Assembly (NCBI RefSeq): GCF_024105655.1
Contig: NZ_JAAAMH010000016.1
Span: forward strand, 1-64,000
Length of the DNA stretch: 64,000 bases
Reading direction: 5' to 3'
From: Aliihoeflea sp. 40Bstr573
GTDB taxonomy: Bacteria > Pseudomonadota > Alphaproteobacteria > Rhizobiales > Rhizobiaceae
The translations under genes were made by a program, and so were the position numbers. Below the pieces are notes generated by a model. That model saw only the letters and a program-made list of their open reading frames with translations, did not search any database and was not told where the DNA came from. Positions 1-64,000 of the stretch are shown here, in pieces. The first letter of the stretch is position 1. Every line of letters starts with the position of its first letter.

Positions 1-555
1 GCCGCCAGCACCGGAGGTCTTCATCCCAGCCTTCGCCGCGCGGACGGCCCTGCAAACCCAACCAGCGATGCCGCCCGCGCTGGCAACAAGACCGTCAATG
101 CACTAACATTCCAGCCGGACCCGTCAGGGGGGGCTGATCAAAGAGGGGGCAGTATTCATACACGCTAGAGCCCTGCGCACTTCGGACGCTATCAGAGTTT
201 TAAGAGGATGAGCGGCGGCATCGTGACAACAAGCGCCACCAGACAATCCTTGCGATACTCACCGCTGCTCTCATTCTCGTAGGTCTCCCGCAAGCTATAA
301 GTAGCGGAGTTCAGGCCTATCGGTACTTTGTGGCATCTGACGCAGAAATAAATGTTTCCTCTCCAACGTCCGATGTGTCCGATAGGTAACAGACTAAAAT
401 TGCGATGACGTGCGGGGACGGCGTTCCGCCCCGAGACGCTATCCAAAGCTTGTTGGCACAAATTTGGTACAAATCGCGACATGCGGCCAAGTTTGTTGTC
501 CGTCGCAGCGCGAAGCCTCAGCAATTTTCTGGAATGAGTTCAAGAGCTTGAGAGA
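1..555. other. Left-edge region, no recognisable gene
   Basis: No protein family is recognisable here. The plus frame starting at base 1 stays open for 55 codons and stops at 166-168, so it could be the last part of a gene that begins outside the window, but its residues match nothing I know. A 110-codon minus frame at 192-524 and short plus frames have no convincing ribosome site or family signature. The stretch appears less GC-rich than the genes to the right. It lies immediately 3' of a tRNA gene, which is where integrated elements end, but no integrase or duplicated tRNA end is visible. Confidence 0.4.
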
Positions 556-629
556 TGGCTGGGGAACCTGGATTCGAACCAGGACTAACGGAGTCAGAGT
601 CCGTGGGTCTACCGTTAACCTATTCCCCA
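556..629 (-). tRNA. tRNA-Gln (anticodon CTG)
   Basis: Read on the minus strand, the segment folds as a complete cloverleaf. The acceptor arms are TGGGGAA and TTCCCCA, the anticodon stem ACGGA/TCCGT encloses the loop CTCTGAC with anticodon CTG, and the T arm carries the standard GGTTCGAATCC. The discriminator base is G and the terminal CCA is encoded in the DNA (556-558). The anticodon reads CAG, so the tRNA carries glutamine. Confidence 0.95.
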
Positions 630-664
630 AGACCGGCGCGCTCGTGCCGCGCTGATGTGGGCGC

Positions 665-692
665 CTTTTATCCGTGCCGGCAGAATAGTCAA
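665..692 (-). promoter_or_regulatory. Probable promoter of tRNA-Gln
   Basis: On the minus strand a TTGACT hexamer (687-692) is followed after 16 bases by TAAAAG (665-670). This is a reasonable sigma-70 pair. It would start transcription near 658, about 29 bases before the mature tRNA 5' end at 629. Confidence 0.5.
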
Positions 693-814
693 CCCCCAAT
701 GAGGCAAGTTGATGGGGGGGGCGGCATGATGAGCGAGACGCGACTTGTCGTCGATTGCTGGGATCGCGCGCCTCGCGTCATCTTCGCGCGCGAAATTGGC
801 CGGTACGGAACCGT

Positions 815-2155
815 TCATCTCTCGGTGAAGGCGCGCGCCATCGAATCCGTGATCGGCTTGGCAAGGTAGTTGAAAAACGTGCGCTCCTCGATCTGGATCA
901 TGATCTCGGCGGGCATGCCAGGCGTTGGCTGGAAGCCGCGCACGCGGGCCAGTTCGCTCGGCGGGATGTCGATGCGTGCCAGATAGACGTCCTGAGCCTT
1001 GGCCGAGGTCTGCTGCTCGGAGAGGGCATCAGCCGAGACATAGATGACATGTCCCTCGAGCACCGGCGTGGTGCGTTGGTTAAGAGCAGTCAGGCGGATC
1101 GTCGCGGGCTGGCCAACGCGCACACTGTCGATTTCAGTGCGGGGAACCTGAGCCTCGATCAGGAGCGGCACATCGTGCGGCAGGATTTCCATCACCGCCT
1201 TGCCGCTTTCGATCACGCCGCCATTGGTGTGATAGAAGGAGCGTACGATCGTGCCGGCCACCGGGGCGACGATCGAGGCGCGCTGCAGCACGTTCTCGGC
1301 CTCGCGAGACTGTTCGCGCACGACGTCTAGTTCGCCCTGTATGTCCTGAAGGCGGTCCAGCGCCTCCTCGCGAAAAGCGCTTTCGGCCTGGACGATCTCC
1401 TGACGGGTGCGCTCGACCTGTGTCGTCGCCTGATCTATTTCCGAAGCGAGGCGTCCGATCTGGCCATCGGCGTCGGCCATGGCGCGTTCCAGCGCCTTCA
1501 ATTCCGTCCCGCGCAGCAGGCCCTTTTCGAACAGGATGGCCTTGCCCTCGTGCTCTTCTCGCAAGAGGGCAAGTTGCTGCTCATAGGACGCCTTTTGCCG
1601 ATCATAGCCTTCGGCCCGGAACTCGAGCGATAGCATGTTTTGTTCCAGAATGCTGAGTTCGCCTTCGATCTTCATGCGCTGCGCATCGAAATTGAGTTTC
1701 TGGCTCTCGATGATCTCGACCACCTCGGGCTCGTGGAGATGATCGGCGAGGAACTCTGGCAAAGCCATCTTGTCCAGTCCCTGGTACTGCGAACGGAGCC
1801 GGGACGCGATTGCCTCGAGACGCGCGCGGCGCAAGAAGAGTTCGCGATCCTTGGCAAGGGCCGCAGTTTCATCGAGAAGGACGAGCGGCTGGCCGGCCTC
1901 GACCATGTCGCCTTCGAAGACCATCAGTTCCTTGATCACGCCGCCGCCGAAATGCTGGACGATCTTGTTCTGGCCCGTCGCCACAAAGCTGCCTTGCGAA
2001 ATGACGGCCGAGGCAAGCGGCGCCGTGAGCGCCCAAGCGCCGAAACCGCCGAAAGTGATGCCGAGAAGCGCAACCCCGAAGACCGTTTGCTTCCAGATCG
2101 AGCGGGGCACGTCCGCATACCACTGAATGTCATGAACCGAAGCGATATCCGACAT
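815..2155 (-). CDS. Type I secretion membrane fusion protein, HlyD family
   Basis: Periplasmic adaptor of a type I secretion system, linking the inner-membrane ABC transporter to a TolC-type outer-membrane channel. The 446-residue product has a short cytoplasmic N-terminus and one membrane segment at about residues 24-45. A lipoyl-like half follows, then a long charged helical stretch at about 150-290 typical of the HlyD coiled coil, and a C-terminal beta region ending in a family-like IQIEERTFFNYL segment. The length is normal for the family. It starts 9 bases after the stop of the ABC transporter gene, so the two are one transcription unit. No TolC-like gene is in the window. The family call is secure; the cargo is inferred only from the two genes upstream. 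Confidence 0.93.
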   Translation of the reverse strand: MSDIASVHDIQWYADVPRSIWKQTVFGVALLGITFGGFGAWALTAPLASAVISQGSFVATGQNKIVQHFGGGVIKELMVFEGDMVEAGQPLVLLDETAALAKDRELFLRRARLEAIASRLRSQYQGLDKMALPEFLADHLHEPEVVEIIESQKLNFDAQRMKIEGELSILEQNMLSLEFRAEGYDRQKASYEQQLALLREEHEGKAILFEKGLLRGTELKALERAMADADGQIGRLASEIDQATTQVERTRQEIVQAESAFREEALDRLQDIQGELDVVREQSREAENVLQRASIVAPVAGTIVRSFYHTNGGVIESGKAVMEILPHDVPLLIEAQVPRTEIDSVRVGQPATIRLTALNQRTTPVLEGHVIYVSADALSEQQTSAKAQDVYLARIDIPPSELARVRGFQPTPGMPAEIMIQIEERTFFNYLAKPITDSMARAFTER

Positions 2156-2164
2156 GGAAAGATC

Positions 2165-4216
2165 CTACTGCAACTGGTGGCCGAAAGAGCCGAGCTCTAC
2201 GGAAATGCCACGTGTCTGAAGCGCATCGAGAACGTCCTTGCTCGGGCCGAAGAGCGCGACCGTCCCGTTGACGAGCAAAAGGATCTTGTCGACGCTCTGC
2301 AACAGCGCGGGCCTCTGTGTGATCGTGATGACCGTAATCTTCTCGCGCTTGGCATGTTCGAGCGCACGTTTGAGCGCTGCGTCGCCCGCCTGGTCGAGAT
2401 TGGAATTTGGCTCGTCGAGCACCACCATGCGCGGGCCGCCGAAGAAGGCACGGGCCAAGGCGATGCGCTGTTTCTGCCCGCCCGACAGCGGCGTGCCGTC
2501 GGCGGCGACCATCGTCTCATAGCCATGCGGCAAGGACGAGATCATCTCATGAACGTCGGCCAGAACCGCCGCTTCGTAGATCTGCTCGTCCGTAGCGTCG
2601 TCGCGCATTCGAGCGATGTTGGCCTTGATCGTTCCGGGGAAGAGCTGGACGTCCTGCGGCAGATAGCCGATGTTCTCGCCGAACTGGCGCTGGTCCCAAT
2701 TGCGAAGATCCATGAGATCAAGCCGCACATTGCCCGAGGTCGGCAGGATCGAGCCCACGAGCATCTTGCCGAGCGTCGTCTTGCCTGCACCCGAGTTGCC
2801 GATAACGGCAAGCGAATCGCCTGGATTGAGCGAAAAGGTCAGTCCGTTGAGAACGACACGCTTGGTGCCTTGCGGCACGTAGAGAAGACGCTCCACATCG
2901 AGCCGCCCTTCGGGTCGCGGCAGGTTCAATCTTTCGAAATTCAGGGGCGAGGCGTTAAGCAGCGCCGTGATCCGGCCATAGGCGGATTTCGACTGCGTGT
3001 ACTGGTTCCAGCCTTCGATCGCGCCTTCGATCGGGGCCAGCGCGCGGCCGGCGATGATCGAGGCCGCGATGACCATGCCACCGGTAATCTGCCCTTCAAT
3101 CGCGAGAAATGCACCCCACCCGAGCATGCCGACCTGGGTCAGCAGGCGCGCGCCCTTGGAAAGGGCCGAAAACATTATGTTCCGGTCCTGGGCGAGCACT
3201 TGCGCGCGCAGGGATTCGGCAGTGTCCCTGCCCCAGATCCGCACCGCCTCGGGTATCATCGCAAGCGCATTGATGATCTGCGAGTTGCGCGACATGGAAT
3301 CGAGATGGAGATTGGCCTTCACCTGCGCGGTGTTTGCCTCGCCGAACGGCGTCGACGTCGCCTTCTGGTTGATAACGGTGATCACAAGCAGAAGCAGGGC
3401 CGTGCACACGACGATGAAGCCAAGATGCGGATGGATCAGGAAAACCGCGACGAGGAAGAGCGGCGCGATCGGTGCATCCAGGAACGAAATCAACGTACGC
3501 GAGACGAGGAAGGAGCGAACCTGGGCAAGGTCGCCCAACGTCTGGTATTCCTTGCCGTTTCCCGTGAGCGAGGCGCGCGCGGCGGCCGACAGGATGGGCG
3601 AGCCGAGCTGGGCCGCGACTTCGACGGCCGTCCGCATCAGGATCAAGCGGCGGATGGCGTCGAACACCGCGTGGAGGACGACCGCGCCGACGATGACGAT
3701 GGTCAGCATCGTCAGCGTGTCGAGCGAGCGGCTGGTGAGAACGCGGTCGGAAATCTGGAAGAGATAGATCGGGATCGCGAGAACCAGGACGTTGCTGGCC
3801 ACGGTGAACACCATGACGATGGCAAGGTTGCGCCGGACCACGCTGATGCCGTTCTTGAGCTGAGCGGCGAAATCGACCGGGCCGAGGCGCTTGTGGAACC
3901 CGGTTTCGGAACCGTTGGTGTTGGCCGCGACCTTGCCGGGCGCCCGAGCTGCGGCGATCGGCCCATTGTCGGCCTCGATCGTCACCATTCCGGAGGGTTT
4001 GCGCGGCGCCTCCGAGCTGCGCGGAACGGGGCCGCCGGGTGGGGTTTCTATCGTGACGGTCCCTGCGGCCTGCTGGACGTCGGCTGCGTTTTTCTCGATC
4101 CGCTCGATCGCGCGATCGACTTCGTCCAGATGCGGCATCCGGCCGGCAGTCTCTCCTGCGCGTTGGTCCTCCGCGTCCGGTCGGTTCGGACGCGCTGCGT
4201 GATCTTCCTGCGTCAT
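2165..4216 (-). CDS. Type I secretion ABC transporter (permease/ATPase, PrtD-like)
   Basis: Inner-membrane ATP-driven exporter of a type I secretion system. The 683-residue protein has a hydrophilic N-terminal extension of about 125 residues, rich in charged residues and proline. A six-helix membrane domain follows at about 125-430, then a nucleotide-binding domain with Walker A GNSGAGKTT near 472, signature LSGGQKQR near 576 and Walker B VVLDEPNSNLD near 600. No C39 peptidase domain is visible, as in PrtD-type exporters, whose substrates carry a C-terminal signal. The frame is open further upstream, but the chosen ATG at 4216 follows a GGGGGGA ribosome site and avoids overlap with the upstream gene, which ends at 4233. 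The long N-terminal extension is unusual for PrtD proteins. Confidence 0.93.
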   Translation of the reverse strand: MTQEDHAARPNRPDAEDQRAGETAGRMPHLDEVDRAIERIEKNAADVQQAAGTVTIETPPGGPVPRSSEAPRKPSGMVTIEADNGPIAAARAPGKVAANTNGSETGFHKRLGPVDFAAQLKNGISVVRRNLAIVMVFTVASNVLVLAIPIYLFQISDRVLTSRSLDTLTMLTIVIVGAVVLHAVFDAIRRLILMRTAVEVAAQLGSPILSAAARASLTGNGKEYQTLGDLAQVRSFLVSRTLISFLDAPIAPLFLVAVFLIHPHLGFIVVCTALLLLVITVINQKATSTPFGEANTAQVKANLHLDSMSRNSQIINALAMIPEAVRIWGRDTAESLRAQVLAQDRNIMFSALSKGARLLTQVGMLGWGAFLAIEGQITGGMVIAASIIAGRALAPIEGAIEGWNQYTQSKSAYGRITALLNASPLNFERLNLPRPEGRLDVERLLYVPQGTKRVVLNGLTFSLNPGDSLAVIGNSGAGKTTLGKMLVGSILPTSGNVRLDLMDLRNWDQRQFGENIGYLPQDVQLFPGTIKANIARMRDDATDEQIYEAAVLADVHEMISSLPHGYETMVAADGTPLSGGQKQRIALARAFFGGPRMVVLDEPNSNLDQAGDAALKRALEHAKREKITVITITQRPALLQSVDKILLLVNGTVALFGPSKDVLDALQTRGISVELGSFGHQLQ

Positions 4217-4232
4217 GTCTTGGTCCCCCCGC

Positions 4233-6248
4233 TCATGCGAGCATGGTTTGCAGTCCATCGGTCTGACCGGCATCCTGCGGGTGATAGCCTGGGTCGAGCG
4301 AGGAATTTGCGTCGGCATGATCGTTGGACGCGTCATCCACCAGGAAGGCGACTGCCTCGTTGACCAGCGCATTGGGATCGCGCGCGCCGAGCAGATCGGG
4401 CGATGCGGAGATGAACTCTGCCTGGATCAGCACGTCCTGCGCGTACTGCTCGCCACCGACATAGGTCTTGCCCAGCGAATCGAGGTCTGAAATGCCAGCC
4501 AGGTTGATCAGGGCATTGTCGCCCGTCTGAAGCGTCCAGCTGGCATCTTCGACCGGATCGATCGCGTTCATGGCGAGTGCGATCTGATCGCTGTCGCCCA
4601 GGATGTTGGTCTGGCCGACATAGTTGAGCTTGATCAAGTCGCCGCTGATATAGAGCACCTTGAGCGCGCCGAGATCGGCGAAGGCCGTATCGGTCAGAAC
4701 ATCGCCTGCGGCCCCATCGCCGCCAAGCGCGAGACTGTCGGCGAATGCCTTGTAGGCATCGGGAAGCGCATCGAACCGGGTCGCGCCGCCGACATTGTAG
4801 ATTGAGGCCTCATTCCAGAGCAGATTTCCGGAGGTAGAAGCCGTGCCGTTGCCTGTTGTGGTGAACCCGTCCACCGCGCCGATCAGATCATTGTCGAACA
4901 GAACGTTGAGCTGCTGGATGATGTTGGCGTCGTAGACATTGCCGCCGATGATGATCAGGTCGTAGGCGAAGGCCATTTCGAACAGCGAGATTTGATTGAC
5001 CGACAGATTGTCGCCGGCAATCACACTGGTGGTCACGCCCGACGAGGACAAGATGCCGATGTCGTTGTCGGACATGAAGACGAACTGCTGCAGCCAGTTG
5101 ACGATCATCACATCGCCGTCGATGCGCTCGACCACCCAATGCTTGGGGAAGTTCGGTTCGTCGCCGGCCTGGCGCATTTCCTCGAACGTGTCGTAGCGTG
5201 CGAAGGATGCCAGGTTGAACGCCTTCGTCGCTGCCGCATCGGGGTCAAGCCATGTCGAAACGTCTTCGGAGACTGCATCCTCGTCCATCCAGGCATTGAT
5301 CTGGATGATCGCATTCAGTTCGAAATGGCTGCCGACCACCGCAGTCACTGTCGCAGCGGTCCAAAAGCTCGTCACCGAAACGGCGTTCACCAGAGCGTTG
5401 CCGCCCGCTTCCAACGATACGGACGCCTCGAAATGGGCATTGGCTTCAATCCGCACCGACATCTGGCCGACAGGCTCCAGCTCAGCTTCCGGTTCGTCAT
5501 CCGCTTCGGGATCATAGTAATCGATCAGCGACGGCAACTCGTCGACGAGTTCGCCATTCAGATAGTCGCCTTCGAGCGTTGCCGATTTCGTCACGAACAC
5601 GCTCGCGCCTTCCGGCGCCGACGACGCGTCGAAGCTGTCGAATGCTTCGATCGCGGTCGTGATGAAGTCGACCACGGCATCGACGGAGCCCGGCAAGGCC
5701 GGATTGGCGATCGGCGAGATCGACAAGGCCTCGGATGCAAAGTCGAGGAGGGGATCGTTGTCGATTGGCTCGGCTGAAAAGACGAGACCGGAACCGCCGA
5801 CGTTGAAATAGTCGTTATCTGACAGCGAAATCTTCTGGATGAGATAGTTCGCGACGGAGCCGAGCGGCTCGATGTCAGGCAAGATGGTCTTCGTCACATA
5901 GCTCAGCGCAATCGAGGCCGGGGCGAGCTCAAGCAGCGCCGGCCACTGCGCGTATAACTTGTCCGTCAGTTCGGGCAGTTCGGGTGGGACGAATCTCACA
6001 TACGACCACGGCACAACCAGCAGAATATCGGGTGCCGGCGGCTCGTAGGCCAGCTCGGGAACGTAGCTGCCCAACTGGAAACGAGCGTCGAACTGAGCTT
6101 CGATGAAAGGCAATTTCGGGTAGTCGAGCTGGTCGGCTTTGTCGGCCAGGAACTGGTCATATGCCTCGCGCATACGCGCTTGTTCGATAAGCGTGTGAAA
6201 GTGACCAAAAAAATGCGCGATGATCTCGGTGACGCTGTCCATCGACAT
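4233..6248 (-). CDS. Acidic repeat protein encoded with the type I secretion genes (probable cargo)
   Basis: I do not recognise a named family. The 671-residue product is strongly acidic, almost lacks cysteine, and has no signal peptide or membrane helix, as expected for type I cargo. A motif of hydrophobic residues, glutamine, hydrophobic residues and an acidic D-x-D recurs at about residues 135-147, 313-325, 385-399, 442-456 and 543-556, with a weaker copy at 605-620. Examples are YLIQKISLSDNDYF and NIIQQLNVLFDNDLI. Stretches of the form GDNxLxN follow several copies, suggesting a beta-solenoid-like repeat. The RTX nonapeptide GGxGxDxUx is absent. The ATG at 6248 follows an AGGGGAG ribosome site; a second in-frame ATG lies two codons on. 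The gene lies 16 bases upstream of the ABC transporter gene. Secretion is inferred from operon position. Confidence 0.7.
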   Translation of the reverse strand: MSMDSVTEIIAHFFGHFHTLIEQARMREAYDQFLADKADQLDYPKLPFIEAQFDARFQLGSYVPELAYEPPAPDILLVVPWSYVRFVPPELPELTDKLYAQWPALLELAPASIALSYVTKTILPDIEPLGSVANYLIQKISLSDNDYFNVGGSGLVFSAEPIDNDPLLDFASEALSISPIANPALPGSVDAVVDFITTAIEAFDSFDASSAPEGASVFVTKSATLEGDYLNGELVDELPSLIDYYDPEADDEPEAELEPVGQMSVRIEANAHFEASVSLEAGGNALVNAVSVTSFWTAATVTAVVGSHFELNAIIQINAWMDEDAVSEDVSTWLDPDAAATKAFNLASFARYDTFEEMRQAGDEPNFPKHWVVERIDGDVMIVNWLQQFVFMSDNDIGILSSSGVTTSVIAGDNLSVNQISLFEMAFAYDLIIIGGNVYDANIIQQLNVLFDNDLIGAVDGFTTTGNGTASTSGNLLWNEASIYNVGGATRFDALPDAYKAFADSLALGGDGAAGDVLTDTAFADLGALKVLYISGDLIKLNYVGQTNILGDSDQIALAMNAIDPVEDASWTLQTGDNALINLAGISDLDSLGKTYVGGEQYAQDVLIQAEFISASPDLLGARDPNALVNEAVAFLVDDASNDHADANSSLDPGYHPQDAGQTDGLQTMLA

Positions 6249-6337
6249 GGCAGGCTACTCCCCTGGTCATCTTCTTGTTGACTTTGGGGCTGCGCGGCTG
6301 GAGCCGCGCAGCCCTTTCTTGCAAAAGCACTGCGAAA

Positions 6338-8101
6338 TCAGGCGTTGTCGCCGTCTTCGCCGAACGACGTGTTGGTCATCGACCCACCGACGATGGTCAT
6401 ATCAACCGCGTTCTGCTGCAGATTGGCGCCCATGACGATCGACTGGTTGAAGTTTGCAGAGTCGGCGAACGCATCCGCGGATGCGGCGCTCGAACCGGTG
6501 ACGATGCCGTCATCGCCATTGCCCGAACCCCACTGCCCGCCGGCGCCGCCGTAGCCGCCGTCACCGGTGGTGGCAATGCCGCCGCCGCCGCCGCCGCCAC
6601 CGTGGCCACCATAGGCCCAGCCGCCGGTCGTCGCGCCGGTCATGGCTTCTGCCCAAGCTCCGCTGAGCGCTGCGCCCCCGTCACCGCCAAGTGCGGATGC
6701 CGCGCCGCCGGCTGCCAAACCGCTGGTGGCATCGCCGCTGTCCGCTGCGCCGCCAACACCGTAGCCGCCGGCCCCGGTATCACCGCTGATTGCGCCGCCG
6801 AAGCCATTGCCTTCACCCGCACCGAAGCCGAGGGCGGTGGTATCGTCGATGTCGCCGCCATCGCCTGCGTCATCGGCATCACCAGCTGCGCCGGTGCGTC
6901 CGCCATTGGCATTGCCACTGTCGCCGGTCTTGTTGTTGCCGCCGTCGCCGGCGTCATCAGCGTCGCCGCCGATGTTCAGGATCGGGATCTTGGCGAACAT
7001 TGCGTCGACGCCGTCGCCGCCTTCGGAGTCACCGCCATCGCCGGCATCGTCGGCATCGCCGGTCCGGCCGGTTTCGCCGCCATCGCCTGCCTTGGCGTCA
7101 CCACCTTCGGAGTCGCCGCCATCGCCGGTACCAGCCGCCGCAAGACCTGCGCCGAGGCCGGCACCGATGCCCAGCCCGACGCCGACCGCCGTGCCGCTAT
7201 CGCCTGAACGAGCGCCTTCACCGCGTCCGCCCTCGGCCTTGCCGCTTTCGGCGTTGCCGCTGTCGGCATTGCCGCCATCGGCCTTGCCGCCGTCGCCGTC
7301 GCCGCCCTTGGCCAGGCTCAGCGCACCGACATCATCGATGTCGCCGCCTTCAGCCTTGCCGCCGAACGCCCAGCCGCCATTGCCGCCGTTCCCGCCATTG
7401 GCATCCGCGTCGTCGCCGCCATTGCCGCCGCCGCCGCCCGCATTGATGCCATCTCCGGCTTCAGCCTTGCCACCGTCCGCGTCGATGTCGAGCTTGAATT
7501 CGCCTTCGTTCTTGACGCTTGCTTCTTCGAGCTTGTCATCATCGGAAATGTAGGCGTTTTGCGAGATCACGTTGCCGACACTTGTGCCGGAGCCGGTGAA
7601 CGCACCATTCATCACATCTTCGATCTGCGTGGCGAACAGGCCGTCGACCTTTGAATCGTCGATATCTACGAAGTCGTCGTCGGTCGGCTTGTAGTGTTCC
7701 AGATCGAGATCGACATCCACGTCCACCTTCACTTCGGTGTCGTTGACGTTGATGTTCTTGTTGAAGGCTTCGTTGACATTCGTGTTGTAGTTCTCGGCAA
7801 TCGCCTTGGCCTTCGCGTCGGCGTCCGAATAGGAATCGGAATCCGACTTGGAGTCAGACTCCGACTTGGCATCGGACTCCGACTTCGCATCGGAATCTGA
7901 ATCTGAGTAGGATTCCGCATCCGACTTCGCGTCGGAATCGGACTCAGCATCCGACTTCGAGTCCGCGTCGGATTCGGATTCCGACTTTCCGTACTGGAAT
8001 TGCTTCTGCCACTGATCCTGTTCTTGATCCTGCTTTTGTTCCTGATCATCGCCGTAATGCGGCTTCTGAGGCTGTGGCTTCGTATAACGTGACTTATCCA
8101 T
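6338..8101 (-). CDS. Extreme low-complexity protein (Gln, Ser/Asp and Gly-rich blocks), first gene of secretion operon
   Basis: The 587-residue product has no recognisable family but a clear layout. Residues 1-38 are polar and Gln-rich. Residues 39-97 are almost only Ser, Asp, Ala, Lys and Glu in short SD-type repeats. Residues 98-208 are Asn/Asp-rich and contain ISQNAYISDDDK, which resembles the Q/DxD motif of the next gene. Residues 209-540 are Gly-rich with Asp, Ala and Asn (GDADDAGDGG recurs). The C-terminal 47 residues are less repetitive (NLQQNAVDMTIVGG). There is no Cys, signal peptide or transmembrane helix. The ATG at 8101 follows AGAGGAT; an upstream in-frame start has no good ribosome site. 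Likely cargo or matrix protein of the adjacent type I system, by position only. Confidence 0.65.
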   Translation of the reverse strand: MDKSRYTKPQPQKPHYGDDQEQKQDQEQDQWQKQFQYGKSESESDADSKSDAESDSDAKSDAESYSDSDSDAKSESDAKSESDSKSDSDSYSDADAKAKAIAENYNTNVNEAFNKNINVNDTEVKVDVDVDLDLEHYKPTDDDFVDIDDSKVDGLFATQIEDVMNGAFTGSGTSVGNVISQNAYISDDDKLEEASVKNEGEFKLDIDADGGKAEAGDGINAGGGGGNGGDDADANGGNGGNGGWAFGGKAEGGDIDDVGALSLAKGGDGDGGKADGGNADSGNAESGKAEGGRGEGARSGDSGTAVGVGLGIGAGLGAGLAAAGTGDGGDSEGGDAKAGDGGETGRTGDADDAGDGGDSEGGDGVDAMFAKIPILNIGGDADDAGDGGNNKTGDSGNANGGRTGAAGDADDAGDGGDIDDTTALGFGAGEGNGFGGAISGDTGAGGYGVGGAADSGDATSGLAAGGAASALGGDGGAALSGAWAEAMTGATTGGWAYGGHGGGGGGGGIATTGDGGYGGAGGQWGSGNGDDGIVTGSSAASADAFADSANFNQSIVMGANLQQNAVDMTIVGGSMTNTSFGEDGDNA

Positions 8102-8629
8102 CGTCGTATCCTCTAGAAGTGAGGACGCGTCGGCTTGACCGCCATACATCTAACTGGGGCCTTCACCTTGCGTCGGTTGACGTTTCAGACACTTTCGCGC
8201 CGAACTTGCGCGAGACGACCGCCGGTTTGGAATCTCGAAAACACGCTACCCATATCGAGACAACACGATACAAAAACCAGCGATCAACTATCGAAGTGTG
8301 CTTCCGCAAGCAGATATGGGTAAGATGACAAATCGGTCTAAATCTTCGTGATACAGACTACTGGATCGCGTGTTAATTTTCTTGGGGTTGGCTATCATGT
8401 TAAGTTCGCAACCTGTTTCGATACAGATTGTTAATCGTCTAATTCATCGAGAGTTCGGGCGTTGCCAACGAATTTGTAGGCGGCCAAACCATTATAGATC
8501 GTTCAGCCTATTCCGAATTCATGGGACGTCAGTTACGATGCGTTAACTAAGGGCTAGTCACGCCAGGCGAATGACTTAGTCCAAAGGAGGCGGGCGAACC
8601 GTCAGTGGCGTCATGAGGGGGTATCGGCT
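8102..8629. promoter_or_regulatory. Divergent regulatory region between secretion operon and luxR-type gene
   Basis: A 528-bp gap, clearly more AT-rich than its surroundings, lies between two divergently transcribed units, so it should hold both promoters. GATACA occurs three times on the plus strand (about 8269, 8350 and 8421), the last two as GATACAGA. TGTTAAT occurs at about 8371 and 8430. These may be operator elements, but no spacing or symmetry makes one of them convincing. No gene with a credible start is seen in it. Confidence 0.45.
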
Positions 8630-9400
8630 ATGTTTAGCGGGCGGGATGGAGAAGTGCGTCTGAATGCTTCCGAAAGCCGTTCGGAAGAGTTGTTTCAATC
8701 TCAACAGCCCGGTGCGCGCGAACGTGCCCTTCTTGTGGTCGCATCGGCAGGCGTCGTCTCGAACGCTTTGCTTGCCGCGATCGAGTGCGAATTCCGTTTC
8801 CTGCGCGTCCACATCGTGCCCGATCTCAACGAAGCTTGCACGTCACTCGTCGCCAACGTCGATCTTCTGCTCATCGAGCAAAGCCTGATCGGGGGCCTTG
8901 CCTATCATTATGGTGATCTGTCCGCCTACCATCCGAGAGCCATGTTCGCGGTGCTCGCCGATGTAGGCGAGCAGCAGGACGGGCGCCTTGCCGGTCTCGT
9001 CGAGCAACGAATGGTTCAGGGCGTCGTTCCAACGAACAGCAACCTCGATATTCTTCTTTCTGTCTTGCGTATTTTGCTGAGTGGCGGAGAGTATGTGCCA
9101 TCCGTCGTGTTCAGAGCGCACCTGTCTGAAAGCAGCCAGGCCGTGCGAACAAGGAGAGATGGGGCAATGAGCGAACTGACGGCACGGGAGTGGCAAATCC
9201 TCGGCCATGTTGCCAAGGGAAGCCAGAACAAGATCATCGCAAACGATCTCGGATTGTCCGAGCACACGGTCAAGATTCACATTCACAACATCATCAACAA
9301 GCTCGGCGTCCACAATCGCACCGAGGCCGCCGCGATCTATTTCGCGCGCCAGAGTGCGGGGCTGAATGGATCGGACGGGCACAGGCGCTCGCAGAACTGA
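8630..9400 (+). CDS. LuxR-family transcriptional regulator with degenerate receiver domain
   Basis: DNA-binding regulator of 256 residues. The C-terminal part from about residue 180 (SELTAREWQILGHVAKG, then LSEHTVKIHIHNIINKLG) is a textbook LuxR helix-turn-helix. The N-terminal 140 residues align with the fold of a response-regulator receiver but lack the usual residues. The acidic pair after strand 1 is missing (LLVVASAGVV), and the phospho-acceptor position at the end of strand 3 reads LLLIEQS rather than an Asp. It therefore probably does not work by classical phosphorylation. The ATG at 8630 is preceded by AGGGGG. It is divergent from the secretion operon, a natural candidate target, and is followed after 2 bases by a second gene. 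Confidence 0.88.
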   Translation: MFSGRDGEVRLNASESRSEELFQSQQPGARERALLVVASAGVVSNALLAAIECEFRFLRVHIVPDLNEACTSLVANVDLLLIEQSLIGGLAYHYGDLSAYHPRAMFAVLADVGEQQDGRLAGLVEQRMVQGVVPTNSNLDILLSVLRILLSGGEYVPSVVFRAHLSESSQAVRTRRDGAMSELTAREWQILGHVAKGSQNKIIANDLGLSEHTVKIHIHNIINKLGVHNRTEAAAIYFARQSAGLNGSDGHRRSQN

Positions 9401-9402
9401 AA

Positions 9403-9891
9403 ATGTCCTCCAATCGGTTGAAGGACATTCTTCTTCTGGTCGGCCAGCTGAACTACACTTGGACAAACACCGAGAGCCTTCTGATCCATATGATCGCCGG
9501 CCTTGCCAAGGTCGACAAGGAAACGGCGATCATCATCTTCCTGACCCTCAACACCACGCGCGCAAGGACCGACCTCGTCGAACGGTTGGCGAAGATGGCC
9601 GCCACGCCCGCCCCTTGCCGCAAGCACGTCCTGGACGTCACGCGGCGCCTATCGGCGGAGGCGCGGCTACGCAACAAGTACAATCACTGTATCTATTCGT
9701 TCGACGAGGAAGGGGCGCCGTCAATGACGCAGCTCATGCGCATCGTCGATGGCAAGGACGACGTGCGCTACGGCAAGGTCGAGATCCTCGACGATGCCGA
9801 ACTGCAGCGCATTACCGACAGCATCGCTTCGCTCGTCGCGATCAATCACGACATCTGGACGATTACCGATCGATACGGGTTTCCTACCTGA
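9403..9891 (+). CDS. Conserved-looking protein of unknown function, co-transcribed with the LuxR regulator
   Basis: A 162-residue, mostly helical soluble protein (starts SSNRLKDILLLVGQLNYTWT) with no signal peptide and no family I can name. It contains an LRNKYNH segment and a mixed C-terminal end. Its ATG lies 2 bases after the regulator's stop codon, so the two are almost certainly co-expressed and may work together. The longer open frame upstream in the same phase overlaps the regulator's helix-turn-helix and is discounted. It ends 9 bases from the convergent protease gene. Confidence 0.72.
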   Translation: MSSNRLKDILLLVGQLNYTWTNTESLLIHMIAGLAKVDKETAIIIFLTLNTTRARTDLVERLAKMAATPAPCRKHVLDVTRRLSAEARLRNKYNHCIYSFDEEGAPSMTQLMRIVDGKDDVRYGKVEILDDAELQRITDSIASLVAINHDIWTITDRYGFPT

Positions 9892-9900
9892 GCAAGAGGG

Positions 9901-10512
9901 TCATGCGCCAGCGGCGACGATCCGCTCCCACTTGCCATGCGCGTGCTGCGACTGGCGGGCGAAGAAATTATAACGGACCTTCGTCCAGTCGCGCAATGAG
10001 TTGGTGCGATTGTCGAGGATGATGTCGCCGCGGTCGGTGCTTGCCGTCAATACGACATGCCCTTCCCCGCCCACCGTGACGACGGTGAGCAGCAATGTGG
10101 ATGCCGGCCAGCCGCGCTTCATGAGTTCCTTTTTCTTCAGAATCGCGAAATCTTCGCAGTCGCCTGCCGAGCGCGGCACTCCCCACACATCCTCCTCGCC
10201 ATGCATCTCCAGATCGCTGACTTCGCGGATCTGTCGGTTCACGAGGAGATTGACTTCCTGCAGTTCGCTCTGGCGCGCCTTTGTCATCGTCATCTTGCGC
10301 ACCGGACCGGTCGAGGCGCAAAGGTCGGCCCGCTGCGCACAGAACGCGTAAAAGGCGGGCGGGGCAAACGCAGGGCCCGACGCAGCCATCAATTGGGGCT
10401 CGGCCGCAGAAGCGGCAGGCGCGATGGCCGCAGTGGAGGAGATCGAGGCCGTCGTTTGTGCGCAAGATGCGGCGCAAACCGCCATCAACGTTGCGGCAAA
10501 CACTTTCAGCAT
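9901..10512 (-). CDS. Bacterial transglutaminase-like cysteine protease (BTLCP, LapG-type)
   Basis: Periplasmic cysteine protease of the family that includes LapG. In other bacteria LapG trims large type I secreted adhesins to release them. The 203-residue product starts with an export signal ending in AASC (residues 14-17), so it may be a lipoprotein. The catalytic residues are visible as C119 in GDCEDFAILKKKEL, H152 in GEGHVVLTAS and D167 in IILDNRTN. The C-H-D spacing is close to that of LapG. No LapD or LapA gene is seen. Many alphaproteobacteria have stand-alone BTLCPs of unknown substrate, so a role in processing the nearby secreted proteins is inference. It is transcribed away from the Gly-rich gene across a shared upstream region. 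Confidence 0.88.
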   Translation of the reverse strand: MLKVFAATLMAVCAASCAQTTASISSTAAIAPAASAAEPQLMAASGPAFAPPAFYAFCAQRADLCASTGPVRKMTMTKARQSELQEVNLLVNRQIREVSDLEMHGEEDVWGVPRSAGDCEDFAILKKKELMKRGWPASTLLLTVVTVGGEGHVVLTASTDRGDIILDNRTNSLRDWTKVRYNFFARQSQHAHGKWERIVAAGA

Positions 10513-10557
10513 GAGGGGAATTCTCCAATGCCAATCGCACTATCTACGCCAGAATAG

Positions 10558-10572
10558 TTAATCACTAGTTAA
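10558..10572. promoter_or_regulatory. CtrA-type box TTAA-N7-TTAA
   Basis: The sequence TTAATCACTAGTTAA matches exactly the alphaproteobacterial CtrA consensus TTAA-N7-TTAA. It lies in the 161-bp gap between the divergent protease gene (start 10512) and the Gly-rich exported protein gene (start 10674), 46 bp from the first and 102 bp from the second. Either could be under cell-cycle control. Binding is inferred from the motif alone. Confidence 0.5.
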
Positions 10573-10673
10573 TACGTCCGGGTTCACAGTTTTCATGCAG
10601 CTGTCATACTTCGTTTGACTTGGGGGCAAAGTAACAGTCAGCCCCCATTCCCCGTCAAAGGGAGGGGGCGGAA

Positions 10674-11501
10674 ATGTTGCGTAAAAAAACACTTGCACTT
10701 ACTCAAACAATGGCAGTCGGCGCTGCCGTTTGGATCGGCGGTTCTGCTGCGGTCCAAGCCCAAGAGCCTCGCCCGATTCTGTCCGCGGCTACGTGTCAGC
10801 CGCTAACGGAGGCAAACTACGTATTGTGCTGTATCGCTGCAAATCGCGATTCGTTACTGACGCGTGCTCAGCGCGAGCAGTGCCCTCCGCTCACGACAGC
10901 TCTCATCCGATCGGTGATGAGCAATGAAGGTTCGGGCGTCGCCATCGGCTTCGCACCCGGCGAGGGCAGTGGCGGTTCGGGCTCCGGTGGCGCCGGGGGC
11001 GGAAGCGGTTCTGGCGGTGACGGCGGCGGCTCTGGCGGCAGCGGCACGGGCGGCAGCGGCGGCACGGGTGGTGGTGACTCCGGCGGCGGCTCTGGCGGCG
11101 GTGGAGCTGGCGGTGGCGGCGGCACGGGTGGTGGCGACTCCGGCGGCGGCTCTGGCGGCAGCGGCGCGGGCGGCAGCGGCGGCACGGGTGGTGGTGACTC
11201 CGGCGGCGGCTCTGGCGGCAGCGGCGCGGGCGGCAGCGGCGGCACGGGTGGTGGTGACTCCGGCGGCGGCTCTGGCGGCGGTGGAGCTGGCGGTGGCGGC
11301 GGCACGGGTGGCGGCGACAGCGGCGGCGGCGCTGGCGGCAGCGGCGGCACGGGTGGCGGCGACAGCGGCGGCGGCGCTGGCGGCAGCGGCGGCACGGGTG
11401 GCAGCGACAGCGGCGGCGGCTCTGGCGGCGCTGGAGCCGGCGGTGGCGGTGGAACTGGTGGCGGCGGAGGAGCTGGCGGCGCTGGTGGCGGCGGCGGCTA
11501 A
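10674..11501 (+). CDS. Exported Gly/Ser-rich repeat protein
   Basis: The 275-residue product begins with a signal peptide (MLRKKTLALTQTMAVGAAVW, cleavage likely after VQAQ). A head of about 65 residues follows with four cysteines (C41, C52, C53, C69). The rest, from about residue 98, is almost entirely Gly with Ser, Thr, Asp and Ala in tandem units such as GGSGGTGGGDSGGGSGG. The head has no family I recognise. The tail should be flexible or form a Gly-rich surface structure, as in eukaryotic-like cell-wall glycine-rich proteins. The start codon follows GGGAGGGGG. A CtrA-type box lies upstream, and a hairpin terminator follows the stop by 25 bases. Confidence 0.75.
   Translation: MLRKKTLALTQTMAVGAAVWIGGSAAVQAQEPRPILSAATCQPLTEANYVLCCIAANRDSLLTRAQREQCPPLTTALIRSVMSNEGSGVAIGFAPGEGSGGSGSGGAGGGSGSGGDGGGSGGSGTGGSGGTGGGDSGGGSGGGGAGGGGGTGGGDSGGGSGGSGAGGSGGTGGGDSGGGSGGSGAGGSGGTGGGDSGGGSGGGGAGGGGGTGGGDSGGGAGGSGGTGGGDSGGGAGGSGGTGGSDSGGGSGGAGAGGGGGTGGGGGAGGAGGGGG
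11041..11430 (+). repeat. In-frame tandem repeat, five 60-bp units then two 45-bp units
   Basis: Five consecutive 60-bp units start at 11041, 11101, 11161, 11221 and 11281. The units at 11161 and 11221 differ at a single base, and the others alternate between two sequence variants. From 11341 the period drops to 45 bp (11341-11385 and 11386-11430), as if a 15-bp block had been lost. All units keep frame. Near-identity at synonymous positions suggests recent duplication or gene conversion. Confidence 0.9.
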
Positions 11502-11526
11502 CTTCAGCAAGATTTCCCGGCTATTC

Positions 11527-11564
11527 TTGCAACACTGGACGGTTTGACCCGTTCAGTGTTGCAA
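11527..11564 (+). terminator. Hairpin after the Gly-rich gene
   Basis: A 16-bp stem with one G-U pair (arms 11527-11542 and 11549-11564, loop TTTGAC) begins 25 bases after the stop codon at 11501. It lacks a clear run of T, so it may be a terminator, a 3'-end stabiliser, or both. The selO start lies 20 bases further on. Confidence 0.55.
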
Positions 11565-11584
11565 TCGCGTTTCCGGGAACCTGC

Positions 11585-13000
11585 ATGCCTGTTGCACCGA
11601 CCTACCGACCTTCAAGCGCCCACGCGTCACTCGGCACAGAATTTTACGATCCAGTCGACGCCGCGCGATTTCCCAAGCACGTCACCCGCTTCCGGAATCA
11701 GGACTGGGCCGAAAGGCTTGGGCTCGGCGATCTCTCGCAGGACGAGTGGGTGGCTCATTTCGGCAGCTTCGCGCCGCTGCCTGAGACCTATGCCCAACCG
11801 TTGGCCCTGCGCTATCACGGCCACCAGTTCCGATCCTACAATCCCGACCTTGGTGACGGGCGCGGCTTTCTGTTCGCGCAACTTCACGACGATGCCGGAC
11901 GCCTTCTGGACCTCGCCACCAAGGGCTCAGGCACCACGCCGTGGTCGCGCGGGGGCGATGGACGGCTGACACTCAAGGGCGGCGTGCGCGAGGTTCTGGC
12001 GACAGAAATGCTCGAAGCCCTCGGCGTCGACACGTCGAAAAGCTTCAGCCTGATCGAGACCGGCGAAGCGCTGCACCGTAATGACGAGCCCTCCCCCACG
12101 CGATCGGCGGTGCTCGTGCGGCTCAGCCACTCGCATATCCGCATTGGAACATTCCAGCGCCTGCGCTTCCTCGACAAGAGCGATGACATCTCGGCGCTGA
12201 TCGACCATTCGATCACGCACTACCTGCCCGAGGTCGGCGCGCAGATCGACCCGGGCCGCTCGCTTGCCTTTCTGGACGCCGTCGGCCGCAGGCTGGCGAA
12301 GACGACCGCCGCCTGGATGGTCGCCGGCTTCGTCCATGGCGTCCTCAACACCGACAACATCAACATCACCGGCGAAAGTTTCGACTACGGGCCCTGGCGC
12401 TTCCTGCCGACTCTCGACCCCGCCTTCACCGCCGCCTATTTCGACCAGACGGGGCTCTACGCCTTCGGCCGCCAGCCCGACACGATGTTCTGGAACCTGA
12501 CGCGGCTCGCCGAATGCCTCCTCGACTTCGCCCCGCAGGCCGATCTCGAGACGATCCTGCGCGCCTTTCCCGCTCTGGTGCAGGAGGAATTCCGCGCAGC
12601 GTTTCTCAACAGGCTCGGCGTGACGAGCGCGGGGCTGGAGGCCGACAACGAGCTCGTGGCGGCTGGCTGGCGCTTCCTCGCGGTTTCGCAATTGCCGTTC
12701 GAGCGCTTCTTCTTCGACTGGTTCGGCGGCCAGCATGCACCGCGTGCGCCTGCCGGACGGGAAGAACATTCGAGCGAGGCCTTCGTGGCGTTCCGCGCCG
12801 CGCTGGACCCCTTCGCCCCGCGCCCGGAGATCGACTTCACGCACGCCTATTTCGCGCGTCCGACCCCTTGCACGATGCTGATCGACGAGGTGGAGGACAT
12901 CTGGGCGCCGATCGCGGAAGCGGACGACTGGTCACGATTCGAGGCGAAGATCGCTGAAATTCGACAGATGGGCGAAGCGCTGAAGCTGCGGCTGCGGTAA
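11585..13000 (+). CDS. selO: Protein adenylyltransferase SelO (YdiU/UPF0061 family)
   Basis: SelO is a pseudokinase-fold enzyme that transfers AMP to hydroxyl side chains of proteins and is linked to redox stress. The 471-residue product carries the family's conserved segments in order: ALRYHGHQF with GDGRGFLFAQL, LATKGSGTTPWSRGGDGR, KGGVREVLATEMLEALG, ETGEALHRND, and HGVLNTDNINITGESFDYGP, which contains the metal/nucleotide-binding Asn and Asp residues. The length is normal, and the C-terminal selenocysteine region of eukaryotic SelO is absent, as in most bacteria. The gene stands alone after a hairpin; the ATG at 11585 has only a modest ribosome site. Confidence 0.93.
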   Translation: MPVAPTYRPSSAHASLGTEFYDPVDAARFPKHVTRFRNQDWAERLGLGDLSQDEWVAHFGSFAPLPETYAQPLALRYHGHQFRSYNPDLGDGRGFLFAQLHDDAGRLLDLATKGSGTTPWSRGGDGRLTLKGGVREVLATEMLEALGVDTSKSFSLIETGEALHRNDEPSPTRSAVLVRLSHSHIRIGTFQRLRFLDKSDDISALIDHSITHYLPEVGAQIDPGRSLAFLDAVGRRLAKTTAAWMVAGFVHGVLNTDNINITGESFDYGPWRFLPTLDPAFTAAYFDQTGLYAFGRQPDTMFWNLTRLAECLLDFAPQADLETILRAFPALVQEEFRAAFLNRLGVTSAGLEADNELVAAGWRFLAVSQLPFERFFFDWFGGQHAPRAPAGREEHSSEAFVAFRAALDPFAPRPEIDFTHAYFARPTPCTMLIDEVEDIWAPIAEADDWSRFEAKIAEIRQMGEALKLRLR

Positions 13001-13039
13001 GGCTTGTCCCGATGTGAACGACGCGTTCGGAATCAAAAC

Positions 13040-13084
13040 GGCTCAACGGCGCCAGGAGTGTTTCGCAATGGCACGCGTTGAGCC
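13040..13084 (+). terminator. Inverted repeat after selO (possible terminator)
   Basis: GGCTCAACG (13040-13048) and CGTTGAGCC (13076-13084) are perfectly complementary across a 27-base loop, 40 bases after the selO stop. No T run follows, so a termination role is uncertain. Confidence 0.3.
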
Positions 13085-13147
13085 ACTTCATGGACCTCAA
13101 TTCGCGGCACGGGACTTGCTCCACTTCTCCCAGCGGGAGAAAAACTT

Positions 13148-13363
13148 ATGTGGATTCAACTCAGCGAAGTCAGCGGACAGCCCATTGCCCTCAACACAAA
13201 CCATGTTGTGAGCGTGCAGGCCTATGGCGAGCGCACCAAGATCACCCATGTCGGAGGCCAGGCCATCGTTGCCGAAAGCGTCGACCTGGTGCTTGCAGCC
13301 CTGGGGCTTTTACCGCTCGGCACGGACGAGGCTCGCGACCCCGACCAGCCGCTTCATTCATAG
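13148..13363 (+). CDS. Small protein of unknown function (71 aa)
   Basis: A 71-residue soluble protein (MWIQLSEVSGQPIALNTNHV) with the look of a small mixed alpha/beta domain. The beta-rich first half (VSVQAYGERTKITHVGG) resembles short flagellar FlbD-like or regulatory proteins in layout, but I cannot assign it. GGGAGAA precedes the ATG at a good distance, which supports expression. Its stop overlaps the convergent isomerase gene by 6 bases. Confidence 0.6.
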   Translation: MWIQLSEVSGQPIALNTNHVVSVQAYGERTKITHVGGQAIVAESVDLVLAALGLLPLGTDEARDPDQPLHS

Positions 13364-14134
13364 GGGCGCGAGGAGCCAGTCGAGCGAGGCGGCCGTGGTG
13401 GCCGTCGGCCGGTATTCGGCGCCGACCCAGCCAGCATAGCCGGACGCGTCGATGGCGGCGAAGATCGTGCGATAGTTGATCTCGCCCGTCCCCGGCTCGT
13501 GCCGGCCCGGCGTGTCGGCGAACTGCACATGCGCGATACGCGGCAAGGCTGCGCGAAAACCTTCGATCAGGTCGCCCTCCATGATCTGGCGATGGTAGAG
13601 ATCGAACTGCACGGCGAGATTGTTGCGACCTGCCTTATCGATCGCATCGATGGCGTCGCCCGTGCGCTGGATGAGATAACGCGGCACATCACGGCCGTTG
13701 CAAGGCTCGACCATGACCGTCACACCATAGAGGGCGAAGCGGTCGGCGGCGAGTTGGAGATTGCTGATCAGGGTCGACATTGCCTCTTCGCGTACCGCGC
13801 CTTCCGGCACCCGGCCGGACAGGACGTTGACTCGCTTCACGCCGAGTGCGGAAGCGTAATCGGCAGCCTTCTCAACCGCGCGCGCGAATTCCGCTTCGCG
13901 GCCCGGCACGCAGGCCAGGCCATCGCCACCGGCGGAGAGATCTCCAGAGGGCACGTTGATCAGCACAATGTCGACACCTGCTCGACGGGCAGCCCGCGCC
14001 ACAGCGTCGGCGGGAAACGCATAGGGAAACTGGATGTCGACGCCTGCGAAGCCGAGATCTGCCGCCCCCTGGAAGCGGTCGAGGAAGGAAAATTCCTGCA
14101 GCATCATCGAGACGTTGATCGAAAAGCGCGGCAA
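13358..14134 (-). CDS. Hydroxypyruvate isomerase family protein (Hyi/OtnI-like TIM barrel)
   Basis: Sugar-isomerase-like TIM barrel of 258 residues. The family signature DTPGRHEPGTGEINY is complete. The metal-site acidic residues are visible in VMVEPCNGRD, AVQFDLYHRQIMEGD and GAEYRPT. Members isomerise hydroxypyruvate to tartronate semialdehyde or 2-oxo-tetronate to 3-oxo-tetronate. It is the last gene of a minus-strand operon with a dehydratase, two dehydrogenases and a TRAP transporter, so its substrate is probably a short oxo-acid made by those enzymes. It starts 15 bases after the SDR gene stops. Confidence 0.88.
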   Translation of the reverse strand: MPRFSINVSMMLQEFSFLDRFQGAADLGFAGVDIQFPYAFPADAVARAARRAGVDIVLINVPSGDLSAGGDGLACVPGREAEFARAVEKAADYASALGVKRVNVLSGRVPEGAVREEAMSTLISNLQLAADRFALYGVTVMVEPCNGRDVPRYLIQRTGDAIDAIDKAGRNNLAVQFDLYHRQIMEGDLIEGFRAALPRIAHVQFADTPGRHEPGTGEINYRTIFAAIDASGYAGWVGAEYRPTATTAASLDWLLAPL

Positions 14135-14149
14135 TCGTGGAACTCCTTC

Positions 14150-14896
14150 CTACTGGAACCCGCCGTCGACGCCGATGAACTGGCCGGTTATGGAACGGGC
14201 GGCGTCCGAGGCAAGAAAAAGGATTGTCGCGGCGATCTCCTCAGGTTCGATGAAGGCGCGCGTCGCCTGCCGGCCGAGATAGTGCGCTTCTGCGTCCTTG
14301 ACGTTCATGCCATTCGCCCGCGCATATTCCGAGACGACGTTCTCGATCCGCTCGCCCCGCACGGAGGCCGGCAGGATCGCGTTGACGCGAATGCCCAGTT
14401 GCCCGACCTCGTGCGCCAGCGAGCCGGTAAAACCGAGCACCGCCCATTTGGTGGCCGCATAGACCGCTCGGTTCGGATAGGCGATCTTTGCCGCGACCGA
14501 GGCCATGTTGACGATGATGCCGCGCCTTTGCGCGATCATCGCGGGCAGGACGGCTCGCGCGGCGACGAAATGGCTGGTGATGTTGATATCGACGGCGCGC
14601 TTCCATTCGTCGATCGGCGTCTCCGCGACCGGCAGCGTCGGCCCTGCCACGCCGGCATTGTTGACGAGGAGATCGACGGTTGGAAAGCGCGCGAACAGCG
14701 TTTCGATCGCAGCGGAATCGCCCATGTCACACAGATGGAATGTCGCCCCGGTTCCCGCCGCGGTCGCCTCGCCGGCTTCCACGTCCACGTCCGTGATCGC
14801 AACATCGTACCCCGCCTTGACCAGTTCGCGCGCAACGACAGAGCCGATGCCCGAGGCGCCGGCGGTAACGACGGCGAATTTGCGTTTGTCGTTCAT
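14150..14896 (-). CDS. SDR-family NAD(P)-dependent oxidoreductase
   Basis: Classical short-chain dehydrogenase of 248 residues. The nucleotide-binding glycine motif TAGASGIG, the NNAG motif, the catalytic Ser in NMASVA and the YxxxK pair in YAATK are all present. The end ITGQFIGVDGGFQ is typical. An in-frame TTG four codons upstream is possible, but the ATG at 14896 lies one base after the dctM stop, giving tight coupling. It probably oxidises a hydroxyl group of the compound imported by the adjacent TRAP transporter; specificity cannot be read from the sequence. Confidence 0.9.
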   Translation of the reverse strand: MNDKRKFAVVTAGASGIGSVVARELVKAGYDVAITDVDVEAGEATAAGTGATFHLCDMGDSAAIETLFARFPTVDLLVNNAGVAGPTLPVAETPIDEWKRAVDINITSHFVAARAVLPAMIAQRRGIIVNMASVAAKIAYPNRAVYAATKWAVLGFTGSLAHEVGQLGIRVNAILPASVRGERIENVVSEYARANGMNVKDAEAHYLGRQATRAFIEPEEIAATILFLASDAARSITGQFIGVDGGFQ

Positions 14897-14897
14897 A

Positions 14898-16199
14898 TCA
14901 TCTCGCAAGCTGGGGAAGGATCAGGATGATCGCCGGAAACGCGATCATCAGGGCAAGGCGCAATATGTCGGCAGCGATGAAAGGCATGATGCCTCGATAG
15001 ATCTTGCCGAGACTGATATTGCCGATCGTGCTCTTCAAAATGAAGAGGTTAAGGCCAACCGGCGGGGTGATCAGCGACAATTCCGTCACCATCACGACGA
15101 TGATGCCGAACCAGATCGGATCGTAGCCAAGGGAGATGACGAGCGGGAAGAAGATCGGCACTGTCAGCAGCACCATCGAAAGCGATTCCAGGAAACAGCC
15201 GAGCACGATGTAGATCACCATCAGGAAGATGATCACGCCGAGCGGCGACAGGCCGTAGCCGACGACAAGCTGCTGAAGCGCGGAGGGCAGGCCCGCCAGA
15301 TTGACGAAATTGGAAAAGAGCAGCGCACCGACGAGCAGTATGAAGAGGATCGCCGTCATCCGCGCAGTTGCAACGACACATTCGAGGAAGATGGCCGGCG
15401 TGAGGACGCGCCGCCACAAGCAGAACAGGAACGCGCCGAAAGCGCCGACGCCGGCCGCCTCGGTCGGTGTGAAGACGCCGAGGTAGATGCCGCCGATGAT
15501 GAGAACGAATAGCAGCAGGATCGGCCCGACCGATGCCAGCCGAGCGAGCCGCTCGCGCATGGCGACGCGTTCCGTGCGCGGGCCTGCGTCAGGCTTGAGG
15601 CGCGTCACGACCGCGATCGCGGCGATATAGAACAGCACCGCAACGAAGCCCGGCAGGACGCCGGCTATGAACAGAAGCCCGATGTCGGTGCCCGTCATGA
15701 TTCCGTACAGCACCAGGATGACGGAGGGCGGGATGAGGATGCCGAGCGTGCCACCGGCCGCAATGGAGCCTGACGCCAATTCGTCGGAATAGCCGTAGCG
15801 GCGCATCGACGGCATCGAGACGCGGCCCATCGTGGCGGCCGTCGCGAGCGACGAACCTGAAACGGCGGCAAAACCGGCACAGGCCACGATGGTCGCCATC
15901 GCAAGGCCGCCGCGCCTGTGCCCGAGAAAGCCGTGACAGGCATGGTAGAGATCGCGGGACATGCCGGCGCGGTCGACCAGCATTCCCATCAAGACGAACA
16001 TGGGCACGACCGACAGTTCGTAGCGCATCGTGTCCGAGATCGGCACCTGGCCGAGCATACCGAGCGCCGGCGTCCAGCCGACGACCGCGACGATGCCTGC
16101 CGCGCCGACGAGGATCATCGCAAAGGCCAGCGGCATGCCGAGGAGCATCAGGCCGAGCAGGCTGGCAAAGCCGGTCAGCGACGTTTCCCACACACCCAT
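14898..16199 (-). CDS. dctM: TRAP transporter large permease (DctM)
   Basis: The 433-residue protein with about 12 hydrophobic segments is the ion-driven transport subunit of a tripartite ATP-independent periplasmic transporter. Family segments include GMPLAFAM near the N-terminus, GGTLGILIPPSVILVLYGIMT, and GVFTPTEAAGVGAFGA. It follows the small permease gene by 13 bases and is followed by the SDR gene after one base. Such systems import carboxylates such as C4 acids, sugar acids and keto acids. Confidence 0.95.
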   Translation of the reverse strand: MGVWETSLTGFASLLGLMLLGMPLAFAMILVGAAGIVAVVGWTPALGMLGQVPISDTMRYELSVVPMFVLMGMLVDRAGMSRDLYHACHGFLGHRRGGLAMATIVACAGFAAVSGSSLATAATMGRVSMPSMRRYGYSDELASGSIAAGGTLGILIPPSVILVLYGIMTGTDIGLLFIAGVLPGFVAVLFYIAAIAVVTRLKPDAGPRTERVAMRERLARLASVGPILLLFVLIIGGIYLGVFTPTEAAGVGAFGAFLFCLWRRVLTPAIFLECVVATARMTAILFILLVGALLFSNFVNLAGLPSALQQLVVGYGLSPLGVIIFLMVIYIVLGCFLESLSMVLLTVPIFFPLVISLGYDPIWFGIIVVMVTELSLITPPVGLNLFILKSTIGNISLGKIYRGIMPFIAADILRLALMIAFPAIILILPQLAR

Positions 16200-16212
16200 G
16201 CCGTGGCCGCCG

Positions 16213-16737
16213 CTATTCGACAGAATTGCCGGCGGCGGGCAGCAATTGCCTTCCGCGCAGCGCGTTGATCAGGAAAGCGAGACCGGCCAGGATGACCAGC
16301 GCCGCCATCACTTGTGCTAGAAGACCGATTGGTACGCGCAGTTCCAGAGTTTGGTCACCCGTGCGCCACAGCCGCGCCCCATAGGCCCACATGCGCCACC
16401 CCATGGCGAAGCAGATCGCGGCGCAGACGAGTTCGAAGAACCGCGTGCCGAAATCCTGGACTTTTTGCGACATGCGCTCCACGAGAATCGAAATGGTGAT
16501 GTTCTCTCGCGCGGCGGTCGCCAGTGGCAGGCCGGCGAAGATGGTGAGGCCCATCAGGATTTCAGTCACCTCGAAGGCGGCATAGAGCGGGCGACCGAAG
16601 AAATATCGGCCGACCACGTCGAAGGTGGTGATGAACATCATCGCCGCGACCATGAGGCCGGCCACGACCGAAAAGCCCCGGAAGACCCAGGCGACCGGGC
16701 CGCGCGTTGCCTGATCGCCTGCGTTGTCCTCGCTCAC
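16213..16737 (-). CDS. dctQ: TRAP transporter small permease (DctQ)
   Basis: The 174-residue integral membrane protein has four predicted helices and the DctQ layout (FDVVGRYFFGRPLYAAFEVTEILMG). The start is GTG at 16737, overlapping the dctP stop as GTGA, so translation is coupled to the solute-binding protein. It partners with DctM and DctP. Confidence 0.93.
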   Translation of the reverse strand: MSEDNAGDQATRGPVAWVFRGFSVVAGLMVAAMMFITTFDVVGRYFFGRPLYAAFEVTEILMGLTIFAGLPLATAARENITISILVERMSQKVQDFGTRFFELVCAAICFAMGWRMWAYGARLWRTGDQTLELRVPIGLLAQVMAALVILAGLAFLINALRGRQLLPAAGNSVE

Positions 16738-17789
16738 GGGATGTTGACCACCTTCTCGGCCTTATAGGCAGCGGCCTGGGCGCGGGCGTATTCGAGGATT
16801 TCCTCGGCTGGCAGACCCTTGGCATTGGCGGCCTCGATCCAGCGCTCCTCCAGCACGGCGAGGCGCGACTTCACCTCCTCGACGTCCGCTTCAGGAAGCT
16901 CGTTCCAGACCATGTCGTTGGCATCGAGGGCCGCACGTCCAAGCGTGTCGCCATTTGTCCAGGCCCAGCCGGCCATCGTCGCGATCGCCATGCCGGAATG
17001 CTTCTCTACGGCGGCCTTTTGCTCCTCGGACAGCCCATCCCAGGTTGCCTGGTTGAAGGCCAGCCAGAAAGTATCGGTATAGAGCCCTCCAGGGATCCGC
17101 GTCGAGCTTGCGACAGAGGGCGTGATCTTGAAGAACTCGATGGATTCGGTCGGGAAGGTGATGCCATCGGCAACCCCGCGCGACATGGCCTGCTGCGCCT
17201 CGGTCGGCGGAAGCTGCACTGGCGTGGCGCCCAACGTCTGCATGATCTCGCCTGTGACGTTGCCACCGACGCGAATCTTCTTGCCGGCGAGTTCGGCGAG
17301 CGACGTCACCTCCTGGCCTTCGCGAATGAAGATGTAGGGTTCCGAATGGACCCAGAGGCCGACGACCTTGGCGCCCTCGTGCTCGCCGTATTGCTCGCCG
17401 TAGCGCTCGTATGTTGCCCAGGCGGCGGCAGCGCCGGCCCATGGGTCGGGCGACATGAAGGGAAGGTCCATGACCTGCGTCATGGTGAAACGGCCCGGAT
17501 TGTGGCCCGAGACGCCGAAACCGACATCGACGGAGCCATCGAGAACGAGGTCGAAATAGGCCGGCGGGCGGCCGAGCGCAGTTTCCATGATGTCGAATTG
17601 CAGCGAGCCGTTCGTCTCGACCTCGATCGCCGCCGCCCAAGGCTCCAGGATGCCCTTGACGATCAGATGGTGCATCGGCAGCCAGTTGCCGACACGGATC
17701 GTCTTCGTTTCCTCCCGCGCATAGCTCGCGCCGGCCGAACCCAGAACCGCGATCGCCGCGGCGAGTGTCATGCTCTTCCAATGCAGCAT
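16734..17789 (-). CDS. dctP: TRAP transporter substrate-binding protein (DctP family)
   Basis: Periplasmic solute receptor of 351 residues with a cleavable signal peptide (MTLAAAIAVLGSAGASYA). The conserved GKKIRVGGNVTGEIMQTLGATP segment holds the arginine that salt-bridges the substrate carboxylate in this family, and ADGITFPTESIEFFK fits the usual hinge region. The ATG at 17789 follows GAGGGGGAA; the longer open frame upstream is not credible. It is the first of three transporter genes, 19 bases after the dehydrogenase gene. The ligand should be a carboxylate, identity unknown. Confidence 0.94.
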   Translation of the reverse strand: MLHWKSMTLAAAIAVLGSAGASYAREETKTIRVGNWLPMHHLIVKGILEPWAAAIEVETNGSLQFDIMETALGRPPAYFDLVLDGSVDVGFGVSGHNPGRFTMTQVMDLPFMSPDPWAGAAAAWATYERYGEQYGEHEGAKVVGLWVHSEPYIFIREGQEVTSLAELAGKKIRVGGNVTGEIMQTLGATPVQLPPTEAQQAMSRGVADGITFPTESIEFFKITPSVASSTRIPGGLYTDTFWLAFNQATWDGLSEEQKAAVEKHSGMAIATMAGWAWTNGDTLGRAALDANDMVWNELPEADVEEVKSRLAVLEERWIEAANAKGLPAEEILEYARAQAAAYKAEKVVNIP

Positions 17790-17808
17790 TGTCCGTTCCC
17801 CCTCAGGA

Positions 17809-18705
17809 TTATGGTTGGATGCTATCATAGAGTTGAACAAGAGCGGTTGCGCAAGCATCCGATTGCCCGCGCGCCGCCATCTGCCGAAGCAATTCGCGTG
17901 CCGTTGACGCCATCGGCAAGGGCGCGCCGGCTTGCCGTGCGGCCTCGCCGGCATTGTCGAGGTCCTTGAGCATCGTATGGATCGCCCCGAGCGGCGGCTC
18001 GAATGAGCGCGCCGCCATACGTGGCGCGAAAAGCTGGAGTGGGATGGAATCGGCAAATCCACCTTTCAACGCCTCAGGAAGCTTCGCCGCATCGACACCC
18101 GCCCCCTCGGCGAGCCGGATCGCTTCTGCAATCGCCGCCAACTGGCACCCGACGATGACCTGATTGCAAAGCTTTGTCGTCTGCCCTGCCCCGCTTGGGC
18201 CCATATGGGTGAAGCGATGCGCCATCAGCGCGATGACCGGGCGCACGCGCTCGATCTCATCCGCTTCGCCACCGGCCATGATCGCCAAACTGCCTTCGCG
18301 AGCTCCGGGCACGCCGCCCGAAACGGGCGCATCGATCCAGCCCATACCGGTCGTCTCGCGCAGGCGCGCAGCGAACCGGCGGGTGGAATTCGGGTCCATG
18401 GACGAGAAATCGAGCAGGATCCCGCCTGATCTGGCCGCCCCCGCGATCCCGTCTTCGCCGAACACGACATGCTCGACCGCTTTCGTGTCGGTGAGGCACA
18501 TCATGACGATGTCACATCGGCTCGCCAGATCTGCGGCGCTGCTCGCCTCCTGCGCTCCCGCCTGCACCACCGCGCGCAGCTTGTCGCGGCTGCGGTTCCA
18601 GACCACTACGTCGCGTCCAGCCTGCAAGAGGCGCAATGTCATCGGCTCGCCCATCAGGCCGATGCCGATATATCCAAGCTTCAAATCCGCCCCCTCCCCG
18701 GCCAT
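17809..18705 (-). CDS. NAD(P)-dependent beta-hydroxyacid dehydrogenase (3-hydroxyisobutyrate dehydrogenase-like)
   Basis: A 298-residue member of the 6-phosphogluconate/3-hydroxyisobutyrate dehydrogenase superfamily. The Rossmann motif GYIGIGLMG is at the N-terminus, DAPVSGGVPGAREG is the substrate-loop signature, and the catalytic lysine is in GQTTKLCNQ. Members of this family oxidise hydroxyisobutyrate, tartronate semialdehyde or tetronates such as L-threonate. The operon (dehydratase 4 bases upstream, TRAP genes downstream, Hyi-like isomerase) favours a sugar-acid or tetronate substrate, but this is inference. Confidence 0.9.
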   Translation of the reverse strand: MAGEGADLKLGYIGIGLMGEPMTLRLLQAGRDVVVWNRSRDKLRAVVQAGAQEASSAADLASRCDIVMMCLTDTKAVEHVVFGEDGIAGAARSGGILLDFSSMDPNSTRRFAARLRETTGMGWIDAPVSGGVPGAREGSLAIMAGGEADEIERVRPVIALMAHRFTHMGPSGAGQTTKLCNQVIVGCQLAAIAEAIRLAEGAGVDAAKLPEALKGGFADSIPLQLFAPRMAARSFEPPLGAIHTMLKDLDNAGEAARQAGAPLPMASTARELLRQMAARGQSDACATALVQLYDSIQP

Positions 18706-18709
18706 GATC

Positions 18710-20431
18710 CTACTCCGGCACCCATTCGACGCCGCCCGAATGGGTTACCGCGCCCTCCTTGGCGGGGCCGACGACGGCAGCGTATTTCTCGAAGAGGCCG
18801 CCGAGACGGCGTGCATCCGGCGCGACCCACGCGGCGCGGCGCTTTTCCAGTTCTTCGTCGTCCACAAGCAGATCGATGGTCTTATTCGCACCGTCGATGC
18901 GGATCAGGTCACCATCCCTGACGAGCGCAATCGGGCCGCCGACGGCGGCTTCGGGGCCAGCATAGCCAATGCACATGCCGCGTGTCGCGCCGGAGAACCG
19001 GCCGTCCGTGATGAGCGCGACTTTCTCGCCCATGCCCTGGCCGTAGATGAGCGCGGTGACGCCCAACATCTCACGCATGCCCGGTCCGCCGCGCGGACCT
19101 TCGTTGCGGATGATGATGACCGAGCCTTCCTTGTAGGACCGGTCGCGCACCACCTTCATGCAGTCTTCCTCGTTTTCGAAGACATGGGCGGGGCCTTCGA
19201 AGACGAGCGATTTCAGCCCCGCGACCTTCAAGAGCGCGCCGTCCGGGCACAGATTTCCGCGCAGGACGACGACACCGCCCGTCGCCATGATCTCACGACC
19301 TTTTTCGCGCACGACCTCGCCGTCCGGCGCGCCGTAATTCTTCAGCGCCTCCTCCAGCGTCGTGCCCTCGATCGTCAGGCAGTCTCCGTGGAGATGCCCG
19401 CCATCGAGCAGCGCCTTCATGATGACCGGCACGCCGCCGATCTCGAACACGTCCTTCGCGACGAAGCGCCCGCCGGGCTTCAAATCGGCAATGAGCGGCG
19501 TGCGCGCGAAGACGTCCGCGACGTCGTCGAGCGTGAACTTGATGCCGGCTTCGTGCCCGATAGCGGGAATGTGCAGCCCGAGATTCGTCGAGCCGCCCGT
19601 TGCGGCGACGAGAGCGGCGGCGTTCTCGAGGCTCTTGCGGGTGACGAGGTCGCGCGGCAGCGGTCCGCCATTCATCAGGACCTGCATCGCGAGCCGTCCG
19701 ACGCGGCGGGCGAGCGCGTCGCGCTGCGAATAGACCGCCGGCACCATGGACGAGCCGAGCGGGGCGAAACCCAGCACTTCAGAGACCATGCCCATCGTGT
19801 TGGCCGTGAACTGGCCGCCGCAGGCGCCCGCCGTCGGCAAGCAAACCTGTTCCATCTCATCCAGATCTTCTTGCGTCCACGTTCCCGCCATCACACCGCC
19901 GACTGCCTCGTAGGCGTCGAGCATGGTGACGTCTCGGCCCTTGAACCGGCCGGGCATGGCCGAGCCGCCATAAAGGAAGACGGATGGGATGTTGAGCCGC
20001 GTCAGGCCCATGATGACGCCAGGCGAGGTCTTGTCGCAGCCGCCGAAGCCGACGAGCGCATCATAGCAATGGGCGCGAACGACGGCCTCGATGGAGTCGG
20101 CGATGATCTCCCGGGAAATCAGCGAGAACTTCATGCCCTGATGGTTCATCGAGAACCCGTCGGACACGGAGATCGTGTTGAAGGCGATCGGTGTGCCTTC
20201 CGCCTCGCGCACGCCGGCCTTAGCCTGCTCCATCTGCCGCGCGATAGTGAGGTTGCAGGGCGTTACCTCCGACGACGGCCCGACAATGCCGACGAAGGGC
20301 TGCGCGATGTCCTTGTCGTCGTGGCCGAGCCCGCGCATGAACGCTCGGTGCGGCGTGCGGTCCAGCCCTTCCATGGTGATGCGCGAGCGCAGGCGCTTCG
20401 CCGGCTTCGGATTGGAAGAACTGTGGTCCAT
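18710..20431 (-). CDS. IlvD/Edd family dehydratase (dihydroxy-acid or sugar-acid dehydratase)
   Basis: Fe-S cluster dehydratase of 573 residues. Three conserved cysteines sit in [17 protein letters not shown] and TAGACGGQF, and the C-terminal part shows [13 protein letters not shown]. The length and motifs fit either branched-chain amino-acid dihydroxy-acid dehydratase or sugar-acid dehydratases of the same family. Because it heads a catabolic operon with a TRAP importer and dehydrogenases rather than ilv genes, a catabolic role (for example on an aldonate) is more likely than valine and isoleucine synthesis. The start follows only a weak ribosome site. A nested inverted repeat lies 66-87 bp upstream. 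Confidence 0.88.
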
Positions 20432-20496
20432 GAAACGCCCGGCCCCGGATATTTGATGCCTAAACTAGTTCGGCATCGAACCATCCCGTTGCGGGA

Positions 20497-20518
20497 GTGT
20501 CAAACACGTCAAACGTGT
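20497..20518. promoter_or_regulatory. Nested inverted repeats in the divergent promoter region
   Basis: GTGT-CAA-ACAC (20497-20507) and ACACGT-CAA-ACGTGT (20504-20518) are two overlapping perfect palindromes with the same CAA spacer. They lie between the catabolic operon (start 20431, minus) and the amidohydrolase gene (start 20582, plus). The symmetry suggests an operator for a dimeric regulator. No regulator gene is in the operon. Confidence 0.4.
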
Positions 20519-21477
20519 GGCCGCGCGCGTTTCCACACTTCATCAGGGGGAACGGCTTGCAGGGTCTCGCGTTGGCCGACCATGAGCGAAGACCACAAAG
20601 CCCAATCCATCAAGGATCACGAAAAACTGTCGACGGAACCGATGGAGCGATCGGCGCCGCCGAAACCGGTCAGCGTGGTCGAGCCGTCCGGCGCGCCTGC
20701 GCCGATGGTCTTCGACGCGCCACATAGCGGCCGGCACTACCCGGAAGATTTCGGCCATGTCGCCGGCATCGAACTCTTGATGGGAGGTGAGGACCGGTTT
20801 GTCGACGAGCTCTTCGCTGATGCGCCTGAACATGGCGCGACTTATGTCATCGCCAATTTCGCCCGTACCTACATCGACCCGAACCGGCGCCTTTCCGACA
20901 TCGATATGGCGCTGCTCGATGGTGACTGGCATGAGACGCCCGAGCCGACGATCATGAGCGAGCGGGGCGTCGGCCTCGTCTTTCGGCTGATCGGAGACGG
21001 CACCGCGATCTATGATCGCCGCCTGAGCGCGGCGGACATCACCAACCGCATCGAGCGCTACTGGCGGCCTTATCACGAGTGCCTCGGCGCGATGATCGAC
21101 CGGACGATCGAGCGCTTCGGCGTCTGCTACCACCTCGACTGTCACTCGATGATGCCGGTTGGCAACGAACTGGCACCGGACCCTGGTCGCGACCGGGCCG
21201 ACTTCGTCCTCGGCGACCTCGACGGGACGAGTTGCGAACCCGGCTTCACCCGGCTCGTCGCCGCGACACTTGAAGGGCTGGGATACTCCGTCGCCATCAA
21301 CGACCCGTACAAGGGCGCGCTGATCGTCGAGCGCTATGGCGCGCGCGACAAGGGCGTCCACAGCCTGCAGATCGAGATCAACCGCAAGCTATACATGGAC
21401 CTCGAAACGCTGGAGCGCGGCGCCGGCTTTGCGCCGCTGCGCGCTGCCCTTGCACGACTCGCCGCGGCGGTCGCGGA

Positions 21478-25239
<3,762 letters not shown>

Positions 25240-25270
25240 TCTGCTCTCCTTCACACTGATCGAATTGCTC

Positions 25271-25290
25271 ACATAAAGATATGTTTATGT
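25271..25290. promoter_or_regulatory. Palindromic operator upstream of metH
   Basis: ACATAAAGAT/ATGTTTATGT is a 20-bp inverted repeat with one mismatched pair in ten. It lies 32-51 bp before the metH ATG and 65 bp before the divergent tetR ATG, and it overlaps a TTGACA hexamer on the metH strand. Its position and AT-rich half-sites suit a repressor of methionine-cycle genes. From memory, ArsR-type SahR regulators act on such genes in Proteobacteria; this assignment is a guess. Confidence 0.5.
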
Positions 25291-25354
25291 CAACATTTTT
25301 AGCTGCGCCTTGAATTAATTGAACGTTTGTTTTATTAAGGTATCAGGAGGACAC

Positions 25355-25954
25355 ATGGCCCGAACCATCGGATCGGACGGAGAGCGCACGGAGGCCGCAT
25401 TGCGCGATGCGGCATTGCGGCTCATCGCGCGCCATGGCTATGACGCCGTGTCGATGCGCCGGCTCGCCGACGAGGTCGGCGTTCAGGCAGCCGCCCTCTA
25501 TCGCTACTTCCCCACCAAGGAAGACCTGCTCTTCACGCTGATGCGCGAGCACATGGAGGCTTTGGTCGCAAGTTGGGCCGAACTGTCCGCTGTCGAAGGC
25601 GATCCCGCCGCTCAACTCGCCTCCTTCGTGCGCAATCACATCGCCTTTCATCTGGCGCGGCGCAGCTCGACCCATGTCAACAATCTGGAGCTGCGGAGCC
25701 TTTCGCCGGAGCGCCTGCGCCGGATCGTCGCTCTTCGCGAGACCTATGAGAAGGAGTTGCGCGCGATCCTGCAACGGGGCGTCGACGCACGCGTTTTCGA
25801 TGTCGAGGATGCCGCGCTCGTCGCCATGGCGATCATTCAGATGATCACCGGCGTCATCGTCTGGTTCCGGCCCGACGAGCGGTTGAGCATCGAGGACGTG
25901 ACCGAACTTTACCTGACAATGACCCTGCGCCTTGCCGGCGCCAACAAGAGCTGA
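25355..25954 (+). CDS. TetR-family transcriptional regulator (probable leucine-degradation regulator)
   Basis: The 199-residue protein has an N-terminal TetR helix-turn-helix (ALRLIARHGYDAVSMRRLADEVGVQAAALYRYFPTKEDLL, shown here in part as MRRLADEVGV and YRYFPTKEDLL) and a helical ligand-binding C-terminus. The ATG at 25355 follows AGGAGG and is preferred to an in-frame start 12 codons earlier. It lies 15 bases before isovaleryl-CoA dehydrogenase in the same direction, so it probably autoregulates and controls leucine degradation. TetR-type LiuQ regulators are known for this pathway in some Proteobacteria. Confidence 0.88.
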   Translation: MARTIGSDGERTEAALRDAALRLIARHGYDAVSMRRLADEVGVQAAALYRYFPTKEDLLFTLMREHMEALVASWAELSAVEGDPAAQLASFVRNHIAFHLARRSSTHVNNLELRSLSPERLRRIVALRETYEKELRAILQRGVDARVFDVEDAALVAMAIIQMITGVIVWFRPDERLSIEDVTELYLTMTLRLAGANKS

Positions 25955-25969
25955 CGAGGGAGACCCAGC

Positions 25970-27133
25970 ATGTACGACCAGACGATGAAGTTCGGCCATG
26001 GCGAGGATATCGACGCGCTGCGCGAGACCGTTCGGCGCTTCGCGCAGGACCGCATCGCGCCAATCGCTTCCGAAATCGACTCGTCGAACGAATTCCCCAA
26101 CCATCTGTGGCAGGAGATGGGCGCGCTTGGCCTGCTCGGCATTACCGCCGATCCCGATTTCGGCGGATCGGGAATGGGTTATCTCGCCCACGTCGTCGCA
26201 TTGGAGGAGATCAGCCGCGCCTCGGCCTCGGTCGGCCTTTCCTATGGCGCCCATTCAAATCTGTGCGTCAACCAGATCAATCGCTGGGGCAATGCAGAGC
26301 AAAAGGCAAAGTACCTGCCCGCGCTTTGTTCCGGCGAGGCGGTCGGCGCGCTGGCCATGTCGGAATCGGGTTCCGGCTCGGACGTCGTCTCGATGCGGCT
26401 GCGCGCCGAAAAGCGCAACGACCGCTACGTCCTCAACGGCACCAAGATGTGGATCACCAACGGCCCGGACGCTCATACGATGGTCATCTACGCCAAGACC
26501 GATCCGGATCGGCATTCGCGCGGCATCACGGCCTTTATCGTAGAGCGCGATTTCAAGGGCTTTTCGGTGGCGCAAAAGCTCGACAAGCTTGGAATGCGCG
26601 GCTCCAACACCGGCGAGCTCGTCTTCGAGAATGTCGAGGTGCCGTTCGAGAACGTGCTTGGCGAGGATGGCCGCGGCGTCGAGGTTCTGATGTCCGGTCT
26701 CGACTACGAGCGAGCCGTGCTCGCAGGCGGTCCGCTCGGCCTGATGGCGGCCTGCATGGATGTCGCCGTTCCGTACGTTCACGAGCGCAAGCAGTTTGGC
26801 CAGCCGATCGGCGAATTCCAGCTCGTCCAGGCCAAGCTTGCCGACATGTACGCCAACATGAACGCCGCCCGCGCCTATGTCTACGCGGTGGCGCAGGCAT
26901 GTGACCGGGGTGAAGTCACCCGCAAGGATGCTGCGGGCTGCGTGCTGTTTGCGGCCGAAAAGGCTACGCAGTCCGCGCTCGACGCGCTGCAGCTTCTCGG
27001 CGGCAATGGCTACATCAACGAATACCCGACCGGCCGCCTGCTGCGCGACGCCAAGCTCTACGAGATCGGTGCCGGCACCAGCGAAATCCGCCGCTGGCTG
27101 ATCGGCCGCGAGATCGTCGCCGACAGCAACTGA
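25970..27133 (+). CDS. ivd: Isovaleryl-CoA dehydrogenase
   Basis: FAD enzyme that oxidises isovaleryl-CoA to 3-methylcrotonyl-CoA in leucine degradation and passes electrons to ETF. The 387-residue product has the acyl-CoA dehydrogenase blocks [23 protein letters not shown] and [32 protein letters not shown]. The catalytic base is at the isovaleryl-type position, E247 in [12 protein letters not shown], rather than near the C-terminus. It lies between a tetR gene and methylcrotonyl-CoA carboxylase, which settles the specificity. Also known as liuA. Confidence 0.95.
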
Positions 27134-27238
27134 CGCGATCGCATCGACGCGATTGGCCGAAGCTGCGATAGTCCCGCCGCTTCGGCTGATTTGCTCCCGC
27201 GCCCCGATCGGCCTCTTCATCGAACGACAGAGACGCTC

Positions 27239-28846
27239 ATGCCCGCCATCCAATCACAGATCTCGACCTCCTCCGACGCCTTCAAGGCCAATGAAGCGAC
27301 GATGCGCGGGTTGGTCGACCAGATGCATGAAAAGGCCGCGGCGGTGGCGCTCGGAGGACCGAAGGAGGCGCGCGACCGCCATGTGTCCCGCGGCAAGCTC
27401 CTTCCGCGCGACCGGTTGGCCCAGCTTCTCGACACAGGCGCCCCCTTCCTCGAAATCGGCCAGTTCGCCGCGAACGACATGTATGGCGGCGAGATCGCCT
27501 CGGCCGGGCTGATCGCCGGCATCGGCCGCGTGGAAGGGCGCGAGGTCATGGTGGTCGTCAACGATGCCACCGTAAAGGGCGGCACTTACTATCCGCTGAC
27601 GGTCAAGAAGCATCTGCGGGCGCAGGAGATCGCGCTCGAGAACCAACTGCCCTGCATCTATCTGGTCGATTCAGGCGGCGCGAACCTGCCCAACCAGGAC
27701 GAGGTCTTCCCCGACCGCGATCATTTCGGCCGCATCTTCTACAATCAGGCCAACATGTCGGCGGCGGGCATTCCGCAGATCGCCTGCGTCATGGGCTCGT
27801 GCACGGCGGGCGGCGCCTACGTGCCCGCGATGTCGGATGAGACGGTCATGGTCAGGAAGCAGGCGACAATCTTTCTCGGCGGCCCGCCGCTGGTGAAGGC
27901 GGCGACCGGCGAGGTCGTCTCGGCCGAAGATCTCGGTGGCGCCGATCTCCACACGCGCGAATCCGGGGTTGCCGACCACTATGCCGTCGACGATGCGCAT
28001 GCGCTGGCGATCGTTCGCAGGATCGTGAGAAACCTCAATCGCAAGAAGCACTTGGCACTCGACGTTCGCGATCCGATTCCACCCCTTCATGCGCCTGAAG
28101 AAATCTACGGCATCATCCCCCAGGACACGCGCCAGCCTTACGACGTGCGGGAGGTCATCGCGCGCGTGGTCGACGGTTCGGAGTTCGACGAATTCAAGGC
28201 AAACTACGGGACGACGCTGATCACCGGCTTCGCGCATCTCTACGGCATGCCGGTCGGCATCATCGCCAACAACGGCGTTCTCTTCTCCGAAAGCGCGGTC
28301 AAAGGCGCGCATTTCATCGAGCTTTGCTGCCAGCGAAAGATTCCGCTCGTCTTCCTGCAGAACATCACGGGGTTCATGGTCGGCCGCAAGTATGAGGCCG
28401 GCGGCATCGCCAAGGACGGCGCCAAGCTCGTCACCGCCGTCGCTACCGCCAAGGTGCCGAAGGTCACGATGATCATCGGCGGCTCGTTCGGCGCGGGCAA
28501 TTACGGCATGTGCGGACGTGCCTACTCGCCTCGTTTCCTTTGGATGTGGCCGAATGCACGCATCTCCGTCATGGGCGGCGAGCAGGCCGCGACCGTCCTT
28601 GCCATCGTCAAGCGCGAAGGCATCGAGCGGCGCGGGGGCAAGTGGAGCACGGAGGAGGAAGCGGCGTTCAAGAAGCCGATCCTCAACAAGTTCGAGCATG
28701 AGGGGCATCCGCTCTATTCCTCGGCGCGGATGTGGGACGACGGCATCATCGACCCGGCTAAGACGCGCGAGGTTCTGGCGCTGTCGCTGTCGGCCGCGCT
28801 CAATGCGCCGATTCCGGAGACGAAGTTCGGCGTTTTCCGGATGTAA
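27239..28846 (+). CDS. mccB: Methylcrotonyl-CoA carboxylase carboxyltransferase (beta) subunit
   Basis: The 535-residue product carboxylates 3-methylcrotonyl-CoA together with the biotin-carrying alpha subunit (31727-33691), the step after isovaleryl-CoA dehydrogenase. Both carboxyltransferase halves are present: [28 protein letters not shown] and [17 protein letters not shown] in the first, [25 protein letters not shown] and [16 protein letters not shown] in the second. These are MCC-type rather than propionyl-type. The ATG at 27239 is 105 bases after ivd. Unusually, the next gene is not the enoyl-CoA hydratase (liuC) or alpha subunit but a quinoprotein dehydrogenase. Also called liuB. Confidence 0.95.
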
Positions 28847-28996
28847 TCGGTTCATTATGCGGGAACCGGACGCGCTTTCGCACGTTCAACTCACGCGTGC
28901 CCTCTTTTTGGAGGGCAGGCCGGCCGTCGCTTGAAGGCCGCAGGGGAGCCGACGCATCACGTGGGCTTGAATTTTCATTGCTCACCGGGGCCGGCA

Positions 28997-31651
28997 ATGT
29001 ACCGCATCATTCTATCCGCTATCATCCTCCTGATCGGCGTTGCACTCGCCGGCCAGGGCACCTGGCTCGCATCGCTCGGCGGCTCGTGGTTCTACGTCAT
29101 CATGGGCGTCGGTCTGATCGTTTCCGCCGGGCTTCTCTGGGATCGCCGCCCGTCCGGGCTGGCCGTGTATGCCGTGACGCTTCTCGTCACGCTGGTCTGG
29201 GCAATCTGGGAATCGGGCTTCGACTGGTGGGCTCTTTCGGCCCGCGGAAGCCTCCTCGTTGCCCTCGGCATACTGCTCCTGCTGCCGCCGATGATCCGGG
29301 CAATGCACCAGCCTGGGCAGCCCAAGGCCGTCTACGGCCCGAACAGCGCGACGCTTGCCGGCGCGATTCTCGTCAGCGGCCTCGTCGCCGCCTTCGCCAT
29401 CTGGCAGGAGCCGCGCGACGTTGCGACCGGTACGTTCCCTGCAAATCAGATGGCCGGGCTCGTGAGCTACGAGAGTGATGTCGACGAAGGCGAGTGGGTC
29501 GCATATGGCCGCACAGCCGCCGGCCAGCGCTATTCGCCACTTGCCGATATTACGACCGACAATGTCGCCAATCTCGAGGTCGCGTGGACTTACCAGACCG
29601 GCGAGGAGCGCAGTTCCGACGACCCTGTAGAGACCACCTATCAGGTCACGCCGCTCGTCATTCGCGACATGATGTATCTGTGCACGCCCTTTGGCACCGT
29701 GATTGCGCTCGATCCGGTCACCGGCCAGGAGCGCTGGCGTTTCGACCCCGAACTGCAGCAGCCGCCTACTCCCACGACCCAGCACATGACTTGCCGCGGC
29801 GTGTCGTATTTCGACGGCACGACGAACCCGCCTGCCGCGGCAGACGAGCCTCAGGAGGCCGCCGAAGCGCAGCCGGCGGCGCCTGCCGAGGGCGATGATG
29901 CCGCTGCCGCGGCGCCAGCGGACGAATCCGCCGCGCCTTCGCAGCCCGAGCCGGCCGCTGGCCCGCGCCAGGACCTGACCGACGAAGAACGTCTCGCAAT
30001 GAGCGTCGAATCCGTCACGCGCCAGGCAGCAGGCGTTTACCAGAACGTCGTCACCGGGCAGGCCGAGCCAGGCGCGGAAAACCCCGTCGTGCCGCAAAGC
30101 GACACGGACGGCTACGTCAACCAGGACGAGGCTTGCCTGCGCCGTCTTTTTGCGCCGACATCCGATGGCCGCCTGATCTCGGTCAGCGCGGAGACGGGCC
30201 AGATCTGCCCGGGCTTCGGCGGCGAGGACGGCACCATCAACCTCTGGCACAACATGCCCAACATCACGCCGGGCTCGGTCTATACGACCTCCCCGCCGGT
30301 GGTCACCGCTTCGGTCGTCATCGTGGGCGGAGCCGTCAACGACAACGATTCCACCACCTCCCCCTCCGGCGTCATTCGCGGCTATGACGTCTGGACCGGC
30401 GAACTCTTGTGGAACTTCGACAGCAAGAACCCCGAGGCGACACAGCCGATCGGTGAGGGGGAGACCTACGAGAACAACTCGCCCAACATGTGGAGCGTCG
30501 CGAGCTATGATGCCGCGCTCGACCTCGTCTACCTGCCGATGGGCAATGAATCGCCCGATCAGTTCGGCGGCGAGCGTGGCGAGAACACCGAGCGGTTTTC
30601 CTCGTCCGTGACCGCGCTCAATGCGTCGACCGGCGAAGTCGCGTGGGTCTTCCAGACCGTTCATCACGACCTCTGGGACTACGATGTGCCGGCCCAACCT
30701 GCGCTCATCGACCTGACCATTGATGGGGCGACAATTCCTTCGCTGGTCGTGCCGACCAAGCAGGGAGACGTCTTCGTGCTCAATCGCGAGACGGGAGAGC
30801 CAGTCCATCCCGTGGAGGAAAGAGCGGTGCCGCAAGGCGCCGTCGAGGGTGACCGCACAGCGCCGACGCAACCGGCTTCATCGGTGAGCTTCCGACCCGA
30901 AGCATTGCGCGAACGCGACATGTGGGGCCTGACGCCGCTCGACCAGGCCGCCTGCCGCGCCGCCTTTCGGCGGATGCGCTACGAAGGTGCGTTCACGCCG
31001 CCGTCCGAACAGGGCAGCATTGTCTATCCGGGCAATTTCGGAACGTTCAACTGGGGCTCCGTCGCTGTCGATCCCGAACGCCAGATCATGTTCGGCATGC
31101 CGGTCTATCTCGCTTTCACCTCCAAGATGATCCCGCGCGAAGACCAGGAATCGCGTGTCGTCACCAGCGAAGGCGACCCGGTGTTCAACGAGAATTTCGG
31201 CGCGCCCTACGCGGTCGAGATGGGGCCGTTCATGTCGCCCATCGGCCTTCCCTGCCAGGAGCCGGCCTGGGGCTATGTCGCCGCTGTCGACCTGACGTCG
31301 GGTGAGACCGTCTATCAGCGGGTCAACGGCACCGTTCGAGATCTCTCGCCGATCCCGCTGCCGCTCAAGATGGGTGTGCCGGGCATCGGCGGGCCCATCG
31401 TCACCAAGGGCGGCGTCGCATTCCTGTCCGGCACGCTCGACTATTTCGTGCGCGCCTACGATCTGCAGACAGGCGAGGAAATCTGGCAGGACCGCCTGCC
31501 GGCAGGCGGACAGGCGACGCCATCGACCTACCGAGGCGCGGACGGCAACCAGTATCTGGTCGTCGTCGCCGGCGGCCATGGCTCGACTGGCACGCGCGCC
31601 GGCGACTATATCATCGCATACCGGCTGGGCACGGCCCCAGCCTCGCAATGA
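28997..31651 (+). CDS. gcd: Membrane-bound PQQ-dependent glucose dehydrogenase
   Basis: Quinoprotein that oxidises glucose (or related aldoses) to the lactone in the periplasm and feeds ubiquinone. The 884-residue product has five membrane helices in the first 145 residues, then a PQQ beta-propeller with repeated tryptophan-docking blocks. Visible segments are YGRTAAGQRYSPLADI, HMTCRGVSYF, VFQTVHHDLWDYDVPAQP (catalytic Asp region), GTFNWGSVAVD and GGHGSTGTRAGDYIIAY. Between CRGVSYF and CLRRLFAPT, about residues 273-378, sits an insertion rich in Ala, Pro and Glu that is much longer than in E. coli Gcd. No PQQ synthesis genes are in the window. The gene stands between the two methylcrotonyl-CoA carboxylase genes. 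Confidence 0.93.
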   Translation: MYRIILSAIILLIGVALAGQGTWLASLGGSWFYVIMGVGLIVSAGLLWDRRPSGLAVYAVTLLVTLVWAIWESGFDWWALSARGSLLVALGILLLLPPMIRAMHQPGQPKAVYGPNSATLAGAILVSGLVAAFAIWQEPRDVATGTFPANQMAGLVSYESDVDEGEWVAYGRTAAGQRYSPLADITTDNVANLEVAWTYQTGEERSSDDPVETTYQVTPLVIRDMMYLCTPFGTVIALDPVTGQERWRFDPELQQPPTPTTQHMTCRGVSYFDGTTNPPAAADEPQEAAEAQPAAPAEGDDAAAAAPADESAAPSQPEPAAGPRQDLTDEERLAMSVESVTRQAAGVYQNVVTGQAEPGAENPVVPQSDTDGYVNQDEACLRRLFAPTSDGRLISVSAETGQICPGFGGEDGTINLWHNMPNITPGSVYTTSPPVVTASVVIVGGAVNDNDSTTSPSGVIRGYDVWTGELLWNFDSKNPEATQPIGEGETYENNSPNMWSVASYDAALDLVYLPMGNESPDQFGGERGENTERFSSSVTALNASTGEVAWVFQTVHHDLWDYDVPAQPALIDLTIDGATIPSLVVPTKQGDVFVLNRETGEPVHPVEERAVPQGAVEGDRTAPTQPASSVSFRPEALRERDMWGLTPLDQAACRAAFRRMRYEGAFTPPSEQGSIVYPGNFGTFNWGSVAVDPERQIMFGMPVYLAFTSKMIPREDQESRVVTSEGDPVFNENFGAPYAVEMGPFMSPIGLPCQEPAWGYVAAVDLTSGETVYQRVNGTVRDLSPIPLPLKMGVPGIGGPIVTKGGVAFLSGTLDYFVRAYDLQTGEEIWQDRLPAGGQATPSTYRGADGNQYLVVVAGGHGSTGTRAGDYIIAYRLGTAPASQ

Positions 31652-31676
31652 GGTGACGCATCCTCCCGAGGCGGGT

Positions 31677-31710
31677 ATAAGGCGGCGGAGCTTCTGCTTC
31701 GCCGCCTTAT
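31677..31710 (+). terminator. Rho-independent terminator-like hairpin between gcd and mccA
   Basis: Perfect 11-bp arms ATAAGGCGGCG (31677-31687) and CGCCGCCTTAT (31700-31710), followed by CGTTTT. The hairpin lies 25 bases after the gcd stop and only 16 bases before the mccA ATG, with the mccA ribosome site GGAGG directly behind it. It could end the gcd transcript or attenuate read-through into mccA. Confidence 0.6.
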
Positions 31711-31726
31711 CGTTTTCGGAGGACCC

Positions 31727-33691
31727 ATGTTCAAGAAGATCCTGATCGCCAATCGCGGCGAAATAGCCTGTCGCGTCATCAAGACCGCCCGGCGGATGGG
31801 GATCGCGACCGTGGCTGTCTATTCGGACGCCGACCGCAATGCGATGCATGTCGCACTGGCCGATGAGGCCGTGCATATTGGGCCATCGCCGGTCGGGGAG
31901 AGCTATCTCGTGGGCGAACGGATCATCGAGGCCGCCCGGACGACCGGTGCTCAGGCGATCCATCCCGGCTACGGCTTTCTTTCCGAGAATCCGGACTTTG
32001 TTGATCAGGTGAACGCGGCCGGGCTCGTCTTCATCGGCCCGTCGCCCGCTTCCATCCGCGCGATGGGGCTGAAGGACGCCGCCAAGCGGCTGATGGAAAA
32101 GGCCGGCGTTCCGGTCGTGCCGGGCTATCATGGCGAGGCGCAGGAACTCGTGGTTCTCTCCTCAAAGGCCAAGGAGATCGGGTTTCCCGTCCTCATCAAG
32201 GCGCGGGCCGGCGGCGGCGGCAAGGGCATGCGCCTCGTCGAAGATCAGGACGCCTTCCCCGAGGCGCTCGCCGCCGCGCGACGCGAGGCCAAGGCCTCGT
32301 TCGGCGACGACCGGGTGCTGGTCGAGAAGTATGTCTCCAAGCCGCGCCATATCGAGGTGCAGGTCTTCGGCGACAATCACGGCAACGTCGTCCACCTCTT
32401 CGAGCGTGACTGCTCGGCGCAGCGCCGCCACCAGAAAGTCATCGAGGAAGCCCCTGCCCCCGGCATGGACCAGGCGATGCGTGCGGCGATGACGTCAGCC
32501 GCCGTCAAGGCCGCTCAGGCGATCCGCTATTCGGGCGCCGGCACGATCGAGTTCATCGTCGACGCGTCCGATGGTCTTCGTCCGGACCGGTTCTGGTTCA
32601 TGGAGATGAACACGCGCCTTCAGGTGGAGCACCCGGTCACCGAACTGGTTACCGGCGTCGATCTCGTCGAATGGCAGCTTCGTGTCGCCGCGGGCGAGGC
32701 AATCCCGCTGCGCCAGGAGGAGATCGGCCTGACCGGTCATGCGGTCGAGGCTCGGCTTTACGCCGAGGATCCGTCGCGCGATTTCCTGCCGGCGATCGGC
32801 ACCCTGCATCACCTGCAGTTTCCCGAAACGCTGCAATCCGGCGCCGCGTTGCGCATCGATACCGGCGTGCGCTCCGGCGACACGATAAGCCCGTTCTACG
32901 ATCCAATGATCGCGAAGGTGATCGTCCATGCCGACGATAGGGCGGCCGCGCTCTCCGGGCTGGTCGAGGCACTCGATGGGACGCAGGTCGCTGGCTCGAC
33001 GGTCAATGCGCGCTTCCTGTCCGCCCTTGCGTCGGATGCCGATTTCGCCGCGGGCAACGTCGATACCGGTCTCATCGCGCGCAAGCAGCCCGAGCTCACC
33101 CGGCCCGGCAAGGCGACGCCGCGCGCAGCGGCCATTGCCGCGCTCGCCGCAGCCGGAGCGCCGGGAAAGCGCGACGGCGACCCGTGGTCGGACCTCGTCG
33201 GCTACGGCCATTTCGGCGGGCTGGCGAAGTCCGTCGAGCTTGCTGCGGGCGCAGCGGGGCGCTCGGGCCGCGTCCAGCCTCGCGCCGACGGGCGATACGA
33301 GGTGGACATCGATGGCGAGACCTTCGTTCTCTCCGATGCCGACCGCGCCAGGGCAGCACTTTGGAAGGGCCACGTTACCGTTTTCGACGCATCCGGCAGC
33401 CATGATTTCGCGCTCGACGACCCGTTCGCGCGGGCCGAGGAGGCCTCGGGCGGCGGCGATGCGCTGCGCGCGCCTATGCCTGGCCTCGTCAAGATGGCGC
33501 GCGTCCAGCCGGGCGACACGGTCCAGAAGGGACAGGCGCTCCTGGTGTTGGAAGCCATGAAGATGGAGCATACGATCGCCGCGCCGCATGACGGCATCAT
33601 TGCCGACATCGTCGCCGAAGGCGGACAGGTCACAGACGGTACCGTACTCGTACGCTTCGAGGAAGCCGCCGCTCCCGCCATGGCCGGCTGA
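31727..33691 (+). CDS. mccA: Methylcrotonyl-CoA carboxylase biotin-carrying (alpha) subunit
   Basis: Biotin carboxylase plus biotin carrier in one 654-residue chain. The order is the N-terminal KKILIANRGEIACRVI, the ATP-grasp glycine loop KARAGGGGKGM, HIEVQVFGDNHGNVVHLFERDCS, MNTRLQVEHPVTE, a linker domain, and a C-terminal lipoyl-type domain with the biotinylated lysine in VLEAMKMEHT. It pairs with the beta subunit at 27239-28846, although gcd separates them. The start follows GGAGG. The usual liuC and liuE genes (methylglutaconyl-CoA hydratase, HMG-CoA lyase) are not next to it. Also called liuD. Confidence 0.94.
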   Translation: MFKKILIANRGEIACRVIKTARRMGIATVAVYSDADRNAMHVALADEAVHIGPSPVGESYLVGERIIEAARTTGAQAIHPGYGFLSENPDFVDQVNAAGLVFIGPSPASIRAMGLKDAAKRLMEKAGVPVVPGYHGEAQELVVLSSKAKEIGFPVLIKARAGGGGKGMRLVEDQDAFPEALAAARREAKASFGDDRVLVEKYVSKPRHIEVQVFGDNHGNVVHLFERDCSAQRRHQKVIEEAPAPGMDQAMRAAMTSAAVKAAQAIRYSGAGTIEFIVDASDGLRPDRFWFMEMNTRLQVEHPVTELVTGVDLVEWQLRVAAGEAIPLRQEEIGLTGHAVEARLYAEDPSRDFLPAIGTLHHLQFPETLQSGAALRIDTGVRSGDTISPFYDPMIAKVIVHADDRAAALSGLVEALDGTQVAGSTVNARFLSALASDADFAAGNVDTGLIARKQPELTRPGKATPRAAAIAALAAAGAPGKRDGDPWSDLVGYGHFGGLAKSVELAAGAAGRSGRVQPRADGRYEVDIDGETFVLSDADRARAALWKGHVTVFDASGSHDFALDDPFARAEEASGGGDALRAPMPGLVKMARVQPGDTVQKGQALLVLEAMKMEHTIAAPHDGIIADIVAEGGQVTDGTVLVRFEEAAAPAMAG

Positions 33692-33779
33692 CGCAAAATC
33701 GTGATCGCCGGCTGTCTTTTGCAAAGGAACAGCCGGAATCGCCAGCCGTTGGGAGTGGCAAACCCCAATGGAGGATTTC

Positions 33780-34217
33780 ATGCGTTCACTGCTGCTCACA
33801 CTTTCCGCGGTCGCGCTTTCGAGTTCGGTCGCCTTCGCGCAGACGCCCCCTGCCCCGCCGCCGCCTGGCACCGACGCCCCCACGGCCGGCGAATCCGCGA
33901 CGCCTCCGCCGCCGCCCAGCCCTGACGAGGGCGATGCAATGGTGGACGGTCCCGAAGGTGGTCCGGCGATGCATGACCGACGTGGCGGGCCTGATCGAAT
34001 GGGGCGCCATGGTGGCCCGCGTCACCACATGCGCGGCGAGGGACAGCGCGGCGGTCCGGGCTGGCGTAGCATGCGCCGTGCGCAGGGCTCCGAGTTCAAG
34101 ATCGAGATCGACGAGGATGGCGGCGTCAAGATCGAGGTGAAATGCGGACCGCGCGAGGAAGCCCGCGCCTGTGCCGACATGACCATGGAACTTCTCGACC
34201 GGGTCAATTCGGACTGA
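33780..34217 (+). CDS. Small exported protein, Pro/Gly/His/Met-rich (unknown function)
   Basis: The 145-residue product has a clear signal peptide (MRSLLLTLSAVALSSSVAFA, then QT). A Pro-rich part follows, then a His/Arg/Gly/Met-rich middle (about 67-100), and a more structured tail (FKIEIDEDGGVKIEVKCGP) with two cysteines. The middle part could bind metal or polyanions, but no family is recognised. GGAGG lies 5 bases before the ATG at 33780, which favours it over the ATG four codons earlier. A strong terminator follows directly. Confidence 0.72.
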   Translation: MRSLLLTLSAVALSSSVAFAQTPPAPPPPGTDAPTAGESATPPPPPSPDEGDAMVDGPEGGPAMHDRRGGPDRMGRHGGPRHHMRGEGQRGGPGWRSMRRAQGSEFKIEIDEDGGVKIEVKCGPREEARACADMTMELLDRVNSD

Positions 34218-34230
34218 TCATGTTGCAGCG

Positions 34231-34268
34231 AAAAAGGGCCGCCGCCATTTCGGCTGCGGCCCTTTTTT
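34231..34268. terminator. Bidirectional Rho-independent terminator
   Basis: AAAAAGGGCCGC (34231-34242) pairs with GCGGCCCTTTTT (34256-34267), with a run of T on one strand and A on the other. It sits 13 bases after the exported-protein stop and 77 bases from the end of the convergent Sel1-like gene, so it can serve both directions. Confidence 0.85.
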
Positions 34269-34344
34269 CTTGATCTTCGCTTGATGCGTCCCTGTGTGGC
34301 CCGGCGGGTCATCCCGCTCTGTTGCCGGTCGTTCGGTATTCGGA

Positions 34345-34602
34345 TCAGTGCGTTGTCATCCACTCGCGCGCTTCGCGCAGGGCCTTTGCGATGTCGGTCT
34401 TGGACATGGCCGAGGAGAGTTCCTGACGCAGTTGCACGGCGCGGTCGCTGCCTTTGATGGCGGCGATGTTGAACCATTTGTGGGCGGCGATGACATCGAC
34501 CTCGCAGTCGCGACCGGTCGCATACATCATGCCCAGTTCGAAGAGAATGTCGGCCTGTGCAGTGGAGCCGATGCCGGCTTCGATCATTTCGTAGCGTGCC
34601 AT
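34345..34602 (-). CDS. Small Sel1-like repeat protein
   Basis: An 85-residue protein containing one helical Sel1-type (TPR-like) unit (ADILFELGMMYATGRDCEVD, then DVIAAHKWFNIAAIKGS). Such proteins mediate protein contacts. There is no signal peptide. The start has AGGGGA in front. It appears monocistronic; its partner is unknown. Confidence 0.82.
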   Translation of the reverse strand: MARYEMIEAGIGSTAQADILFELGMMYATGRDCEVDVIAAHKWFNIAAIKGSDRAVQLRQELSSAMSKTDIAKALREAREWMTTH

Positions 34603-35008
34603 TTCAAGTCCCCTGTTACATCCCGAGAGCCGGATTTTTCCGTGCGTCCCTTGTTGCTGTGTGATGGGGAGAGAATGCCGCGCAGGCTTGAATCTGCGGT
34701 AAAATGGCGTGCTTAACGATGTTCAAACAAAGCTCAAACTTTCAGTAAACGGCCCAATTCGTTAAGCATGCAAAGCCCACAACTGCGCGGCTGTTTAGAG
34801 AACTTCAAGACAATTGCCACATTTGCCGTTTACCGCCCGCTAACCCTGATTGCCGACTTTCTCACCTCCCTCCCCCGAGAATGTCTTTCCCGACCGCACA
34901 ACGGGACTTTCGATTTTGCTTCAGGCATCACTTCCCAACTGTCCGAAACTCGATTACGTTTACGTTTGCGTAAGTTTTCGACATGCTTTGCGTCTTGGGA
35001 GGAAGTTG
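34603..35008. promoter_or_regulatory. Divergent intergenic region with a 10-bp inverted repeat
   Basis: A 406-bp gap between two divergent small genes. TGCTTAACGA (34710-34719) and TCGTTAAGCA (34759-34768) are perfectly inverted across 39 bases, and each carries a TTAAC/GTTAA element. Near the plus-strand gene the sequence around 34955-34975 repeats TTACGTTTACG. No gene with a credible start is seen. Confidence 0.4.
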
Positions 35009-35353
35009 GTGAAGGTTCAATTCTGGGCAGCTTTGGCTGCGTGCGCTCTCGTTTCGGCACCGGCCTTCGCGGCAGAGCCGATCGTTGGCATGTGGAAGCG
35101 GGGCAACGGCACGCTGATCGAATTCGCGCCTTGCTCTGGCGGGTTCTGCGGCACCGTCCGGTCGGGGCAGTATAACGGCCAGCCGATCGGCACGATGGCC
35201 GGCTCGGGCACCAACTACAAGGGCACCGTCAACGTGCTCGACGAGGGCAAGACCTATAATGGAAAGGCCTCCGTCAACGGCAACATGATGAAGATGAGCG
35301 GCTGCGTCATGGGCGGCCTCATCTGCCGCGGCGAAGACCTGACCCGCCAGTAA
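35009..35353 (+). CDS. DUF2147 family exported protein
   Basis: The 114-residue product has a signal peptide (MKVQFWAALAACALVSAPAFA, then AEP), followed by a compact beta-rich domain of the DUF2147 family (PIVGMWKRGNGTLIEFAPC, then GKTYNGKASVNGNMMKMSGC). Four cysteines could form two disulfides in the periplasm. The start is taken as GTG at 35009, six bases after GGGAGG; no ATG gives a sensible signal peptide. Function is unknown in the family. A terminator follows. Confidence 0.82.
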   Translation: MKVQFWAALAACALVSAPAFAAEPIVGMWKRGNGTLIEFAPCSGGFCGTVRSGQYNGQPIGTMAGSGTNYKGTVNVLDEGKTYNGKASVNGNMMKMSGCVMGGLICRGEDLTRQ

Positions 35354-35371
35354 AGGTTCTCAAGTCCAACA

Positions 35372-35400
35372 AGCCGCTGCAGCCAAACGCTGCAGCGGCT
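35372..35400 (+). terminator. Terminator-like hairpin after the DUF2147 gene
   Basis: Perfect 12-bp arms AGCCGCTGCAGC (35372-35383) and GCTGCAGCGGCT (35389-35400) with loop CAAAC, followed by CTTGTTT. It lies 18 bases after the stop codon. Confidence 0.75.
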
Positions 35401-35496
35401 CTTGTTTGGGTCTATCGCGTCTCGTGTTCTGCAAGAAGCGCGTCGATGTCTCACGTCGACCGTCCGTACTGACCGGCGGTGCCCCCCTGCTCTCAT

Positions 35497-35811
35497 TTAC
35501 TGGCCGCGAAGATCATCGAGGCGGATGTTCGCGCCGTAGTTTCCGAATGGATGGTCGTCGAATACCCATTGTTCGTCGCCGATGCTGCCGGTCGTGAGGG
35601 GCGACATTGCGAAGGTGCGCTCGGCCGTCGCCGTCGAGGGTGCTTCCTGCGTCGTGAATGCAGGCGTCATCGACTGGTAGCCGCCCTCGCTGACGAGCGC
35701 CCCGGTCTCGTCCCAGACCAGTATCGGAGGTGGTTCCTGCGCCCAACCGGTGGAGGTCATCAGCCCGGCGGCAACCGCAAGCGTGCTCAGCATGACATGT
35801 GTCGTTTTCAT
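35497..35811 (-). CDS. Small exported protein of unknown function (104 aa)
   Basis: The 104-residue product begins with a signal peptide (MKTTHVMLSTLAVAAGLMTS, cleavage likely after GWA). It ends in a segment EQWVFDDHPFGNYGANIRLD with no Cys. No family is recognised. The frame is open far upstream, but only the part from the ATG at 35811 looks like protein. The ribosome site is mediocre (GGGAT), so the start is less certain than the frame. Confidence 0.6.
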   Translation of the reverse strand: MKTTHVMLSTLAVAAGLMTSTGWAQEPPPILVWDETGALVSEGGYQSMTPAFTTQEAPSTATAERTFAMSPLTTGSIGDEQWVFDDHPFGNYGANIRLDDLRGQ

Positions 35812-36135
35812 CGCATGGATCCCATCTGTTTTTTCGGATTTGACCCGCACCGGCAGCCTCACCGGTTTGACGGGCTTTTCTGACAATCCGGAAATCGCGT
35901 GCGTCTGATCGTCGAGGAACTTTGTAGAGGGGCCGCGCTTGAACGAGCGTTTGACGCTGCGTTGGAATCGCCGTTGAAACGGCATTGGCTGACCAGACAA
36001 TCGGCGCAGGCTCGCATTGCCGACTTTCAATCTAGATGAATCCCCGATGAACGGGCCTCTCAGGCATAGTTCAGCGCCCAACCGCCATGATCCGGACAAC
36101 ATTCGAAGAGGCAACGCTCGAACGAGGGATCGAAG
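35812..36135. other. Intergenic region, 324 bp
   Basis: This separates a minus-strand and a plus-strand small exported protein gene and should hold both promoters. I see no convincing promoter pair, operator or RNA gene; overlapping open frames lack ribosome sites and family features. Confidence 0.35.
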
Positions 36136-36309
36136 ATGTTGGCGCGCAGGTTTTCCATCGTCTGCCTGATGATGATGTTCATGGGAATTGGGCTTTCCGT
36201 TCTGGTCGCGGAAGCCAGCCGTCCGGCCCGCGTGCTCGATCTCAAATCGCCGACCAGTTGCCTTTTTTTCGACGCGGCGCCCGCCTGCGGCAACGCGTTG
36301 GCGAGATAG
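36136..36309 (+). CDS. Small signal-peptide-like protein (57 aa)
   Basis: A 57-codon frame starting MLARRFSIVCLMMMFMGIGL has a basic N-terminus, a hydrophobic core and an AEA-type cleavage region near residue 26. A short tail with two cysteines (SPTSC, PACGN) follows. GAGGGAT lies at the right distance before the ATG. Signal peptide plus ribosome site make it more than a random frame, but there is no homology evidence. It is followed after 15 bases by a second small gene, possibly an operon. Confidence 0.45.
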   Translation: MLARRFSIVCLMMMFMGIGLSVLVAEASRPARVLDLKSPTSCLFFDAAPACGNALAR

Positions 36310-36324
36310 ACAAGGAGAATGCAC

Positions 36325-36522
36325 ATGCAACGCGACCCTATTTCGATCCGCAACGGCCTCACGATGGCATCGCGCATTGTCGCCGTCATCGCGGTTCTGG
36401 CCATGCCGATCGGCTTCGCCACCCAGGGCTCGGCCTCCGGTCCCGTCTTTCTCGAGGACAGTTCCAGTCAGGGTGGCGGCATCGGCTTCGTGCTCTTGAT
36501 GAGCCTTCAACGCACGGGCTGA
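36325..36522 (+). CDS. Small membrane or exported protein (65 aa)
   Basis: A 65-codon frame with a hydrophobic segment (TMASRIVAVIAVLAMPIGFA) after a 13-residue polar start, then a short tail (GPVFLEDSSSQGGGIGFVLL). AAGGAG precedes the ATG at 36325 by 8 bases; another ATG at 36319 is too close to it. No family is recognised. It is probably co-transcribed with the small gene just upstream. Confidence 0.45.
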   Translation: MQRDPISIRNGLTMASRIVAVIAVLAMPIGFATQGSASGPVFLEDSSSQGGGIGFVLLMSLQRTG

Positions 36523-36580
36523 GACGAAAAGTCGTTGCATCGAGGCGACCGACCGTCTCGCAACCGCCATCGCGACCCTC

Positions 36581-36586
36581 TATAAT
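36581..36586 (+). promoter_or_regulatory. TATAAT -10 box immediately before amn
   Basis: A perfect TATAAT ends 5 bases before the amn ATG (36592). If used, transcription would begin at or within a base or two of the start codon, giving a leaderless mRNA. No Shine-Dalgarno sequence is present before this ATG, which agrees. A -35 match is weak. Confidence 0.45.
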
Positions 36587-36591
36587 GGGTC

Positions 36592-38094
36592 ATGGAAAAG
36601 AGAATCTATCCCGCCGCCATCGAGCACGTATCGAGCCCGCCGCCCTTCTCGCCGAAAAGCTTCACGGATGCCCGCGAGGCGATCGAGGCGCTGAAGGCGC
36701 TCTATGAGCGCAATACGCAGTTCCTGCGCGACAGCTTCGCCAGCCTCGCCGAGGGCGAGATCGAGCACAAGCGGTTCCGGGCATACTATCCCGAGGTCGG
36801 CGTCACCACGTCGTCCTTCTCCCTCGTCGACAGCCGCCTCGCCTATGGTCACATGCCCCAGCCCGGCCATTACACGACGACCATCACGCGACCGGACCTC
36901 TTCGACAGCTATCTTCTGGACCAGCTCACGCTCCTGATGCGCAATCACGGCGTTCCGATCACGGTTTCCGAATCCGAAACGCCGATCCCGCTGCACTTCG
37001 CATTCCTCGAAGGCACCTATGTGGAGGCTTCGGTCGCGGACCGGATCCAGCGGCCGTTGCGCGACCTTTTCGACGTGCCGGACCTCAACGCCACCGACGA
37101 CCACATCGCCAACGGCACCTACGAGCCGCTGGCCGGTGAACCGATGCCGCTCGCGCCCTTCACCGCCCAGCGCATCGACTATTCGCTGCATCGGATGACG
37201 CATTACACTGCGACGAGCCCGCAATTTTTCCAGAACTACGTGCTCTTCACCAACTACCAGTTCTATATCGACGAATTCTGCGTCCATGCCCGCAATCTGA
37301 TGGCCGATGGCGGCGGCGGCTATACGAGCTTCGTCGAGCCGGGAAACGTCGTCACCAAAGCCGGCGAGACTATGCCGCACAACGGCGCGAGCCCGGCGCG
37401 GATGCCGCAGATGCCAGCCTATCACCTGACCCGCGAGGGGCATGGCGGCATCACAATGGTCAATATCGGCGTCGGCCCATCCAACGCCAAGACGATCACC
37501 GACCACATCGCTGTGCTGCGCCCGCATGCCTGGCTGATGCTCGGCCATTGCGCCGGCCTTCGCAACACGCAGGCGCTTGGCGACTACGTGCTCGCCCACG
37601 CCTATGTGCGCGAGGATCACGTGCTTGATGACGACCTGCCGGTCTGGGTGCCGATCCCGGCGCTGGCTGAAATCCAGGTGGCACTACAGGAAGCCGTCGC
37701 CGAGGTGACCGGCCTTTCCGGATACGAACTGAAGCGCATCATGCGCACAGGCACAGTCGCCACCATCGACAACCGCAACTGGGAACTGCGCGAGCAGCGG
37801 GGCCCGGTGCAGCGCCTGTCGCAAAGCCGCGCCATCGCGCTCGACATGGAATCGGCGACGATCGCTGCCAACGGCTTCCGCTTCCGGGTGCCCTACGGAA
37901 CGCTGCTTTGCGTTTCCGACAAGCCGCTGCACGGCGAACTGAAACTGCCCGGCATGGCGACGGACTTCTACAAGCGTCAGGTCGCCCAGCATCTGACGAT
38001 CGGTATCCGCGCACTCGAAAAGCTCGCCGAAATGGCGCCCGAAAAGCTTCATTCGCGCAAGCTGCGCAGCTTTTCCGAGACGGCATTCCAGTAG
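36592..38094 (+). CDS. amn: AMP nucleosidase
   Basis: Cytoplasmic enzyme that splits AMP into adenine and ribose 5-phosphate, a purine-pool control step. The 500-residue length is normal. It has the N-terminal AMP nucleosidase domain (FRAYYPEVGVTT) and a C-terminal nucleoside-phosphorylase-like domain (VNIGVGPSNAKTITDHIAVLRPHAWLMLGHCAGLR in part, SRAIALDMESATIAANGFRFRVPYGTLLCVSDKPLHGE in part). The conserved DMES motif and the Asp of VSDKP are visible. It is followed after 7 bases by an EEP-family gene. Confidence 0.95.
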   Translation: MEKRIYPAAIEHVSSPPPFSPKSFTDAREAIEALKALYERNTQFLRDSFASLAEGEIEHKRFRAYYPEVGVTTSSFSLVDSRLAYGHMPQPGHYTTTITRPDLFDSYLLDQLTLLMRNHGVPITVSESETPIPLHFAFLEGTYVEASVADRIQRPLRDLFDVPDLNATDDHIANGTYEPLAGEPMPLAPFTAQRIDYSLHRMTHYTATSPQFFQNYVLFTNYQFYIDEFCVHARNLMADGGGGYTSFVEPGNVVTKAGETMPHNGASPARMPQMPAYHLTREGHGGITMVNIGVGPSNAKTITDHIAVLRPHAWLMLGHCAGLRNTQALGDYVLAHAYVREDHVLDDDLPVWVPIPALAEIQVALQEAVAEVTGLSGYELKRIMRTGTVATIDNRNWELREQRGPVQRLSQSRAIALDMESATIAANGFRFRVPYGTLLCVSDKPLHGELKLPGMATDFYKRQVAQHLTIGIRALEKLAEMAPEKLHSRKLRSFSETAFQ

Positions 38095-38101
38095 AAAGGA
38101 A

Positions 38102-39112
38102 ATGCGGATCGACTGGTCGCTTCTTCTCAGGCTCGTCGCGCTTGGCAGCGTCCTCGGCATCGCGGTAGCGCTGATCTTCGGCTTTCTGGGGCACATTCAC
38201 CCGGCCTTCGATTCCTTCTCGCATTTCCGCATCCACCTTGCGGTGCTGCTGCTCATGGGAATCCTGCCTCTGGCGGCCCTGCGCTACTGGCCCGAAGCGA
38301 TATTCGCGTTGTTGCTCGGCATCGGCGCGATCTGGACGACGGTCGGCGGCTTCTCGGATGAAGCCGCACGCAAGGCCGGACTGGTCGCGGACCTCGATTC
38401 ATCCTCCATGCCGGTCTTCCGGCTGATGCATGTGAATTTGCGCTACGACAATGAGACGCCGGAACTCGTGCTCTCCGCCATCGGCGAGCACCGGCCGGAC
38501 ATCGTGACGCTGGCCGAGGTTTCCAATGTTTGGGCCGAGCGGTTGTCGGCACTCGAGGCAACCTATCCCCACCGCATCATCTGTCCGCCGCCGACGCATA
38601 TCGGCGGCGTCGCGATACTGTCGCGTCGACCGTTCGTCTCCGACCCCAGCGAGGCTTGCGGCGATCGCGGCTCGTTCGCCAATGTCGAGGTCGACTTCGC
38701 CGGCCGGCGCGCGAGCGTCGTGGCCATGCATCTGGGCTGGCCATGGCCGTTCGGCCAGGACTGGCATTTGTCCCGCATCGAGGACGACCTGCCCAACCTT
38801 GCCGACAGTGCCATCCTCGCCGGCGATTTCAACGCCGTGCCATGGAGCCAGACGGTGCGCCGCGTCGCGGAACTGGGCGGGTTTCGCGTCGTGCGCGGGA
38901 TCGGTCCGACCTATCTCGACCGCCGCCTTCCTGACGCGTGGCGGCGCTGGATCGGCCTGCCGATCGACCAGGTCCTGACAAAAGGGGGCATGGTCATCGG
39001 GACGGCGCGGGCACTGCCGGCGGTCGGATCCGATCACCTGCCGGTTCTGGTGGAATTCTCGCTGCTACCGCAGGAGCCCGAGGCCGAGGTGCTGCAGGCA
39101 ATGCGCCACTAG
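38102..39112 (+). CDS. Endonuclease/exonuclease/phosphatase family membrane protein (YafD-like)
   Basis: The 336-residue product has three hydrophobic segments in the first 90 residues and then an EEP catalytic domain. Metal and phosphate-site residues are visible in HVNLRYDN, IVTLAEVS, ILAGDFNAVPWS and VGSDHLPVLVEF. The domain probably faces the periplasm, and the substrate is unknown (phosphoester, lipid or nucleic acid). The ATG at 38102 follows AAAGGAA and is 7 bases after amn, so the two are co-transcribed. Confidence 0.88.
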   Translation: MRIDWSLLLRLVALGSVLGIAVALIFGFLGHIHPAFDSFSHFRIHLAVLLLMGILPLAALRYWPEAIFALLLGIGAIWTTVGGFSDEAARKAGLVADLDSSSMPVFRLMHVNLRYDNETPELVLSAIGEHRPDIVTLAEVSNVWAERLSALEATYPHRIICPPPTHIGGVAILSRRPFVSDPSEACGDRGSFANVEVDFAGRRASVVAMHLGWPWPFGQDWHLSRIEDDLPNLADSAILAGDFNAVPWSQTVRRVAELGGFRVVRGIGPTYLDRRLPDAWRRWIGLPIDQVLTKGGMVIGTARALPAVGSDHLPVLVEFSLLPQEPEAEVLQAMRH

Positions 39113-39140
39113 CACCTCATCGGCCGCAGCCGTCCAAACG

Positions 39141-40856
39141 TCACATATTTGGATAGACCGGCCCCTCGCCGCCCTGCGGCGGAACCCAGTTGATGTTCTG
39201 GTTCGGGTCCTTGATGTCGCACGTCTTGCAGTGCACGCAGTTCTGCGCGTTGATGACGAAACGCGCGTCCGGCTCTGTGTGCGAGACCTCGCCGCCCTTG
39301 GTAGCCGATGCGGGGCCGCCGGTCAGGCCATTGCCATCCGCATCCACCCATTCGTAGACTCCGGCCGGGCAGTAGCGCGTCGAGGGACCGGAGAAGACCA
39401 TGTATTCCGAACGCTTCTGCAGTTCGGGGTCCTTCACCTGCAGATGGATTGGCTGGCTTTCCTCATGGTTCGTGTTCGACAGGAACACCGATGACAGGCG
39501 GTCGAAGGTCAGGACGCCGTCGGGCTTCGGATAGGCTATCGGCTCATGCTTGTCGGCCGGTTCCAGCGTCGCATAGTCCGGCTTGCCGTGCTTTTGCGTG
39601 CCGAAGAAGGAGAAGCCGAAGAGCTGGTTCGTCCACATGTCGAGCCCGCCGAGGCCGACGCCGATCCAGGTACCGAACTTCGACCAGAGCGGCTTGACGT
39701 TGCGCACGCGCTTCAAGTCCTTGCCGATATCGCTTGCGCGCCACTCGGCCTCGTAGTCGGTCAGTTCGTCGTTGATGCGGCCGGCAGCAAGGGCTTCGGC
39801 GACCTTCTCCGCCGCCAGCATTCCCGAAAGGACCGCATTGTGCGACCCCTTGATGCGCGGCACGTTGACGAAGCCGGCCGAGCAGCCGATCAGCGCGCCG
39901 CCGGGGAAGCTGAGCTTCGGCACCGACTGATAGCCGCCCTCGGTGATCGCGCGGGCGCCATAGGACACCCGCTTGCCGCCGTCGAACGTGTCACGGATCG
40001 CCGGATGCGTCTTGAAGCGCTGGAATTCCTCGAAAGGGGACAGATAGGGATTCTTGTAGTTCAGGTGGACGACGAAGCCGACAGCGACCTGGTTGTCCTC
40101 GAGGTGATAGAGGAACGAGCCGCCGCCCGTCTTCGAGTTCAAGGGCCACCCAAACGAGTGCTGGACGAGGCCCGGCTTGTGCTTTTCCGGCGCGACCTGC
40201 CAGAGTTCCTTCAAACCAATGCCAAACTTCTGCGGTTCGGAATTCTTTGAAAGTTCGAACTTCTCGATCAGCTTCTTTGCCAGCGATCCGCGAACACCCT
40301 CGCCGATCAGCACATATTTGCCGAGCAGTGCCATGCCGGGCGCATAGGCCGGGCCGTGCGTGCCGTCGCGCTCCACGCCCATGTCACCAGTGACGACGCC
40401 CATGACCGCGCCTTCGTCATTGTAAACGAGATCGGCAGCCGCAAAGCCCGGATAGATTTCGACGCCCAGCGCCTCGGCGTGGCCCGCGAGCCAACGGCAC
40501 ACATTGCCCAGCGAGACGGCGTAGTTGCCGTGATTGTTCATCAGGGGCGGCATCAGGAAATTCGGGATGCGCACAGAACCAGCGGGGCCGAGCAGGAGGA
40601 ACTGGTCGTCCGTCACCGGTGTCTTGAACGGGTGATCGGCCTCCGTGCGCCATTCGGGCAAAAGCCGGTCAATGCCGATCGGATCGACCACCGCGCCCGA
40701 CAGGATGTGAGCCCCGACCTCGGCGCCTTTTTCCAGCACGACGACCGACAGATCTGGATTGAACTGCTTCAAGCGGATCGACGCGGCAAGACCGGCTGGG
40801 CCCGCGCCCACGATCACCACATCGAATTCCATGCTCTCGCGTTCAACTTCGCTCAT
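39141..40856 (-). CDS. Electron transfer flavoprotein-ubiquinone oxidoreductase
   Basis: Passes electrons from ETF (reduced by acyl-CoA dehydrogenases such as the isovaleryl-CoA dehydrogenase in this window) to ubiquinone. The 571-residue protein has the FAD motif VVIVGAGPAGLAASIRL, the GG-containing second FAD region (VSLGNVCRWLAGHAEALG), a membrane-associated middle, and a C-terminal 4Fe-4S site NCVHCKTCDIKDPNQNINW. The start follows GGGGAGAG. It is divergent from the uracil-DNA glycosylase gene; a palindromic element lies between. Confidence 0.96.
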   Translation of the reverse strand: MSEVERESMEFDVVIVGAGPAGLAASIRLKQFNPDLSVVVLEKGAEVGAHILSGAVVDPIGIDRLLPEWRTEADHPFKTPVTDDQFLLLGPAGSVRIPNFLMPPLMNNHGNYAVSLGNVCRWLAGHAEALGVEIYPGFAAADLVYNDEGAVMGVVTGDMGVERDGTHGPAYAPGMALLGKYVLIGEGVRGSLAKKLIEKFELSKNSEPQKFGIGLKELWQVAPEKHKPGLVQHSFGWPLNSKTGGGSFLYHLEDNQVAVGFVVHLNYKNPYLSPFEEFQRFKTHPAIRDTFDGGKRVSYGARAITEGGYQSVPKLSFPGGALIGCSAGFVNVPRIKGSHNAVLSGMLAAEKVAEALAAGRINDELTDYEAEWRASDIGKDLKRVRNVKPLWSKFGTWIGVGLGGLDMWTNQLFGFSFFGTQKHGKPDYATLEPADKHEPIAYPKPDGVLTFDRLSSVFLSNTNHEESQPIHLQVKDPELQKRSEYMVFSGPSTRYCPAGVYEWVDADGNGLTGGPASATKGGEVSHTEPDARFVINAQNCVHCKTCDIKDPNQNINWVPPQGGEGPVYPNM

Positions 40857-40991
40857 GTCGCTCTCCCCGCTTGTGTGCCGTCGGTTGCGCCGGTCAGTGC
40901 GCTGCCTGATGTCATAATGCGTGCTTATCGCATCGGTTTCCTTAGCGAAACCATATCTCTCGCCATGCGACAGGACCTGTCGAACAAATAT

Positions 40992-41007
40992 ATTCCGTTA
41001 ACGTAAA
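40992..41007. promoter_or_regulatory. Imperfect palindrome upstream of ETF-QO
   Basis: ATTCCGTTAACGTAAA is symmetric at six of eight positions around a perfect CGTTAACG core (40996-41003). It lies 136-151 bp before the ETF-QO start and 54-69 bp before the udg start. It resembles the TTTACGTTAACGTAAA type of site I recall for branched-chain amino-acid and fatty-acid regulators, whose regulons include ETF-QO; that link is tentative. Confidence 0.35.
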
Positions 41008-41048
41008 CGTCAATTGCAAGCGCGCTTGGCCGCGCCTTGCCTGACCGC

Positions 41049-41054
41049 TATAGA
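41049..41054 (+). promoter_or_regulatory. Probable promoter of the uracil-DNA glycosylase gene
   Basis: TATAGA (41049-41054) is preceded after 17 bases by TTGGCC (41026-41031). The -10 box ends 6 bases before the ATG at 41061, and no ribosome site is present, so the transcript is probably leaderless. Confidence 0.4.
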
Positions 41055-41060
41055 AGACCG

Positions 41061-41909
41061 ATGGCCGATACGATCAACCTGCGCGAGCTCCTGCACTTCT
41101 ACGTCGATTGCGGCGTGGATGATGCGCTCACGGATGAGGCGGTCGACCGTTTCGCGGTGGCCGAGCCGGCCAAGCCGCCGCGCATCGAGGCGCAGCCCGT
41201 CGCGGCTGCGCCCGCCATCGATCCGCAACGCGCGGCTGCCTATGCCGCCGTGCCCGCTTCCCCAGCCCGCGTTCAGGCAACGGTGCCCGACGAGGGCCAG
41301 AGCGAGCGAGCGCGGCTGATGGCACGCGAGGCAGCCTCACTTGCCGAGCTGCGCGCCTGCCTTGAGCAGTTCGACGGCTGCAATTTGAAGTTCACGGCCA
41401 AGAACCTCGTCTTCGGCGACGGCAATGACGCGGCCGACATCATGCTCGTTGGCGAGGCGCCGGGGCGGGATGAGGATATCGAGGGCCGGCCTTTCGTCGG
41501 CAAGTCGGGCCAGTTGCTCGACCGGATGCTGGCCGCGATCGGGCTCGATCGATCCAGTGCCTACATCACGAACGTCATTCCCTGGCGGCCGCCGGGCAAC
41601 CGCACGCCGACGCCCATCGAAACCGAAATTTGCCGCCCGTTCATCGAGCGGCAGATCGAACTCGTCAAACCGAAGGTACTCGTCGCGCTTGGCGGGCCGT
41701 CGTCGAAAATCTTGCTCGGTACGAGCGAGGGCATCATGCGCCTGCGGGGAAGCTGGCGCGAGCACAAGGCCGCCAGCGGCGATGCAATCGCGACGATGCC
41801 CCTCCTCCACCCTGCCTATCTCCTGCGCAATCCGGCCCACAAGAAGCTTGCCTGGCGCGACCTTCTGGAGATCAAGGCGCGGCTGAAGTTGCTCACGTCG
41901 GCGGGGTAA
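41061..41909 (+). CDS. Uracil-DNA glycosylase, family-4-like, with incomplete Fe-S ligand set
   Basis: Removes uracil from DNA in base-excision repair. The 282-residue product has a variable N-terminal 90 residues. The glycosylase core follows: motif A GEAPGRDEDIEGRPFVGKSG (131-150), TNVIPWRPPGNRTPTP (170-185) and motif B LLHPAYLLRNP. Family 4 enzymes carry a 4Fe-4S cluster on four cysteines. Here the second and fourth positions are Cys (C107, C191), while the first and third are F104 and W175. The cluster is therefore probably absent. I recall a cluster-less UDG class reported from Bradyrhizobium that this may match. The ATG at 41061 fits the promoter; an earlier in-frame start is weaker. 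It overlaps the convergent transporter gene by 17 bases. Confidence 0.9.
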   Translation: MADTINLRELLHFYVDCGVDDALTDEAVDRFAVAEPAKPPRIEAQPVAAAPAIDPQRAAAYAAVPASPARVQATVPDEGQSERARLMAREAASLAELRACLEQFDGCNLKFTAKNLVFGDGNDAADIMLVGEAPGRDEDIEGRPFVGKSGQLLDRMLAAIGLDRSSAYITNVIPWRPPGNRTPTPIETEICRPFIERQIELVKPKVLVALGGPSSKILLGTSEGIMRLRGSWREHKAASGDAIATMPLLHPAYLLRNPAHKKLAWRDLLEIKARLKLLTSAG

Positions 41910-42849
41910 CCTTGCGGGCCTGGCCGCGCTTCAGGCCGAGGCGCTGCTCGCGCCAGATGATGAAAAGGCCGGCGCCCACGACGATGGTGCCGCCGACGAG
42001 CGTATAGATCGTCGGCAGGTCCCCGAAGACGAAAAAGCCGACCGCGATGCCGAGGATCATCGAGCTGTATTCGAACGGCGCGATGGTCGACATCGACGCG
42101 TGCCGGTAGCTTTCCGTCATCAGGATCTGGCCGACGCCGCCGCAAATGCCCGCCCCCACCAGGCATGCGATTTGTGCCGCCGAAAGCGCATCCCAGCCGA
42201 AGGGTATGGTGCCGAGCGCGGCGACGGTCGACGTCAGCGAGAACCAGAGCACGATCGTCGCGGTCTTTTCGGTGTGGACAAGGCGGCGCACGAGCAGCAT
42301 GGCGATGGCGGAGACACCTGCCGCGAGCAGCGCGGCGGTGACGCCCAGGGCCTCGTCATTGCCCATGGGCGATCCGCTGGTGAAGAGCGTCAGCTTCGGC
42401 CATGAGATGATGACGACGCCGACGAGCCCGACCACGACCGCGCTCCAGCGGAAGAGCCGCACCACCTCGCCCATGAAGAGCGCGGAGAAGACCACGACCA
42501 GAAGCGGCTGCGCATAGTTGAGCGTGATCGCCTCGGGCAGGGGCAGGCGCGTCAGCGCGAAGAAGCCGAGCCCCATGGACGTGACGCCGACGAGACCGCG
42601 CGCGACGTGACTGAAGGGGCGCGCGGTCTTCAGCGCCGAGCGCAGTTCGTGCCGCCAGGCGAGCAGGATCAGGATCGGCAGGATGGCGAAGGCTGAGCGG
42701 AAGAAGACGATTTCGCCCGCGGGCACGCGACCGGCAGCCTTGATCAGCGAAGCCATGGCGACGAAGGCGGCGACGGAGACGACTTTGAGCAGGATGCCGG
42801 TCAGCGGATTCTTGTCCGCGTAAAGGGCCTCCACCTCTTGTCTGTTCAT
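41893..42849 (-). CDS. DMT-superfamily transporter (EamA domains)
   Basis: The 318-residue inner-membrane protein has ten hydrophobic helices arranged as two EamA repeats (PAGEIVFFRSAFAILPIL in the first, PFEYSSMILGIAVGFFVFGD in the second). Such proteins export or import metabolites, often amino acids or purines; the substrate cannot be read from the sequence. An in-frame TTG six codons upstream is possible, but the ATG at 42849 is preferred. Its end overlaps the glycosylase gene. Confidence 0.9.
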   Translation of the reverse strand: MNRQEVEALYADKNPLTGILLKVVSVAAFVAMASLIKAAGRVPAGEIVFFRSAFAILPILILLAWRHELRSALKTARPFSHVARGLVGVTSMGLGFFALTRLPLPEAITLNYAQPLLVVVFSALFMGEVVRLFRWSAVVVGLVGVVIISWPKLTLFTSGSPMGNDEALGVTAALLAAGVSAIAMLLVRRLVHTEKTATIVLWFSLTSTVAALGTIPFGWDALSAAQIACLVGAGICGGVGQILMTESYRHASMSTIAPFEYSSMILGIAVGFFVFGDLPTIYTLVGGTIVVGAGLFIIWREQRLGLKRGQARKVTPPT

Positions 42850-42919
42850 CCGTCTCTTCGCCACCAATGCGCAACGGCGCTGCTGCCGCGCCGAATCGAA
42901 AATCGCTTATCCAGTTAAC

Positions 42920-45223
42920 CTATCCCGCCGCGTTAATCGCCTGCCATACGCGCTGTGGCGTAGCAGGCATTTCGATGTGGCTGATGCCGTAGGCGCGCCA
43001 GAGCGCATCGGTCACGGCATTGAGCGCGGCCGGCGTCGCGCCGATCGTGCCCGCCTCGCCCGCACCCTTGATGCCGAGTGCATTGGTGGTCGACGGCACA
43101 TCTCGGGTCTCGAAATGGAAGTTCGGAAAATCATCGGCGCGCGGCACCGCGTAGTCCATGAAGCTTGCCGTCACGAGCTGGCCGTCCTCGCCATAGATCG
43201 CTTCTTCGCGCAGCGCCTGGCCGATTCCCTGAACGACGCCGCCATGGACCTGTCCAGCCAGCAACAGCGGGTTCACCGTCGCGCCGAAATCGTCGACGAT
43301 CGTATAGCGGACGACCTCGGTCTCGCCCGTCTGCGGGTCGATCTCGACCTCGCAGATATGAGTGCCGTTCGGATAGGTCGCCTCGTCCTGAACAAACTCT
43401 CCGAAGCCCTTGAGATCAGAATCGTTTTTCGCCGCGCGGGCGATGCCGGCGAAGTCGATCACGCGGTCTGTGCCGACGATCTTGGCCGTGCCGTCGATCA
43501 GTTCGATGTCGGCGGGCGAGGCTTCGAGCTCGTCGGCCGCGATGCGCTTCAGCTTCTCGGCAAGGTCCTCGCCGGCGCGTGCGGCCGAGACGCCGCCGAG
43601 AGGGATCGAGCGCGAGCCACCCGTGCCGCCCCCCTTCTCCAGCCGGTCGGTATCGCCCTGGTGGACGGTGATCCGCGATATGTCGACATTGAGCTTCTCG
43701 GCGACGAACTGCGCATAGGCGGTCGCATGACCCTGTCCGTTCGACTGGGTGCCGATGGAAAGCGTGACGTTGCCGTCCGCCCCCAGTTCGACATGAGCGG
43801 GCTCGGAACCGGCGAAGGCGCAGGCCTCGACATAGGTCGCCATGCCGATGCCGCGGATACGACCTTTCGACTTCGCTTCCTCGTTGCGGGCGTCGAAACC
43901 GTTCCATTCGGCGCGCTCAAGCGCCGTCGTCATATGGCCGTCGAACTCGCCGACATCGTATTTGCGTCCGGTCGGCGTGGTGTACGGAAACTGGTCGGGG
44001 CGGATGAAATTGCGGCGGCGGATTTCGGGCGCCGACAGCTCCATGTCGCGCGCGCACTGGTCAACCAACTTTTCCAGCTGGAAAGCCGCTTCCGGCCGAC
44101 CCGCCCCGCGATAGGCGTCGACGGGCGTCGTGTTGGTGTAGATGCCACGAATCGTAACGTCGAGCGCGGGGATGTCGTAGACGCCGGTCGACATGGTGGC
44201 GCCGACCCAGGGAATGAACGGGCCAACCTGCGAGCAATAGGCCCCCATATTGGCGTCGGTCTTCACGCGCAGCGCGAGGAACCGCCCCTCGCCGTCCATC
44301 GCCATCTCGGCGACGGCCAGATTGTCGCGGCCGTGGGCGTCCGTCAGGAAGTGCTCGGTGCGGTCGCTGGTCCATTTGACCGGCTGGCCGAGCCGCTTTG
44401 CCGCTTCCAGCACGAGAGCATATTCGCGGTAGGTGAACATCTTGGTGCCGAAGCCGCCGCCGACGTCGGGCGTCACGACGCGCAGCTTTTCATGGCCAAT
44501 CCCGAAGACCTGGTCGCACAAGACGCGGCGCATCGAATGAACGCCCTGCGAACCCGTCGTGAGCGTGAACCGGTCTTCGCTTTCGATCCATTCGCCCAGC
44601 GCGGAGCGCGGTTCCATGTAGTTGGACACAAGCCGGTTGTTGCGGAATTCGATGCGCGAGACATGCGCTGCCTTTGCGAAGGCCGTCTCCGCCTCGTCCG
44701 CCTTGCCCATCCGGTATTCGAAGGCGACATTTCCGGCGCGTTCGTCCCAGACAGGCGGGGCGCCGTCTTCAAGCGCAGCCGCGATGTCCGCCACTGCATC
44801 CGCGGGCTCGAAATCAATCTCGAGGTGGTCCGCCGCGTCCTGCGCCTGCGCACGGGTCTCAGCGACGATAAAGGCGACGGCATCGCCAACATAGGCGACT
44901 TCGCCTGCGCACAGGATCGGGATGTCGCGTGTCGGCGCGCGCGTGCCGTCCGGCTGCTTCTGCATTGCGCCGGACTTCAGCGCGCCCAGATGAGCGACAT
45001 CCGCACCGGTCAGCACGAGCCGGACGCCCTCGCTGGCAAGGGCTGCCTCGGTTGAACCACTTGTGAAAGTGCCCTTTGCGATCGGAGAGCGCAGGACGAA
45101 GCCGTGGAGGACGCCCTCGCGCGTCACGTCGTCCGTATAGCGGCCTTGTCCCCGGATGAAGGAATCATCTTCGATGCGACGGACTGGCGCGCCCATTCCG
45201 AACTTCGGCGTCATGACATTCAT
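42920..45223 (-). CDS. Xanthine oxidase family molybdopterin-binding subunit (CoxL form II-like)
   Basis: Large molybdenum subunit of the xanthine dehydrogenase/CO dehydrogenase family, 767 residues. The N-terminal RRIEDDSFIRGQGRYTDD, TPDVGGGFGTKMFTYREYAL and the C-terminal GAGEAGTIGATPAALNAV (catalytic Glu) are typical. The active-site loop reads AYRGAGRPEA, the form II sequence, rather than the AYRCSFR of true CO dehydrogenases, so an aldehyde or N-heterocycle oxidation role is more likely. The partner FAD (CoxM) and 2Fe-2S (CoxS) subunit genes, normally adjacent, are not in this window. The ATG at 45223 (MNVMTPKFGMG) is preferred to a longer frame. Confidence 0.92.
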   Translation of the reverse strand: MNVMTPKFGMGAPVRRIEDDSFIRGQGRYTDDVTREGVLHGFVLRSPIAKGTFTSGSTEAALASEGVRLVLTGADVAHLGALKSGAMQKQPDGTRAPTRDIPILCAGEVAYVGDAVAFIVAETRAQAQDAADHLEIDFEPADAVADIAAALEDGAPPVWDERAGNVAFEYRMGKADEAETAFAKAAHVSRIEFRNNRLVSNYMEPRSALGEWIESEDRFTLTTGSQGVHSMRRVLCDQVFGIGHEKLRVVTPDVGGGFGTKMFTYREYALVLEAAKRLGQPVKWTSDRTEHFLTDAHGRDNLAVAEMAMDGEGRFLALRVKTDANMGAYCSQVGPFIPWVGATMSTGVYDIPALDVTIRGIYTNTTPVDAYRGAGRPEAAFQLEKLVDQCARDMELSAPEIRRRNFIRPDQFPYTTPTGRKYDVGEFDGHMTTALERAEWNGFDARNEEAKSKGRIRGIGMATYVEACAFAGSEPAHVELGADGNVTLSIGTQSNGQGHATAYAQFVAEKLNVDISRITVHQGDTDRLEKGGGTGGSRSIPLGGVSAARAGEDLAEKLKRIAADELEASPADIELIDGTAKIVGTDRVIDFAGIARAAKNDSDLKGFGEFVQDEATYPNGTHICEVEIDPQTGETEVVRYTIVDDFGATVNPLLLAGQVHGGVVQGIGQALREEAIYGEDGQLVTASFMDYAVPRADDFPNFHFETRDVPSTTNALGIKGAGEAGTIGATPAALNAVTDALWRAYGISHIEMPATPQRVWQAINAAG

Positions 45224-45371
45224 GGATAGCTTTCCGGATCGTTTCGGGAGATTGCCAGTGAACTGGCGCGGGGGAACAGTTTTGTCGAGGGCCAGCATCG
45301 TGTAAAGACCGGCCAGCAGATCAATTCTCGCGGAGTGCGGCAGACCGTTTCCGCATATCTAGGGGAATGCC

Positions 45372-48008
45372 ATGACGATCGACACCGGCAAGGTCTACCG
45401 TCTCGAGGACTATCGGCCGACCGACTACGCCATCCACGCGACCAACCTCGTCTTCCGGCTCGACCCTGCCCACACGCGCGTGACCGCGAAGCTGGACTTC
45501 GAGCGGCGCGAAGACGCCGCGCTCGACGCGCCGCTCGTTCTCGACGGGGACGGGCTGAAGCTCCTATCGGTGACGGTGGATGGCGCGCAACTGTCCCCGG
45601 ACGCCTTCGAGGCAACGCCGGACCGTCTCACGATCCCCCGTCTGCCGAGGGAACGATTCTCGCTTGTCATCGAGACCGAGCTCGCTCCGGAAGCCAATTC
45701 GGCGCTGATGGGGCTTTACCTTTCGAACGGCGTCTACTGCACTCAGTGCGAGGCGGAAGGCTTTCGCCGCATCACCTATTTCCTCGACCGGCCGGACGTC
45801 ATGTCGGTCTACACGGTACGCATCGAGGCACCTAAGGCATCCGCGCCGATCCTGCTTTCCAACGGCAATCCGGTCGAAAGCGGCGATATGGCGGATGGCT
45901 GGCACTATGCCGTTTGGCACGATCCGCATCTCAAGCCATCTTATCTCTTCGCGCTTGTCGCCGGCGATCTTGGCCGGATCACGGACAGCTTCACCACCCG
46001 TTCGGGCAGCATTGTCCAGCTCGGCATCTATGTCGAGAAGGGCAAGGAGGCGCGCGCAACCTACGCGATGGACGCGCTCAAGCGCTCGATGGTGTGGGAC
46101 GAAGAGGTGTTCGGCCTCGAATACGATCTCGACGTCTTCAACATCGTCGCCGTGTCCGATTTCAACATGGGCGCGATGGAGAACAAGGGCCTCAACATCT
46201 TCAACGACAAATACGTACTCGCCGACGAGGAGAGCGCGACCGACGCCGACTTCGCCAATATCGAGGCGATCATCGCGCATGAGTACTTCCACAATTGGAC
46301 TGGCAACAGAATCACTTGCCGCGACTGGTTCCAGCTCTGCCTCAAGGAAGGGCTCACCGTCTTTCGCGACCACGAATTCTCCGCCGACATGCGTTCGCGG
46401 GCTGTGAAGCGCATTGCCGAGGTGCGGACGCTGAAATCGCTGCAATTCCCCGAGGACCAGGGGCCGCTCGCCCATCCGGTGCGCCCGCGCCGTTACCGCG
46501 AGATCAACAACTTCTACACGGCGACGGTCTACGAGAAAGGCTCGGAAGTCGTGCGGATGATCCGCACCATCCTCGGGGCGGAGACCTTCCGGCGCGGCAT
46601 GGACCTCTATTTCGAGCGCCATGACGGTGACGCAGCGACCATCGAGGATTTCCTCAAGGTGTTCGAAGACGTCTCGGGTCGCGACCTCTCGCAGTTCGCG
46701 CTCTGGTACCATCAGGCCGGCACACCGCATGTCAGCGTCTCCAGCACCTATGACGAGGCGCGCGGCGAGCTGACGCTTGATATCGAGCAGTCGGTCCCGC
46801 CGACGCCGTTGGAAAGTCGCAAGCGTGTCATGCACATTCCCCTCGCCATCGGTCTGGTCGGCAAGGATGGCCGTGACCTGGAGGCCGCGTCGAGCGAGAC
46901 GTCGAGCTTTGCGGACGGCGTCATACAACTGAAGAAGCGAAGGCAGGCGATCCGCTTCACAGGGCTTTCCGAGCGCCCCGCCCTTTCGCTCAACCGCGGT
47001 TTCTCGGCGCCGATCACGCTGGCGAGCGAACAGACCATCGACGATCGCCTGTTCCTTTCCCGGCACGACAGCGACCTGGTGGCACGCTGGCAGGCGCTGA
47101 ACGGGCTCCTGTCCGATCACCTGATCGAAACGAGCAAGGCCCCTGCCCTGCAAAGCAACATGGCCGGGCGGCTGGCCGAAGTGCTGGGCGCCATCGCCGT
47201 CGACGACGCGCTCGAGCCAGCCTATCGCGCCCTCGCGCTGACGCCCCCGAGCGAAGCGGACGTTGCGCGCGAGATCGGCTCGAACATCGATCCGGACGGC
47301 ATTCGGGCGGCGCGCGATACTCTGGTCGACACGATCGCAGCGGCAAATCGTGAATCATTCGAAGTACTTTACCGCGAACTCGAAGATAGCGATTCATTCT
47401 TGCCGGACGCTGCCAGTGCCGGCCGGCGCGCCCTGCGCAACGTCCTTCTCGACTACGCCTCGGCTGCGCAAGGCGTTCCCGGTCTCGCGGCCGGCCAGTA
47501 CCGCAATGCGACCAACATGACGGAACGCGCAGCCGCGCTCGCCGTCCTCGCCCGCCGCTTCCCGATGGCAGAGGAAACCGTGTCGGCGCTTGCTGATTTC
47601 GAGAGGCGCTACGGCGACAATCCGCTCGTCCTGGACAAGTGGTTCCAGGTCCAGGCGACCATTCCGGGCGATGCCGCTCTTTCCCGCGTCGAAGCGCTCA
47701 CACGCCACCGCGCGTTTTCGATCGGCAATCCGAACCGCGTGCGCTCGCTGATCGGCACTTTTGCCAGTTCGAACCAGACCGGGTTTCATCGCGCCGACGG
47801 AGCCGGCTACCGCTATTTCGCAGACCGCATCATCGAGGTTGAAAAGCGCAATCCGCAGGTTGCGGCGCGGCTTGCCACCGCGTTCCGCTCCTGGCGTTCT
47901 CTGGAGCCGAGCCGGCAGGAACTGGCCCGCAAGGAACTGGTGCGCATTGCCGCCGTTCCCGGTCTGTCCACGGATTTGAAGGACATCGTCGACCGCACAC
48001 TCGCCTAA
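45372..48008 (+). CDS. pepN: Aminopeptidase N
   Basis: Zinc M1 aminopeptidase of 878 residues, the E. coli PepN type. GAMENKGLNIFN is the exopeptidase motif, and HEYFHNWTGNRIT provides HExxH with the downstream glutamate (LKEGLTVFRD). A long helical C-terminal domain is present. The length is normal and the start follows AGGGGAA. It functions in cytoplasmic peptide turnover and is located upstream of the histidine kinase gene. Confidence 0.96.
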   Translation: MTIDTGKVYRLEDYRPTDYAIHATNLVFRLDPAHTRVTAKLDFERREDAALDAPLVLDGDGLKLLSVTVDGAQLSPDAFEATPDRLTIPRLPRERFSLVIETELAPEANSALMGLYLSNGVYCTQCEAEGFRRITYFLDRPDVMSVYTVRIEAPKASAPILLSNGNPVESGDMADGWHYAVWHDPHLKPSYLFALVAGDLGRITDSFTTRSGSIVQLGIYVEKGKEARATYAMDALKRSMVWDEEVFGLEYDLDVFNIVAVSDFNMGAMENKGLNIFNDKYVLADEESATDADFANIEAIIAHEYFHNWTGNRITCRDWFQLCLKEGLTVFRDHEFSADMRSRAVKRIAEVRTLKSLQFPEDQGPLAHPVRPRRYREINNFYTATVYEKGSEVVRMIRTILGAETFRRGMDLYFERHDGDAATIEDFLKVFEDVSGRDLSQFALWYHQAGTPHVSVSSTYDEARGELTLDIEQSVPPTPLESRKRVMHIPLAIGLVGKDGRDLEAASSETSSFADGVIQLKKRRQAIRFTGLSERPALSLNRGFSAPITLASEQTIDDRLFLSRHDSDLVARWQALNGLLSDHLIETSKAPALQSNMAGRLAEVLGAIAVDDALEPAYRALALTPPSEADVAREIGSNIDPDGIRAARDTLVDTIAAANRESFEVLYRELEDSDSFLPDAASAGRRALRNVLLDYASAAQGVPGLAAGQYRNATNMTERAAALAVLARRFPMAEETVSALADFERRYGDNPLVLDKWFQVQATIPGDAALSRVEALTRHRAFSIGNPNRVRSLIGTFASSNQTGFHRADGAGYRYFADRIIEVEKRNPQVAARLATAFRSWRSLEPSRQELARKELVRIAAVPGLSTDLKDIVDRTLA

Positions 48009-48152
48009 CGAGCGCCATCAACTCGTCAATAATTTATCAAGATTTGGCCGCACGCTCTGGACAGCGCGAATCGGCTCTGATTCCTTACAGACGATTCGGA
48101 AGTGCGGCGTTGCCGGATCGATTCGCAAGGTTGAAAATTCGGGGAGCCATCG

Positions 48153-50483
48153 ATGGCACTAACGGACGCGTGGGGCGCGGCCGCAGGGCAACTTTTTACC
48201 TGGCGCAGGCCGCGCCAGAAGAAGGTTCACCTTGCGGGTCATGCGCGCTTCATTGCCGCGCCGGCCTATAAGCGGCTTCTGGCCGCCGAGCCCTATCTGC
48301 GCCGTTCGATCCCGACGCTCGTCATCTGCTTCCTGCTTCTCATCGCGGCTATGCGCTCGCTGTCGCTCTTTGCCTGGAAGGAAGACCTCGAGGCGACGTC
48401 CAAGGGCCTTCTCGGTCTCACCGCAAGCCAGGTCTACCACGCCATGCGAACCAGCCATGGCGACGCCGCGCCCGACCGACTGATCTCGGAAGCCGTGTTG
48501 CGCGATACGACGCGCCATTCCGTTATTGCAGACGCGCAGGTGCTGGTCGTCACCGACGCCGATTTCCGGGTCGTGGCGACGACGGGCCAGCAGCAACTCG
48601 TCGGTCAGTCGCTGGAAAACCTCATCGTCGGCGGCCAGCCGCTCTTCATGTTCGGTCAGCGCGCCGGCGTGCAGGAGATCACGGTGTCCGGTGAAAGCTG
48701 GTTCGCGGCGGCCGAGCTCCTCGAAGGGCGCACGGGCGCCGCCTTCACGCTGATCTCGCGTGACAGGGTGCTGGAGGAGTGGCGCAAGGCGTTGGCGCTC
48801 AATGTCACGCTCTTCGTGCTGACCGCAGGCGTACTGCTCGTCGTTCTCTACGCCTATTTCACGCAAGCCGCGCGCGCCGAGGCTGCCGATCGCATTTATG
48901 ACGAGGCCAAGATGCGCAACGACATGGCGCTGACGCGCGGGCGCTGCGGCATCTGGGACTGGGATCTTGATCGCGGGCGCATGCACTGGTCGCGCTCGAT
49001 GTACGAGATGCTGGGCTACGAGCCCTGTGAGGGCATGCTCTCCTTCGGCTCGATCTCCGAAATCATCCATCCCGAAGACGGTGACCTGATGGCGATCGCG
49101 CAACGCGTTGCCGAAGGCGAGACCGACCAGTTCGACGAGATCTTCCGCATGCGCCACGCCAGTGGCGGCTGGGTCTGGATCCGGGCGAAGGCGCAGGTCA
49201 ACGATCCCGACGCCGCCGACATCCACCTCGTGGGCATCGCCGTCGACATCACCGAGCAGCGCCATCTGGCCCAGCGCTCCGAGACGGCCGACCTTCGGCT
49301 GCGCACCGCCATCGAGAACATCAACGAATCCTTCGTTCTGTGGGATGCCAACCAGCATCTCATCATGTGCAACTCGAAGTTCCAGAAAGATCACGGACTG
49401 TCGGACGCCGACGTCTTCCCCGGCACCAGCCGCGAGACGATCGCCAAGCGGATGACCGCCTTCGCCCATGAGCGCAAGCTTGCCAACTCCAGCGGCCTGG
49501 CTGGCGGCGCGACCTATGAGCGCCAGCTTGCCGACGGGCGCTGGCTGCAGGTCAACGAGCTGCGCACGCGCGACGGCGGCACAGTCTCGGTTGGCACCGA
49601 CATCACCCCGATCAAGCAGAACCAGGAGAAGCTGGTCGATTCCGAGCGCCGCCTGATGGCGACGATCCACGACCTGTCGCTGGCCCGCAAGGCCGAGGGC
49701 GAGCGCACGCGCGAGCTCGTCGAGCTCAACCGAGAATACATGAAGGAAACGGAACGCGCCGAGGCGGCCAACCGCGCCAAGTCCGAGTTCCTCGCGAACA
49801 TGTCGCACGAACTGCGCACGCCGCTCAACGCCATCATCGGCTTCTCCGAGCTCATGTCGTCGCGTCTCTTCGGCCCGCTTGGCTCTGACAAATACGAGGA
49901 ATACATCCGCGACATCCACGGATCGGGCACCTATCTCCTCGGCGTCATCAATGACATTCTCGACATGTCGAAAATCGAGGCCGGCCAGTTCTCGATCGAC
50001 CGCGAGGGCATCGAGCTCAACCCGCTCATCGACGAGGCGATCCGCGTCGTCGCGCTGCAGGCGGCCAAGAAGCAGATCAATGTCGAGACGAAGATCTCCA
50101 ACACGATGGAGCTCTTCGCCGATCGCCGTGCCGTCAAGCAGATCATGCTGAACCTGTTGTCCAACGCCGTGAAGTTCACCGGCGAAGGGGGCAAGATTTC
50201 CATGCGTGCCCGCAAGATCGGCAATTCGGTCGTCATCAGCATCGAGGATACCGGCTGCGGCATTCCGAAGGATGCGCTGAAAAAGCTCGGCCGCCCGTTT
50301 GAGCAGGTGCAGAACCAGTTCTCCAAGAACCACACCGGCTCGGGCCTCGGTCTTGCAATTTCCCGTTCTTTGGCCGAACTCCACGGAGGCGCGCTGAAGA
50401 TCCGTTCGAACGAGGGCGTCGGCACGATCGTCTCGGTCCGCATCCCCGCCCGCGAGCAGGTGACGGTGAAGCAGGCGGCCTGA
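48153..50483 (+). CDS. pleC: PAS-domain sensor histidine kinase, PleC/PdhS-like
   Basis: Membrane histidine kinase of 776 residues. A transmembrane helix lies at about 53-71 and a second at about 217-236, with a periplasmic sensor region between. Two PAS regions follow at about 258-370 and 385-480 (the second lacks bulk), then a coiled coil. The HisKA site is H552 in SHELRTPLNAIIGFSE, and the ATPase domain contains NLLSNAVKF, DTGCGIP and GSGLGLAIS. The segment GPLGSDKYEEYIRDIHGSG after the phospho-site is characteristic of PleC/DivJ/PdhS kinases that control the DivK-CtrA pathway. The neighbourhood with glnE matches what I recall of Sinorhizobium pleC. Start preceded by GGGGAG. Confidence 0.75.
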   Translation: MALTDAWGAAAGQLFTWRRPRQKKVHLAGHARFIAAPAYKRLLAAEPYLRRSIPTLVICFLLLIAAMRSLSLFAWKEDLEATSKGLLGLTASQVYHAMRTSHGDAAPDRLISEAVLRDTTRHSVIADAQVLVVTDADFRVVATTGQQQLVGQSLENLIVGGQPLFMFGQRAGVQEITVSGESWFAAAELLEGRTGAAFTLISRDRVLEEWRKALALNVTLFVLTAGVLLVVLYAYFTQAARAEAADRIYDEAKMRNDMALTRGRCGIWDWDLDRGRMHWSRSMYEMLGYEPCEGMLSFGSISEIIHPEDGDLMAIAQRVAEGETDQFDEIFRMRHASGGWVWIRAKAQVNDPDAADIHLVGIAVDITEQRHLAQRSETADLRLRTAIENINESFVLWDANQHLIMCNSKFQKDHGLSDADVFPGTSRETIAKRMTAFAHERKLANSSGLAGGATYERQLADGRWLQVNELRTRDGGTVSVGTDITPIKQNQEKLVDSERRLMATIHDLSLARKAEGERTRELVELNREYMKETERAEAANRAKSEFLANMSHELRTPLNAIIGFSELMSSRLFGPLGSDKYEEYIRDIHGSGTYLLGVINDILDMSKIEAGQFSIDREGIELNPLIDEAIRVVALQAAKKQINVETKISNTMELFADRRAVKQIMLNLLSNAVKFTGEGGKISMRARKIGNSVVISIEDTGCGIPKDALKKLGRPFEQVQNQFSKNHTGSGLGLAISRSLAELHGGALKIRSNEGVGTIVSVRIPAREQVTVKQAA

Positions 50484-50484
50484 C

Positions 50485-53433
50485 CTACTTCCCGACCAGT
50501 TTCCTGAAAGATCCGGCCACCGTATTCGCCGTGTCCTTCAGGTGCGCTTCCAGCACCTTAAGGTCCGGCAGGTCGGTGGTGCGCAGCAAAAGGTCAGCGA
50601 GGCCCGGCGGCACGTCGTCCGGCTCGAACGGGCCAGTCAGGCAAAGCCGCAGCATCTGTGTCAGGGCCGAATAAAGCTCGTGCGCGGCGACCAGTTCGTC
50701 GCGCGCTGTCGGCTCGCAGAAATCTGGCGAAAGGCGCTGCAAGGTTTCGATCGTCGAGGCCGTATGCTCCTCGCCTTCGACGCGGCCTGTCAGCGTCGCG
50801 ACCTGCGCGATGAATTCGAGGTCGATCAGGCCGCCATCGACAAGCTTCACGTCCCACAGGTCGCGCGGCGGCTTCTCGCTGGCGATCAACTTGCGCATCT
50901 CGCTCGCATCCGCCCGCACCTTGGCGGCATCTCTTCTCGTCGCCAGCACGTCAGCGACAATGGCACTCGCGGCTGCGATCAACGCCTCGTCGCCTGCGAC
51001 GGCGCGGGCGCGCGTCAGCGCCATGTGCTCCCATGTCCACGCCTCCTCGCGCTGATATCTGGCAAAGGCGTCGATATGGGTCGCGACCGGCCCCTTGTTG
51101 CCGGAGGGGCGCAGGCGCAAATCGAGTTCGTAGAGTACGCCTTCGGCGGTTGGGGCGGAGACCGCGGCGATCAGGCGCTGGGTGAGTCGGGTGAAGTAAT
51201 GCGCCGGCGCGAGCGGCTTTTCGCCATCGGATTCTTCGGCGTCGGCGTCGTGATCGTAAAGCAGGATGAGGTCAACGTCAGAGCCTGCCGTCAGTTCGCG
51301 GCTGCCGAGCTTGCCCATGCCGACGATGCAGACCTTACCGCCTGGAACTGTGCCGTGACGGATAGCGAACTCCGCCTGAACCGCGTCCAACGCGCACGCG
51401 ATCGTCAGGTCCGCCAGGTCGGAAAACGCCTTGCCGGCGCGACGATGGTCGATGGCGCCGGACAGAAGCCGGATGCCGATCAGGAACTTCTGCTCTGCGG
51501 CGAAGATGCGGAGCCGGTCGAGCAGTTCCTCATGCAGTTCGACGCCCGTCAGAAAGCCATCGAGCCGCTCGGCGAGATAGGCCTTGTTGGGCAATTCGGA
51601 AAGGAGGCCGGGGTCGAGCAGCCCGTCGAAGACGTGCGGGCGGCGCGTGATGATCTGCGCCAGTCGCGGCGCGGCGCCCATGATCGTCGCCAGAAGTTTC
51701 AGAAGCGACGGATTAGACTGGAAGAGCGAGAAGAGCTGGATGCCGGCCGGCAGCCCCTTCAGGAACTCGTCGAAGCGCAGAATTGCCTCGCCCGCTCGCT
51801 TGGTCTGGCCGAAGGCTTCCAGAAGGGCCGGTGTCAGCTCCGTCAGGCGTTCGCGCGCCTCGGCCGACTGCGTCGCGCGGTAGCGGCCGAAATGCCACGT
51901 GCGGATCAGCCGCGCGATGTCGCTTGGCCGTTCGAATCCGAGCTCGGAGAGCGTTTGCAGCGTGTCCGGGTCGTCGACATCGCCGGTGAAGACGAGGTTG
52001 CCGACCCCGCGCGACAATTGCGGCGCGGTCTCGAACAGCGCCGCATAGTGCTTCTCGACCAGTTGCAGCGAAGCCCGGAACGCCTCGGAAAACGTATTCT
52101 CGTCGGCAAAGCCGAGCATCAGCGCGATGCGCCGCAGTCCCTCGTCGTCTTCGGGCAGCACATGGTTCTGCTCATCGGCGACCATCTGGATGGCGTGCTC
52201 GACATCGCGCAGGAACCAATATTGTTTGGCGAGCGCGTCGCGCGCCTCTTCGCTTATCCAGCCGCGTTCCGCAAGGACAGCCAGCATCGCCACCGTCTGG
52301 CGTCCGCGCAGTTCCTGAAACCGTCCTCCCGCGATCAATTGCTGGGTCTGAACGAAGAACTCGATCTCGCGAATACCTCCGCGTCCCAGCTTGACGTTGT
52401 GGCCCTTGACGGCGATCTCGCCGTGCCCCTTGTGCGCATGGATCTGGCGCTTGATCGAATGGACGTCGGCGATGGCAGCGAAGTCCATGTATTTGCGCCA
52501 GATGTAAGGGGTCAGTTCGGCGAGGAATGCCTTGCCCGCGACCAAATCGCCGGCAAGCGGCCGCGCCTTGATCATCGCTGCGCGCTCCCAGTTCTGGCCA
52601 CGGCTCTCATAGTAGTTCAGCGCCGCCTCAGTGGGGATTGCCAGTGGCGTCGATCCCGGATCGGGCCGCAGCCGCAGATCGGTGCGGAAAACATAGCCGT
52701 GCTCGGTACGGTCCTGCAGGATGCGCACCAGGCGGCGCGCGAGGCGCGAGAATAGGTCCGTCGCATCGAGCGGATCGAGGATCGCCTCGGCCTCCACGTC
52801 GACGAAAAGGATCAGGTCGATGTCGGACGAGAAGTTGAGTTCGTGCGCGCCGAGCTTGCCCATGCCGAGCACCACGAGGCCGGACCCCTCGCCCGGTTTC
52901 GTACGATCCGGCAGCCTGATCGCGCCACGGTCATGCGTCTCGACCAGCAGGAAGTCGATTGCGGCGCCGATGCAGGCATCGGCAAGTTCGCTGAGGCAGC
53001 GCACCGTTTTTTCCGCGCCGTGGATGCCGGCGAGCTCGGCCAGCGCCAGCAAGGCATGCGCCTCGCTCTTCAGAAGGCGCAGCGACTTCATCAGCCCGGT
53101 CTCGCTTTCGGCTGCGGAAGCGGCCGCGCCCAACTCAGCCAGGATCGCCGCCCACCGCTCGTCAAGAGGCGTCGAGATCAGGGCTTCGAGGATGCCGGGC
53201 CGCCGCCGGGCCGCGTCGCGCAGGAAGGGCGAAAGGTCGAACGCCGCGCCGAGAAATGCCGAGAGGCCTTTGTCGGCCTGGATCGCATCGGCAAGCGCCG
53301 CGTATTCGTCGCGCCGCGCCGTTTCGATGAAGTCGTTGACGAGTTCGGAAGCGTTGTCGGGTCGGAGCGGTGTCAGCGACGCGCGCCCGAATGTTTGCAG
53401 TGTTGTCGGGCCGTTTGCGTCACTTTTTGTCAT
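50485..53433 (-). CDS. glnE: Bifunctional glutamine synthetase adenylyltransferase/deadenylase
   Basis: Controls glutamine synthetase by adding or removing AMP, in response to PII. The 982-residue product has two nucleotidyltransferase halves: the N-terminal one with SSDIDLILFVDVEA near 201 (deadenylation) and the C-terminal one with AGSDVDLILLYDHDA near 715 (adenylylation), separated by a helical middle. The ATG at 53433 overlaps the stop of the upstream sensor kinase as ATGA, which fixes the start and implies translational coupling. Its end is 2 bases from the convergent pleC-like gene. Confidence 0.95.
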   Translation of the reverse strand: MTKSDANGPTTLQTFGRASLTPLRPDNASELVNDFIETARRDEYAALADAIQADKGLSAFLGAAFDLSPFLRDAARRRPGILEALISTPLDERWAAILAELGAAASAAESETGLMKSLRLLKSEAHALLALAELAGIHGAEKTVRCLSELADACIGAAIDFLLVETHDRGAIRLPDRTKPGEGSGLVVLGMGKLGAHELNFSSDIDLILFVDVEAEAILDPLDATDLFSRLARRLVRILQDRTEHGYVFRTDLRLRPDPGSTPLAIPTEAALNYYESRGQNWERAAMIKARPLAGDLVAGKAFLAELTPYIWRKYMDFAAIADVHSIKRQIHAHKGHGEIAVKGHNVKLGRGGIREIEFFVQTQQLIAGGRFQELRGRQTVAMLAVLAERGWISEEARDALAKQYWFLRDVEHAIQMVADEQNHVLPEDDEGLRRIALMLGFADENTFSEAFRASLQLVEKHYAALFETAPQLSRGVGNLVFTGDVDDPDTLQTLSELGFERPSDIARLIRTWHFGRYRATQSAEARERLTELTPALLEAFGQTKRAGEAILRFDEFLKGLPAGIQLFSLFQSNPSLLKLLATIMGAAPRLAQIITRRPHVFDGLLDPGLLSELPNKAYLAERLDGFLTGVELHEELLDRLRIFAAEQKFLIGIRLLSGAIDHRRAGKAFSDLADLTIACALDAVQAEFAIRHGTVPGGKVCIVGMGKLGSRELTAGSDVDLILLYDHDADAEESDGEKPLAPAHYFTRLTQRLIAAVSAPTAEGVLYELDLRLRPSGNKGPVATHIDAFARYQREEAWTWEHMALTRARAVAGDEALIAAASAIVADVLATRRDAAKVRADASEMRKLIASEKPPRDLWDVKLVDGGLIDLEFIAQVATLTGRVEGEEHTASTIETLQRLSPDFCEPTARDELVAAHELYSALTQMLRLCLTGPFEPDDVPPGLADLLLRTTDLPDLKVLEAHLKDTANTVAGSFRKLVGK

Positions 53434-54860
53434 GGAACTGGGGAATCGCCTGCCGGGAAGATCATGGAGACGCATAATCCAGGGTTTTCGTCCGATAATT
53501 CAAGCCGTCCGCCGTGAAAGGTCATGACGGCCTTGGCAAGGCTCAGCCCGAGCCCCGAGCCCGGCTGCGAGCGGCTCTGCTCGAGGCGCACGAAGCGCTC
53601 CGTCGCCCGGGCGTGTTCTTCCTTCGGAATGCCCGGACCATTGTCGCAAACGGAAACGACGATCTCGCCGCCCCTGCGTTCCGCCGTCACGCGCACTGTG
53701 GGCACCGGGCCGGACCCGGCGGAGTACTTGATCGCGTTGTCGACGATATTCGACAGCGACTGACCAATGAGTTCGCGATTGCCGGTGATCGACAGTTCAC
53801 GGGGCGCATCCGCCGAAAGAGCGACGCCGACTTCCTCCGCCGCCGGTTCGTAAAGCTCGACGACGTCCGAAACGATCGCCGCAAGGTCGATCGGCGCCGT
53901 ATGCTCGGCGGAGTAGCCAGATTCCAGACGGCTTATCATCAAGATCGCGTTGAACGTGCGGATGAGTTGGTCGGATTCGGCGATCGTTGCCTCGAGCGCT
54001 GCGCGGTGCTGCGGGTCGTTGCCGCCGCCCAGCGCCGCTTCGGCGCGGTTGCGCAGCCGGGTGAGCGGTGTTTTCAAGTCATGCGCGATGTTGTCGGAAA
54101 CCTGCTTCAGGCCCTCGTTCAGCGCACCTATCCGCGCCAGCATCTCGTTCAGGTTTTGCGACAGGCGGTCGAACTCGTCCCCCGCGCCGGTCACCGGCAG
54201 GCGCCCGGCAAGGTCGCCGCCCATGATGCGCCGGCTGGCGTCCGAGATGTTGTCGATGCGCTTCAGCGCCCGCCGGCCGACGAGGAACCAGATGACGAGC
54301 GCACCGAGACCCATCATGCCGAAGGCGACGATGAGGGCCCGGCGGATCACGTTCCCGAAACGCTCCGGCTCGCCGAGATCGCGGCCGACGAGCAGGATCA
54401 TCTGATTGGGAAGGCGCATCACGACCGCCATCGCAGTATGCGGCCCTTCGCGGGCGGCCGGGACGTCTCCCGTGCGTGTATCGGCCTCGCCGTACCGTTC
54501 ATAGGAAAACGGCCGCTCGGTCCAGCCTTCCGTACTGAGCACCCGCGGCTCCAGGCTTTGGACGTTGCCACTGAGGATGCGGCCTGTCGGATCGGCGATG
54601 ATGTAGAGATATGCGCCCGGCTGGCGCGACCTGCTTTCCACCACGCGCACGAGCGTGGTCAACCCGCCGCGCTGGTAGGCGCGTCCAAGGCTCAGCACCT
54701 CTTCCGAGACCGTATCCTGGATCTGGCCGGTCAGCATGCGCATCGTCAGCGAGCCCATGTAGAAGACGAGCCCCACCGCGCAGATTGCAAACAGCAGCAG
54801 GTACAGCGCTGATAGCCGCGCTGCCGTCGTCTTCATCAGCGTGGAAACAGAGCTCAGCAT
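53430..54860 (-). CDS. Two-component sensor histidine kinase
   Basis: The 476-residue inner-membrane kinase has a first helix at about 10-32, a periplasmic loop of about 145 residues, a second helix at about 180-200 and a HAMP domain. HisKA follows with the phospho-His in NIAHDLKTPLTRLRNRAE near 258, then an ATPase domain with SNIVDNAIKYS, VCDNGPGIP and GSGLGLSLAKA. The start is ATG at 54860 (or GTG one codon earlier), overlapping the response-regulator stop as TGATG. The stop overlaps the glnE start. The kinase, its regulator and glnE are therefore one coupled unit. The signal is unknown; in Sinorhizobium the pair sits between degP1 and glnE in the same way, as I recall. Confidence 0.92.
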   Translation of the reverse strand: MLSSVSTLMKTTAARLSALYLLLFAICAVGLVFYMGSLTMRMLTGQIQDTVSEEVLSLGRAYQRGGLTTLVRVVESRSRQPGAYLYIIADPTGRILSGNVQSLEPRVLSTEGWTERPFSYERYGEADTRTGDVPAAREGPHTAMAVVMRLPNQMILLVGRDLGEPERFGNVIRRALIVAFGMMGLGALVIWFLVGRRALKRIDNISDASRRIMGGDLAGRLPVTGAGDEFDRLSQNLNEMLARIGALNEGLKQVSDNIAHDLKTPLTRLRNRAEAALGGGNDPQHRAALEATIAESDQLIRTFNAILMISRLESGYSAEHTAPIDLAAIVSDVVELYEPAAEEVGVALSADAPRELSITGNRELIGQSLSNIVDNAIKYSAGSGPVPTVRVTAERRGGEIVVSVCDNGPGIPKEEHARATERFVRLEQSRSQPGSGLGLSLAKAVMTFHGGRLELSDENPGLCVSMIFPAGDSPVP

Positions 54861-55531
54861 CACGCCTTCAGCATGTAGCCGGCACCCCGCACCGTATGCA
54901 GGACCGGTGCGTCGAACTCCTTCTCGATTTTCGAGCGGAGCCGCGAGATATGAACGTCGATGACGTTGGTCTGGGGGTCGAAATGATAGTCCCAGACATT
55001 TTCGAGCAGCATGGTGCGCGTCACGACCTGCCCCGCGTGGCGCATCAGATATTCGAGCAGGCGAAATTCGCGTGGCTGAAGCGTGATCTCCTTGCCGGCC
55101 CGCTTGACCGAATGGGACAGGCGGTCAAGCTCCAGATCGCCGACGCGGTAAACAGTCTCGACATCCTTCGAGCCGCCTCGCTTCTTCAGTACCTCGACGC
55201 GCGCGAGGAGTTCGGAGAAGGCATAAGGCTTGGTCAAGTAATCGTCGCCGCCGGCACGCAGGCCAGTGACGCGGTCATCGACCTCTCCGAGCGCGGAGAG
55301 GATCAGAACGGGCGTGTCATTGCCGCGCGCGCGCAGGCCCGCGACGACGGAGAGCCCGTCGCGACGGGGCAGCATGCGGTCGACGACGAGCACATCATAG
55401 TCGCCAGAGCTCGCCAGCGTGTAGCCGGTCTCGCCATCGGCCGCGATATGCGCGAGATGGCCAGCCTCGTTGAACGCCTTTTCGAGATATTCGGCGGCTT
55501 CGCGATCGTCTTCGATAACCAGCAGCTTCAT
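54860..55531 (-). CDS. OmpR-family response regulator
   Basis: The 223-residue regulator has a canonical receiver domain (acidic pair in VIEDDREAA, phospho-Asp in VLVVDRMLPRRDG, Lys in YLTKPY) and a C-terminal winged helix (TLQPREFRLLEYLMRHAGQ, then NVIDVHISRLRSKI). It is the partner of the sensor kinase that overlaps its stop. A GTG two codons upstream is possible. A terminator for degP lies 26 bases before this start, so its own promoter must be very close or some read-through occurs. Confidence 0.92.
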   Translation of the reverse strand: MKLLVIEDDREAAEYLEKAFNEAGHLAHIAADGETGYTLASSGDYDVLVVDRMLPRRDGLSVVAGLRARGNDTPVLILSALGEVDDRVTGLRAGGDDYLTKPYAFSELLARVEVLKKRGGSKDVETVYRVGDLELDRLSHSVKRAGKEITLQPREFRLLEYLMRHAGQVVTRTMLLENVWDYHFDPQTNVIDVHISRLRSKIEKEFDAPVLHTVRGAGYMLKA

Positions 55532-55556
55532 CGGCACGCACCCAATGTCAGATATG

Positions 55557-55589
55557 AAAACGACGGCGGGTGATGGGGACCCGCCGTCG
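55557..55589 (-). terminator. Rho-independent terminator of degP
   Basis: Perfect 11-bp arms CGACGGCGGGT (55561-55571) and ACCCGCCGTCG (55579-55589). On the minus strand the hairpin is followed by TTTTC. It lies about 100 bases after the degP stop at 55688 and separates degP from the response-regulator/kinase/glnE unit. Confidence 0.75.
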
Positions 55590-55687
55590 CCGGAACCGGC
55601 TGCTAGTTGTGGACGTCAACCGGCCCAACGTCCAGCCATCGCGGTCTCGGAGCATCTGAAGCCGCGCGACGGCCTGGACCTTCGAAA

Positions 55688-57235
55688 TCAGCCCTGCGAG
55701 ATCGGCAGCGCGACGAAGCGATTGGCGTTGTCGCGGCTGAGCTGCAGCAGCACGGCGCTGCGGCCTGCCTCCTCGGCGGACGACACAGCCTTGGAGATGT
55801 CGTCCGACGACTTGACCGGCTGCGAGTTGACCGAGGCGATGACGTCGCCAGCCTGGATGCCGCGCTCGGCGGCAGCGCTGTCGGGGTCGACATCGGTCAC
55901 CAGCAGGCCGTTCCCGTCTTCGGCCGGCACAACCGTCAGGCCGAAATCGGCAAGCGCGACGTCCGCCGAAGGCGAGCTCTGAGAAGGCGAGGCCGAGGCG
56001 ATCTGGTCATCGCCGGGCAGCGTGCCGAGTTCGACGTCGATCTGCTGGGTCTCGCCATTGCGCCAGACGTCAACCTGGACGTTCTGGCCCGGCGTCAGGT
56101 TGGCGATCAGCCGCGCCAGTTCACGGGGCGATTCAACCTCCTGACCGTTGACGCCCGTCACGACGTCGCCGGCTGCGATGCCTGCCTCAAGTGCCGGACC
56201 ATCGGCCTGCGCCTCACTGACCAGGGCACCACGGGCTTTTTCAAGGCCCAGCGATTCGGCAATGTCCTCGGTGACCGGCTGGATCTGCACGCCGAGCCAA
56301 CCGCGAACGACGCCGCCATTCTCGATCAGGCTTGTGACCACGCCCTCGGCCGTGGAGGACGGGATGGCGAAGGCGATGCCCACATTGCCGCCCGAGGGCG
56401 AGAAGATCGCCGTATTGATGCCGACCACTTCGCCGTTCAGGTTGAAGGCGGGACCGCCGGAATTGCCACGATTGACGGCCGCGTCGATCTGCAGGAAGTC
56501 GTCATAGGGGCCGGCACCGATGTCGCGGCCGCGCGCCGAGACGATGCCGGCGGTAACCGAGCCGCCGAGGCCGAACGGATTGCCGACCGCCACGACCCAC
56601 TCGCCGACGCGAATGTTGCTGTCGTCGGCAAAGGCGACATAGGTGAATTTGCGTTCGTCATCGACCTTCAGAACCGCGAGATCGGTTCGCGGATCGGTGC
56701 CGACAAGCTCTGCCTTGAGCTCGGAGCCGTCGTCGAGAACGACCGTGAACGCCGAACCGTCACGCACCACGTGGTTGTTCGTGACGACATAGCCGTCCTC
56801 GGAGATGAAGAAGCCCGAACCCTGCGAGGTCGGACGTGCCTGCTGGCGCTCGCGCGGTCCGCCGCGACGCCCCTCGGACTGGCCGTCCGGACCGCGGAAC
56901 TCACGGAAGAAGCGGTTGAGCGGGTGATCCTGCGGAAGATCGTCGAAGCCGGGCGCGCTGAACGGCAGGCGGCCGCCCTGACCGCGGTCCGAAACGGGTG
57001 CGACTTCGGAATCGACACGTACGGATACGACCGCAGGCGAAACGCGCTCAACGACATCGGCAAAGCCGGGATTCTGCTGCGTCGTCTCGACGCGCACGGC
57101 CTCGGCATTGACCGGCAGCGTGCCGGTAGTCACTGCGCCGAATCCGATGGCGCCCGCAATCGCGAGCGATGCCGCCGTGGCGAACAGGCGGCGCTTGCGG
57201 GTCTTGATTGGAGAAGAATGATTGGCGTCCATCAT
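55688..57235 (-). CDS. degP: DegP/HtrA-family periplasmic serine protease (Do)
   Basis: Periplasmic quality-control protease/chaperone of 515 residues. An N-terminal signal anchor is present (RRLFATAASLAIAGAIGFGA). The catalytic triad is visible as His in VTNNHVV near 152, Asp in DPRTDLAVLK near 184 and Ser in NRGNSGGPAF near 258. Two PDZ domains follow (GWLGVQIQPVTED and GLLVTDVDPDSAAAERGIQAGD). The ATG at 57235 follows GAGGAT. It is downstream of the cytochrome c maturation genes, the arrangement I recall from rhizobia. Confidence 0.95.
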   Translation of the reverse strand: MMDANHSSPIKTRKRRLFATAASLAIAGAIGFGAVTTGTLPVNAEAVRVETTQQNPGFADVVERVSPAVVSVRVDSEVAPVSDRGQGGRLPFSAPGFDDLPQDHPLNRFFREFRGPDGQSEGRRGGPRERQQARPTSQGSGFFISEDGYVVTNNHVVRDGSAFTVVLDDGSELKAELVGTDPRTDLAVLKVDDERKFTYVAFADDSNIRVGEWVVAVGNPFGLGGSVTAGIVSARGRDIGAGPYDDFLQIDAAVNRGNSGGPAFNLNGEVVGINTAIFSPSGGNVGIAFAIPSSTAEGVVTSLIENGGVVRGWLGVQIQPVTEDIAESLGLEKARGALVSEAQADGPALEAGIAAGDVVTGVNGQEVESPRELARLIANLTPGQNVQVDVWRNGETQQIDVELGTLPGDDQIASASPSQSSPSADVALADFGLTVVPAEDGNGLLVTDVDPDSAAAERGIQAGDVIASVNSQPVKSSDDISKAVSSAEEAGRSAVLLQLSRDNANRFVALPISQG

Positions 57236-57353
57236 GAAAATCCTCGCGGAACAAACACGGGTGCGCGACTGCACCTGATGGACGAAGAGATAGGCCCGGC
57301 GACATTACGGCGCCATTTCCCCGGCATGAAACTTTCGTAATGTCGAACGAAGA

Positions 57354-57812
57354 TCAGTCCGAACGGCCCAAAATGGCGTCGAGCTTGCGGGCTTCCTCGT
57401 CGCTGAGGCCGGCCGCGGCCGTCCTGCGCCGTCGCGCCGAGAGGATCAGGAATGCGCCCCCCACCACGAGCAGGATCACCGGCATTCCCCACAACAGCGC
57501 ATTGCGCATCGTGAAGGCCGGACGCAGCAGCACGAACTCCCCATAGCGCGAGACGACATAGTTCATCACCTCGTCGTCGCTGTCACCGGCGGCGATGCGC
57601 TCCCGGACCAGCACGCGCAGGTCACGCGCAAGCTCGGCGTCGGAATCGTCGATCGACTGGTTCTGGCAGACCATGCAGCGCAATTCGGCCGAAAGCGCGC
57701 GCGCCCGCGCCTCCAGCGCCGGATCGTCAAGCATCTCATTCGGTGCCAGCACCGCATGGGCGCCCGCCACGCCGAGCGCCAGCCAGATGACGACGAGCCA
57801 GCGGACGATCAT
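57354..57812 (-). CDS. ccmH: Cytochrome c maturation protein CcmH (CycL)
   Basis: Periplasmic thioredoxin-like factor that reduces apocytochrome c cysteines before haem attachment. The 152-residue protein has a signal peptide (MIVRWLVVIWLALGVAGAHA), the redox motif LRCMVCQNQSI and a C-terminal membrane anchor (GMPVILLVVGGAFLIL). The ATG at 57812 overlaps the ccmF stop as ATGA. Last gene of the ccmI-E-F-H set. Confidence 0.95.
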   Translation of the reverse strand: MIVRWLVVIWLALGVAGAHAVLAPNEMLDDPALEARARALSAELRCMVCQNQSIDDSDAELARDLRVLVRERIAAGDSDDEVMNYVVSRYGEFVLLRPAFTMRNALLWGMPVILLVVGGAFLILSARRRRTAAAGLSDEEARKLDAILGRSD

Positions 57813-59803
57813 TCTGCAGGCTCCACGAAGGGCCGGGCGGGCCTTGCGCGCCGCGCGGCGGGCGCGCCGACGCGCAGCCGCCGGTCGAGGAGCGATATCG
57901 CCCCGCCCAACATCATCACGACGCAACCGATCCAGATGAACAGGACCTGCGGCTTCCACCACGCACGGACGACGATGCCGCCGTCCGGCGCGCGGTCGCC
58001 GAGCGCGACATAAAGCTGGCTGAAACCGCGCGAGGCGATGCCGGCCTCGGTGGTCGGCATCTGGCGGGCCGGATAGAAGCGCTTGGACGAGACGATCTCG
58101 CCGCGCTCGCGGCCCGACCGGTCCAAATAGGTGAAGCGGCCCTGCTCCTCGGTAAAGTTCGGGCCCTCGAACGGGAACATGCCGTCGAAACGCAATTCGT
58201 ATCCCGCCACCTCCATCGCGTCGCCTGGGTGCATGACGGCCATGCGCTCGACCTCGAGCGCGCTTACCGCGACGATGCCGAGCGTCGTCAGGCCGAGCCC
58301 GGCATGCGCAAGTGACGTGCCGAAGACGGACCGCGGCAGCCCGATGAACCGGCGCAAGGCCACCGAAGGCGACACCTTGCCGATGCCGGCCTTGAGCGCC
58401 AGGTCAGTCAACGCACCGAACACCAGCCAGAACGCCACGGCTATGCCCAAGGCGGCGAGTACGCTGACGCGATCAACGATGAAGAAGGTGGCAAGCGCGA
58501 TCGCCAGGGACAGACCGAACGCAACGAAAAGCCGCTGGCTGGCCGCGTAGAGATCGCCCCGTTTCCAGGCAAGAAGCGGCCCAAACGGCACGGCCAGCAG
58601 CAGCGGCAGGATCAAGGGGCCGAACGTCATGTTGAAGAACGGCGCACCGACCGAAATCTTCTCGCCCGAGACGGATTCAACGATAAGCGGCCACAGCGTG
58701 CCGACGAGCACCGTCGCCGCCGCCGTCGTCAGGAAGAGATTGTTCAGGACCAGTCCCCCTTCCCGCGAGATCGGATGGAAGACGCCGCCCGCCGTCAGCG
58801 ACGAAGCGCGCAGCGCGAACAGGGCCAGCGATCCGCCTATGAAGGCGATCAGGATCATCAGGATGAAGATGCCGCGCGTCGGGTCGGTCGCAAAGGCGTG
58901 GACGGAGGTCAGGACGCCAGAGCGCACAAGGAAGGTGCCGAGAAGCGAGAGAGAGAAGGTCAGGATGGCAAGCAGCACAGTCCAGATCTTCAGCGCCGAG
59001 CGCTTTTCCATCACGATGGCCGAATGGAGCAGCGCAGTGCCCGAAAGCCAGGGCAAGAAGGATGCGTTCTCCACCGGGTCCCAGAACCAGTAGCCGCCCC
59101 AGCCAAGCTCGTAATAGGCCCAATAGGAACCCATGGCGATGCCGCCGGTCAGCGCCGCCCATGCCGCGAGGGTCCACGGCCTCACCCAGCGCGCCCAGGC
59201 CGCGTCGATGCGCCCTTCGATGAGGGCGGCGACAGCGAAGGAAAAGCAGATAGAGAAGCCGACATATCCGAGATAGAGAAGCGGCGGATGGATGGCGAGG
59301 CCGATGTCCTGAAGAATCGGGTTCAGGTCCTGGCCTTCGATCGGCGGCGGATTGATGCGCTCGAACGGATTGGAGCTCGCCAGCACGAAGAGAAGGAACG
59401 CGGCCGCGATCATGCCCTGAACGGCAAGGACGTTGGCGCGCAGCGTCGCGGGCAAATTGCCGCCGAACAGCGCCACGAGCGCGGCGAACGCCGCCAGGAT
59501 AAGAACCCAGAGCAGCATCGAGCCTTCGTGGTTTCCCCAGACGCCAGTGATCTTGTAGAGCATCGGCTTGGCCGAATGCGAATTCTCCCAGACATTGGCG
59601 ACGGAAAAGTCCGACTGGACATAGGCCACCGTCAGCGCGGCGAAGGACAGCGCGACCAGCGCGAGGATCGAGAGTGCGGCAGGTTCCGCCAGACCCATCA
59701 GCCTCGCGTCGCCCATGCGCGCGCCGACCAGAGGCGCGACGGACAGAACGAGCGACAGCGCGAAGGCGAGGACGAGTGCGAAATGTCCGATCTCGACGAT
59801 CAT
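57809..59803 (-). CDS. ccmF: Cytochrome c haem lyase subunit CcmF (CycK)
   Basis: The 664-residue polytopic inner-membrane protein moves haem from CcmE to apocytochrome c. The tryptophan-rich haem-handling motif GWGGYWFWDPVENASFLPW is intact, and the flanking conserved histidines are present (GNHEGSMLLW, LAHAGLGL). About 14 hydrophobic segments are seen. It starts 7 bases after ccmE and its stop overlaps ccmH. Confidence 0.97.
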   Translation of the reverse strand: MIVEIGHFALVLAFALSLVLSVAPLVGARMGDARLMGLAEPAALSILALVALSFAALTVAYVQSDFSVANVWENSHSAKPMLYKITGVWGNHEGSMLLWVLILAAFAALVALFGGNLPATLRANVLAVQGMIAAAFLLFVLASSNPFERINPPPIEGQDLNPILQDIGLAIHPPLLYLGYVGFSICFSFAVAALIEGRIDAAWARWVRPWTLAAWAALTGGIAMGSYWAYYELGWGGYWFWDPVENASFLPWLSGTALLHSAIVMEKRSALKIWTVLLAILTFSLSLLGTFLVRSGVLTSVHAFATDPTRGIFILMILIAFIGGSLALFALRASSLTAGGVFHPISREGGLVLNNLFLTTAAATVLVGTLWPLIVESVSGEKISVGAPFFNMTFGPLILPLLLAVPFGPLLAWKRGDLYAASQRLFVAFGLSLAIALATFFIVDRVSVLAALGIAVAFWLVFGALTDLALKAGIGKVSPSVALRRFIGLPRSVFGTSLAHAGLGLTTLGIVAVSALEVERMAVMHPGDAMEVAGYELRFDGMFPFEGPNFTEEQGRFTYLDRSGRERGEIVSSKRFYPARQMPTTEAGIASRGFSQLYVALGDRAPDGGIVVRAWWKPQVLFIWIGCVVMMLGGAISLLDRRLRVGAPAARRARPARPFVEPAE

Positions 59804-59810
59804 GTGGCGC

Positions 59811-60254
59811 CTACTCCTCGTCCTGCCAGATACCGCGGGCCTTCATGCTGTCGGCGACCTCGCGCGGCATGTAGTTCTCGTCATGGCGGGCGAGAACCGT
59901 GTCGGCGACGAAGCGGCCGGAGGCATCGAACGTGCCTTCCGCGATGACACCCTGCTCCTCACGAAACAGGTCAGGCAGGATGCCGGCATAAGACACGGTC
60001 ACGGTCTCGATCTGGTCGGTCACGGCGAAACTGACGTCGGTTCCCTCGCCCCGCGCGATCGACCCCGTCGCGACCAGCCCGCCGAGCCGGATGCGCTCCC
60101 CTGCCGCGACGCCCTTTTCGGCGACGTCGGCGGGCGTGTAGAAATACGACGCCTTCTGGCCAAGCGCGAAGAGCGTCAGCGTCGTTGCCACCGCCAGGAA
60201 AGCAAGGGCTCCGCCGATTACCGCCAGTCTCTTCTGCTTGCGCGTCATTGCCAT
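59811..60254 (-). CDS. ccmE: Cytochrome c-type haem chaperone CcmE (CycJ)
   Basis: Periplasmic haem chaperone of 147 residues with an N-terminal membrane anchor ([20 protein letters not shown]), an OB-fold and the covalent haem-binding histidine H124 in [11 protein letters not shown]. The ATG at 60254 lies one base after the ccmI stop; an internal ATG two codons later is also possible. Confidence 0.95.
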
Positions 60255-60255
60255 C

Positions 60256-61329
60256 TCACTGTTCCACTTCCAGGCCAAGCGACAGGCCATAGGCCGCCAG
60301 ATGACCGCCTTCAGGCGATGCCGGCCCCATGGCCGCACGGCCACGGTCGAGCGCGCTCTGCGCATCTTGTGGCCTTTCCAATACCATGTAGGAGCGGATC
60401 AGTTGCTGCCATCCGTCGACATCGTGCGGGTTTGCTTCGAGCCGGGCGGCAAGGCTTGCCACCATATTCTCGATCATCGCGGCCTGATCGTCCCCGGAAG
60501 CTGCGGCGTCTTCGCCATCCATCGCGGCGGCGATGACGCCGTGCCATGGTGAGCCCTGTGGCAGTCCCTCGCGCATCTCCTGCCACATCCTGCCGGCCTC
60601 TTCGCCATTGCCGGCCTGGTCGGATGCGAGCGCGACGAAATAGCGGCTGGGCAGATCATCGGGCTGAAGTGCCAGCGCTGCCTCGAAGCGCGCGAGCGCG
60701 TCGGCCGTCACCTGTCCGTTGGCTGCGGCCGTCAGCGCCTCGCCCTCGCCGGCAAGACGTGCCGCGGTCGGCTCGTCCAGCCGCGAAGCGTTCGCAAATG
60801 CCGTTGCGGCTTCGGAATAGCGACCGAGCCGCAGATAGATGGGGGCTAGCACGTCCCAGCCGCGCGCATCGTTCGGATTGGCCGCCAGATGCGCCTCGGC
60901 CCGCGCGATGAGTTCGTCGACGAACGCCTGCGAGGGATCGCGCTCCAGCCGCGCCTGCAACGGCTGCCCAGGATAAAAGGGAGAGCCGGTCGCAGCATAG
61001 AGCCCCCAACTCACCAGCGGCAGCGACAAGATTGCGGCCGCGCCGATCCAGCGGGCGAGCGGCCGCGACGGCGCAGTCGATCCCGCCGTCTGTTGTGCAT
61101 CGGACAAACGGATGATCTTGCGGCCAATCTCGGCCCGCGCAAGTTCCGCCTCACTCGCGCTGATCAAGCCGCGCGCCATGTCGCGCTCAATCTCGAGAAG
61201 CTGGTCCTTGTAGACCTCGATTTCGTGTGCCTGAGCATCGGCAGCATTCGCGTTGCCACGCGCCAGCGGCGCGAGCAGCAAGAGGCACGCCCCGAAGGTC
61301 AATGCGGCGGCAACGATCCAGAAAAGCAT
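60256..61329 (-). CDS. ccmI: Cytochrome c maturation protein CcmI (CycH)
   Basis: The 357-residue apocytochrome c chaperone has an N-terminal membrane helix, a short cytoplasmic loop and a second helix ([18 protein letters not shown]), followed by a periplasmic TPR domain ([31 protein letters not shown] in part). It starts the minus-strand ccmI-ccmE-ccmF-ccmH run. In Rhizobium leguminosarum the homologous cycHJKL operon is linked to feuPQ, as here. Confidence 0.94.
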
Positions 61330-61397
61330 GCCCGTTCCTACCGGCCCTCAGGCCGATTGCCAATTGCGCCGGGATGCGGCCATTCGTACCGCCCGCC

Positions 61398-61838
61398 TCA
61401 GGCGAGCGGCGTCCAGCTTCCGTCCGGGTTGCGGCAGGCGGTTCCGCGACCGACCCGCTCGGCGCCGTTCTGCCTTACCGTGTGCGTATATTGCCGGCAG
61501 TTCTGCGATCCGACACGATAGGGCGGCGCGGCGACGACCTGCCCGGAAAGGCGTGCCCCGCCCTGCCAAGCAACAGGCTCGCCCGATGCGGTATATTCAA
61601 GCGCGCGATATTCCGCCTCCAGCGCCCGCTGCTGGTCGCCGCGATCAAGGTCTTGGCCGAGCCCGCGTCCGATCAGGCCGCCAGCCATGGCCTCGGCTAT
61701 GCCGGCCGACATCGGCTGCGCGCTGCCCATCGGGCTCGCGAACGCTCCGATCAAAGCCGATCCACCGCCTGTCTGCGACGACATGCATCCCGTCAAGAGC
61801 AATCCCGCAACTGCGATTCCTGCCAATCTGAAGATCAT
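61398..61838 (-). CDS. Small outer-membrane lipoprotein, 17-kDa surface-antigen-like
   Basis: The 146-residue product has a lipoprotein signal with lipobox LLLTGC (C18), a Gly-rich segment (AMAGGLIGRGLGQDLD) that resembles the glycine-zipper part of rickettsial 17-kDa surface antigens, and a C-terminal domain with two cysteines (QNCRQYTHTV, GTACRNPDGSW). The C-terminal part fits the RT0821/Lpp0805 type of surface protein. The function is structural or unknown. It lies between feuQ and ccmI. Confidence 0.82.
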   Translation of the reverse strand: MIFRLAGIAVAGLLLTGCMSSQTGGGSALIGAFASPMGSAQPMSAGIAEAMAGGLIGRGLGQDLDRGDQQRALEAEYRALEYTASGEPVAWQGGARLSGQVVAAPPYRVGSQNCRQYTHTVRQNGAERVGRGTACRNPDGSWTPLA

Positions 61839-61923
61839 TTAAACTGAAAATTCCCATCGAGGACGCAACGACAACGCCCCTTTAAGCTAGGGTGTTGGCC
61901 GAACTTTGTCATCGCCGCGACCT

Positions 61924-63318
61924 TCAATCGGCAAGTTCGTCGCGCTGGCGTTGCAAACGTATCACGGCCCGCAGCCCGCCCATCTGCGACCGGCCAAGCT
62001 CGAACAAACCGCCATACTCCTTGACGAGATCGGATACGATCGCCAGGCCCAGCCCGGTTCCTGGCTTGGTTTCGTCCAGTCTTTGTCCGCGCTTCATCGC
62101 AACTCGCGCCTTTTCCTCCGGAATGCCCGGCCCGTCATCATCGATCGTCAGGACGAAGCCGGGGCGCCCGTCGTCGCCATCGCGCCGCACGGTCACCGCG
62201 ACTGCCGTGCGCCCCCATTTGGTGGCGTTCTCGAGCAGGTTGCCGACCAGTTCCTCGAAGTCCTCCTTCTCGCCGCTGAAGACAATTTCCTCGTCGGGCC
62301 CATCGAGGGAGATGTCGAGATGGGGATTGAGCTTGGTGAGGACGCGCACAAGCCGTTCGAGCGTCGCCACCACGGGCGTGCGGAACAGCACGCTGTCGCG
62401 TTGCGCGGCCACGCGTGCGCGCTGGAGGTAGTGCTCGACCTGCGACTGCATCGCCGTCGCCTGATCGACGATCAGTTCGCCCTTCCGGCCGCCCATCGCG
62501 GCCCCTTCGTTGAGAAGAACGGCCAGTGGCGTCTTCAGAGAGTGGGCGAGATTGCCGACCTGCGTGCGTGAACGCTCGACGATGCGCCGGTTGCTTTCGA
62601 TCAGCGCGTTGGTTTCGTCGGCCAACGGCGCAATCTCGGCGGGAAAACTGCCGTCGAGGCGCTGCGCGCTGCCCGACCGGATTTCAGCGAGCGCCCGACG
62701 CACGCGCGTCAATGGCCGCAGCCCGAGCCAGATCGCAATCGCGTTGATGGCGATCATGCCGAAGCCGAACAATGCCAGATAGATGTAGAGCTGCCGCTCG
62801 AAATCGGCGATCTCGGCTTCCAGATCCGACCGGTTGCCCATTACGCGAAATCGGGCCACGCGCTCGGCCGCGTCGAGCACGAACTCACTTTCATAGACAT
62901 CGACGAACTCGTCCTCGATTCCCATCGTGACGTAACGCCGCTGGAATTCGCTGTCGAACGGCACCTCCTCCGTTGTGGGAGCCTCTATTGGCTCGACCAT
63001 GGAGATGGATTGCAGCGACCCGCGCAACCCTTCGGAGATCGGCTCGACCGACCAGTACCAGCCGGAGCGCGGGATCGTGAACCGCAGGTCGCCCAGATTC
63101 GGGCTGCCTTGCAGCCAGCCGTCCTCCGTGACCGAAACCGTACTGATGAGGTTGAAGAGGTGTGCGGAAAGCAGGCTTTCGAAGCCGCGCTCGCTCGCCT
63201 GCCGAAAGAGCGTGGAGATGACCGTCGCGATTATAACGAGCGTCAGAACCGCCCAGAGCGTCGAGAACGCGATGACGCGAACGGTCAGCGAGCCGAGCCG
63301 CAGGCGCCTTGGCATCAT
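61924..63318 (-). CDS. feuQ: Sensor histidine kinase FeuQ-like
   Basis: The 464-residue inner-membrane kinase has helices at about 12-35 and 175-197 around a periplasmic sensor of about 140 residues. HAMP follows, then a phospho-site NLAHSLKTPLAVLLNE near residue 260 of the PhoQ/FeuQ type, and an ATPase domain (NLLENATKW, DDDGPGIP, GTGLGLAIV). It pairs with the regulator gene 22 bases upstream. The position just upstream of cycHJKL matches feuPQ of Rhizobium, where it was linked to iron uptake and in Sinorhizobium to osmoadaptation and cyclic glucan export (recalled). The first two codons are both ATG. Confidence 0.85.
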   Translation of the reverse strand: MMPRRLRLGSLTVRVIAFSTLWAVLTLVIIATVISTLFRQASERGFESLLSAHLFNLISTVSVTEDGWLQGSPNLGDLRFTIPRSGWYWSVEPISEGLRGSLQSISMVEPIEAPTTEEVPFDSEFQRRYVTMGIEDEFVDVYESEFVLDAAERVARFRVMGNRSDLEAEIADFERQLYIYLALFGFGMIAINAIAIWLGLRPLTRVRRALAEIRSGSAQRLDGSFPAEIAPLADETNALIESNRRIVERSRTQVGNLAHSLKTPLAVLLNEGAAMGGRKGELIVDQATAMQSQVEHYLQRARVAAQRDSVLFRTPVVATLERLVRVLTKLNPHLDISLDGPDEEIVFSGEKEDFEELVGNLLENATKWGRTAVAVTVRRDGDDGRPGFVLTIDDDGPGIPEEKARVAMKRGQRLDETKPGTGLGLAIVSDLVKEYGGLFELGRSQMGGLRAVIRLQRQRDELAD

Positions 63319-63340
63319 GGGTGTGATGGCCCTTCGGTGC

Positions 63341-64000
63341 TCATGCGGCAGGCTCGCGCATGCGGTAGCCCATGCCGCGCACCGTCTCGATCATGTCGAC
63401 GCCCAGTTTCTTGCGGAGGCGACCGACGAAAACCTCGATCGTATTGGAGTCGCGGTCGAAATCCTGATCGTAGAGATGCTCTACCAGTTCGGTACGCGAA
63501 ACGACGTCGCCCATATGGTGCATGAGATAGGCGAGCAGCCGGAACTCGTGTGACGTCAGGCGCAGCGGCACGCCGCCAAGATCGGCCTTGGACGATTTGG
63601 TATCGAGCCGCAGCGGGCCACACGAAATTTCCGACGAGGCATGGCCGGCAGCCCTGCGGATGAGCGCGCGCAGGCGCGCCAGCACCTCCTCGATGTGAAA
63701 CGGCTTGGCGACGTAGTCATCCGCGCCGGCGTCGATGCCGGCCACCTTGTCGCTCCACCGGTCGCGCGCCGTCAGTATCAGGACCGGCATCTTGCGGCCG
63801 TCGCGGCGCCAGCGCTCGACGACGGAGATGCCATCCATCTGCGGCAGGCCGATGTCGAGAACGACGGCGTCGTAGGGCTCTGTATCGCCCAGAAAGTGCC
63901 CTTCCTCACCGTCGAACGCCCGGTCGACGACATAACCCGCGTCGACCAGCGCGTCGCTGACCTGGCGATTGAGTTCATTATCGTCCTCGACGACCAGAAT
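63341..64000 (-). CDS. feuP: OmpR-family response regulator FeuP-like (5' end outside window)
   Basis: The window's last 660 bases encode all but the first few residues of an OmpR/PhoB regulator; the frame is open to the edge. The receiver has the acidic triad start ILVVEDDNEL at the very edge, the phospho-Asp in AVVLDIGLPQMDG and the Lys in DYVAKPF. The C-terminal winged helix (RLTSHEFRLLAYLMHHMG, then NTIEVFVGRLRKKLG) is complete. It is followed by the feuQ kinase gene, and the pair precedes the cyc genes, hence the FeuP assignment. Confidence 0.85.
   Translation of the reverse strand: MLVVEDDNELNRQVSDALVDAGYVVDRAFDGEEGHFLGDTEPYDAVVLDIGLPQMDGISVVERWRRDGRKMPVLILTARDRWSDKVAGIDAGADDYVAKPFHIEEVLARLRALIRRAAGHASSEISCGPLRLDTKSSKADLGGVPLRLTSHEFRLLAYLMHHMGDVVSRTELVEHLYDQDFDRDSNTIEVFVGRLRKKLGVDMIETVRGMGYRMREPAA

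Follow-up and report, generated by a model that had tools for sequence, protein, structure and literature searches.

Curli (CsgA/CsgB, PF07012) are exported via CsgG and Fap (FapC) via FapF, and transporters of the PrtD type export proteins with uncleaved C-terminal signals. Other described systems make use of type I secretion systems (T1SSs). In the part of its description available to us, BapA of Paracoccus denitrificans is a low-complexity protein of 2,211 amino acids with 891 Asp-Ala repeats, which is needed for calcium-stimulated biofilm and is encoded just upstream of its transporter genes in a bap locus that includes an outer-membrane gene; a TXSScan survey of P. denitrificans named a single T1SS, bapBCD (PMC5588039), and BapA is also treated in the accessible part of PMC13235738. 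The Cdz system of Caulobacter crescentus, involved in contact-dependent killing, comprises a T1SS without a linked TolC and two Gly-rich surface proteins, one of which forms large aggregates. According to the available portion of that report, CdzC (86 aa) and CdzD (84 aa) carry leaders, a membrane immunity protein belongs to the system, CdzI is predicted with three membrane segments, and related proteins are defined as glycine-zipper proteins of 60-151 aa with a leader ending in G[G/A/S] (PMC5380434). Finally, the Rap/Ply proteins of Rhizobium, substrates of PrsDE, are matrix proteins exported by a rhizobial T1SS, and a cadherin-like domain is common to the Rap proteins, as stated in the accessible part of PMC9298526.

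Here, we analyzed a locus within a window of 64,000 nucleotides from Aliihoeflea sp. 40Bstr573 (contig NZ_JAAAMH010000016.1, positions 1 to 64,000), which resembles each of these systems in part. As far as our searches go, it constitutes a conserved secretion unit that is undescribed, and a literature search returned no title or abstract opening concerning it.

Results

P0001 heads a type I secretion operon

The low-complexity protein P0001 is encoded by the first of four genes, followed by those for P0004, a PrtD-type ABC transporter and an HlyD-type adaptor (Table 1), which confirms the operon position proposed in an initial annotation made from the sequence alone. The ABC and HlyD pair exceeds the curated cut-offs for a T1SS of the PrtD type. 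In each of the 17 loci fetched, P0004, ABC and HlyD are collinear and P0001 immediately precedes P0004 (15 by phmmer, 2 by reading). P0004 starts 89 bases downstream of P0001, and for the ABC transporter the start at 4216, past the P0004 stop, is likelier than the opening of its reading frame at 4372. The TolC channel would be supplied by another part of the genome, the single TIGR01844 match above cut-off lying on contig C1 and not on C8.

Table 1. Features of the locus and their positions in the window.
Feature	Position	Strand	Description
HlyD-type membrane fusion protein	815..2155	minus	TIGR01843 373 bits, cut-off 209
PrtD-type type I secretion ABC transporter	2165..4216	minus	TIGR01842 709 bits, cut-off 510
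P0004	4233..6248	minus	671-aa beta-repeat protein, not assigned to any known family; consistently adjoins P0001
P0001	6338..8101	minus	587-aa low-complexity protein; conserved mid motif (~140-216) and C-terminal tail (536-587)
Intergenic region of the two divergent units	8102..8629		528 bases, 50% GC, genus-wide conserved blocks
Leader element	8132..8166	minus	Conserved; loop anchor 49 nt 5' of the P0001 ATG; covarying hairpin in relatives, its loop like UGAGAUGAA
LuxR/GerE regulator	8630..9400	plus	Divergent from P0001
orf9403	9403..9891	plus	162 aa; conserved partner; R-N-x3-H (HEPN-like) motif; no membrane segment

The LuxR/GerE regulator, for which the best NCBIfam model is CsgD at 59.6 bits, far under its cut-off of 250, lies near P0004 in 13 of the 17 fetched loci. 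A promoter and terminator scan gave counts equal to those in shuffles. Further along, a Gly-rich protein with a signal peptide apparent by eye is encoded at 10674-11501 (plus strand); it lies near the locus in 6 of the 17 loci, with a 697-aa version in L041, and is adjoined by a gene for a BTLCP (PF06035)/LapG-type peptidase (9901-10512, minus strand). Processing by this peptidase was considered and rejected, its gene being linked in just 5 of the 17 loci.

The unit recurs across Alphaproteobacteria and on plasmids

P0001 matches were obtained in 17 of the 101 genomes searched, own genome included, with P0004 beside P0001 in each of them. P0004 matches were found in 18 genomes, which contain all 17 with P0001, and in the eighteenth (L056) a P0001-like gene was recognised by reading. 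Searching the order with the P0004 profile identified 35 of 397 sampled genomes, belonging to 21 of 142 genera. Among 29 further loci from this order-wide search, from which the five lowest-scoring genomes were left out and of which 6 represent genomes already among the 17, the P0001 tail motif stands just upstream of P0004 in 28, and the 29th locus begins at a contig edge. Among the named relatives, P0004 identity is 85% for Aliihoeflea sp. 2WW and 64% for A. aestuarii.

In addition, P0004 matches 32 plasmid records from Ensifer, Sinorhizobium, Sulfitobacter, Paracoccus, Shinella and others, with the same gene order on records of Sulfitobacter, Paracoccus and Sinorhizobium; in P. denitrificans HAMBI_2443 the locus lies on the 1.7-Mb plasmid unnamed1. 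Hosts of P0004 include marine and soil Alphaproteobacteria, and the same order is carried by plasmids of Rhodobacterales.

P0001 is under selection and keeps two short conserved parts

On the minus strand, the P0001 open reading frame extends 5' to an in-frame ATG at 8149, giving 603 aa; the ATG at 8101 is preferred as start, since a GAGGA ribosome-binding site lies immediately 5' of it. Read on the plus strand, the stretch is interrupted by stops. The stacked Gln, Ser/Asp, Asn/Asp and Gly blocks and the tail are present as initially described: the N-terminus forms a Gln-rich head, a 59-residue window from residue 39 consists to 97% of S/D/A/E/K (Ser 36%, Asp 25%), an Asn/Asp stretch (~98-140) precedes the Gly-rich part (~205 to 545), and a non-repetitive tail follows. 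Acidic residues exceed basic ones by 81, and Cys is absent from P0001, as initially noted, and from 16 of 19 members of its homologue set.

The Gln, Ser/Asp and Asn blocks constitute a single tract of alternating residues (residues 16-140), as identity at distance 2 within it amounts to 0.38 versus 0.10 in shuffles (z 10.3). Similar alternation ahead of the mid motif (QxQx, NxNx, SxSx) is found among the P0001 homologues, with z >9 in 12 and >3 in 15 of 19, and no signal in 4. Period-3 order in the Gly-rich part is not claimed: z reached 1.9 for P0001 of the window, ranged over 0.7-5.9 among 12 homologues and was -2.2 for L056 (5 homologues left out). P0001 had no match in Pfam at E 1, in PHROGs at E 0.1 or, using its profile, in a PDB sequence search at E 1; in NCBIfam, four MSCRAMM models scored 31-34 bits on the Ser/Asp part, far under their cut-offs of 999-2500, and TraG scored 13.6 bits, far under its cut-off of 600. 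The predicted model of P0001 is poor (pLDDT 37.8).

P0001 is a real gene under selection. As determined by Nei-Gojobori codon counts against three congeners, its dN/dS is 0.28, 0.38 and 0.47, and these values, together with P0001 matches in 17 of the 101 genomes, own genome included, run counter to the outcome that the initial annotation had named as refuting, namely no frame-keeping homologues or no selection. The mid motif (0.16-0.28) and the tail (0.16, 0.19 and 0.45) are mostly under tighter constraint than the Gly-rich part (0.37-0.57). For residues 39-140, the Ser/Asp block region, dN/dS is 0.15 against the sole relative of like composition and 0.77 against L040, where the block is different (29% identity); the comparison with L042 gave no defined value.

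In the alignment of 19 homologues, Q181, G558 and G572 are the invariant columns, and all but one of the 14 nearly invariant columns lie inside the mid motif or the tail. The order of blocks, which had been expected to be conserved, is not strict: the Ser/Asp block is present in 2 of 19 homologues, many others having Asn/Gly/Leu alternation in its place, and the Gln-rich head and a Gly-rich run of at least 90 aa each occur in 13 of 19. P0001 of Sinorhizobium meliloti Ak57 (L093:6355-6906) comprises 183 aa with mid motif and tail and is devoid of the Gln- or Gly-rich blocks. The variable blocks and this short form indicate that the low-complexity part is optional, and that the mid motif and tail are kept. 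The initial annotation had singled out the right gene and neighbourhood and laid its weight on the variable blocks, whereas what is conserved is the mid motif and the tail, the latter being present in the homologues as had been anticipated.

The 183-aa Ak57 protein is annotated as hypothetical, and a leader hairpin lies 5' of its gene. Tandem P0001 paralogues occur at L054:6378-8398 (the L054 genome being the L070 genome), L070-L072 and L081, and look as if they were a major and a minor subunit. On plasmid unnamed3 of Sulfitobacter sp. W074 (L089:13116-14789), the P0001 frame diverges from its relatives near the C-terminus, reflecting either a real change or a sequencing error.

P0004 is a predicted beta-repeat protein with a motif in common with P0001

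The dN/dS of P0004 is 0.12, 0.16 and 0.21 against the same three congeners. It has no Pfam match at E 1, a single noise-level match each in NCBIfam and PHROGs (E 0.19 and 0.052), and no match at E 1 in a PDB sequence search with its profile. In the alignment (n=18), G(x9)Q(x5)D-x-D alternates with G-x-N-x3-N-x-A-x-I in somewhat variable form, motifs which can also be written G...N-x-I-x-Q...D-x-D and G-x-N...N-x-A-x-I, and the conserved Gln positions between 316 and 609 are 58-100 residues apart.

The AlphaFold2 model (mean pLDDT 66.9, pTM 0.68; pLDDT of at least 70 for 390 of 671 residues) shows beta-strand repeats at ~130-615, and P0004 is thus predicted to form stacked beta-strands. Conservation alternates between strand faces (permutation p <0.05) in 5 of the 11 predicted strands and not in the other 6. 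Neither Foldseek, searched with this model, nor the viral fold library gave a match at E 0.001; among the 20 sub-threshold Foldseek rows, FapC ranked second and fourth (E 1.1 and 2.1). In the VIA comparison, P0004 matched the CsgA fibril with Z 3.6 (rmsd 3.6, 84 aligned) and FapC with Z 2.3, tied with the unrelated SufBCD (2.3). Repeat proteins commonly reach Z values of this size by chance, and the modelled likeness to CsgA and FapC is taken as a hint only. P0004 was rejected as a curlin, a profile of 32 curlin units scoring within shuffled controls in addition to the missing Pfam match at E 1. Separate curlin-repeat PF07012 matches above cut-off are present on contigs C2 and C66 of the same genome (L096-L103), including a 1,215-residue open frame with many curlin-like repeats; since the host has separate curlin genes, the P0001/P0004 system would be additional to them and not a replacement.

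Profile comparison of the hhalign type relates the conserved parts of P0001 to P0004. The mid motif scored 27.2 against P0004 (maximum of 60 column shuffles 18.5) and 24.2 against the P0004 repeat region alone (shuffle maximum 18.3), and the tail scored 28.6 against the P0004 profile (maximum of 60 column shuffles 17.5), with hhalign probabilities for the common motif that are low (10-47%). Between the mid motif and the tail themselves there was no match (score 9.2; median of shuffles 9.7). The scores against P0004 suggest that the Gly-rich part of P0001 is flanked by two half-repeats like those of P0004, which would allow P0001 to join a P0004 stack.

The P0001 leader forms a covarying hairpin in relatives

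The four leaders from the genus contain a near-identical 35-base stretch with a loop anchor 46-49 nt 5' of the start codon. In other genera, a hairpin with a changing stem and a loop like UGAGAUGAA is found at the same site (for example L045:6506-6540, L052:6517-6551 and L093:6293-6325). For 7 of 15 leaders, a biased choice as they were selected for pairing without offset, 95% of cells pair, with compensatory changes in all six pairs, and the covariation score of 0.84 compares with 0.35 (sd 0.08) for shuffled controls. Slid versions reach no more than 52% pairing.

A model built from these seven seeds was run against 53 sources. Its 22 hits comprise the 7 seeds themselves along with 2 copies of seed loci, 6 other leaders, a second copy in L045 and 6 off-site hits, the last of which look like chance. 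Of the six further leaders (L089, L067, L090, L093, L043 and L047; E 0.02-0.64), those of L043, L047 and L090 had been spotted by eye beforehand, L089 and L090 are sisters, and L067 belongs to the genus of seed L051. The second copy, at L045:5470-5504, has no P0001 gene to be seen behind it and is perhaps a remnant.

The window's own leader is absent from the 22 hits; in the own genome the three hits of the model are weak (best E 0.126) and none of them falls on the P0001 locus. The window leader has 4 contiguous pairs beside a mismatch, which are not significant alone (helix test, p 0.29). The helix test covered the 18 of 21 leaders with a loop anchor, which three lack, and gave a combined p of 5e-5 over 14 representatives, with 4 of 14 at p <0.05 alone; the anchor comes from a list derived from these same leaders. 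Folding energy of the whole leader is mostly ordinary, with z <=-2 in 2 of 8 and in 4 of 21, and the P0001 Shine-Dalgarno region often lies opposite a CCTC segment. Rfam returned two mir-598 matches for window positions 6000-9000, both under the gathering score, and no family. Taken together, covariation supports the leader hairpin in relatives, and in the window it is unproven.

orf9403 accompanies P0004

orf9403 lies near the locus in 16 of the 17 fetched loci, and in the seventeenth genome it stands just beyond the fetched stretch. It matched in 36 of 397 genomes, which, going by their handles, seem to be the set sampled in the P0004 search. Comparing the lists by hand, 32 of the 39 sampled genomes having either gene have both; P0004 alone occurs in G167, G326 and G348 (weak partial matches) and orf9403 alone in G058 and G397 (weak) and in G353 and G409 (strong). 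Both genes lie no more than 8 kb apart on one contig in 31 of these 32 (G161 being counted by its N-terminal P0004 fragment), and on different contigs in G307.

Mean column identity in the orf9403 alignment (n=16) is 57%. The RNase motif of HEPN proteins is R-x4-6-H. R90-N-x3-H95 of orf9403 has this form, the pattern being R[NH]x3H in 21 of 22 sequences, with KNQYNH in the remaining one; a motif this short carries little weight by itself. Nothing rose above noise in Pfam for 16 members, and the best PDB sequence match has E 0.24. Maximal hydropathy over 19 residues is at most 1.67 in 22 of 22 homologues, which indicates the lack of a membrane segment.

Discussion

Gene order, conservation, selection, the predicted fold of P0004 and the motif common to P0001 and P0004 are results of computation, and the model proposed here adds fibre formation, co-assembly and regulation as hypotheses. 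P0001 and P0004 would be two substrates of the T1SS encoded alongside: the C-terminal tails of both are conserved in the alignments and neither has a leader, in agreement with what is known of PrtD-type export, from which we infer that both are secreted by means of C-terminal signals. The suggestion that P0001 is a secreted scaffold or gel accordingly needs to be divided, in that the protein is scaffold-like, probably secreted and conserved in its C-terminal tail, but not the sole candidate substrate, as P0004 adjoins it in all 17 genomes. Outside the cell, P0004 would form an ordered stack of beta-strands, several of them with conserved Asn/Gln-bearing faces, and P0001, disordered alone, may join this stack via its mid and tail half-repeats. 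The Gln/Asn/Ser and Gly-rich stretches would then make up the bulk of a fibrous, hydrated matrix, as an acidic coat or filler. The divergent LuxR regulator and orf9403 might control the system, with the leader of the P0001 mRNA as a possible point of post-transcriptional control. We give even chances to the overall reading, in which a T1SS exports a two-protein, beta-rich fibre or matrix, with its secretion deduced from the gene context and its assembly hypothetical.

If this reading holds, family searches miss a widespread matrix or fibre system, in which low-complexity sequence is free to vary (Ser/Asp, Asn/Gly/Leu or none) and two short beta half-repeats are kept; the P0001 variants would then provide a natural series for the role of low-complexity sequence in a matrix. 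P0001, P0004 and orf9403 belong to no curated family among those searched, yet they travel together, and orf9403 and the leader hairpin offer a testable regulatory link. Confirmation would establish a new kind of bacterial matrix-building system.

That the pair instead binds polysaccharide, as an adhesin or matrix organiser comparable to the Rap proteins of rhizobia and secreted in soluble or surface-bound form in place of building a fibre, appears unlikely to us, although it accounts for the T1SS operon as well, and the Rap proteins are themselves T1SS matrix proteins in the accessible part of PMC9298526. Both Sulfitobacter copies read adjoin genes for a glycosyltransferase, galE and UDP-glucuronate decarboxylase, which would suit both such an adhesin and the two-protein fibre or matrix, whereas no polysaccharide synthesis genes were seen near the copies of P. 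ferrooxidans, where lipid A genes lie ~9 kb away, and S. meliloti. The S. chiapasense and P. denitrificans records are unannotated around their copies. Moreover, Pfam and NCBIfam detect no cadherin-like or carbohydrate-binding family in P0001 or P0004.

Returning to the two-protein fibre or matrix, a more far-reaching version, which we regard as improbable, would make it an independent route to functional amyloid: a two-subunit beta-solenoid fibre exported by a T1SS under a dedicated LuxR switch, with orf9403 as a HEPN-type RNase acting on the leader hairpin of the major subunit, so that fibre production would be coupled to RNA-level control.

The likeness to calcium-binding biomineral-type or phase-separating scaffolds, on which the initial annotation had laid stress and in which the Ser/Asp block would be the working part, is more doubtful still, and we see no support for calcium binding or biomineralization. 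The acidic excess and the 97% S/D/A/E/K block favor such a role, as does the Asp-Ala-rich BapA with its part in calcium-stimulated biofilm (PMC5588039, as far as its accessible part goes), and in several homologues isolated GGxGxD motifs are more numerous than in shuffles (for example 7 vs 0.9 in L050). However, the Ser/Asp block is confined to two homologues, often giving way to Asn/Gly/Leu alternation elsewhere, none of the 19 homologues has tandem RTX nonapeptides (GGxGxDxxx), P0001 of the window has 2 single motifs vs 1.2 in shuffles, and neither RTX nor any other Pfam family was matched. Least probable of all is a cluster for contact-dependent killing akin to Cdz, with which the locus has in common a T1SS, no linked TolC and a pair of proteins, one of them Gly-rich, since proteins of 587 and 671 aa, a PrtD-type transporter and orf9403, the sole neighbour screened and one without any membrane segment in 22 of 22 homologues, stand against the sizes, leaders and membrane immunity protein described in the available part of PMC5380434, which rule out an identity with Cdz.

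Compared feature by feature with the known systems, the locus shows the tested defining features of none. With BapA/BapBCD it has in common the T1SS and a low-complexity dipeptide-repeat protein encoded shortly ahead of the transporter genes, and it differs in the length and Asp-Ala repeats of that protein and in the outer-membrane gene of the bap locus, so that P0001 is not BapA as portrayed in the accessible part of PMC5588039. Cdz is similar in its two surface proteins, in aggregation and in the lack of a linked TolC, and different in protein size, leader peptides and immunity protein; Rap/Ply proteins are alike as matrix proteins of a rhizobial T1SS, and the cadherin-like domain common to the Rap proteins sets these apart. 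Curli and Fap resemble the locus in having two proteins with a common strand motif and Asn/Gln-bearing strands, in a LuxR regulator whose best model, under its cut-off, is CsgD, and in the structural matches of P0004, which are few and weak and include CsgA and FapC. They differ in that the locus has type I secretion genes in place of CsgG or FapF, and in the spacing of conserved Gln in P0004, which compares with about 22 positions in curli. Overall, it is the export route that links the locus to BapA, Cdz and Rap, and a kinship with curli and Fap may lie in its material.
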